From a virus, in IMG/VR virus record IMGVR_UViG_3300046804_001899, positions 1 through 33,695 of that record: DNA of 33,695 nucleotides, one strand, 5' to 3'. The number at the start of each line of letters is the position of its first letter. The stretch's first letter is position 1. Made by a program: the position numbers and the translations under genes. The notes beneath the pieces were generated by a model that saw only the letters and a list, made by a program, of their open reading frames with translations, had not been told where the DNA came from and made no database searches. Of the stretch, positions 1 to 33,695 are shown one piece after another.

Positions 1-3000
1 CTGGAACATTAAGTGTTGGTGGTCAGACTACTGGATTAGATTTTGCTAGACGTGATACTGCAGCAAAAGCACAACAACTTGTTGATGCAATGCTTGCAGA
101 TGGTTCAGGAATTGAAAATGCATTAACTATTGTTAATGAAACACTTACTAGAATGGCAAATGATACACAAATTAGTATTGGATCATTTGTTAGAGAAATG
201 GAAGTAGTAACTAAAGAATTAACAGGATCTTTATTACCAAAGAGCATTTTAGTTGCTGGCGGTAGACCAGGGGAAAGAAAATTTAGTGCTGGTCAAACTA
301 ATGTTGGAACAATGGAAGAACAAGTTAAAGGTAATGCAACATTAGAAGAAGAATTAACAAGAGCAAGAGAATCTAGTAAAGTTGCTCAAGAAGCAATGCA
401 AAAGTACTATGAAGATATTGGTATTGACTTAACAAAAACAGATAAGAAAACACAGAATATTGTTAATGCTATTAAACAATCTGGAGAAGTTCATAGAGCA
501 CACATTATTGAAATGCAAGATAATGTTGATAAAATGTTTGACGAAGCCTGGGATCCAAATGTTTGGGTTGCTCAATCATCAACATTAAATCAAGTAAGTA
601 ATATTCTTGAATCTTCAAAAGATACAAGAAGTGCATATTTAAAAAATCTTAATGAAATTGAAATAGATGATAAAATTCGTGCAAGTATTACAGAAAAAAT
701 TAATAAAAATATTGCACTTACAGAAAGTGAACTTGTTGTTCAAAAACAAGTACTTGAACGTATGCTTGCATCTACAGAATCAATTGCTAAATTATCACCA
801 TCATTTAAAGCACAAGCAACTGGAGCAATTGCTGCTACAGAATATTTAATGCAAAATCCTGCTTTAGGTGTTGGAGTTGGATCAAGAACTCAAGAACAAA
901 GAACTACTGGTAGACAAGCAATTACTAATGCAAGATTTAGAGGACAACAATCATTTGCTCCAGTTACACAAGCAGCACAAGATGTTGTTGATGCAACAGT
1001 ATTAGAAACAGCACGTGCCGCTGGAACACAATCTCCTTCTAAGAGAACAATTCCAATTGGAGAAGATATTGCTCGTGGTCTTTCTGTAGGTATGATGAAT
1101 CAGGCTGATGATGTTGCTGCTGCAGCAAATGCAATTACACAAGACGCAATTACAGAAATGCGAGATACAGGATTGCTTGGTCCTGGTGGTCAACCACTTC
1201 GTGTTCCAGTTACACAACCATCAGCACCAGCGTCAACAATAGCACAAAATTCATCAATTAATAATGAAACTAAAAAGGCTATTGAAGATGAAATAAAAGC
1301 ACGTAAAACAATGCAAGGTCGTTTAGATTCAATGAATAAAGCATTGATGGGAGGAACTTTTGCATTAACAAGTCTAGCAGGGGCAGGATCATTTGCTGGA
1401 GGTGCATTGGGTGATTTATCTCAAGCGGTATTTAAATACTCTGGTCTTTTGTTTGGATTAATGTCAGTTACACAATTACTAACACAGGCAAAAATTGCAG
1501 AGTTAGTTGCTACAAGATTGGCAGTTGCTAAACAAGCAGCAGCATTTGCTTCATATGGTGCTGGAATAGCAGGAAGATCTGGAATTTTAGGAAGTATTGC
1601 AAGATTAGGTATTGGAATTACAAAATTCCTTGGTCCAATAGGAATAGCAACAACAGTTGCTACTGGATTATATGTTGGATTTAAATATTTACAAAAACGA
1701 AGTGAAGAAGCACGTAATGCTGTAATGGGACTTGCAGATGCTGCAAATCTTACAGCAAATAAATTAAAAACTTTGGGTGATTTCTTTGGAGTATTGCCAA
1801 CAAAGAATCCAATGATGCAGGCTGGTCCACAGTTAAGAATGACAACTACACAGCGTGGACAGGTTGAACAACTTAAAGCAAGTGATGCATTCCAAAATAC
1901 TTTTGGTAAAGATATATCAAATCTTAAAAAGGCAACAGCAAAAGAAGCAGAATTAGTATTTAAGAGTTTGGCAGTATCATTAACTGGTCAAGGATTTGCA
2001 CAAGAACAAATACAAAATATTATTGATGCTCTTCGTGAAGAAGCAGGTAAAACAGATGTTGTTATTGATGTTAAATCATTAAATCTTAAAACGCCAGCAG
2101 GTCAAGAACAATTTGCACAACTTGCTTCAGACATAACAAATCAACTTGCTGCTGCAGCCAAAAATGGCTATAAAGAAATTGAAGTATTAAAACAAGGCGT
2201 ATCTACAACTGGTCAATATTATCGTTATTATGCTAAAGAACTTGCTCCAACTGTAGCCTTACAAAAGGCTGCAAACGCTTCTGGTCAAGAATTATTCAAC
2301 ATGATGAGTGGTCTTGCTGGAGCATTAGATTCTGGTGCAATTAATGCTAAAGAATTTAATCAAGCATTTGATACTTTAGAAAATAAATTAAAACTTATTG
2401 AACAAACTAATCCATCAGCATCCGTATTAATGCTTAATGCTGCTATTAAGTTATTAAATCCAGAAACTCAAAAATTATTTACTGGATTAACTAATACCAA
2501 AGATGTAATGTTAATGATGAGAGCACAGGCTCTTGGATTAACAGCAATTCTTCCTGGATTAGCAGAAGCAATTAAAACAGTAAATGCTGGCTATACTGGT
2601 GATGCTACAGGTCTTGTACAAGCACAACAAAAACTTGAAGCATATAAAAAATTAATTGCACAAACAGCAAAAGATCAAGAAGATTTTATTAAGAAAACTC
2701 TTAAAACTGGAGATATTGGTGGTGGTACTGGAACAAAAAGTCCAACACAAGTAATAAAAGAAAAAACACAAGCATTAAATGATCAAGTTAAAGCATATAT
2801 AGAATTAAGAAATAAAGGATATGATGCTAAGACTGCTGCTGACTTGGCTGGAGATTCATTAATTGCTGCAGCAATAGCAGGTAGTAAAATTAAAGTTGGT
2901 AGTGCTGCATGGAAAGAATTAATAAATAATCTTAGAGTTGCTCAAACAGCAGCAGATGCAGTTGCAGCAAGAATATCTTTAGATCAACAAGCACAAAATA

Positions 3001-5138
3001 TTAAAACACAACTTGATGCTTATAATAAATTAGTAAAAGCAGGATTTGATGCACAACAAGCAGGAGAACTTGTTGGAGATGTTAATTTAGCAACATTAAT
3101 TTTAAATACCAAATCTGCTGGAATGACATTTGATGAATTAAAGAAAAAGATTTTAGAAGTACAAAATGGTTTAAATGCTGTTAAAAATCTTGGAAATCCA
3201 TTTGCTGCTATTGAAGCACAAACAGCGGTATTCAATAAACAGTATGACGCTATGATGGAAAAGTTTAGAATTCAAGAACAAAAAGCACGTAATCAGTTCC
3301 AACCAGGAATTGATGCTGCTCAAGCAGAAGTAGATAGAATCAAGGGTGTTATTGACGGTATCAATAAAGAAATTGATAAACTACAAACACAGATTCAAGA
3401 TAAACAGCGTGATATTGAAATTAATATTACACGAGTTGTTGAAAAATATCAAGCAGATATTACAAAACTTGAAGATAAGATTAAGCAACAATTTGATAAA
3501 CCATTACAGGTACTATCTGATGAATCAGATGTCTTAAACCATAATCTTGGATTAATTGATCATCAGGCTGAATCAATTAATGCTAAATATGATGCACAGG
3601 CTGAAGCATTACAGAAGGTTGCTGATATTAATGCTGAAGTTGCAGCACAAGAGCAAAAGCGTTTAGGATTGGCTTCTGCATTATCAAGTGGTGATATTGC
3701 TGCTGCCGCTGCTGCTGCACAAGAAATGAGAGCAGGTGCTGCTGCTAATGCTGCTGCTGGACAGGCTGGAAATCTAGAAGCCGCTAGAAAAGCAGAACTT
3801 AATGCTATTACTGTTGAAGGAATGACTAAGCAACAAATTGAACAAAGATTATATGCAATTGGTCAACAGCAATATGTTCTTGAACAAGGAAGAAAAGCGG
3901 TACAAAAAGAAATCGCAGATATTGAAGAATTTAAGATTGCTCCACTATTAGCAGATAAAGCAATAAAAGAAGCAGCAATTCGTGATTTAGAAGATCAGAT
4001 TTATCAAAAACAAAATGGTCAAACAAATAGTATTAGATCAAATAATATTCTTTTGGATGATGCTAATAATAAACTTACTATTGCACAACAAGCATTACAA
4101 GATGAATTAGATAAAATTGAAGCACAAAAGAAAAAATGGGAAGATGCTAAATTAAGAATTGATGAAGCAAAAAATTCTGTTGATACAATGAATATTTCAT
4201 TACAAACATCATTAGATCTTGTTAATCAAATTGTTGCTGCATGGGCTGCTGCACAGGCTGCTCAGGCTGCAGCAGCAGTAGGTGGTGGCGGTGGCGGAGG
4301 TGGAGGAGACGGTGGAGGAGATGGTACAGATAATACTGGCGATACAGGAAATACTAAGACCACAACTAAAACCACAACAACTAAAACTACAACTCCTACA
4401 ACTACTAAAACCACTACGCCTAAAACAACAACAACTAAACCAAGCACTTCTGTAACTATGACAGGTGGAAATAAATTACCACCAGGTGCTTCATTAGTTT
4501 TAGCAGCAAATAAAGCAAAATTAAATGCAGGTCTTAACACAGTTCCTTTTACTAGTTTGCCAAGTGGATTACAAGCATCAATTAAAAAAGATATTATTAA
4601 TAAAGGTGCAAATACTGTTCCTATTTCTAGTAGACCAAGTCTTGTAGTTCCTACAAAGAGTACAGGATCAAATACAGTTCCAAAATCTAGTATGCCATTT
4701 GGAGGACAGTCAGCCATTCCAAAGAAAAAAGCATTTGGTGGAATTATTCAAAAAATGGCTTCTGGAGGTTTTGTTCCTGGAATTGGATTAACTGATAAAG
4801 TTCCAGCACTATTGACACCTGGGGAATTTGTAATGAATCGTGGTGCAGCAAAATCATTTGCTCCATTTTTAAACTCATTAAATGACTCTAAATATCCATC
4901 AATGATTGGAAGAAATATGTCTTCTCCAATTTATAGTGTGGCAGCCCCTAATAATAACTATGCAATGCCTACAAATAATGTATCTACATCTGTTAATGAT
5001 AATTCAAGCACAGTGTATAATTATAGTGTTGGTATTACTGTTGGCGGTACTAATTCAAGCCCTGACAGTATTGCTAAGGCAGTATTAAATGAAATTAAAT
5101 ATATTGACTCACAAAGAATTAGGAACCAGAGAGCATAA
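1..5138 (+). CDS. Tail tape measure protein, 5'-partial
   Basis: This is the scaffold that sets tail length and is threaded inside the tail tube. The reading frame (first full codon at base 3) is open to the window edge, so the true start lies upstream; the ATG at 90 is internal. At least 1,711 residues are visible. Counting from the ATG at 90, hydrophobic and glycine-rich segments lie at about 430-560, long coiled-coil stretches at about 1050-1380, then a Gly run, a Thr/Lys-rich linker and a C-terminal segment with the motif GGFVPGIGLTDKVPALLTPG at about 1560-1580, which is typical of tape measure C-termini. At roughly 1.5 angstroms per residue (family knowledge) the tail would be at least 250 nm. 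The stop overlaps the next start by one base (TAATG). Function is near certain from size, composition and position; no muralytic domain is obvious in the visible part. Confidence 0.92.
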   Translation, partial: GTLSVGGQTTGLDFARRDTAAKAQQLVDAMLADGSGIENALTIVNETLTRMANDTQISIGSFVREMEVVTKELTGSLLPKSILVAGGRPGERKFSAGQTNVGTMEEQVKGNATLEEELTRARESSKVAQEAMQKYYEDIGIDLTKTDKKTQNIVNAIKQSGEVHRAHIIEMQDNVDKMFDEAWDPNVWVAQSSTLNQVSNILESSKDTRSAYLKNLNEIEIDDKIRASITEKINKNIALTESELVVQKQVLERMLASTESIAKLSPSFKAQATGAIAATEYLMQNPALGVGVGSRTQEQRTTGRQAITNARFRGQQSFAPVTQAAQDVVDATVLETARAAGTQSPSKRTIPIGEDIARGLSVGMMNQADDVAAAANAITQDAITEMRDTGLLGPGGQPLRVPVTQPSAPASTIAQNSSINNETKKAIEDEIKARKTMQGRLDSMNKALMGGTFALTSLAGAGSFAGGALGDLSQAVFKYSGLLFGLMSVTQLLTQAKIAELVATRLAVAKQAAAFASYGAGIAGRSGILGSIARLGIGITKFLGPIGIATTVATGLYVGFKYLQKRSEEARNAVMGLADAANLTANKLKTLGDFFGVLPTKNPMMQAGPQLRMTTTQRGQVEQLKASDAFQNTFGKDISNLKKATAKEAELVFKSLAVSLTGQGFAQEQIQNIIDALREEAGKTDVVIDVKSLNLKTPAGQEQFAQLASDITNQLAAAAKNGYKEIEVLKQGVSTTGQYYRYYAKELAPTVALQKAANASGQELFNMMSGLAGALDSGAINAKEFNQAFDTLENKLKLIEQTNPSASVLMLNAAIKLLNPETQKLFTGLTNTKDVMLMMRAQALGLTAILPGLAEAIKTVNAGYTGDATGLVQAQQKLEAYKKLIAQTAKDQEDFIKKTLKTGDIGGGTGTKSPTQVIKEKTQALNDQVKAYIELRNKGYDAKTAADLAGDSLIAAAIAGSKIKVGSAAWKELINNLRVAQTAADAVAARISLDQQAQNIKTQLDAYNKLVKAGFDAQQAGELVGDVNLATLILNTKSAGMTFDELKKKILEVQNGLNAVKNLGNPFAAIEAQTAVFNKQYDAMMEKFRIQEQKARNQFQPGIDAAQAEVDRIKGVIDGINKEIDKLQTQIQDKQRDIEINITRVVEKYQADITKLEDKIKQQFDKPLQVLSDESDVLNHNLGLIDHQAESINAKYDAQAEALQKVADINAEVAAQEQKRLGLASALSSGDIAAAAAAAQEMRAGAAANAAAGQAGNLEAARKAELNAITVEGMTKQQIEQRLYAIGQQQYVLEQGRKAVQKEIADIEEFKIAPLLADKAIKEAAIRDLEDQIYQKQNGQTNSIRSNNILLDDANNKLTIAQQALQDELDKIEAQKKKWEDAKLRIDEAKNSVDTMNISLQTSLDLVNQIVAAWAAAQAAQAAAAVGGGGGGGGGDGGGDGTDNTGDTGNTKTTTKTTTTKTTTPTTTKTTTPKTTTTKPSTSVTMTGGNKLPPGASLVLAANKAKLNAGLNTVPFTSLPSGLQASIKKDIINKGANTVPISSRPSLVVPTKSTGSNTVPKSSMPFGGQSAIPKKKAFGGIIQKMASGGFVPGIGLTDKVPALLTPGEFVMNRGAAKSFAPFLNSLNDSKYPSMIGRNMSSPIYSVAAPNNNYAMPTNNVSTSVNDNSSTVYNYSVGITVGGTNSSPDSIAKAVLNEIKYIDSQRIRNQRA
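2781..3230 (+). repeat. Tandem 75-residue repeat inside the tape measure gene
   Basis: Two adjacent segments of about 225 nt encode related protein units. The first contains DQVKAYIELRNKGYDAKTAA and the second the matching TQLDAYNKLVKAGFDAQQAG. Similarity is clear in the protein and weak in the DNA, so the duplication is old. Repeats in tape measures can change tail length, so this may record a past lengthening (inference). Unit borders are approximate. Confidence 0.6.
4350..4450 (+). repeat. Thr/Lys-rich low-complexity linker in the tape measure gene
   Basis: A run of ACA/ACT/ACC and AAA codons encodes a chain of TTK and TTTK units directly after a polyglycine stretch (about 4279-4320). It separates the coiled-coil body from the conserved C-terminal segment and is probably a flexible linker. 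The repeated triplets could expand or contract by slippage. Confidence 0.7.
4536..4703 (+). repeat. Three NTVPxSSxP-type peptide repeats in the tape measure C-terminus
   Basis: The motif Asn-Thr-Val-Pro followed by a Ser/Thr-Ser pair, one residue and Pro occurs with its Asn codon at 4536, 4611 and 4671 (spacing 75 and 60 nt). The copies read NTVPFTSLP, NTVPISSRP and NTVPKSSMP. Their role is unknown; they sit just before the conserved tape measure tip and might bind another tail protein. Confidence 0.6.
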
Positions 5139-5776
5139 TGGCAACATCAGCATATTTAACAGGTAGAAAAAAATATCAGAGACCGCAAGGTATTTTATGG
5201 TCTGATAATGCAGGAACACTTTCAAATGGTATATATGTTCCTAATGGATATGAGGTTGGTACAGACGTACCGCCTGAAACTGATCCAGATTTAATTGATC
5301 AATTTTTAATTCTTTCTGATCATAATCGTTCAGAAATGAGTTTTACACCACAAAGAATTGAACAACGTCAGCGTACTATTAATGGTCGCATGCGTTCATA
5401 CTATATAGCAGACAAGATGACTATTTCTTTTTCTTGGCAAAATCTTCCATCCCGTTCATTTTTTCAAAATGCTGAATTTGATCCAGAAACTGGTATTTCA
5501 CCATATCAAAATAATGTACAAGAATTTACAGCAGACGGTGGCGCTGGCGGAGTACAAATTTTAGATTGGTATAACTCACATCCTGGACCTTTTTGGATGT
5601 ATTTAGCATATGACAAATATTCTAATTTTGGAACAGATAATTCTGCTTTTGGAAGACTAGGACAATATAATGAAATTGTTCAAGTATATTTTGCAAACTT
5701 TAATTATTCAGTTGTAAAAAGAGGCGGAAATAATTTTGATCTTTGGAACATATCGGTAACGCTGGAAGAGGTTTAA
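5138..5776 (+). CDS. Minor tail protein, probable distal tail (Dit-like) protein
   Basis: A 212-residue protein directly after the tape measure gene, where siphophages encode the distal tail protein that joins the tube to the baseplate. No catalytic motif or membrane segment is visible. The sequence is mixed alpha/beta and rich in aromatic residues, with a segment ADKMTISFSWQNLPSRSF near residues 85-103 that reads as a beta-sandwich strand pair. The start overlaps the upstream stop by one base (TAATG), implying coupled translation, and the next gene begins one base after its stop. The assignment rests on position and size rather than a recognised motif; another minor tail protein is possible. 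Confidence 0.55.
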   Translation: MATSAYLTGRKKYQRPQGILWSDNAGTLSNGIYVPNGYEVGTDVPPETDPDLIDQFLILSDHNRSEMSFTPQRIEQRQRTINGRMRSYYIADKMTISFSWQNLPSRSFFQNAEFDPETGISPYQNNVQEFTADGGAGGVQILDWYNSHPGPFWMYLAYDKYSNFGTDNSAFGRLGQYNEIVQVYFANFNYSVVKRGGNNFDLWNISVTLEEV

Positions 5777-5777
5777 A

Positions 5778-8700
5778 ATGTTTATTAATAAAGCATTAAA
5801 AACCCATTTAGAAACATCAGCAACAGTTCAATTAAAATCTTTAGTTCTGGCTGAATGGAACATGAATATGCCAGATAATATTTTTTATGTTGGTAACTAT
5901 AGATATCGTCCATCAACTACGGGATCTATTTACTATACCTTGCCAAACACATTTGATAATTTAGATGCTGGAAATTATTATAAAGATGCTACAGATGCAG
6001 ATGTTGTTATTGATAATGGTTTTGATAATTCTGGAAATCCACAACAATTTACTCTTAAAAAAGAAAAAATGAAAATGATTTATTCTTTAGAAGATTGTTT
6101 AAAACCATTTAGACCAAGATCTGGCATTAATAAACCATTATATTTTGGTGGTCACTATTTAGCAAATTCTGGAGCAAATATTGCAGAACGACCAAGATAT
6201 TATATGCCATCTAGATATGATGAGTTTAGATATTGGACTTCATATAGAACTGAAAATAATATTGAATATGGTATTGCTAATAAAATATTTAATAGTTTAA
6301 ATTATATTGATGATACAGTTCCATTTGTCGTATATAAAAATCAGATTCCAGCAAATCGTATTATTGTAAAAATGCAAACAAATGTTGGTACTGTAGATTT
6401 AGGACCATTTACTACAGCAACTGGATCAATAGCAGATCCACTTTATGGAAATTCTAATAAAACAACTCCATCAAGATGGAAAATACAATATTTATTAAAT
6501 AATAATTGGGTTGACGCAATTTCTTTTAATGAAAGTACAACACGAGATGATGGGTCTCCAATCGTTGGAACAGATGGCTATGTTGAAATACAATATGGAT
6601 TAATAATTCCAGAGACATACAAAGATATTTTTATATTTGCAGATACATTAGCATCAGAAACTTTGTTGCCATCTACATCAGTTATTGGATATGCATATTT
6701 AGTAATTTCAAATGAAGGTGAAAAAGGAACATTTTATATTTGGACTGGAGAACAATATGAACAATTTACACCTAACTATGGTTGGCAACTAGGATCTGAA
6801 ACTATCAGTAATAATACAAGTTTTGTAACAGACTTTACAAATCCAGAACAATTTAATGACACAATTAATGGTGGAATATCATATAGAGAATTTGCTTATA
6901 TTCAAGGAATTCGTATAGTAGTAGAAGCAATGAATAAATTTGATACTACATTTGATTTAATTGAAATGTCACCAAGACTTATTGGCAATATATCTGATAA
7001 AGTTATTGATTATAAAGTAACTAAAGTCCTTTCTGATGTTGGAGTTACATCACTGCCAGTTGGACAACTATTAGCATCTACTGGATCAATTAATATTTTT
7101 GATGATGATCAAGCATTTAATATTAATAATGAAAATAGTATTATTTCACAATATGTTAGAAAAAATATTAAGTTCAATTTCTATGAAATAATTATGAATG
7201 TTGATGGATATGATTACTATATTCCAATTAAAACATTATACTCAGAGGGTTTTCCACAAGCAGATATTACTGGCGGTACTATTTCAATAACTCTACGTGA
7301 CTTTTATTTTTATCTTGAATCAATAGCAGCACCAAGATTATTAATGACTCAAACATCATTAAGTATGGCTATATCTACAATTTTAGATTATATTGGATTT
7401 ACTAACTATACATTTAAACGTATTAGTGGAGAATCAGATCCAATTATCCCATATTTTTTTGTTGCCCCAGATCAAAACGTAGCAGAAGTTTTAAATCAGT
7501 TAGCAATTTCAACACAAACAGCAATGTTCTTTGATGAATATAATAACTTTGTTGTTATGAGCAAAGATTATTTGATGCCAAGTTTAGATAATAGAGAAAC
7601 AGATTTTATTTTGTCTGGTTCTAATAATCAAACAAATACTGGCGTTATACAAAACTCTTCATCTGGAAATTTACCTAATATTATTTCTATATCGTCTGAA
7701 GATAAAAAGATTTATAATGATGGAAAAATTAATTATACAACTAGATATATTCAGCGTTCATATGGAACAATTAGAGAAGCAAGCATGGTTGATCGTGATA
7801 AAACATGGATATATAAACCAGTATTACTTTGGGAAGTTGCAGGAGATGAAGCAACAAAAACAATTAATGAAGTTGCATCTAAACAAGGAAACTATGTTCT
7901 TGGAGCAATGCCTTTAAATTCAAATCTTAGTAATTCATTACCAACAGTAGTCAATGGTATAGTAACTAATAATATTTTAGATCTTGGAGAAAATATTTAT
8001 TGGCTTACACGTTATCAAGGATACTTTTATTCCAATGGAGAAATTATAAAATACGATGCTGCTGAATTTAATGTTACTGGAGTTGGCAATGTTTGGATTA
8101 GTAGCAACCAAGAATATCAAAAATATTTTGCAGCATTACCATTTAATGGAAAAATTTATCCAACAGGACTTATTAGAATTTATTCAGAGCCGTACTATGA
8201 AACAGTAGATGGCATTACTAGACTTCAGTCTGGGGCTGTCTATCAACACGGTAGAGGTCAATTTGGAACTCCAGTAACAACACATTCTGCTGGCATTAAT
8301 GATTACTGGTCTAATAATGATTATGTACGTGGTTGTGATATGCAAACACAATATTTATTTACTACAAAACTTGATGAAGATGTAACTAAACCAGCAACCA
8401 CTATAGGCGCTGCTGGTATTAATAATACTCTTGCAAGACAAACAACACGAAATGGTATTATTAAAAACTTTATGTCTGCAAACTATTTAACTGAAACTGC
8501 AATTAATAATTTTAAATCTACACAAACTGGAACAATTCAATCATCAGCATTAGTAATGAATGGACCATCTTTTAAAACAACTGAAACTCCAATTAATTTT
8601 GTTTCTTATGTTTATAAAAATTTAGATGGAGCATATAAAAATTTTGGAACTAGACTTCGTATTATTGGCAAAGTTGAAACAAGTGAAAGTCGTGGACAAA

Positions 8701-10088
8701 CACCAATTGGTTCTACTTCTTATTATCAGGTTAATGGAACTCAACCAAATCAAAATGTTAGTATTGGCGGAGGCTCTGGAGGTATTGCAGTACTTCTTAA
8801 TCCAGAAACAAACAATGGATATTACTTTGAAATAGTAGCCTTAACAGAAACAAATGTAGAATCTTATTTAAAACTAGATAAAACTGGTCAATCAGAAATT
8901 AATTTAAACAATGTTGTCTTTTATAAAGTTAAAAAAGATTCTGCAAATGATAATGCTATTCCTATTAAATTATGGGGTGGTTTAACAAGTATTATTGTTG
9001 ATGATGGAAGATTTACAGGTCAATATAGAATGGCGGGAGAAGAAAAGCCAACGGTATATGACTTATCAGTAGAATATCAAGATATTGGAAAAACTCGTAG
9101 ATTCTATTTATATATTAATAATAGATTGATTAAAATAGTAGATGATACAGATCCACTTCCTATTTATAACAATATGGCTTTATTTGTTCGTGGTTCTTCA
9201 AGATGTATGTTTGAACACATATATGCATTATCTGAAAACTATTCTCAGAATACAACTTTTACTGTTGGTCAAACACTATCTGATGTATTTGGAGATAAAC
9301 AAATTGATGCTAATGAATCATTTAGAAAATATGCAATGAGTGGTATTTTACAAGGAACATATTTATCTGGAGTTAGTTCACAACAACCACCAAAATATAA
9401 TATGTATTTTGATGAATTTGGAACAATTATGCGTGAGTGTGCATATTTTGATATTAGATATGATAAATCATACCCTGCTCTTTATGCTCAACTATCTCCA
9501 ACATTTAATCGCATTAAAGGATATTCAGTTTCTGGATTCCAGGCAGATTCATACGGTGCTGAGTTTTTAATATTTAATGCTTCAGATAAGGCTTTAGTAT
9601 TAGATGAAACAAGTGGAAACTATTTAAGAATTCAGGGTATTTCATTTACTCAAGATACAACATATCAATTAACAGTAGATGAATATTTAAATAAAAAGAG
9701 TAACTTGGCTGATCCACCTCTACAAGGTAGTTCTTTAATTTATTCTCCATTAACAGAAAAAGCAAAATATGATGATATTAAATTAAGTCGTTTGATATAT
9801 GGTAAAAATGAGTTTAGTATAGATACTCCATATATTCAAACACAAGATGATGCAAATGCCTTAATGGGATGGATTATTGATAAAATTATGGTTCCTAAAA
9901 AGTCTGTTGGTTTAAATGTATATTCTTTGCCTACTTTACAATTAGGAGATATTGTAACTTTAAACTATAAAGATTTAAATGGACTAGACCTTGTATCTTC
10001 AGAAACAGATAGATTTGTAATATATAATATTGATTATTCTAGAAATAATACTGGTCCAAGCATGACTTTGTATTTGAGTGAGGTGTAA
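5778..10088 (+). CDS. Large baseplate hub / tail tip adhesin with LamG-like domain
   Basis: A 1,436-residue virion protein, placed where phages encode the baseplate hub and receptor-binding tip. The segment around residues 470-610 has the look of a tail hub domain: beta-rich, then an alpha-helical stretch with VAEVLNQLAISTQTA and FFDEYNNFVVMSKDYL. Around residues 960-1150 a beta-rich stretch with NNGYYFEIVALTETN and RRFYLYINNRLIKIVDD resembles a laminin-G/concanavalin-like jelly roll, a fold that often binds sugars (family knowledge). The protein is rich in Asn, Tyr and Ile, as expected for a secreted beta structure. No peptidase motif is seen. The main role, cell attachment and tail tip assembly, is well supported by context; the exact domain assignments are inference. 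Confidence 0.7.
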   Translation: MFINKALKTHLETSATVQLKSLVLAEWNMNMPDNIFYVGNYRYRPSTTGSIYYTLPNTFDNLDAGNYYKDATDADVVIDNGFDNSGNPQQFTLKKEKMKMIYSLEDCLKPFRPRSGINKPLYFGGHYLANSGANIAERPRYYMPSRYDEFRYWTSYRTENNIEYGIANKIFNSLNYIDDTVPFVVYKNQIPANRIIVKMQTNVGTVDLGPFTTATGSIADPLYGNSNKTTPSRWKIQYLLNNNWVDAISFNESTTRDDGSPIVGTDGYVEIQYGLIIPETYKDIFIFADTLASETLLPSTSVIGYAYLVISNEGEKGTFYIWTGEQYEQFTPNYGWQLGSETISNNTSFVTDFTNPEQFNDTINGGISYREFAYIQGIRIVVEAMNKFDTTFDLIEMSPRLIGNISDKVIDYKVTKVLSDVGVTSLPVGQLLASTGSINIFDDDQAFNINNENSIISQYVRKNIKFNFYEIIMNVDGYDYYIPIKTLYSEGFPQADITGGTISITLRDFYFYLESIAAPRLLMTQTSLSMAISTILDYIGFTNYTFKRISGESDPIIPYFFVAPDQNVAEVLNQLAISTQTAMFFDEYNNFVVMSKDYLMPSLDNRETDFILSGSNNQTNTGVIQNSSSGNLPNIISISSEDKKIYNDGKINYTTRYIQRSYGTIREASMVDRDKTWIYKPVLLWEVAGDEATKTINEVASKQGNYVLGAMPLNSNLSNSLPTVVNGIVTNNILDLGENIYWLTRYQGYFYSNGEIIKYDAAEFNVTGVGNVWISSNQEYQKYFAALPFNGKIYPTGLIRIYSEPYYETVDGITRLQSGAVYQHGRGQFGTPVTTHSAGINDYWSNNDYVRGCDMQTQYLFTTKLDEDVTKPATTIGAAGINNTLARQTTRNGIIKNFMSANYLTETAINNFKSTQTGTIQSSALVMNGPSFKTTETPINFVSYVYKNLDGAYKNFGTRLRIIGKVETSESRGQTPIGSTSYYQVNGTQPNQNVSIGGGSGGIAVLLNPETNNGYYFEIVALTETNVESYLKLDKTGQSEINLNNVVFYKVKKDSANDNAIPIKLWGGLTSIIVDDGRFTGQYRMAGEEKPTVYDLSVEYQDIGKTRRFYLYINNRLIKIVDDTDPLPIYNNMALFVRGSSRCMFEHIYALSENYSQNTTFTVGQTLSDVFGDKQIDANESFRKYAMSGILQGTYLSGVSSQQPPKYNMYFDEFGTIMRECAYFDIRYDKSYPALYAQLSPTFNRIKGYSVSGFQADSYGAEFLIFNASDKALVLDETSGNYLRIQGISFTQDTTYQLTVDEYLNKKSNLADPPLQGSSLIYSPLTEKAKYDDIKLSRLIYGKNEFSIDTPYIQTQDDANALMGWIIDKIMVPKKSVGLNVYSLPTLQLGDIVTLNYKDLNGLDLVSSETDRFVIYNIDYSRNNTGPSMTLYLSEV

Positions 10089-10089
10089 T

Positions 10090-11079
10090 ATGAGAGAAAT
10101 ATTAACGTCAGATGGTGGCGGAGATTCAACTCCAATACGTCAATCTCCAGCACCTGTTCCTGCATTAGCATCTATTTCTAGTTTTAAACAAAAAGAATAT
10201 TTAGATTATAGAACTGGAGAAAGACAAACTTCAGTTGTAGACGAACAAACAAAAATTGCTGGAAAAAGAGCAGCAGATGCAGCAGCAGAAGCAATGAAAA
10301 GAGCAGCAGAAGATGATGAATTAGCACGAGATAAAGCAGCAGCAAGACAAGCACAAATAGATGCTGCAGATGCTATGACAAAAGCAAGATTAGATTTATT
10401 AAGAGCACAAGAAGCAAAAGCAGCAGCAGAAGAGGCTGCACGTAAGGCTGCTGAAGAGGCTGCACGTAAAGCGGCGGAAGATGAAGAAAGAAGAAAACAA
10501 GAAGAAGAAAATAATAACAATAATTATAACTATAATCCAAGTACTGTATCAAATACAACACCGTATGTTCCAGTAAGTCCTACACCATTAACTCCTTCTA
10601 ATATAGGATCAAAACCATCAAATATAAGTCCAGTAACACAAACTCCACCCCCACCACCAGTAAAAACAGCACCAATTGATACTATTTTATTTAATGAAGA
10701 AGCAGTTCCAATTCAAATAATGTCTGATCTTATTTTTGAAAATATTGGTGGACAAGAACTTATCAATATTGCTAGAAATGATACTGTTAATGGACAAAAT
10801 ATTATTTATCAACCTATTAAAAATTTAACTTCAATTCAACAAGAATACAATCCAAATAATATTGTTGCACTTCAGGCTACCTCAGATAAATATTTTCAGA
10901 ACTTTTCAATTAAGTTTGAAAATAAAGTTCCTCAAGTTGGTAGCGGACCAAACGGAGAACATGTTTATATAGATAGTACAAATGGAAGCCTAGTAATAGA
11001 ATTAGTTAATTTAGACTCTGATGAGCAGGTAGAGATGGAAATTACCACAAGTGGTACAATATATGAGGCGGAACTATGA
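10090..11079 (+). CDS. Virion-associated coiled-coil protein with Pro/Asn-rich linker
   Basis: I chose the ATG at 10090 because GAGG at 10080-10083 lies 6 bases ahead; an in-frame GTG at 10078 lies inside the preceding gene's end. The 329-residue protein has an N-terminal tail, an Ala/Glu/Lys/Arg-rich alpha-helical coiled coil at about residues 50-140, a run of Asn, a Pro/Ser/Thr linker (about 150-195), and a C-terminal globular part of about 130 residues. The helix is built of EEAARKAA repeats. Position between the hub and a fibre-type protein suggests a rod-like tail tip or fibre spacer. I do not recognise a family, and no enzymatic motif is present. Confidence 0.65.
   Translation: MREILTSDGGGDSTPIRQSPAPVPALASISSFKQKEYLDYRTGERQTSVVDEQTKIAGKRAADAAAEAMKRAAEDDELARDKAAARQAQIDAADAMTKARLDLLRAQEAKAAAEEAARKAAEEAARKAAEDEERRKQEEENNNNNYNYNPSTVSNTTPYVPVSPTPLTPSNIGSKPSNISPVTQTPPPPPVKTAPIDTILFNEEAVPIQIMSDLIFENIGGQELINIARNDTVNGQNIIYQPIKNLTSIQQEYNPNNIVALQATSDKYFQNFSIKFENKVPQVGSGPNGEHVYIDSTNGSLVIELVNLDSDEQVEMEITTSGTIYEAEL
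10429..10469 (+). repeat. Direct repeat, 17 nt with 24-nt period, in the coiled-coil gene
   Basis: The sequence GAAGAGGCTGCACGTAA occurs exactly at 10429-10445 and 10453-10469. It encodes two copies of the eight-residue helical unit EEAARKAA. The near-identity at DNA level suggests a recent duplication of one repeat unit. Confidence 0.85.
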
Positions 11080-12209
11080 TTACAGATAAAGGCAAAGAAA
11101 TTATTGGAAAGTATATGCTTGGTCAAGCACCAGCATATGCGTCATATATTGCTGTTGGTTGTGGGGCAAAACCACTGGATACAGTAGATCCATATGGCAA
11201 TTATTCTGAAAAAAATAATTTAGATTTTGAAATGTTCCGTGTCCCAATATCATCTCGTGGTTTTGTTAATGATTCAGGTACTGAAAAATTAGTATTAACA
11301 GCAGAACTACCAACTGAAGAAAGATACGAAATTTCTGAAATAGGTTTATATTCTGCAGGATCAAACCCATCTGCTGGAGCATATGATAGCAAAACAGTAT
11401 TTGCTTTTACTCAAGGGGAAAACTGGCAGTATCACACAGTAAGTGCTGCAACATCTATACCTACAATTACCGCACCACTTGATGATCCAAATGATGATAA
11501 TATAATTGCAACAACAGACCAAGTTTTTCAAACAAATGCAGACAACTCTATTTTTTATAAAACACCAAGACCAGAAAGATATGAGCGCTGTAGATTTTTA
11601 AATAATATTATTTTAATGCGTGGAGATGATGCAGATTTAACAGTTGATGCTGGACATTTTGTTATAGAAAGTGGATCTAATCATATTCATTTAACTGGTG
11701 CAGATGTTAATTTTACTCGTAACTCTCCAATTGATGAATTACGGTTTGCATTTTCTCTTGTTAGTAAAGATGGAGACTCTTTATCTGTTCCAGACACTGT
11801 TCGTGTATTAATAGATTTTGCATCAACAGATTCTGAAACAGCAGGAGAGTTTGCTAGATTTGAAGCAGAATTAGAAAATGGTGATGGTACTGGTGGAACA
11901 TATGATTTTACAAACAATAGATATTTTGTAATAACAAAACAATTACAAGAACTTTATCAAACTCAGGGATTTACATGGAATGCAGTTACTGTAGTTAAAA
12001 TATATGCATGTGCAATTTCTGGAGGAACTCCATCTGATGATTATTATATTGCACTAGATGCATTACGTTTAGAAAATATAGCAACTACAAATGTTTTATA
12101 TGGACTTACTGGATATTCTGTTATTAAAACAACAGATGCAGAAACAATTGTTAAATCTCCGAATACAAGTAATTATGTAGAATTTAGATTTTCTATTGGA
12201 GTAACATAA
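11076..12209 (+). CDS. Tail fibre / baseplate protein
   Basis: A 377-residue protein starting at an ATGA overlap with the previous gene. The N-terminal 80 residues (opening MITDKGKEIIGKYMLGQAP, then SYIAVGCGAKPL) have the pattern of baseplate or fibre attachment domains found in many phages, in which a short helix is followed by a beta sheet and an EISEIGLYSAG strand at about residues 88-98. The rest (about 170-377) is beta-rich with alternating Asp/Asn/Thr loops and could be a carbohydrate-binding or jelly-roll domain. There is no chaperone gene directly downstream. A role in host adhesion is inferred from position and the N-terminal pattern; binding specificity cannot be predicted. Confidence 0.6.
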   Translation: MITDKGKEIIGKYMLGQAPAYASYIAVGCGAKPLDTVDPYGNYSEKNNLDFEMFRVPISSRGFVNDSGTEKLVLTAELPTEERYEISEIGLYSAGSNPSAGAYDSKTVFAFTQGENWQYHTVSAATSIPTITAPLDDPNDDNIIATTDQVFQTNADNSIFYKTPRPERYERCRFLNNIILMRGDDADLTVDAGHFVIESGSNHIHLTGADVNFTRNSPIDELRFAFSLVSKDGDSLSVPDTVRVLIDFASTDSETAGEFARFEAELENGDGTGGTYDFTNNRYFVITKQLQELYQTQGFTWNAVTVVKIYACAISGGTPSDDYYIALDALRLENIATTNVLYGLTGYSVIKTTDAETIVKSPNTSNYVEFRFSIGVT

Positions 12210-12742
12210 TGGCTAATTCAGAAGTAGTTAAAAAATTTACAACAACTATTACAGATTTGCCACCAATAGGTTCTCTAACTGAAGGATATTCTATACGATA
12301 TCGCATAGTGTCTTCCGATAAAAATAGAACATCACATTGGTCTCCTGTTTATTTAGTACAACCAGACTTTACTTTAGTTCCTGGAACTATTGCATTTAAT
12401 AAAGCAGGATCAATTGCAAGTGTTGTATGGGATGCAGTAGAAATAACAAAAACTGTTGGAGCACAAACATATTCAATAACAAAAGGACATGAGTATGATA
12501 TTTGGGTAAGGTGGGATCGTGGTGGAAATAATGGAGATTGGTTATATAAACAAAGAATAGATTCTACATCTTTATCAATTCCAATTCCAGCAACATGGAC
12601 AATTAATGGAATAGTTCAAGGAACTGCACCAAATAGAATGAGTATAGAAGTATATTTAAAAGGTGAACCAGTAAAAAGATCAGATGGTCCTGCTGGAACA
12701 CCATTTTTAAAAGTTTATAGATTGTTAAATGAAACAGTCTAA
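12209..12742 (+). CDS. Small virion protein with fibronectin-III-like strands
   Basis: A 177-residue protein starting on a TAATG overlap with the fibre gene. The strands EGYSIRYRIVSSDKNRTSHW and SVVWDAVEI, with regular alternation of hydrophobic residues and a Trp-Ser-Pro turn, resemble a fibronectin-III or related beta-sandwich fold common in phage tail proteins. It has no signal peptide, membrane segment or catalytic motif. It probably decorates the tail or fibre. This is the last gene before an internal promoter. Confidence 0.5.
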   Translation: MANSEVVKKFTTTITDLPPIGSLTEGYSIRYRIVSSDKNRTSHWSPVYLVQPDFTLVPGTIAFNKAGSIASVVWDAVEITKTVGAQTYSITKGHEYDIWVRWDRGGNNGDWLYKQRIDSTSLSIPIPATWTINGIVQGTAPNRMSIEVYLKGEPVKRSDGPAGTPFLKVYRLLNETV

Positions 12743-12751
12743 TGATATAAT
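12722..12751 (+). promoter_or_regulatory. Extended -10 promoter ahead of 12761
   Basis: TGATATAAT at 12743-12751 with a weak -35 TTGTTA at 12722-12727 (18-base spacer). Transcription should begin near 12758, only about 3 bases before the ATG at 12761. GGAGAG between the -10 and the ATG can act as a ribosome site only on read-through mRNA, so the gene appears set up for two translation modes. Confidence 0.7.
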
Positions 12752-12760
12752 GGAGAGATA

Positions 12761-13204
12761 ATGGCAAAAGTACCGCTACCAGAACGTGGACAACCACTAG
12801 ATGTAACATATATTTATCAGTTGGCTGATACTATTAATGATATTTCTACGCAAGTGTCTTCAGCAACATATAACTACACAACAGTAGATACAACATCTGC
12901 TGGTAAACAAAGTATTAAAACATCAGATGCAAGAATTGTTGGTGGGTATATTGAAGTTGCTAATAACTCAACAGTTTCTGCTGGAAATGAAAAAACATTT
13001 TCATATGATTTTCCATCAGATTTTAAATATGCACCAATTGCAACAGCAACAGCATTAAATATTGGTAATACTCCAGCAGGTCAAAATGTTACAGTTATTT
13101 TAAAATCTGTAACTACATCAAGAGTTGAAGGTATTGTAAGATTTGGTGCATCTGGCGATCTTTCATTAGCAGTTAATTTAATTATTATTGGTATTCCAAA
13201 TTAA
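12761..13204 (+). CDS. Small structural-type protein with beta-sandwich C-terminal half
   Basis: A 147-residue protein. Residues 1-40 contain a short amphipathic helix (YIYQLADTINDISTQ) that could trimerise, followed by a beta-rich half with a FSYDFPSDFKYAPIATATAL strand pair near residues 84-103 and an all-aliphatic ending (AVNLIIIGIPN). This layout resembles short fibre or tail-spike base proteins that trimerise through an N-terminal helix. It is the last gene of the tail module and has its own promoter immediately upstream. Function is inferred from architecture and position; no known family is recognised. Confidence 0.5.
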   Translation: MAKVPLPERGQPLDVTYIYQLADTINDISTQVSSATYNYTTVDTTSAGKQSIKTSDARIVGGYIEVANNSTVSAGNEKTFSYDFPSDFKYAPIATATALNIGNTPAGQNVTVILKSVTTSRVEGIVRFGASGDLSLAVNLIIIGIPN

Positions 13205-13219
13205 TTGGGGGTAGTTTAA

Positions 13220-13411
13220 TTGATTTATTGCAATAGATGCAATGGTAGAATGTTTGTTGATAGACAATATTCTAGTTCAATGCATTTGGAAACTTATTGT
13301 ATTAGGTGTGGGGCAAGAAATTTTTATCATCCACCATCACAGAGTAGGTATGGCACATGGCTTTTGGACCAAGAAAACTTGAGAGTAAAGACTACAATAA
13401 CCAGCCTATAA
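13220..13411 (+). CDS. Zinc-ribbon protein, TTG start
   Basis: A 63-residue protein. The TTG at 13220 is chosen because a GGGGG block at 13207-13211 lies 8 bases upstream and no ATG is available before the first cysteine. Four cysteines in two CxxC pairs (CNRC at residues 4-7, CIRC at about 28-31) form a zinc ribbon, followed by a polar tail. Its last 55 bases overlap the next gene in another frame. Such ribbons in phages usually bind nucleic acid or a protein partner; the specific role is unknown. Confidence 0.65.
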   Translation: MIYCNRCNGRMFVDRQYSSSMHLETYCIRCGARNFYHPPSQSRYGTWLLDQENLRVKTTITSL

Positions 13412-13902
13412 TTAAAGGCAATAAAAAAATTTGGTTTTTAAACAATGATCTTGTTAGACTTTATCATAGTTCAAGATCTACTGGCATGGTAACTGTTTAT
13501 AATATTACAAAAGATAGATTAGAAACATGTCTTCGTTCTGATTTTAGAAAAAATAGAAAAAAGGCATATACTGTAGCAGAAACTGCACGACTTGTCAATA
13601 GACATAGAAAATATTTTCCAACATTAATAAAACGAGGAGTCATTCCACCACCAACTGGATCACAAGTTGGCGGTACAAGAGATTGGCAAGTAAGAGCATA
13701 TTATTCAGAATTGCAAGTAAAAGAGATACGTGATATACTTGCAAGTATTCATATTGGAAGACCAAGAAAAGATAATTTAATAACAAATAATTTAACACCA
13801 ACTTCACAAGAGTTGACAAGAAGAACTGGTGATGGTATACTAATTTATACAAAAACTGAAGATGGAAGATTTATTCCTGTTTGGGGAGAGAGCATTAATT
13901 AG
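13357..13902 (+). CDS. Helix-turn-helix DNA-binding protein, MerR/excisionase-like
   Basis: A 181-residue basic protein. The ATG at 13357 has GAGTAGG at 13342-13348 eight bases ahead, inside the preceding zinc-ribbon gene. Residues about 65-130 read as a MerR/HTH-17-type winged helix: KKAYTVAETARLVNRHRKYF followed by a GVIPPP turn and RDWQVRAYYSELQVKEIRDI. The N-terminal 60 residues are a separate small basic domain. It lies at the border between the tail and replication modules and holds a promoter in its 3' end, so it may be a regulator of one of them. It could instead be a replication-origin binding protein. Confidence 0.6.
   Translation: MAFGPRKLESKDYNNQPIIKGNKKIWFLNNDLVRLYHSSRSTGMVTVYNITKDRLETCLRSDFRKNRKKAYTVAETARLVNRHRKYFPTLIKRGVIPPPTGSQVGGTRDWQVRAYYSELQVKEIRDILASIHIGRPRKDNLITNNLTPTSQELTRRTGDGILIYTKTEDGRFIPVWGESIN
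13813..13841 (+). promoter_or_regulatory. Strong sigma70-type promoter for the replication module
   Basis: TTGACA at 13813-13818, a 17-base spacer, then TATACT at 13836-13841 preceded by TG at 13833-13834. The predicted start is near 13848, inside the end of the helix-turn-helix gene and about 70 bases ahead of the GTG at 13921. It is the best -35/-10 match in this part of the window and marks where replication transcription probably begins. Confidence 0.7.
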
Positions 13903-13920
13903 CCTATGAAGGAGGCAGTG

Positions 13921-14133
13921 GTGGAAGAACGTAATGAAACAAAAGTAAATGTAACACTTGGATATACACTTAATTTGGGTAATTTCCAGTCATTAAGAGT
14001 AGATCTTGGAGTTGTTGATTTTGTCCGTGAGGGCGAAACTACAAATGATGCAATGAATCGTGTATATGACTTTGTTGAGGCAAAGGTTGTAGAAAAGGTT
14101 CAAGAAGCAAAAGAAGAGATTACAGAAGAATAA
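13921..14133 (+). CDS. Conserved-type small phage protein of unknown function
   Basis: I place the start at GTG 13921. The perfect Shine-Dalgarno AAGGAGG (13909-13915) lies 5 bases ahead of it, whereas the upstream ATG at 13906 would put that ribosome site inside the coding sequence. The 70-residue product has a beta-rich N-terminal half (VNVTLGYTLNLGNFQSLRVD) and an acidic helical C-terminus (VYDFVEAKVVEKVQEAKEE). No motif identifies a function. It is first in the replication operon, downstream of a strong promoter, so early high expression is likely. Confidence 0.6.
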   Translation: MEERNETKVNVTLGYTLNLGNFQSLRVDLGVVDFVREGETTNDAMNRVYDFVEAKVVEKVQEAKEEITEE

Positions 14134-14135
14134 TT

Positions 14136-14444
14136 ATGGCTGATCGCAAAGACCGTATGGCTTTGCTCAGTCGCTACAATAAACTTCATTTGCAGAGATA
14201 TGAGCAAAAGTCTAATCTCAATTTAAATGTTGAGCAGTGGGCTGCAGATGCCCTTGTAGAGTCTTATGGACTCAAAGATTGCTATGATTTATTAGACTAC
14301 TATTTTGGTGTTGCTCAAGACCCAAATTGGAATTTCTTTGCATATAATGCAGAAAAAATTCTTAGTGGTAAACTAGAAGTTCAATCAGATATTAAAGAAC
14401 GAGAACAGCGTAGAAAATTGGCAAGGAAGTGGTTAAGTGAATAA
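14136..14444 (+). CDS. Small helical protein next to the helicase, possible helicase loader
   Basis: A 102-residue, mostly alpha-helical, charged protein. It begins 2 bases after the upstream stop with only a weak purine stretch as ribosome site and overlaps the helicase gene by 8 bases. It has many aromatic residues (YDLLDYYFGVAQDPNWNFFAYN at about 48-69) and a basic C-terminal tail (EREQRRKLARKWLSE). Helicase loaders are often small helical proteins encoded beside dnaB genes, which makes that role plausible. No loader motif is visible and the assignment is a guess from position. Confidence 0.4.
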   Translation: MADRKDRMALLSRYNKLHLQRYEQKSNLNLNVEQWAADALVESYGLKDCYDLLDYYFGVAQDPNWNFFAYNAEKILSGKLEVQSDIKEREQRRKLARKWLSE

Positions 14445-15663
14445 TACAGAAGCAAAACTAATTACAGCAGTATTACAAGATAAGCAAATACATGTACTTC
14501 TTCAAGCCAATGTTGATAATATTCTTAAAACACATAATGATGTTTGGAGATTTATTAGAAATTATGCTGAACATAATGGAACTGTTCCACCAACATCTTT
14601 AGTGGTAGAAAAGTTTAGAGACTTTACTCCAGTTGCTGAAGTTGGAGCAACAAAACATCATCTTGATGAACTACAAACAGAATATTTAAACGATAGTCTA
14701 AAAGATATTATTCGCAATGCTGCTACAGAAATTCAAGGTGGCGAGGGCACTAAAGCATTAGAAGAAATTATTACCAAGACTTCAGAATTAAAAAAGAATA
14801 CCTCTGCAATTAGAGATGTTGATGCTACAGATATAGATTCTGCTATTGCATTTTTTGAAAATGTAAAGAAACAACAAGAACTTGGATCTATTGGTATCAA
14901 AACAGGCTTGCCAGGGTTTGACAACTACCTTCCTTCAGGGATTATGCCAGGTCAATTGGGGATTTTTCTTGCATATCCAGGTATTGGCAAATCCTGGCTT
15001 GCTCTTTACTTTGCTGTACAAGCATGGAAACAGGGCAAAACTCCTATGATAATTTCTTTAGAAATGTCAGAGACAGAAGTTCGTAATCGTGTATATGCAA
15101 TTATGGGCGAAGGTCTTTGGTCTCATAGAAAATTAAGTAATGGAGAAGTTGAACTAGATATGATGCGAAAGTGGCATGAAAATAAAATTAAAGGTAAGCC
15201 AAACTTTCATATCATTTCAAATGATCAAGGTGGAGAAATTACTCCATCAGTTATTCGTGGAAAGATTGATCAATATAAACCAGATTTTGTAATTGTAGAT
15301 TATTTACAACTTATGTCTCCAAATCAAAAGGCTGATAATGAAACGGTACGAATGAAAAATTTGTCTCGTGAACTTAAACTTATGTCTATTAGTGAAGAAG
15401 TTCCTATTATTGCTATTTCTTCTGCTACTCCAGATGATGTTAAAGATATGTCTACCGTTCCAACTTTGGGACAAACATCTTGGTCAAGACAAATCGCCTA
15501 TGATGCTGACTGGGTATTAGCATTAGGTCGTGGAGCCAACAGTGATATAATTGAATGTGCATTCAGAAAAAATAGAAATGGATTCATGGGAGACTTTTTA
15601 ATACAAGTAGATTTTGATAAGGGATATTACAGATACAAAGATTTTGAAGATAAAAATGGCTAA
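14437..15663 (+). CDS. Replicative DNA helicase, DnaB-like
   Basis: The 408-residue protein unwinds DNA at the phage fork. The GTG start at 14437 has AAGGAAG 7 bases upstream. The N-terminal 140 residues are helical, as in DnaB N-domains. The RecA-fold motor starts near residue 155, with Walker A AYPGIGKS at about 179-186, the H1a-type motif IISLEMSETEVRNRV at about 205-219, and Walker B FVIVDYLQLM at about 284-293. Lysine in GKS and aspartate in VDY are present. It is slightly shorter than bacterial DnaB (about 450-470). It sits directly upstream of the primase, as usual for cooperating DnaB and DnaG. Confidence 0.93.
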   Translation: MNNTEAKLITAVLQDKQIHVLLQANVDNILKTHNDVWRFIRNYAEHNGTVPPTSLVVEKFRDFTPVAEVGATKHHLDELQTEYLNDSLKDIIRNAATEIQGGEGTKALEEIITKTSELKKNTSAIRDVDATDIDSAIAFFENVKKQQELGSIGIKTGLPGFDNYLPSGIMPGQLGIFLAYPGIGKSWLALYFAVQAWKQGKTPMIISLEMSETEVRNRVYAIMGEGLWSHRKLSNGEVELDMMRKWHENKIKGKPNFHIISNDQGGEITPSVIRGKIDQYKPDFVIVDYLQLMSPNQKADNETVRMKNLSRELKLMSISEEVPIIAISSATPDDVKDMSTVPTLGQTSWSRQIAYDADWVLALGRGANSDIIECAFRKNRNGFMGDFLIQVDFDKGYYRYKDFEDKNG

Positions 15664-16579
15664 AGAGATATATACAACACAACAGATACATAGAGTAATA
15701 ACTGGTGCTGGCTTAGATATAGAAGCAGAATATGGTACAGACTATATTATTTTTTGTCCATTTCATAATAACAATAGAACACCTGCTGGAGAAGTTTCAA
15801 AAGAGTCTGGATTATTCTTTTGTTTTGGTTGCCAAACTACTAAAACATTAATAGAATTAATTATGCATACTACTGGAAGAACATATTTTGAGGCTGCAAG
15901 ATATATTAAAAGTAAAGAAACAGAAGTTGATATTGAATCTTTAATTAATAAAACATTATATTCTCCACCAGATTTTATTCAGTATGATGAACTTTTAATT
16001 AAAAGATTAAACAAACAAGCATTAGATAGTCCTAGAGCAATGAGATATTTTGAAAGCAGAAAGATTACAAAAGAATCTGCTATTAAGTTTGATTTAGGAT
16101 ATTCTGAAAAGCAAGATTCTGTAACTATTCCTATGCAATCTCCAGATGGTATGACAATTGGATTTGTTGCAAGAACAATTGAGGGTAAAGATTTTAAAAA
16201 TACCCCTGGACTTCCTAAAAGCAAAATTTTATTTAACTTACATAGAGTAAAAGCATCAAAAACAGTATATGTTGTAGAATCTTCATTTGATGCAATTAGA
16301 TTAGATCAAATAGGTTTCCCTGCGGTTGCTACCCTAGGGGCAAATGTTTCATCAAGCCAGATTGAACTTTTGAAAAAATACTTTGGAAACATTGTATTAG
16401 TAGCAGATAATGATGAGGCTGGAAAAATTATGTCAGACAGACTTTCTGAAAAGTTAGGAAATCTTGTAACAATTATTCAGCCAGATAAAAAATATAAAGA
16501 TATAGGCGATATGACTGATGAAGAAATTAAACAGTTAGAGTTTAAGTTTGACAATGTTATAGATGCTATGCTAAAATAG
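15656..16579 (+). CDS. DNA primase, DnaG-like
   Basis: This protein makes RNA primers at the fork. ATG 15656 is chosen because it puts the zinc finger at the usual distance from the N-terminus; an upstream in-frame TTG at 15614 would add 14 residues inside the helicase gene. It is 307 residues long. The CHC2-type zinc site is C34, H37, C56 and C59 (CPFH and CFGC). The TOPRIM domain has VVESSFDA with its glutamate near residue 207 and ADNDEAG near residue 250, the acidic metal-binding residues. It lacks the C-terminal helicase-interaction region of full DnaG, as is common in phage primases. The start overlaps the helicase end by 8 bases. Confidence 0.9.
   Translation: MAKEIYTTQQIHRVITGAGLDIEAEYGTDYIIFCPFHNNNRTPAGEVSKESGLFFCFGCQTTKTLIELIMHTTGRTYFEAARYIKSKETEVDIESLINKTLYSPPDFIQYDELLIKRLNKQALDSPRAMRYFESRKITKESAIKFDLGYSEKQDSVTIPMQSPDGMTIGFVARTIEGKDFKNTPGLPKSKILFNLHRVKASKTVYVVESSFDAIRLDQIGFPAVATLGANVSSSQIELLKKYFGNIVLVADNDEAGKIMSDRLSEKLGNLVTIIQPDKKYKDIGDMTDEEIKQLEFKFDNVIDAMLK
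16548..16577 (+). promoter_or_regulatory. Promoter for the ssDNA-binding protein gene
   Basis: A consensus TTGACA at 16548-16553, an 18-base spacer, then TAAAAT at 16572-16577 preceded by TG at 16569-16570. Predicted start near 16584, about 20 bases ahead of the ATG at 16605, leaving a short leader with the ribosome site AAGGAG (16593-16598). This fits the need for much ssDNA-binding protein. Confidence 0.65.
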
Positions 16580-16604
16580 AAAAAACTTATATAAGGAGAA
16601 AAGA

Positions 16605-17258
16605 ATGACTATTGTAAAGGGACTAAAAAATATTAACGCCCTAGTCGAAAAACCAAAATATGAAGGTAGCGCAACAAAAGTTCGTTGGGTAAAGTTGGCT
16701 GACGGACAAGCAGCAAAGATTCGTTTCGTTAATGAATTAGATTCTGACTCTGCTCACTTTAATGAAGATCGTGGTCTTGCAGTTGTAGTTTCAGAACATA
16801 CAAATCCAAAAGACTATAAGCGTAAGGCAGCATGTACTATTGAATCAGAAGGTCGTTGTTTTGGTTGTGAAATGGCACGTAAAGAACCAAAGAGCGGTTG
16901 GAGATCACGTCTTCGTTTTTATACAAATGTTCTTGTAGATGATGGTACTGAAGATCCATATATTGCTGTATGGTCTCAAGGTATCAGCAAGCAATCAGCA
17001 TTTAATACAATTCGTGAATATGCACTTGAAACAGGTAGCATTTCAAATTTAGTTTGGAAGTTAAAGCGTAATGGTCAGGGAACTGAAACTAATTACACAT
17101 TAATTCCAAGTACGCCAGATGCAGAACCATTTAATTGGGATGGCAAAGAATATTTTAATCTTGAAAAGGTAGTTCGTGAAGTACCATATCCAGAACAAGA
17201 AGCATTTTATTTTGGATTTGATACACCATCAGTTACTTCAACAAACATTGACTGGTAA
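16605..17258 (+). CDS. Single-stranded DNA-binding protein, T4 gp32-like
   Basis: A 217-residue protein that coats ssDNA during replication and recombination. Its zinc ligands H65, C77, C85 and C88 nearly match those of T4 gp32 (H64, C77, C87, C90, family knowledge). The N-terminal KGLKNINALVEK region is basic, as in the gp32 self-association arm, and the core is OB-fold-like with aromatic strands such as WRSRLRFYTNVLVDDG. The strongly acidic gp32 tail is reduced to a short TSTNIDW ending. The gene has its own promoter, a strong AAGGAG site, and unusually many AAG and CGT codons for this window, which suggests high expression. Only 3 bases separate it from the polymerase gene. Confidence 0.78.
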   Translation: MTIVKGLKNINALVEKPKYEGSATKVRWVKLADGQAAKIRFVNELDSDSAHFNEDRGLAVVVSEHTNPKDYKRKAACTIESEGRCFGCEMARKEPKSGWRSRLRFYTNVLVDDGTEDPYIAVWSQGISKQSAFNTIREYALETGSISNLVWKLKRNGQGTETNYTLIPSTPDAEPFNWDGKEYFNLEKVVREVPYPEQEAFYFGFDTPSVTSTNIDW

Positions 17259-17261
17259 TCA

Positions 17262-20200
17262 ATGAATTACGTTGGGCTTCATGTCCACACTCATTATTCT
17301 TTAATGGATGGTGTGGCTACTCCGCAGGAATACGTTAAAAGAGCAGTTGAATTGGGCATGCCTGCAATTGCTATTACAGATCATGGAACTCTGTCTGGAC
17401 ACCGTGAAATGTATCGTACTGCAAAAGAAGCAGGTATTAAACCTATTCTTGGCATAGAAGGCTATATGACGACTAATATGGCTGATAAGAGGGCAAAGGC
17501 AGACCGCACTGACCCACTTGATCAGAACTATCATCATATTGTCCTTCTAGCCAAGAACCAACAAGGATTAGAAAATCTTAATAAGATTAATGAAATTGCT
17601 TGGACTGATGGATTTTTTAGTAAGCCAAGATTTGATTTTGAAACACTTGCAAAATATAAAGATGGAATTATTGTAACTTCTGCTTGTCTTAGTGGATGGA
17701 TAGCAAAAGCGGTAGAGTTAGATGAACTTGCTGTTGCAAAGAAACATATTGAATGGTTTAAGAATACATTTAATGATGATTACTATATTGAAGTAATGCC
17801 ACACAATCCTGAAAATGTAAATAAAGGATTAATTAATTTAGCAAAGTCTATGGATGTAAAAATAGTAGTTACTCCAGACTGCCATCATTCTGATATTAGT
17901 CAAAAAGAAATTCAAGAAATGATGCTTATTTTAAATACCCATGCTAAGTTACAAAAAGATGTAACATATGAAAAATCTAAAAAGCATAAAGATATGATGG
18001 AACGCCTAGATTATTTATATGGTGCAGATCGTCAAATGTCTTTTAGGTCTTTTGACATTCATCTTCTTTCATATGAAGAAATGAAAGAGTGTATGGTAAA
18101 ACAAGACATAGATAATGAAGATATGTTTACAAATACATTAGAAATTGCAAATAAAGTAGAAGATTATGAAATTAAATCTGGACTAACTTTATTACCAGTA
18201 CAGTATAAAAATCCAGATCAAGAATTAGCCAATTTAGCATTTGAAGCATTAGAAGAAAAAAGATTAACTAAGGCTTGGTTGGGTAATGATATTTATTGGC
18301 AAAGACTAGATGAAGAACTATCTGTTATTCGTGATAAAAAGTTTGCTCCATACTTTCTGGTTGTTCGTAATATGATTAACTGGGCTAAAAAAGAAGGCAT
18401 TATGGTTGGTCCAGGTCGTGGTTCATCTGCTGGCTCTCTTCTTTGTTACCTACTAGGAATCACTGAAATTGATCCAATTGAGCACGGTCTTTTATTTTTC
18501 CGTTTCATTAACCCTGAACGTAATGACTTTCCTGATATTGATTCAGATATTCAAGATTCACGTCGTGAAGAAGTTAAAGATTATCTTGTTAGACAGTATA
18601 GACATGTTGCTTCTATTGCTACATTTTTACAGTTTAAAGATAAAGGTGTTGTAAGAGATGTTTCAAGAGCACTTAATATACCACTTTCAGATGTAAATAA
18701 AGTTTTAAAAACTGTTGACACATGGGATGATTTCTGTACATCTAAAAACTCTTCTTGGTTCCGTGAAAAATATCCTGAAGTCATAAGATATGGAGATCAG
18801 TTGCGTGGAAGAATTCGTGGTACTGGTATTCATGCTGCTGGTGTTGTTACTAGTAAAGAACCAATATTTAAATATGCGCCTATGGAAACAAGAAGTGTAA
18901 CTGGCTCAGATGATCGTATTCCAGTTGTGGCGGTAGACATGGAAGAGGCTGAAAGAATTGGTCTTATTAAAATTGATGCACTTGGTCTTAAAACCCTTAG
19001 TGTTTTAAAAGACACTCTTGATATTATTAAAGAAAGATATGATAAAAAAATAGATCTTCTTAATATTGATATGGATGATAAGAATGTTTATCAAATGCTT
19101 TCAGATGGGTATACAAAAGGTGTGTTCCAGTGTGAAGCAACACCATATACAAATCTACTAGTAAAGATGGGTGTAAAAAATCTATCTGAACTTGCAGCAT
19201 CAAATGCTCTTGTTCGTCCAGGTGCTATGAATACTATTGGTAAAGATTATATTTTACGTAAACATGGTAGACAAAATATTAATTATTTACATCAAATTTT
19301 AAAACCATTTACAGAAGAAACATATGGATGTATTTTATATCAAGAGCAGGTTATGCAGGCTTGTGTTCAACTTGGTGGAATGACTATGGCTGAGGCTGAT
19401 AAAGTTCGTAAAATTATTGGTAAGAAAAAAGATGCAAAAGAGTTTGACGTATTTAAAGATAGATTTATTAAGGGTGCATCACAGTATATTGCTCCAAATG
19501 ATGCATTAGATCTTTGGCATGACTTTGAGGCACACGCAGGATATTCATTTAATAAGTCACATGCTGTAGCATATTCAACACTTTCTTATTGGACTGCATG
19601 GTTAAAATATCACTATCCATTGGAATTTATGTTTGCACTTCTTAAAAATGAAAAAGATAAAGATGCAAGAACGGAGTATCTAATTGAAGCAAAAAGAATG
19701 GGAATTCCAATTAAACTTCCGCATATTAACGATTCGGATATTGATTTTAAAATTGAAGGTAAAGGTATTAGGTTTGGTCTTTCGGCTATCAAATTTATTT
19801 CAGATAAAATTGCTGACAGATATATTGCAGCACGTCCGTTCAAATCTTTTAAAGAGGTAGAAGAGTTTACTTTTACAAAAGGTAATGGAGTTAATAGTCG
19901 TGCTTTACAGGCTATGAATTCTATTGGCGCTTTAACTTTTCCAGATAATCCAGCAGATCCAGAAAAAGTTAAAGAAAATCTATATGAGTATTTAAATCTT
20001 CCAGAATTTAATATGCCAATTCCACAACACTACTATGCATACATTAATGATATTGAAGAATATGAAGAAAAGGGTGCATTCATTTTGATGGGTATGGTAA
20101 AATCAATTAAGAGATCAAAAGGATGGTCAAGGGTAGAGTTGCTAGATAAGACTGGTAGTGTTGGAATATTTGATGAAGAAAATACAAGTATTGAATCTGG

Positions 20201-20552
20201 TCGTACCTATATTATTCTTGTTAACGATAATCGAATTGTATCTGCAGTTCCTGTAGATGAAATTAAAGAATCTAAAGATGCACTTGTAAAGTTTTTAAAT
20301 TATAAAATGTTGCCATATAAAGATGATGAAATGTTTGTAGTTTCATTTAAGCCAAGAATGACTAAGGCTGGTAAGAAAATGGCATCACTAACACTGGCTG
20401 ATGCTACAAGAGAATTACATGCAGTGACAGTATTTCCTACATCTTTTGCAAAAGCATATATGAATGTAGAGCCAGGAAATGTATATAAATTTAGTTTTGG
20501 TAAAACAAAAGATGGAACGGTAATAATGGAGGATGTAAAAAATGTTGGATGA
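17262..20552 (+). CDS. DNA polymerase III alpha subunit, DnaE-type
   Basis: A bacterial-type C-family replicative polymerase of 1,096 residues, near full length for DnaE. The N-terminal PHP domain has HVHTHYSLMDG (about 7-17), TDHGTLSGH (about 39-47) and further His/Asp metal residues in PDCHHSD near 205-211. The polymerase core has GRGSSAGSL near 386, the catalytic aspartates in PDIDSDI near 424-430, and the third acidic site in GLIKIDALGLKTLSVL near 567-582. A helix-hairpin region and an OB-fold (GAFILMGMVKSIKRSKGW near 945) follow. The start has no clear ribosome site and lies 3 bases after the previous stop, so translation is probably coupled. All catalytic residues look intact, and a working phage replicase is likely. 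Confidence 0.95.
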   Translation: MNYVGLHVHTHYSLMDGVATPQEYVKRAVELGMPAIAITDHGTLSGHREMYRTAKEAGIKPILGIEGYMTTNMADKRAKADRTDPLDQNYHHIVLLAKNQQGLENLNKINEIAWTDGFFSKPRFDFETLAKYKDGIIVTSACLSGWIAKAVELDELAVAKKHIEWFKNTFNDDYYIEVMPHNPENVNKGLINLAKSMDVKIVVTPDCHHSDISQKEIQEMMLILNTHAKLQKDVTYEKSKKHKDMMERLDYLYGADRQMSFRSFDIHLLSYEEMKECMVKQDIDNEDMFTNTLEIANKVEDYEIKSGLTLLPVQYKNPDQELANLAFEALEEKRLTKAWLGNDIYWQRLDEELSVIRDKKFAPYFLVVRNMINWAKKEGIMVGPGRGSSAGSLLCYLLGITEIDPIEHGLLFFRFINPERNDFPDIDSDIQDSRREEVKDYLVRQYRHVASIATFLQFKDKGVVRDVSRALNIPLSDVNKVLKTVDTWDDFCTSKNSSWFREKYPEVIRYGDQLRGRIRGTGIHAAGVVTSKEPIFKYAPMETRSVTGSDDRIPVVAVDMEEAERIGLIKIDALGLKTLSVLKDTLDIIKERYDKKIDLLNIDMDDKNVYQMLSDGYTKGVFQCEATPYTNLLVKMGVKNLSELAASNALVRPGAMNTIGKDYILRKHGRQNINYLHQILKPFTEETYGCILYQEQVMQACVQLGGMTMAEADKVRKIIGKKKDAKEFDVFKDRFIKGASQYIAPNDALDLWHDFEAHAGYSFNKSHAVAYSTLSYWTAWLKYHYPLEFMFALLKNEKDKDARTEYLIEAKRMGIPIKLPHINDSDIDFKIEGKGIRFGLSAIKFISDKIADRYIAARPFKSFKEVEEFTFTKGNGVNSRALQAMNSIGALTFPDNPADPEKVKENLYEYLNLPEFNMPIPQHYYAYINDIEEYEEKGAFILMGMVKSIKRSKGWSRVELLDKTGSVGIFDEENTSIESGRTYIILVNDNRIVSAVPVDEIKESKDALVKFLNYKMLPYKDDEMFVVSFKPRMTKAGKKMASLTLADATRELHAVTVFPTSFAKAYMNVEPGNVYKFSFGKTKDGTVIMEDVKNVG

Positions 20553-20865
20553 CTTAGCAGAACAACTACACGAAACAGCAGTAAATAAAGGGTTTTGGCG
20601 AGATGAATTAAATTGTGGAGATATTTTTCTTGCAAAACAATGTATGATGATTGTTTCTGAAGTTTCAGAACTTATGGAAGCAATTCGTAAAGATAAGGGT
20701 GAAGAAGAAATTGCTCTTGAAACAGCAGATATTCTTATTCGTACACTAGATCTTTATGCAGGATTAGTAGCATCTGGATATACAACAGTATCTCTTGATT
20801 ATGCTTTACAGGAAAAAGCAAATATTAATAAAGAACGTCCAGAGAAGCATGGGGTAAGATTCTAA
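20542..20865 (+). CDS. MazG-like nucleotide pyrophosphohydrolase
   Basis: A 107-residue all-helical protein with the ExxE...ExxD metal-binding pattern of the MazG/dUTPase all-alpha NTP pyrophosphatase family: EVSELMEA at about residues 38-45 and ETADILIRTLD at about 58-68. These enzymes hydrolyse NTPs or dNTPs to monophosphates; phage versions have been linked to nucleotide pool control and alarmone lowering (family knowledge). GGAGGA at 20528-20533 is 8 bases ahead of the ATG, which overlaps the polymerase gene by 11 bases. The gene ends on a TAATG overlap with recA. Substrate cannot be predicted. Confidence 0.82.
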   Translation: MLDDLAEQLHETAVNKGFWRDELNCGDIFLAKQCMMIVSEVSELMEAIRKDKGEEEIALETADILIRTLDLYAGLVASGYTTVSLDYALQEKANINKERPEKHGVRF

Positions 20866-21881
20866 TGACAGTCACTATTGAAGAAGTATTATCACAATTA
20901 GATCCAAAATTACGTAAGGCTATTATGTCTGGAGATTCTGTTCCAGATACTGAATATGCAGCAACTCCAAGTTTTGGTCTTAATCGTGCATTAAATGGTG
21001 GTCTTCCATATGGTCGTCAAGTATTAATTTGGGGATCTAAATCATCTGCAAAATCATCATTATGTTTACAAATGATTGGTTTGGCTCAAAAAGAAGGAAA
21101 GATCTGTGCTTGGATTGATGCAGAAATGTCATATGATAAAAAGTGGGCAGAAGAAATGGGTGTTGATACATCTAAATTAATTGTGTCAAAGGCTAGAACC
21201 ATTAATGAAATGGTTGATGTTGGAGTACAATTAATGGAGGCTGGAGTTGATATGATTGTTGTAGATTCTATTACTTCATTACTTCCTGCTATTTATTTTG
21301 AAAAGGACTCAGATGAACTTAAACAACTTGAAAATACAAAACAAATTGGAGCGGAATCTAGAGACTTTAGCAATGCATGGAAAATGCTTAACTATGCTAA
21401 TAATAAAGTTAAGCCTACTCTCCTTGTCCTTATTAGCCAGTCTCGTAATAATATTAGTGCTATGTATACTAGCCAGCAGCCTACTGGTGGTCAGGCTACT
21501 AAGTTTTATTCCTCTACTGTTATTAAATTATTTTCATCAGAATCGGACAACCAAGCAATAAAAGGAAAGATCCACTCTGGAGATAAACTTATTGAAGAAA
21601 AAATTGGTAGAAAAGTCAGATGGGAATTACAATTTTCTAAAACTTCTCCAGCATTTCAATCTGGTGAATATGACTTTTATTTTAGAGGGGATAGTTTAGG
21701 TATTGATACTATTGGAGATCTTGTTGATACCGCAGAATTAGCAGGATTAATTAATCGTACAGGTGCTTGGTATCAACTTGAAGATGGTACAAAAGTACAA
21801 GGTAGAGATGGTCTTATTTCTAGAGTACGAGAGGATTTAGACTTACAAGAATCAATAAAAAGTAAGTTAAATAATGTCTAA
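20865..21881 (+). CDS. recA: RecA-like recombinase
   Basis: A 338-residue strand-exchange ATPase. Walker A reads GSKSSAKSS (residues 57-65) instead of the usual GPESSGKTT, keeping the essential Lys-Ser. Walker B is MIVVDSITSLLP (about 130-141) with the aspartate at 134. A region near residue 195-215 (LLVLISQSRNNISAMYTSQQ) matches the position of the DNA-binding L1/L2 area, with conserved Gln following a beta strand. It probably forms filaments on ssDNA for recombination-dependent replication and repair, with the nearby ssDNA-binding protein, resolvases and nuclease. It overlaps the next gene by 8 bases. Phage UvsX-like is the alternative name. Confidence 0.88.
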   Translation: MTVTIEEVLSQLDPKLRKAIMSGDSVPDTEYAATPSFGLNRALNGGLPYGRQVLIWGSKSSAKSSLCLQMIGLAQKEGKICAWIDAEMSYDKKWAEEMGVDTSKLIVSKARTINEMVDVGVQLMEAGVDMIVVDSITSLLPAIYFEKDSDELKQLENTKQIGAESRDFSNAWKMLNYANNKVKPTLLVLISQSRNNISAMYTSQQPTGGQATKFYSSTVIKLFSSESDNQAIKGKIHSGDKLIEEKIGRKVRWELQFSKTSPAFQSGEYDFYFRGDSLGIDTIGDLVDTAELAGLINRTGAWYQLEDGTKVQGRDGLISRVREDLDLQESIKSKLNNV

Positions 21882-22068
21882 TAAATTTACTGTTTATGAG
21901 GGCAAGTTTATATGTAAAACTTGTAAAAAAGAAGTAAAAAGTTTACGATTATATAAAGATACAGGAATGGTTTCCTGGATGTGTTCAGATAAACATTTAA
22001 CAGAAGTTAAACTTTATCATATTGGATATAAGAAGAAAAGGGATTATGAGCGAGAAGAGCGAAAGTAA
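21874..22068 (+). CDS. Small zinc-finger protein
   Basis: A 64-residue basic protein with CKTC at about residues 14-17 and a second Cys plus His in MCSDKH at about 36-41, which suggests one zinc site. The C-terminus (YKKKRDYEREERK) is very basic and would bind nucleic acid. It starts inside the end of recA (8-base overlap), and its last 23 bases overlap the next gene. Role unknown; a nucleic-acid-binding accessory of the recombination genes is plausible. Confidence 0.6.
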   Translation: MSNKFTVYEGKFICKTCKKEVKSLRLYKDTGMVSWMCSDKHLTEVKLYHIGYKKKRDYEREERK

Positions 22069-22354
22069 AAGAATAGGGGCAACCCAACATAAAAATTCTG
22101 GTAGAAATACTAAAAAGGGTGATGCTACTTGGAGAAATTTTGTTGTAGATTTTAAAGAAACAGCAAAATCTTTTACTTTAAATCAAGATGTATGGGCTAA
22201 GGCTGTAACAGATAGCATTAAGGCTGGCACTGATAAGTCTCCTGCTATTGTTGTTATTTTAGGTGAGGGTAATAAAAAAATACGTCTTGCTATTATAGAA
22301 TTTGATTTACTTGATCAATTAACATGGGAGAATAAAAATGGCAGAACAGATTGA
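22046..22354 (+). CDS. Putative PD-(D/E)XK Holliday-junction resolvase-like protein
   Basis: I take ATG 22046 (102 residues); AAGGGA stands just before it with a short 2-3 base gap, and an in-frame TTG at 22022 has no ribosome site. After a basic N-terminus with QHKNSGRNTKKGD comes NFVVDFKETAKSFTLN. The D of KGD (about 26) and the VDFKET segment (D35, K37) fit the acidic and lysine positions of PD-(D/E)XK nucleases such as archaeal Hjc. The remainder (AIVVILGEGNKKIRLAIIEF) is a beta-rich core. This is pattern recognition, not a proven match; a related non-catalytic fold is possible. It sits between recA and a Cas4-like nuclease. Confidence 0.42.
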   Translation: MSEKSESKRIGATQHKNSGRNTKKGDATWRNFVVDFKETAKSFTLNQDVWAKAVTDSIKAGTDKSPAIVVILGEGNKKIRLAIIEFDLLDQLTWENKNGRTD

Positions 22355-22655
22355 ATCATCAAAAACAACATTAGATATGGTTAATGGATTATCCGAGATT
22401 GCGGATTATATGAAAGATGAAGAATTAACTACCGCATTAACAATGATTGCTAAACTTATTATTAAACCAGATATTCCACCGCAGGTGGCTAGTTTAGAAA
22501 TTGTTAGATTACAGGCTATTGCAGCAAAGATGGCATTTAAGGCAACTTGGATGACAAATGTTGATAAGTCTGACAGAGGCAAAAAGAATATTTACTATAC
22601 AGCAGCAGAAGCAATTAATGATCTTGTCTCAGCGCTTAAGTACATAATGCGATGA
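22338..22655 (+). CDS. Helical protein of unknown function
   Basis: A 105-residue alpha-helical protein overlapping the previous gene by 17 bases, with GGGAG at 22325-22329 eight bases ahead of the ATG. It has leucine- and alanine-rich amphipathic helices (LSEIADYMKDEELTTALTMI, then AEAINDLVSALKYIM) and no cysteine cluster or catalytic signature. It lies in the recombination cluster just upstream of an internal promoter. No family is recognised. Confidence 0.6.
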   Translation: MAEQIESSKTTLDMVNGLSEIADYMKDEELTTALTMIAKLIIKPDIPPQVASLEIVRLQAIAAKMAFKATWMTNVDKSDRGKKNIYYTAAEAINDLVSALKYIMR

Positions 22656-22656
22656 A

Positions 22657-22665
22657 TGATATAAT
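22657..22665 (+). promoter_or_regulatory. Extended -10 promoter ahead of the Cas4-like nuclease
   Basis: TGATATAAT at 22657-22665, identical to the element found at other gene starts in this window, placed right after a stop codon. No good -35 is seen. Predicted start near 22672, giving about 11 bases of leader that holds an AAAAGGA ribosome site before ATG 22683. Confidence 0.6.
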
Positions 22666-22682
22666 AGATAAAAAGGATTATA

Positions 22683-23495
22683 ATGACAAAAAACTTACTT
22701 AAGCAAATAATGCTCAAGCCTGAAGATAAATTAAAGATTATTGATACAGATGGTTTGATTGAAAAAATTAACTCAGGTTATGTTGTAAAACGTGTTTCAA
22801 AACACCAGACAAAAAAGACTTTTGCTCCATCAACATTGGTATACGGTCATGGAGAATGTGCTAGATATTGGTATTTAGCATTTGAGGGTAACATTTTTGA
22901 AAATAATGATACTCCATATGGTGTAGCAAATATGACATCTGGAACTAATTCTCACGATAGAATTCAACAGGCTATGCTAGATGCAGATGTTGCAATTCAA
23001 TATTTAGATGATGATAATAAGCCAACAACAGAATTTAAGGTTATCAATAGTGATCCACCAATTTTTGGTTATGGTGATGCTATGTTGAAGTGGAATGATG
23101 AAGAAATTGTTGGCGAAATTAAAACAATGCAAAGCGATACTTTTGAATATTATAAAACTAAAGGAAGTCCAAAACTTGGACATCTTATGCAGTTATTAAT
23201 TTATATGAAAGTTCTTAAAAAATCTAAAGGTGTTTTAATTTATGAAAATAAAAATAGTCATGAATTAGCCATATATCCATTTGAGGTAAATGAACATTAT
23301 ATTAAATGGATTGAAAATACTTTTGAGTGGATGAGAACAGTTCGTAAGGCATGGGAAAATAAAACATTGCCACAAAAAACATATCGTTCTAATTCTAAAA
23401 TTTGTAAAACATGCCCATTAAAAACAGCATGTTCAGTTGCTGAACCTGGTGTAATTAAAATAACACCGCTGGAGGGGCTGAGTGAAATTATGTAG
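22683..23495 (+). CDS. Cas4-like PD-(D/E)XK exonuclease with Fe-S cysteines
   Basis: A 270-residue nuclease of the RecB/Cas4 group. The nuclease core has H91, D132 (GYGD), E145-x-K147 (GEIK) and Q170...Y174 (QLLIY), the complete motif set. Four cysteines, C59 early and C241, C244 and C250 near the C-terminus, match the 4Fe-4S clamp of Cas4 and AddB-type nucleases. Related enzymes degrade DNA ends to give 3' or 5' single strands (family knowledge), so it could supply substrate to the nearby RecA. No CRISPR array or other Cas gene is present, so a recombination exonuclease role is likelier than spacer acquisition. It has its own promoter. Confidence 0.85.
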   Translation: MTKNLLKQIMLKPEDKLKIIDTDGLIEKINSGYVVKRVSKHQTKKTFAPSTLVYGHGECARYWYLAFEGNIFENNDTPYGVANMTSGTNSHDRIQQAMLDADVAIQYLDDDNKPTTEFKVINSDPPIFGYGDAMLKWNDEEIVGEIKTMQSDTFEYYKTKGSPKLGHLMQLLIYMKVLKKSKGVLIYENKNSHELAIYPFEVNEHYIKWIENTFEWMRTVRKAWENKTLPQKTYRSNSKICKTCPLKTACSVAEPGVIKITPLEGLSEIM

Positions 23496-23778
23496 TTATT
23501 TTGGTTGTAATCAGTATTTTACTCCAAAAGTAAGTTATCAGATATATTGCAGTAATGAATGTAGAGATGCGTCTACAAAAGAAAAAATTACTGAAAGATA
23601 TCTGCTAACTCGCAGACAAAAAAGAAAAGGTAAAGATAGAAAATGTTTAGGCGGTTGTAGCACTAAACTTTCTATCTATAATGATTCTGGATTCTGTGCT
23701 AACTGCAATGTAAGTAAAAAATCAGTAGATAAAATGTTAAAAGAAATTAAGGGATATTTTGAATACGATCAAGACTAA
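23482..23778 (+). CDS. Small double zinc-finger protein
   Basis: A 98-residue protein with GTG start, supported by GGAGGGG at 23470-23476. It overlaps the nuclease gene by 14 bases and the RuvC-like gene by 20. The N-terminal finger has C4, C9, C23 and C27 (YCSNEC near 22-27); a second set CLGGC and CANC follows at about residues 55-75, separated by a very basic stretch (RRQKRKGKDRK). The layout suggests a nucleic-acid-binding protein that could assist the nuclease and resolvase. Function is not established. Confidence 0.6.
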   Translation: MKLCSYFGCNQYFTPKVSYQIYCSNECRDASTKEKITERYLLTRRQKRKGKDRKCLGGCSTKLSIYNDSGFCANCNVSKKSVDKMLKEIKGYFEYDQD

Positions 23779-24334
23779 ACCAGCAAAGATTATTGCTATT
23801 GATGCAAGCACTAATAGTTTAGCCTTTGCTTATTTTGAGTTTGGTAAATTAGAAACTATTGGAAAAATTCAATTTGAAGGTAGTGATATTTATCAAAAAT
23901 GTATAGATGCAACTAAAAAAGTTAAAACATTATTTGGAATGCAAAAATTTATTAACTCATCTTTAGTTATTGAACATACAGTATTTATGAATAGTCCTAA
24001 AACTGCTGCAGATCTAGCATTGGTTCAAGGAGCAATTATAGGTGCAGCAGGTCTTAATAATATTATTGAAATTGGAAGAGTGTCACCCATTACCTGGCAA
24101 AATTTTATTGGAAATAAAAGACTAACTAAAGAAGAACAATTAATAGTTAGAACACAAAATCCTGGAAAATCACAGGCTTGGTATAAGGGTTATGAGCGGG
24201 GTATACGAAAACAACGCACTATTAAGTTTATTAATATAAACTATGATACTAATATAGATGATAATGATGTGGCAGATGCATGTGGTATTGGACATTGGGC
24301 TATTAATAACTGGGATAAGGCGGTTGACAAATAA
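23759..24334 (+). CDS. RuvC-like Holliday junction resolvase
   Basis: A 191-residue RNase-H-fold nuclease. TTG 23759 is taken as start because AAGGGA (23749-23754) lies 4 bases ahead. The four-acid active site is visible as D15 in IIAIDAST, E72 in VIEHT, and D170/D173 in DDNDVADACGIGHW. This is the layout of RuvC, which cuts Holliday junctions symmetrically. In phages such enzymes debranch replicated DNA before packaging (family knowledge), which fits the terminase genes that follow. A basic stretch near 140-155 would bind DNA. It is somewhat longer than bacterial RuvC (about 170 residues). Confidence 0.82.
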   Translation: MNTIKTKPAKIIAIDASTNSLAFAYFEFGKLETIGKIQFEGSDIYQKCIDATKKVKTLFGMQKFINSSLVIEHTVFMNSPKTAADLALVQGAIIGAAGLNNIIEIGRVSPITWQNFIGNKRLTKEEQLIVRTQNPGKSQAWYKGYERGIRKQRTIKFININYDTNIDDNDVADACGIGHWAINNWDKAVDK

Positions 24335-24352
24335 TACTATGACTGCTAAACT
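24324..24352 (+). promoter_or_regulatory. Possible promoter upstream of the terminase group
   Basis: TTGACA at 24324-24329, a 17-base spacer, then TAAACT at 24347-24352 preceded by TG. The -35 and spacing are ideal and the -10 matches at four of six bases. The predicted start near 24359 lies inside the 51-residue helix-turn-helix gene, so it would serve the genes from 24491 onward. Confidence 0.35.
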
Positions 24353-24494
24353 ATATACATCAGAGGTATGGCTACGTAAACGCTTTACCTTAGATAAAAA
24401 AAGTCCAGAAGAAATTGCTAAGGAGTGTGGAGTAAGTGTTGAAACCATTTATGTCTACCTTGCTAAGTTTGGTTTAAGAAAGAGTAAAAGATGA
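24339..24494 (+). CDS. Small helix-turn-helix protein
   Basis: The ATG at 24339, 4 bases after the RuvC stop, gives a 51-residue protein; the reading frame extends further upstream only inside the RuvC gene, so I leave that part out. Residues about 20-45 (SPEEIAKECGVSVETIYVYL then AKFGLRKSKR) form a classic helix-turn-helix, with the conserved Ala-Gly-Val turn and a basic C-terminus. It has no dimerisation domain. It is probably a small DNA-binding protein that may regulate or assist the terminase group. The stop overlaps the next start (ATGA). Confidence 0.6.
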   Translation: MTAKLYTSEVWLRKRFTLDKKSPEEIAKECGVSVETIYVYLAKFGLRKSKR

Positions 24495-24826
24495 CATTAG
24501 AACCAGTATTTGAAGATTCAAAAGATTTTAATTGCAATGAATTATATTTGCTTACTGTTGGTACAGAAGCAGGTAAAGAAATTTGGAATACATGTCATGA
24601 AATTGCACACATGCTTGTTAAGAAAAATATTGCATATGGAAACTCGGCATTAGATCCTGTTCGTATTTTTTCAAAGGCTGGACCAAGAGAGCAACTTCAT
24701 GTTCGTATTGATGATAAACTCAATAGACTTATGAAAGGTACAGAATATCCTGGGGATAATGATATTGATGATCTTATTGGATATTTAGTATTGCTAAAAA
24801 TAGCAAAGGCAAAAAATGACCAATGA
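24491..24826 (+). CDS. DUF1599/Nmad1-like protein
   Basis: A 111-residue protein with a segment typical of the DUF1599 (nucleotide modification associated domain 1) family: NIAYGNSALDPVRIFSKAGP (about 45-64), then RIDDKLNRLM (about 72-81) and DIDDLIGYLVLL (about 92-103). The family is predicted to work in nucleotide metabolism or phage DNA base modification (family knowledge, not shown here). It overlaps both neighbours (4 and 11 bases) and comes just before the small terminase gene. A structural relation to MazG-type helical proteins is possible. Confidence 0.6.
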   Translation: MTLEPVFEDSKDFNCNELYLLTVGTEAGKEIWNTCHEIAHMLVKKNIAYGNSALDPVRIFSKAGPREQLHVRIDDKLNRLMKGTEYPGDNDIDDLIGYLVLLKIAKAKNDQ

Positions 24827-25352
24827 AATAGATATAGTAAAACATTTAGATCAAGTTAATCGTGTTGTTGAAGAATATTTAAAAGGCAATGATCCAACAC
24901 GGATTGCTAAAACTCTTGATTTACCACGCACAAGAGTTGTCGAATTATTAAATGAATGGAAAGTTATGGCATCTGCAAATGATGCTATTCGTGCTCGTGC
25001 AAAAGAAGCATTAGCATCTGCTGATGCACATTACAGTAAACTTATTACACAAGCATATGAAGTTATTGAAGATGCAAATACAACTGCTAATCTTCCTGCA
25101 AAAACAACTGCAATTAAATTAGTAATGGATCTTGAATCAAGACGAATTGATATGTTGCAAAAGGCTGGACTATTAGAAAATAAAGAATTAGCAGAAGAAA
25201 TGATTGCAATTGAAAAACGACAAGAAGTTCTTATGGGTATTCTTCGTGATATTGCTTCTTCTCATCCAGAAGTTCGTGATTTAATCATGCAAAGATTATC
25301 AACAATTGCAAAAGACGGGGAAGTGATTACAGTTGTCCACAATGTTCAATGA
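24816..25352 (+). CDS. terS: Terminase small subunit, probable
   Basis: A 178-residue protein with an N-terminal helix-turn-helix (EYLKGNDPTRIAKTLDLPRT then RVVELLNEW, about residues 18-47), a helical central region (about 60-130) and an acidic-hydrophobic C-terminal helix (ERR- and EVRDLIMQRL-type). Terminase small subunits bind packaging sites through such an HTH and oligomerise by a central coiled helix. It directly precedes and overlaps the large terminase gene by 20 bases, which is the main support. Specific packaging sequence is not visible. Confidence 0.7.
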   Translation: MTNEIDIVKHLDQVNRVVEEYLKGNDPTRIAKTLDLPRTRVVELLNEWKVMASANDAIRARAKEALASADAHYSKLITQAYEVIEDANTTANLPAKTTAIKLVMDLESRRIDMLQKAGLLENKELAEEMIAIEKRQEVLMGILRDIASSHPEVRDLIMQRLSTIAKDGEVITVVHNVQ

Positions 25353-27114
25353 TTTTCTTGAAGCACTTCAAGATAATCCATTTGAAGAAAATCCTGTAGA
25401 TGTAAAAACATTTGTTGAGTCTGCAGATTATTTAGGGCAGCCACCACTATCTGCAATTCAGTATGACATTGTAGAGGCTATGAGTCAAATTTTTTATAAA
25501 AAAGACTTACAAGTATTAATGGGAACAGTAGAGGGTTCAAACTATTATGACAAATACACTAAAAATGAAATCATCTTACAATTGGGTAAAGGTAGTGGCA
25601 AAGACTTTGTTTCCACTGTCGCTTGTGCTTATGTTGTGTATAAGTTACTATGTCTTAAAGATCCTGCCAGATATTTTGGAAAACCAAGCGGAGACGCTAT
25701 AGATATTATTAATATTGCTATTAACGCACAACAGGCTAAGAATGTTTTCTTTAAAGGATTTAAAACTAAGATTGAAAAATCACCATGGTTTGCTGGTAAG
25801 TATGAAGCAAAAGTAGATAGTATTGGTTTTGATAAATCTATTACTGTTTATTCTGGACATTCAGAACGTGAATCACATGAGGGTTTAAATTTACTTATGG
25901 CAGTTCTTGATGAAATTTCTGGATTTTCTACAGAGGTAGGAACAGGAAATGATCAAGGAAAAACTGCTGATAATTTATATAAAGCATTTCGTGGAACTAT
26001 AGATTCTCGTTTTCCAGATCTTGGCAAGATAGTTCTTCTTTCATTCCCACGATATCAGGGTGACTTTATTTCAAAACGGTATGATGAAGTAATCATGGAA
26101 AAAGATGTAATAGAACGTAGACATAAGTTTATTATTAATGAAGAATTACCAGAAGATCCAGATAATGAATTTGAAATTGTTTGGGAAGAAGATCATATTA
26201 AGTCTTATAAATATCCTAGAATGTTTGCCCTAAAAAGACCTACATGGGAAGTAAATCCCACTAGAAAAATTGATGATTTTAAAATTGCATTTTTAACTGA
26301 CATGGGTGATGCAATGATGCGTTTTCTATGTACCCCAACATATTCATCAGATGCGTTTTTTAAACAAAAAGATAAATTAGAAAAATGTATGACACTTAGA
26401 AATCCACTGGATAATCACAGGAGATTTGATGTTGGTTTTAAGCCAGATCCAGAAAAAGTTTATTATGTGCATGCTGACCTTGCACAAAAACATGATAAAT
26501 GTGCTGTAGCAATTGCACATGTTGAAAGATGGGTCAATATTCAGGTAATCAAAGATTATGAGCAAGTTGCACCAATTGTTGTTGTAGATGCAGTAGCATG
26601 GTGGGAGCCAAAAGTTGAGGGTCCTGTCAATTTATCTGAAGTTAAAAATTGGATTATTAATCTTCGTAGAGAAGGTTTTAATATTGGTATGGTTACATTT
26701 GACCGCTGGCAGTCCTTTGATATTCAGCAAGAATTAAAAGCGGTAGGAATGAGAACTGATACTGTTTCTGTTGCTAAAAAACATTATGAAGATTTAGCAA
26801 TGATGATATATGAAGAAAGAATTGCAATGCCTAATATTCCTTTGCTTCTTGAAGAAATGAGTGAGTTGAAGATTATGAAAAATAATCGTGTAGATCACCC
26901 ACGTAAAAAATCTAAGGACTTAGCAGATGCTGTCTGTGGGGCAGTATTTGGGGCAATATCGCATACAAGTAGAGACTCTAATCTAGAGATTGATGTTCAT
27001 ACTTGGAGTTCTGCTACTCGACTTGCAGAAAAGCAAAGGTCTATGGTAGAATTAGATACTAAGGAGATGCCTGACGATGTTAGAGATTTCCTGACAGAAT
27101 ATAAACTAATATAA
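25333..27114 (+). CDS. terL: Terminase large subunit
   Basis: A 593-residue motor and nuclease that packages DNA. TTG 25333 is preferred over ATG 25342 because GGGGAAG (25317-25323) then sits 9 bases ahead. The ATPase has Walker A GKGSGKD near residues 84-91 and Walker B LMAVLDEIS near 187-195 with the catalytic acid following. The RNase-H-like nuclease carries acidic residues in VHADLAQKHD near 380, MVTFDRWQSFD near 455 and SKDLADAVCG near 530. No portal, protease or capsid gene follows directly; instead come envelope and lysis genes. The ends mechanism (headful or cos) cannot be told. Confidence 0.93.
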   Translation: MSTMFNDFLEALQDNPFEENPVDVKTFVESADYLGQPPLSAIQYDIVEAMSQIFYKKDLQVLMGTVEGSNYYDKYTKNEIILQLGKGSGKDFVSTVACAYVVYKLLCLKDPARYFGKPSGDAIDIINIAINAQQAKNVFFKGFKTKIEKSPWFAGKYEAKVDSIGFDKSITVYSGHSERESHEGLNLLMAVLDEISGFSTEVGTGNDQGKTADNLYKAFRGTIDSRFPDLGKIVLLSFPRYQGDFISKRYDEVIMEKDVIERRHKFIINEELPEDPDNEFEIVWEEDHIKSYKYPRMFALKRPTWEVNPTRKIDDFKIAFLTDMGDAMMRFLCTPTYSSDAFFKQKDKLEKCMTLRNPLDNHRRFDVGFKPDPEKVYYVHADLAQKHDKCAVAIAHVERWVNIQVIKDYEQVAPIVVVDAVAWWEPKVEGPVNLSEVKNWIINLRREGFNIGMVTFDRWQSFDIQQELKAVGMRTDTVSVAKKHYEDLAMMIYEERIAMPNIPLLLEEMSELKIMKNNRVDHPRKKSKDLADAVCGAVFGAISHTSRDSNLEIDVHTWSSATRLAEKQRSMVELDTKEMPDDVRDFLTEYKLI

Positions 27115-27115
27115 A
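27087..27115 (+). promoter_or_regulatory. Weak candidate promoter for the secreted protein gene
   Basis: TATAAA at 27110-27115 with only a poor -35 near 27087-27092. The 22-base gap before ATG 27137 also holds a strong AAGGAG (27127-27132). Given that gene's codon bias and its own terminator, a promoter here is expected, but the sequence match is weak. Confidence 0.3.
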
Positions 27116-27136
27116 TAATGAATAACAAGGAGAAAA

Positions 27137-28204
27137 ATGAATTCATTTAAGAAGATTGCTCTTGGTGTGGTTGCAGCCATGACTTTGGGCACAATTGTAG
27201 CAACACCTGCAAGTGCTGATACCGTTACTGTTGCAGTCACAACATCTGTGGCTGGATCTGGTACTGCTCTTGCTCCGTATACTGTAAACGTACCTTATGA
27301 CAATGTTGTGTCTGATACATCAACAGCATCTGAGGCTCTTACATTTACAGCAACAGTAACTGCTGGAACACCAGTAACATTTACTGCTACTGGAAACGCA
27401 AAGATTGTCTCTGCTGTTAACGCTGCAGTTACATCAGCATCTGGAGTTACTTCATTAACAGTTACTCCTTCAGGAACAACTGCTGTTGTTTATGTATTTA
27501 CAACAAGTACTTCTGCATCTGCTATTACAGCAACTGTAACTGGTGCAGCAACAACAATGTACCTAAAGGGTATTGCTGGTCCTGCATATAATGTATCACT
27601 TTCACTTCCAGCATCTGGAAATATTTCTGGTACATCAACTGCAACAGCAACTGTTACAGATATTTTTGGTAATGGTGTAGCAACTGCTCCAACATTTACC
27701 GCAATTAATGCAACTGCTGGTTCAGCAACTGCTGATGCACTTGTAGTTGGTAAGTACACATCAACAATTACACTTCCTGCAACTGCTGGAAATGTTGCTG
27801 TTGGTGCTTCTATTACCGCTCCAACTGCAGTTCCAACACTTGCTGTTGCAAAGGTTGCAGATTCTGCTCTTCTAGCAGTTTCAGATCTTTCTTCTGCTCT
27901 TGCTGCTGCTAATGCTGCACTTGCTGCAGAAAAGGCTGCTTCTGCTGCTGCTGCTTCAAAGGCTGCAACAGATGCACTTGCTGCAAAGGCTATTGCTGAT
28001 AAGGCTCTAGCAGATGCAGTTGCTGCAGAAAAGGCTGCTGGTGCAAAGGCACTTGCAGATTCTGCTGCTGCACATGCTGCTGAACTTGCAAAGGTAAAGG
28101 CTGATAATGATGCTGCAATTACTGCAATCAAAAAGGCTTTCAATGCACTTGCTGCTAAGTGGAATGCAAAGAATCCAAAGGCAAAGGTTGCCACACTTAA
28201 GTAA
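27137..28204 (+). CDS. Secreted Ala/Thr-rich surface-type protein with coiled-coil C-terminus
   Basis: A 355-residue protein with a clear Sec signal peptide (MNSFKKIALGVVAAMTLGTI, cleavage after the ASA near residue 27). Residues about 30-240 are Thr/Ala/Val-rich beta repeats resembling Ig-like surface domains (TATVTDIFGNGVATAPTF near 172-189). Residues about 245-335 are an Ala/Lys/Asp/Glu-rich coiled coil, ending in a basic Trp-containing tail (KWNAKNPKAKVATLK). Around 20 of its 21 or so lysine codons are AAG, unlike the AAA-rich neighbours, which suggests strong codon optimisation or transfer from the host. It stands alone: own AAGGAG site and a terminator immediately after. Likely exported to the host surface; function unknown. 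It could be a superinfection-exclusion or envelope-coating protein. Confidence 0.8.
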   Translation: MNSFKKIALGVVAAMTLGTIVATPASADTVTVAVTTSVAGSGTALAPYTVNVPYDNVVSDTSTASEALTFTATVTAGTPVTFTATGNAKIVSAVNAAVTSASGVTSLTVTPSGTTAVVYVFTTSTSASAITATVTGAATTMYLKGIAGPAYNVSLSLPASGNISGTSTATATVTDIFGNGVATAPTFTAINATAGSATADALVVGKYTSTITLPATAGNVAVGASITAPTAVPTLAVAKVADSALLAVSDLSSALAAANAALAAEKAASAAAASKAATDALAAKAIADKALADAVAAEKAAGAKALADSAAAHAAELAKVKADNDAAITAIKKAFNALAAKWNAKNPKAKVATLK

Positions 28205-28220
28205 TTAAAACTTAAACATT

Positions 28221-28251
28221 AAGGGCGTAGATTAATTTCTACGCCTTTTTT
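28221..28251 (+). terminator. Rho-independent terminator
   Basis: A perfect 8-bp stem, GGCGTAGA at 28224-28231 and TCTACGCC at 28238-28245, with a six-base loop and a T-run following (28246-28251). It is 20 bases after the stop of the secreted protein gene and ends its transcript before the next promoter. Confidence 0.92.
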
Positions 28252-28262
28252 GTTTAATAAAA

Positions 28263-28271
28263 TGATATAAT
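28263..28271 (+). promoter_or_regulatory. Extended -10 promoter ahead of 28308
   Basis: TGATATAAT at 28263-28271, right after the terminator; no good -35 is visible. Start near 28278 would leave about 30 bases of leader containing AGGAGAG (28294-28300). Confidence 0.65.
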
Positions 28272-28307
28272 ATGTTTAATTAAACAATTAAATAGGAGAG
28301 TCCCCAA

Positions 28308-29789
28308 ATAAATAAAATCCTACGCATAATTGCAGTGGTTGGGATTATATTTGTTGGTATGTTTGGATTACCAAATAATGCCTACGCTACCTGTGTTAAT
28401 TATCTTGAATCACAAACAATAGCAGCAGCCTATGAGGGTGATGAAGTTCCAACGGTACACACAATGGATACCTGCGGTGGAGATGATACTTCATATCAAA
28501 TTCCAATAGCAACAACAATTACTTTTGATGGTGTTGAATATTCTAATATTTATGCTACAACAAACTCAGTGATTACATTTGGTCAGCCAGATAATACATA
28601 CTGGACTTATCCATCTACCCCATCAATTTCACTATATTCTATGGACTGGGTTTCTGGATGGTATAACGCACCTGATACTTTAAATATATCTTATTCTGAA
28701 GGTGGTTTTCAATTAAGTCTTCAGGTTATACCTTTTGGTCAATGGAATGCACCAGAGGCAAGTAATATTAATATTCTTGTTGCTATTACAAATACTGGTG
28801 GTATTTCAGTAGCATATAGTTATCAAGGACCAGAGTATCCTAATTTAAGAACTGGAGTAAGACTTCATGATGGTTCTATTGTATCTTTAGAAGAATGGGG
28901 GGCAACGAGAGTTCAACCTGGGTCTTCTACACCTACTTTACAGGCAGATCCAATTCCATCTACTCCTACACCTACACCATTGACACCAGAACAACAGCAA
29001 ACACAAAATACACAAAATATTTCTACAGCAAATGATGTTGCTACAATTAATCAATTAATAATTGCTGCTGCAAATGCTACAAATAGTGATGTTGTTGAAC
29101 CTACTCCAGAACCAACTCCAACTCCAGAAGAAACAACAGATCCAGATGTTATTATTGTTGAGCCAGAAATAATTACTCCTGAAGATCCGAGATTTCCAGA
29201 TAATATTGACGAACAAAATCAACCAAGCGACTCCACTCCAAGTCCAACGCCAGAAACAACTCCTGAGCCAACACCTGATCCTGAGCCTTCTTCAGAGCCT
29301 TCATCTCAGCCAGAGGATATAAATCAAGACCAAACTGATCAACCATCTGTAGATCCTGTTCAAAATCCTGATAAAAATCCATTTATTAATAGTAGCATAT
29401 CTGATTTTATTTCTGAAGCAGAACTTAAAAAATTAAATTCTGTTATTAGTGTAAATGATGCTAAATTATTAGGAAAATTAGTTGATTCTGATCCTAATAT
29501 TAAACAGGCTGTTATTGAGTTTGCAGCAAGATCAGAAGCAAATGCAGATGCTCCAATGCCATATACCGTAGCAGATGCTATTACTGAAGTTCAGGCAGAA
29601 AAATTATTAGAAAATCCAGTTGGTGCTCTTACTTCTGTATTTTCTGATATAGATTTAAAAACTCTTACAAGTCCTACAGAATGGGGTAAGGATATGACAG
29701 ATGATCAAAGAGAAAAAATACAAGAAATTGTAGTTCCAGTCATTATTGCTTCTAATATAGTGGCTGCATCTATGACTAGGAGGAAATAA
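28308..29789 (+). CDS. Secreted Pro-rich protein with C-terminal membrane anchor, apparent ATA start
   Basis: I extend the gene to ATA 28308, giving 493 residues. AGGAGAG (28294-28300) lies 7 bases ahead, and translation from there yields a full signal peptide, INKILRIIAVVGIIFVGMFG (the first residue would be Met), with cleavage after AYA near 27. The nearest standard start, GTG 28335, lacks the basic n-region and is 34 bases from the ribosome site. The mature protein has a beta-rich domain of about 190 residues with Cys and Trp, a long Pro/Thr/Glu linker (about 220-340), a helical domain, and a C-terminal hydrophobic segment VVPVIIASNIVAASM followed by TRRK. This looks like surface attachment through a C-terminal membrane anchor. 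Function unknown; adhesion-like or cell-surface masking is possible. Confidence 0.75.
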   Translation: MNKILRIIAVVGIIFVGMFGLPNNAYATCVNYLESQTIAAAYEGDEVPTVHTMDTCGGDDTSYQIPIATTITFDGVEYSNIYATTNSVITFGQPDNTYWTYPSTPSISLYSMDWVSGWYNAPDTLNISYSEGGFQLSLQVIPFGQWNAPEASNINILVAITNTGGISVAYSYQGPEYPNLRTGVRLHDGSIVSLEEWGATRVQPGSSTPTLQADPIPSTPTPTPLTPEQQQTQNTQNISTANDVATINQLIIAAANATNSDVVEPTPEPTPTPEETTDPDVIIVEPEIITPEDPRFPDNIDEQNQPSDSTPSPTPETTPEPTPDPEPSSEPSSQPEDINQDQTDQPSVDPVQNPDKNPFINSSISDFISEAELKKLNSVISVNDAKLLGKLVDSDPNIKQAVIEFAARSEANADAPMPYTVADAITEVQAEKLLENPVGALTSVFSDIDLKTLTSPTEWGKDMTDDQREKIQEIVVPVIIASNIVAASMTRRK

Positions 29790-29983
29790 TGAAAATAGCG
29801 AAAGCAATACTTAACTATGCTTGGGAAGTTGTAAAAGAGAGCATTGCTCAAATATTTACTCTTCTTGGTTTTTTTATTGCATGGTTAACAATGACTGGTT
29901 CAGCACAAAAAATTACAGGTATTTTTACTGTAATTGCTACAGTTATTTGGCTTGCTACCATTCCATTGCGAAAAGAGGAATAA
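29789..29983 (+). CDS. Small membrane protein, holin candidate
   Basis: A 64-residue protein starting on a TAATG overlap with the secreted anchor protein. It has an amphipathic N-terminal helix, two likely membrane segments (about residues 22-38 and 42-58, IFTLLGFFIAWLTM and TGIFTVIATVIWLATI) and a charged end (RKEE). Size and two-segment topology fit a class II holin. It is close to the endolysin at 30858, as holins often are, but two further small membrane proteins are also candidates. Confidence 0.6.
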   Translation: MKIAKAILNYAWEVVKESIAQIFTLLGFFIAWLTMTGSAQKITGIFTVIATVIWLATIPLRKEE

Positions 29984-29986
29984 TTT

Positions 29987-30208
29987 ATGAAAGATAAAGT
30001 TATTTTTACATTATCAGTAATGGTAGGTCTTGCTATTATTACTGCTATTGTTGGAGATTATGTAACTGCCGCTCTTGAAACTCAAAAAACAGGCGAACCA
30101 GTAGAAGTGTCAGCAGAAGTAATGACGCTTGTTCAAACAGCCCTTGGAGGTCTTATAGGCATTATTGGTGGATATTTTGGGGCTAAAGGTTCAAAAGACA
30201 AAGACTAA
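29987..30208 (+). CDS. Small membrane protein, second holin candidate
   Basis: A 73-residue protein with an N-terminal membrane segment (VIFTLSVMVGLAIITAIVGD at about 4-23), a polar acidic loop and a second Gly-rich membrane segment (TALGGLIGIIGGYFGAKG at about 51-68) ending in a lysine-rich tail. Two segments, small size and proximity to the endolysin fit a holin or antiholin. It lies 3 bases after the previous gene and ends before an internal promoter. Confidence 0.6.
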   Translation: MKDKVIFTLSVMVGLAIITAIVGDYVTAALETQKTGEPVEVSAEVMTLVQTALGGLIGIIGGYFGAKGSKDKD

Positions 30209-30213
30209 TAGTT

Positions 30214-30222
30214 TGATATAAT
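30214..30222 (+). promoter_or_regulatory. Extended -10 promoter for a leaderless lipoprotein mRNA
   Basis: TGATATAAT at 30214-30222; no clear -35. Its last T is 8 bases before the ATG at 30230, so transcription would begin at or one base before the start codon. The gene would therefore be translated from a leaderless transcript. Confidence 0.65.
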
Positions 30223-30229
30223 GGTGGGT

Positions 30230-30439
30230 ATGAAAAGAATATTCGGATTATCTCTATTAGCATTATTGCTAACAGGTTGTGGATATGATGGAGGCTATCG
30301 CTATGCATGCCAAGATCCAGCAAACTGGGATAATGTTGAATGTAATCCACCAATTTGTGAACCTTCTGGTACGTGTTCAAAAGATTTAGTTGGTCAAACA
30401 GTGTGGGATGAATATCAAAATAAAAAAGGGGGTAAATAA
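30230..30439 (+). CDS. Small lipoprotein
   Basis: ATG 30230 is chosen over 30221 because the latter lies inside the -10 box. The 69-residue product has an N-terminal signal MKRIFGLSLLALLLTGCG with the lipobox LLTGC, so the Cys near residue 17 would be lipidated. The mature part holds four further Cys (YACQDPANWDNVECNPPICE region and TCSKD) that could make two disulfides. It stops on a TAATG overlap with the next gene. Phages use such proteins for spanin or superinfection functions; here, in an envelope cluster, the exact role is unknown. Confidence 0.72.
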   Translation: MKRIFGLSLLALLLTGCGYDGGYRYACQDPANWDNVECNPPICEPSGTCSKDLVGQTVWDEYQNKKGGK

Positions 30440-30858
30440 TGGCTAAAGAAAGATTAACGCCACAAGACCTTGATGCTAGATTAAAATTTATTCTAGGAAT
30501 AACTTTGGGGTCAATTTTGTTTTTTACAGCAATAGGAATCTTATATGGACTCTTATTTGTTACACAACCAGTAGGAGCACAATCTGAAAATGACAAAATG
30601 TTTTTCAACGTGCTTGGATCTGTAGCAACTTTTATTACAGGAACACTTGCAGGTCTATTAATTGGACAAAGTGGTGCAAAAGATATTATGAAAGCACAAC
30701 TTGACAATAAAGAAATGGATGCTAAAAATACACAAGCAGATAAGAAACTTGAATCAGAAATTAGAACTGCAGAAATGGAAACTCGTGCTCGTTTAGAGGC
30801 AAAGAAAGATGATGAAATGCCAGACGATCATGATGAAGATACAGATTGGGATAAATAA
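30439..30858 (+). CDS. Membrane protein with coiled-coil tail, holin-like
   Basis: A 139-residue protein with two hydrophobic segments (about residues 17-42, FILGITLGSILFFTAIGILY, and about 60-78, GSVATFITGTLAGLLIG) and then a long charged coiled coil (about 80-130). This N-terminal pattern with a following CHAP endolysin is common among phage holin-type proteins. Overlaps of one base with both neighbours (TAATG) show tight coupling to the endolysin gene. It may also act as an accessory to the two small membrane proteins upstream. Confidence 0.6.
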   Translation: MAKERLTPQDLDARLKFILGITLGSILFFTAIGILYGLLFVTQPVGAQSENDKMFFNVLGSVATFITGTLAGLLIGQSGAKDIMKAQLDNKEMDAKNTQADKKLESEIRTAEMETRARLEAKKDDEMPDDHDEDTDWDK

Positions 30859-31487
30859 TGGCTGAAGATAATTTTCCAGTACCACCAGTAGATAAACATC
30901 AACCAGGAACTGTTGGTCGTTTACTTGAAGTTGCTAAATCACAAATTGGATATATTGAAGGTCCAAAAGATAATGAAACTAAGTATGGTAAAAAGTATGG
31001 AACAAACTTTCAGCCATGGTGTGGAGCATATGTTAATTGGTGTGGTGAAGAGGCTGGAGTAAAAATTCCAAGAACAGTATATACACCTGCTGGCGCAGCA
31101 GCATTTAAAAAAGCAGATGCTTGGATTGATGCACAAGTTGCAGATCCAGAACCAGGAGATATTGCATATTTTAATTTTCCAGGAGTAACTGGAATTTGCC
31201 ACGTTGGTATTGTTGCAGTAGATAATGAAGATGGTACTGTTTGGTGCTATGAAGGAAATACTACTGGAGATGGTAAAAAAGGTAGCCAAAGAAATGGTGG
31301 AGAAGCAGCAAAAAAACTTCGTGCATATAAGAAAAATAAAGCAGGAGTAATGGTTTCTATTGTTGGATTTGGTCGTCCAAAATATAAGGGTGCTGGAGCA
31401 GTAACATCTAATAATACTGCTAAAGATACTAAAAAAACATCTAAAGATGATAAAACTTGTCCAACTTGCGGTCAAACAGTAAAATAA
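30858..31487 (+). CDS. CHAP-domain endolysin with C-terminal zinc knuckle
   Basis: A 209-residue cell wall hydrolase. The CHAP catalytic Cys55 lies in PWCGAYVNWC, His115 in GICHVGIVA, and the polar helper in CYEGN near 130-134. Such enzymes cleave peptidoglycan peptide or amide bonds. After a Lys/Thr/Asn linker (about 178-197) the protein ends in CPTCG, half of a zinc ribbon and probably part of the wall-binding or dimerising end. No export signal is present, so a holin is needed, and three candidates stand directly upstream. Confidence 0.88.
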   Translation: MAEDNFPVPPVDKHQPGTVGRLLEVAKSQIGYIEGPKDNETKYGKKYGTNFQPWCGAYVNWCGEEAGVKIPRTVYTPAGAAAFKKADAWIDAQVADPEPGDIAYFNFPGVTGICHVGIVAVDNEDGTVWCYEGNTTGDGKKGSQRNGGEAAKKLRAYKKNKAGVMVSIVGFGRPKYKGAGAVTSNNTAKDTKKTSKDDKTCPTCGQTVK

Positions 31488-31494
31488 AACATTC

Positions 31495-31523
31495 TTGACT
31501 TATAAAAATATTCTTGATATACT
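31495..31523 (+). promoter_or_regulatory. Promoter for the Ntn hydrolase gene
   Basis: TTGACT at 31495-31500, a 17-base spacer, then TATACT at 31518-31523 preceded by TG (31515-31516). Start near 31530 gives a 22-base leader holding AAGGGG (31541-31546) before ATG 31552. All three sigma70 elements are present. Confidence 0.75.
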
Positions 31524-31551
31524 ATAAGAACAAGAAAGTTAAGGGGTTGGC

Positions 31552-32070
31552 ATGACTTGTATTGCTGGAATAATGAAAGATGGAAAAGTTTATCTTGCAG
31601 GTGAACGTGGTGCATCTGAGGGTAATTATATAATTTCTATTGATAAACCTAAAATATGGAAAACAGGTAGGTATATTTTTGGATATGCTGGTACTTTTGA
31701 TGCTCAGATTATTCAATATAACTTTAATCCACCTGAACCTGAAGGTAATTTAGATAAATTTATGCATAGTAAATTTTTAAAATCACTTAAAGCATTTTAT
31801 AATGAATGGGATATTGGTGGAAAAGAATCTGAAATATCTCTTCTTATTGGTGTTAAAGGTAAATTATATGAACATGAATCAGAAGGTTTAACAATGATTT
31901 CCTATGACAGGGATTATCTTGCCATAGGCTCAGGGGCAGACTACGCATTAGGATCATTACATGCCACCCGCACTCATAAAGATCCTAAGCGTAGGCTTGC
32001 TCTTGCTTTAGACGCAGCATGTGTATTTAGTACATCCTGTATTGGTCCAGTTGACTTTTTAAGTGCTTAA
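31552..32070 (+). CDS. Proteasome-beta/HslV-like N-terminal nucleophile hydrolase
   Basis: A 172-residue Ntn-fold peptidase candidate. The protein begins MTCIAGI; removal of Met would expose Thr as the nucleophile, as in HslV, with no propeptide. In Thr1 numbering the residue at 17 is Glu (proteasomes have Asp17), Lys33 is exactly in place (DKPKIW), Ser is at 126 in AIGSGADYALG (near the usual Ser129), and an Asp lies near 167. AGERGAS, IFGYAGT and GSGADYALGSLHA match conserved strand positions in the family. No ATPase partner is encoded in this window, so it may act alone, with a host ATPase, or as an autolytic or maturation peptidase. It has its own complete promoter. Confidence 0.75.
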   Translation: MTCIAGIMKDGKVYLAGERGASEGNYIISIDKPKIWKTGRYIFGYAGTFDAQIIQYNFNPPEPEGNLDKFMHSKFLKSLKAFYNEWDIGGKESEISLLIGVKGKLYEHESEGLTMISYDRDYLAIGSGADYALGSLHATRTHKDPKRRLALALDAACVFSTSCIGPVDFLSA

Positions 32071-32079
32071 GGATATAAT
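32051..32079 (+). promoter_or_regulatory. Strong promoter giving a leaderless mRNA
   Basis: TTGACT at 32051-32056, a 17-base spacer, then TATAAT at 32074-32079. The normal start position, 7 bases after the -10, is 32086, the A of an ATG. The transcript should start exactly at the start codon. Confidence 0.8.
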
Positions 32080-32085
32080 ATTATT

Positions 32086-32262
32086 ATGAGTAAAAAAATG
32101 GATTTTGATACATGGTTACAACTTGGTGTTGATGAGGGATGGGTTAGTGAACCATTTTGCTTCACACATGATGGTGATCGTTATATGACAGAAGAAGAAG
32201 AAAATGAATGGCAAGAAGGTGGAGATCCATGTTGCCATGTTGTAAAGTTTTTAGATAACTAA
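32086..32262 (+). CDS. Small Cys/His-containing acidic protein, leaderless
   Basis: A 58-residue protein found by reading downstream of the strong promoter at 32051. It is acidic, with WLQLGVDEGWVSEPFC early, a HDGDRYMTEEEENEW helix, and a GGDPCCHVVKF end; C25, C49, C50 and H28/H51 could bind a metal. Short proteins with GW...C..HDG and GGDPC patterns recur in phages, but no function is established. There is no ribosome site, as expected for a leaderless gene. Eleven bases separate its stop from the protease start. Confidence 0.72.
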   Translation: MSKKMDFDTWLQLGVDEGWVSEPFCFTHDGDRYMTEEEENEWQEGGDPCCHVVKFLDN

Positions 32263-32272
32263 AAGGGGAATA

Positions 32273-33112
32273 ATGAAAAAAATAGTGGGGTTATTAGTAG
32301 TATTATTTACTGCAGGATTTTTACCATCAGTAAGTGCTGTAGAAAAACCAGCAATTGCTATTATTGATACAGCAATTGATACATCAGCAGTTAATGTTAT
32401 ACATGAAGTTTGTTTAATGGAAGAAAAGCGTTGTCCAAATAAACAGGCTTATATGGAGGGTAGAGGAGCAGCAACTTTGCCACAAGATCAACTATATAAA
32501 AATATGTTCGATCATGGAACTCAAATGTCTGCTGTAGCAAAGTATGTCAATCCTGACGTAAATATTGTATTTATTAGAATGATTCCTATGACTAATACTG
32601 GAACTTTAGGAATTTATACAGATAATACAATAAATGAAGCCTTAAAATGGGTAATTGCAAACAAGACAAAGTTTAATATTGTTGCAACATCTATTTCATT
32701 TGGAAGTCATAATTTTAAAAAGGCTGCCCCAGGATATTGTTCAATTACTAAAATAGGACAAGATTTACGTAATAATATTATTACCTTGCAAAAAATGGGT
32801 GTAGGAACAATGTTTGCTGCTGGCAATAGTTATGATAAAACTCGTGTTGATTATCCTGCTTGCATCAATGAAGCAATTGCAGTTGGGTCAATTGGAGAGT
32901 ATGGAAATGTAGAACTATATAGTAATAGTGGTGCTGAATTAGATTTTTATGCTCTTGGTACATATGATGTTTTAGGTAGGAGAAGTATGGGTACTTCACC
33001 TGCTACCGCTGCATTAGCAGCATTTTGGGCAAAGAATTATCAAGGTTCTTATCAGGCTACCTATGATTATTTAAAGTCTGTATCTAAGGATCTTATAGTA
33101 ACAGTAAAGTAA
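32273..33112 (+). CDS. Secreted subtilisin-like serine protease
   Basis: A 279-residue S8-type protease. The Sec signal (MKKIVGLLVVLFTAGFLPSV then SA, cleavage near 22) is followed directly by the catalytic domain. The triad is D32 (AIIDTAID), H81 (DHGTQM) and S242 (GTSPATAALAA), and the oxyanion Asn is N185 (FAAGNS). There is no I9-type propeptide, so folding may not need one. Two Cys near 47 and 54 could form a disulfide. AAAAGGGG lies 4 bases ahead of the ATG. It likely acts outside the cytoplasm, on host surface proteins or during release. Secreted subtilases are unusual as phage genes. Confidence 0.9.
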   Translation: MKKIVGLLVVLFTAGFLPSVSAVEKPAIAIIDTAIDTSAVNVIHEVCLMEEKRCPNKQAYMEGRGAATLPQDQLYKNMFDHGTQMSAVAKYVNPDVNIVFIRMIPMTNTGTLGIYTDNTINEALKWVIANKTKFNIVATSISFGSHNFKKAAPGYCSITKIGQDLRNNIITLQKMGVGTMFAAGNSYDKTRVDYPACINEAIAVGSIGEYGNVELYSNSGAELDFYALGTYDVLGRRSMGTSPATAALAAFWAKNYQGSYQATYDYLKSVSKDLIVTVK

Positions 33113-33121
33113 TGATATAAT
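33113..33121 (+). promoter_or_regulatory. Extended -10 promoter for hsp20
   Basis: TGATATAAT at 33113-33121, immediately after the protease stop; the -35 (TTATAG at 33093-33098) is weak. Start near 33128 places the following hairpin at the very 5' end of the mRNA. Confidence 0.65.
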
Positions 33122-33123
33122 AG

Positions 33124-33154
33124 GTAGTGCACCTGCCAAATGGGGGTGCACTAC
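33124..33154 (+). promoter_or_regulatory. Perfect 10-bp hairpin in the hsp20 leader
   Basis: GTAGTGCACC (33124-33133) and GGTGCACTAC (33145-33154) are exact inverted repeats around an 11-base loop. No T-run follows, so it is not a terminator. It starts at or next to the predicted mRNA 5' end and leaves the AAAAGGAG ribosome site (33165-33172) free. It may stabilise the mRNA, act as a temperature-sensing element, or be a protein-binding site in the DNA. Confidence 0.75.
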
Positions 33155-33177
33155 TTACTCGCTTAAAAGGAGAAAAA

Positions 33178-33621
33178 ATGGTAACAACATATACTTCAGG
33201 ATCTTGGAATAATATTTTCAATGATCCATTTTTTATTGGCTTCAACAGAGAGTTGACACGCCTAAATAATGTACATAGTTCAGCAACACGTCAATCTTAT
33301 CCACCTTATGATTTAATTAAAGTAGATGAAGATACATATAAACTTTCAATAGCAGTTGCTGGTTTTACGAAAGATGATGTAAAAGTAACTGTCGAAGATA
33401 GCACTTTAATTATTAAAGGTGAAGTCTCAACTGAAACTGAAGGTGAAGCAATTCATAAAGGTATTGCAGCACGTAAATTTACCCGCACATTTGCTCTTAG
33501 TGAATACATGGAAGTAACTGGAGCAGAAATGAAAGATGGTATGCTTCACATTGACATTGATCGCATTATTCCAGAGGAAAAGAAACCAAAGGAAATTGCA
33601 ATTAAGGTTGCTAAAAAGTAA
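33178..33621 (+). CDS. hsp20: Hsp20 / alpha-crystallin small heat shock protein
   Basis: A 147-residue chaperone. ATG 33178 has AAAAGGAG 5 bases ahead; an in-frame GTG at 33127 at the predicted mRNA start would add 17 residues and is an alternative. The alpha-crystallin domain runs from about residue 38 to 135: YKLSIAVAGFTKDDVKVTVE, then GIAARKFTRTFAL typical of IbpA-type class A proteins, then GMLHIDIDRIIPEEKKPKEI. The N-terminus has aromatic residues (WNNIFNDPFFIGF) used for oligomerisation and substrate binding. Hsp20 genes are known from other tailed phages and may aid capsid or protein folding. The C-terminal KEIAIKV carries the conserved I-x-I/V-type motif. Confidence 0.93.
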   Translation: MVTTYTSGSWNNIFNDPFFIGFNRELTRLNNVHSSATRQSYPPYDLIKVDEDTYKLSIAVAGFTKDDVKVTVEDSTLIIKGEVSTETEGEAIHKGIAARKFTRTFALSEYMEVTGAEMKDGMLHIDIDRIIPEEKKPKEIAIKVAKK

Positions 33622-33695
33622 GATAAAATAGTAGAACCCCATACAGGAACTTAGGGTGGATTAGTTACCTACTTTATATTCCGTGCATTCGTGCC
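33622..33695. other. End of window, non-coding as far as visible
   Basis: 74 bases after hsp20. A TAAAAT at 33624-33629 might be a -10 box for a gene beyond the edge, and CCCC...GGGT could pair weakly. No gene, tRNA or strong terminator is supported. The sequence is GC-richer than its surroundings near the end. Confidence 0.4.

Follow-up and report, generated by a model that had tools for sequence, protein, structure and literature searches.

A conserved, modular gene block behind the terminase of probable actinophages, with apparent translation brakes on a putative surface-protein gene and on hsp20

The virus record analysed here is 33,695 bases long, and the window, that is, the whole stretch of DNA under study, is identical with the record. 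All features described below lie on the + strand. The block is anchored by the gene for the terminase large subunit (terL, 25333..27114; PHROG terminase matches), and the gene order terL-secA-secB-m64-(lipoprotein-m139-endolysin)-Ntn-o58-(slot)-hsp20 is seen again in more than 100 IMG/VR relatives. The genes listed in the initial annotation, namely two secreted surface-type proteins, a lipoprotein, a subtilase, an Ntn hydrolase, an Hsp20, and small membrane proteins with an endolysin, are all present, with starts corrected as described below.

The terminase is 53% identical over its full length to those of Streptomyces phages such as Genie2 and NootNoot (Stanwilliamsviridae), and WhiB is carried by 11 of 12 longer relatives; because of these two observations, the hosts are very probably actinobacteria. 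The low GC content of the window, taken together with the literature on freshwater Nanopelagicales phages (PMC10202952), suggests that these hosts live in freshwater. Relatives were picked in three ways: by TerL, by S8 (the subtilase), and by Ntn, the last being blind to S8. Most of the loci are fragments of uncultured phages, and many are closely related. Signal peptides and transmembrane (TM) segments were scored with a simple, crude script, and an Rfam scan of the whole window returned nothing above the gathering cut-off.

The gene next to the terminase, secA (27137..28204), encodes a signal peptide with cleavage near A27, followed by Ig-like beta domains and a helix of about 95 residues; an intrinsic terminator (28221..28248), with an 11-pair stem and then a T run, stands behind it. 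Called by the procedure that was also used for secB, its start is ATG in 95/95 sequences. Structure prediction, which the initial annotation had advised, was applied to secA: the model (pLDDT 79) has Ig-like strands and a long helix, and a Foldseek search with it matched invasin (1cwv, E 3e-7) and also the S-layer protein SbsC and intimin, with low TM-scores. Because Ig-like folds are generic and the TM-scores are low, the match is no proof of function; what the model supports is a fold class, Ig-like and invasin/S-layer-like. Among the genes tested, secA has the lowest constraint and evolves fastest. Its mean pairwise identity is 58% in the signal peptide versus 34% in the mature part, and comparison with five relatives gave a dN of 0.26-0.52 and a dS of 0.58-1.08, against a dN of 0.04-0.06 for TerL (for the window and L084 alone, 0.26 and 0.04, respectively). 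The genes tested against these five relatives gave a dN/dS below 1 in every comparison that allowed dS to be estimated. A place beside terL was not found for secA in one wider clade (L209, L217). INPHARED yielded no relatives of secA, secB or S8 at the cut-offs used. Scans of host genome contigs, which were partial and covered few patterns, found no relative of secA or S8, and with so few patterns they are a weak negative for a host origin of the two genes.

The neighbouring gene, secB (28308..29789), encodes a signal peptide, a globular head, a P/T-rich stalk, and a C-terminal membrane anchor ending in TRRK. Across relatives the architecture recurs: behind the head comes a stalk, either P/T-rich or coiled, and the C-terminus has a hydrophobic segment with basic residues after it. 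In three relatives (L015, L020 and L078), the head is a PA14 domain that scores above the Pfam cut-off, so that the head is swapped while the anchor is kept. PA14 domains are often carbohydrate-binding. For the head of the window's own secB, the model is weak (pLDDT 64) and a fold search gave no match. From their predicted architecture, secA and secB look like cell-surface proteins.

Translation of secB from GTG 28335 would give a truncated signal peptide, and the in-frame ATA at 28308, preceded at 9 nt by the Shine-Dalgarno (SD) sequence AGGAG, restores a complete one. With ATG and GTG included among the candidate codons, the best SD-anchored start in 57 distinct relatives was TTG in 29, ATA in 14, ATT in 11, ATC in 3, and ATG in none. 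A held-out set of 26 entries, of which four (L209, L217, L224, L227) were dropped as miscalls, left 22 usable ones with ATT (13), TTG (8) or ATA (1). Altogether, the 79 usable distinct relatives carry TTG (37), ATT (24), ATA (15) or ATC (3), with no ATG at the aligned position. A stop codon immediately 5' of the ATA or ATT in L007, L146 and L153 rules out a longer protein there, and L015 is an exception in having an in-frame ATG five codons upstream of the start. For ATA and ATT, the start mostly follows a strong SD at 5-9 nt, and for TTG the distance is mostly 9-12 nt. It should be noted that the automatic caller misreads genes with a weak SD (lipo, ntn, o58), so the result for secB rests on the aligned SD, the conserved n-region, and direct reading rather than on the caller. 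A conserved non-ATG start behind a good SD is the mark of an IF3-controlled start, and by analogy we infer that secB may be under such control; a never-ATG start of this kind would be a clean example of a phage setting a protein's dose through translation. A phage-encoded IF3 was also considered as the regulator and set aside, as none was found in 12 longer relatives.

The small genes behind secB begin with m64 (29789..29983), a two-TM membrane protein and holin candidate, and m73 (29987..30208), a small membrane protein that is missing in most relatives and has a weak PHROG holin match (E 0.27). Then come a small lipoprotein with an LTGC lipobox (30221..30439), the true start of which is perhaps ATG 30230, leaderless; m139 (30439..30858), a two-TM membrane protein of a family of unknown function (PHROG 25359, E 3.8e-13); and a CHAP endolysin (30858..31487; Pfam CHAP 1.4e-8, PHROG endolysin 1.2e-26). 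HisKA_4TM and ABC2 matches of the small membrane proteins fell below cut-offs and were taken as chance. Among 44 distinct Ntn-chosen loci with the full m64-to-Ntn interval, the lipoprotein, m139 and endolysin are all present in 6 and all absent in 38; in other relatives (e.g., L071 and L134), the endolysin may sit after hsp20, while the lipoprotein and m139 stay. By gene content, the lipoprotein and m139 go with an exchangeable lysis set. The small membrane proteins, the lipoprotein and the endolysin would together form one module of the block.

The Ntn hydrolase (31552..32070) is HslV-like (Pfam Proteasome 9.5e-6; PHROG HslV 2.4e-20). Its M1-T2 is invariant in 11 sequences and K34 is kept in all full-length ones, which at sequence level corresponds to the N-terminal Thr to be processed and the Lys33 that define HslV/Ntn members. 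No partner ATPase or unfoldase was recognised among the window genes scanned against PHROGs. Ntn and Hsp20 are each frequent among unrelated phages; where their surroundings were inspected, they lie near neither each other nor a subtilase. For Ntn, four such regions held no neighbouring Hsp20, lysis gene or subtilase, except that one Salmonella phage has a putative cell wall hydrolase at a distance of about 5 kb. The small protein o58 (32086..32262) has a fixed place, directly after Ntn in 46 of 48 distinct Ntn-chosen loci. The slot behind it is variable and holds in the window a subtilase, S8 (32273..33112), with a signal peptide and a Peptidase_S8 match (Pfam, E 1.6e-14). The residues expected of a subtilase, D32, H81, S242 and the oxyanion N185, are kept in 11/11 aligned sequences; no match to S8 was found in 50,697 INPHARED phage records or, at E 0.001, among PDB sequences. 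Where the o58-hsp20 interval is complete, S8 occurs in 14 of 27 Ntn-chosen loci, and several of the others are empty or hold unrelated genes. For example, the slot of L032 holds an exported protein with a metallopeptidase-like motif (HEYTH...WYMEGSA, recognised by eye) and no Pfam match. The subtilase is best read, from these patterns, as an accessory exported protease and an optional tenant of the slot, which would probably trim proteins outside the membrane. Ntn, o58, the slot for exported cargo, and Hsp20 would make up a further module.

The last gene of the block encodes the small heat-shock protein Hsp20 (33178..33621; Pfam HSP20 5.9e-20 and PHROG 432 4.2e-40, both scored on the longer 33127 ORF). 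Its true start is ATG 33178 behind AAGGAG, and GTG 33127 falls inside a hairpin of the leader; the procedure applied to secB called ATG in 68/68 sequences. The leader RNA (33122..33177) folds into hairpin I (about 33122-33156) and hairpin II (33158-33172), in which CUCGCU (33158-33163), with a UCGCU that does not vary among relatives, pairs with AGGAG (33168-33172). The folding z-score is -4.7. In 37 distinct relatives, 98.9% of the pair cells of hairpin I are paired, compensatory changes occur in 5/5 consensus pairs, and the observed number of double changes was reached by 0/500 shuffles. Searched with a covariance model of the leader, 17 of 18 longer relatives each gave a single strong match. 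In the window and in the loci from which leaders were collected, hsp20 stands directly 3' of the leader, and it does so also in G017 and G018, in which it has moved to another place.

The motif UYGCU is present in 29/29 distinct 28-nt ends of hsp20 leaders versus 0/425 from seven other genes. Among 17 unrelated phages that were sampled, the motif lies before the hsp20 SD in 14: in 12 of the 15 whose start is annotated, and in L252 and L266, which were read by eye. Shuffling gives an expectation of about 6% per leader. Of the three without it, L261 and L265 carry near variants, and the annotated start of L260 may be wrong. Every one of the 18 motif-bearing leaders that were folded, of which four are from the window and its relatives, is predicted to pair UYGCU with the SD; for the unrelated phages the prediction comes from single-sequence folds. 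When leaders from unrelated phages were aligned with MAFFT, no consensus fold emerged, the helices being misaligned. Campylobacter phage A11a was left out as a probable contaminant: its record is unverified, and its match is to ROSE_2, of the enterobacterial type. Against Rfam ROSE_3, the window leader scores 15.8 bits (gathering cut-off, 43), and the 34.1 bits of a methylophage leader likewise fall short of the Rfam ROSE gathering cut-off. Since no such cut-off is passed, the leader is not filed as an Rfam ROSE element; it is ROSE-like by motif and layout, with UYGCU paired to the SD in the 3' hairpin and a conserved structure within the range of two to four hairpins. Its structure is backed by covariation and motif, and its response to warming is predicted: in the energy model of the window hairpin alone, the SD is unpaired to 11% at 5 C, 24% at 42 C and 54% at 60 C. 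The hairpin would hold off translation of Hsp20 and would open on warming. ROSE-like Hsp20 leaders span actinophages, cyanophages, a Pelagibacter phage, a methylophage and jumbo phages. A phage thermosensor is known in lambda cIII. In the open-licence literature, we found no paper joining an RNA thermometer with a phage Hsp20, and this scope makes the novelty provisional. Unusual built-in translation brakes such as those predicted for secB and hsp20 appear not to have been described in phages.

The initial annotation drew attention to four exported proteins lying together, and this clustering is confirmed, as the four export signals found in the window all fall inside the block, with none among the 26 upstream genes. 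Counted by the crude scan, with secB taken from its ATA start, a signal peptide or TM segment occurs in 7/11 block genes versus 1/26 upstream genes (hypergeometric p ~2e-4). The independent scattering in relatives that would have spoken against a single system is likewise not what is seen: the order is fixed in many of them, and in TerL-chosen loci secA is present in 64/64 (with at least 1.2 kb of downstream DNA), secB in 24/24, m64 in 15/15, Ntn in 13/13, o58 in 12/12, and S8 in 6/11. Within one phage lineage, however, plain vertical inheritance would also give a fixed gene order. An extended -10 motif, TGATATAAT, precedes secB (28264..28271), and similar motifs stand at 30215, 31516, 32072 and 33114, the one at 32072 being without TG. 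GATATAMT has nine matches in the window, all on the + strand, where 4.4 would be expected on both strands. At least five promoter-like -10 motifs and one terminator thus partition the block, and its modules are predicted to carry their own promoters.

The initial annotation saw in these genes a coordinated programme, in which export, proteolysis and a chaperone jointly rework and sustain the host. The fixed neighbourhood and the clustering of export signals speak for it; the subtilase, however, is optional (14/27), the lysis parts are swapped jointly, unrelated phages carry Ntn and Hsp20 separately, and promoter motifs lie inside the block, all of which make a single programme improbable. The optional subtilase, the joint exchange of lysis parts, and the internal -10 motifs and terminator point instead to modules rather than to one machine. 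The best explanation as a whole, in which we place moderate confidence, at about an even chance, is a conserved block of neighbouring modules with partly shared purpose (the surface pair; the lysis set; Ntn-o58-slot-Hsp20) in freshwater actinophages that form a group related to Stanwilliamsviridae, the even chance covering this arrangement together with the roles proposed above for the subtilase and the hsp20 leader and below for the surface pair.

As to the surface pair, secA and secB most likely coat or decorate the infected cell against superinfection, as judged from their predicted domains and signals. With its ATG, good ribosome-binding site and own terminator, secA would be secreted in quantity and coat the outside of the cell; secB would be anchored in the membrane and carry an exchangeable binding head on a stalk, and its poor start codon would keep its level low. 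Together they would mask or occupy the cell surface, keeping off other phages or sister virions. The adhesin-like anatomy of head, stalk and anchor, the PA14 heads in relatives, and the invasin/intimin-like fold of secA would also suit putative aggregation or attachment proteins, through which infected cells adhere to one another, to particles or to new hosts and progeny find hosts, in place of a role in keeping phages out. Against this, the poor start codon suggests few copies of secB, and aggregation is not a known habit of free-living planktonic hosts; we regard this reading as unlikely. It is less probable still that the pair are virion or lysis accessories, such as a released fibre or a wall-binding lysis helper with signal peptides for late release. 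They do lie between the terminase and the lysis set, but full Sec signals and a membrane anchor are ill-suited to a virion part, a promoter-like motif and a weak start are particular to secB, and lysis parts are exchanged while secA and secB are retained.

Returning to the coat, we propose, tentatively and at rather less than an even chance, that the host's exterior is taken over by a secA coat and a stalked, anchored secB whose dose depends on an IF3-sensitive start, and that, separately, a ROSE-type thermometer before Hsp20 is common to tailed phages of very different hosts, so that the chaperone is made when the host warms. The findings on the secB start and the hsp20 leader are stronger than the original observation. 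Phages of the most abundant freshwater bacteria are little known. If the proposal is true, a core, fast-diversifying, phage-made surface pair would mean that infected cells show a phage-defined face to the water, and the thermometer would explain the timing of chaperone synthesis and tie the outcome of infection to water temperature.

Several known systems can be compared with these findings. The surface proteins Llp of T5 and Ltp of TP-J34, which are small lipoproteins, serve phages in superinfection exclusion. Like them, secA and secB are exported phage proteins predicted to be made in the infected cell; unlike them, secA is large, Ig-like and secreted and secB is stalked and anchored, and their function is putative. 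The window subtilase keeps the catalytic Asp, His and Ser and the oxyanion Asn of the Peptidase S8 family, and it differs from known S8 proteins in being phage-borne, with a signal peptide and without an INPHARED or PDB match. The window Ntn shares the N-terminal Thr and Lys33 equivalents with the HslV-like phage peptidases (PHROG 1040; 160 phage records), whereas unlike the others it adjoins o58 and the lysis set.

For the secB start, parallels are offered by the IF3-limited starts of Staphylococcus aureus, namely infC and ccpN (AUA in both) and cvfC1 (AUU) (PMC13009471), and by the GTC start of Streptomyces sigR as a case of weak-start control (PMC5472188). As in these genes, a rare codon stands behind a good SD, is conserved in relatives, and would be expected to keep expression low; in contrast, secB is a phage gene for an exported surface protein, its poor codons (TTG, ATA, ATT, ATC) interchange, and IF3 control is here only inferred. 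The motif U(U/C)GCU defines ROSE-like thermometers, of which the short Pseudomonas ibpA elements have 61-62 nt and two hairpins (PMC3669281). The hsp20 leader resembles the latter in its two hairpins within about 60 nt, stable hairpin I, unpaired AUG, small heat-shock gene, and SD paired with U(U/C)GCU in the 3' hairpin; it differs from them in being phage-borne, including in actinophages, in scoring below the Rfam ROSE gathering cut-off, and in that its melting is predicted.

The interval between the HslV-like Ntn hydrolase gene with its small neighbour o58 and the small heat-shock protein gene hsp20 is, judging by gene content in the relatives L032, L037, L043, L055, L057 and L065, a predicted insertion hot spot. 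Among relatives it holds genes for DUF6065, 2OG-Fe(II) oxygenase and JmjC-like proteins, a methylase-like gene (recognised by eye) and a predicted exported HEYTH metallopeptidase-like protein. In some relatives, the slot occupied by the subtilase in the window is filled by a second family of predicted exported proteins (L015:10502-11116, L037:9617-10264 and L055:19084-19716), which is marked by a Cys-rich N-terminus and a VVLQVxAxP motif and matches no Pfam family. Beside the hsp20 region of one relative, L248, lie two minus-strand tRNA genes (L248:1216-1363); the window lacks tRNA genes. A 1,682-residue protein encoded ahead of the tail genes (window 90-5138) has no PHROG match at E 0.01.

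The predicted exported protein gene secB begins with ATA in the window (28308-28337), and in 79 distinct relatives with TTG, ATT, ATA or ATC rather than ATG, behind a good Shine-Dalgarno sequence. Conserved weak initiation is likely, and it is perhaps IF3-limited. TATAAT, resembling a −10 element, lies very near the start codons of the lipoprotein gene (30215-30230) and o58 (32072-32086), so both mRNAs may be leaderless.

A ROSE-like leader of two hairpins, showing covariation, lies upstream of hsp20 (window 33122-33177). A full ROSE_2 match (100 bits) accompanies Hsp20 in L253, an unverified record (MG065691.1, Campylobacter phage A11a), probably as contaminating host DNA. Cyanophages, a Pelagibacter phage, a methylophage and jumbo phages share the window's two-hairpin layout ahead of hsp20.
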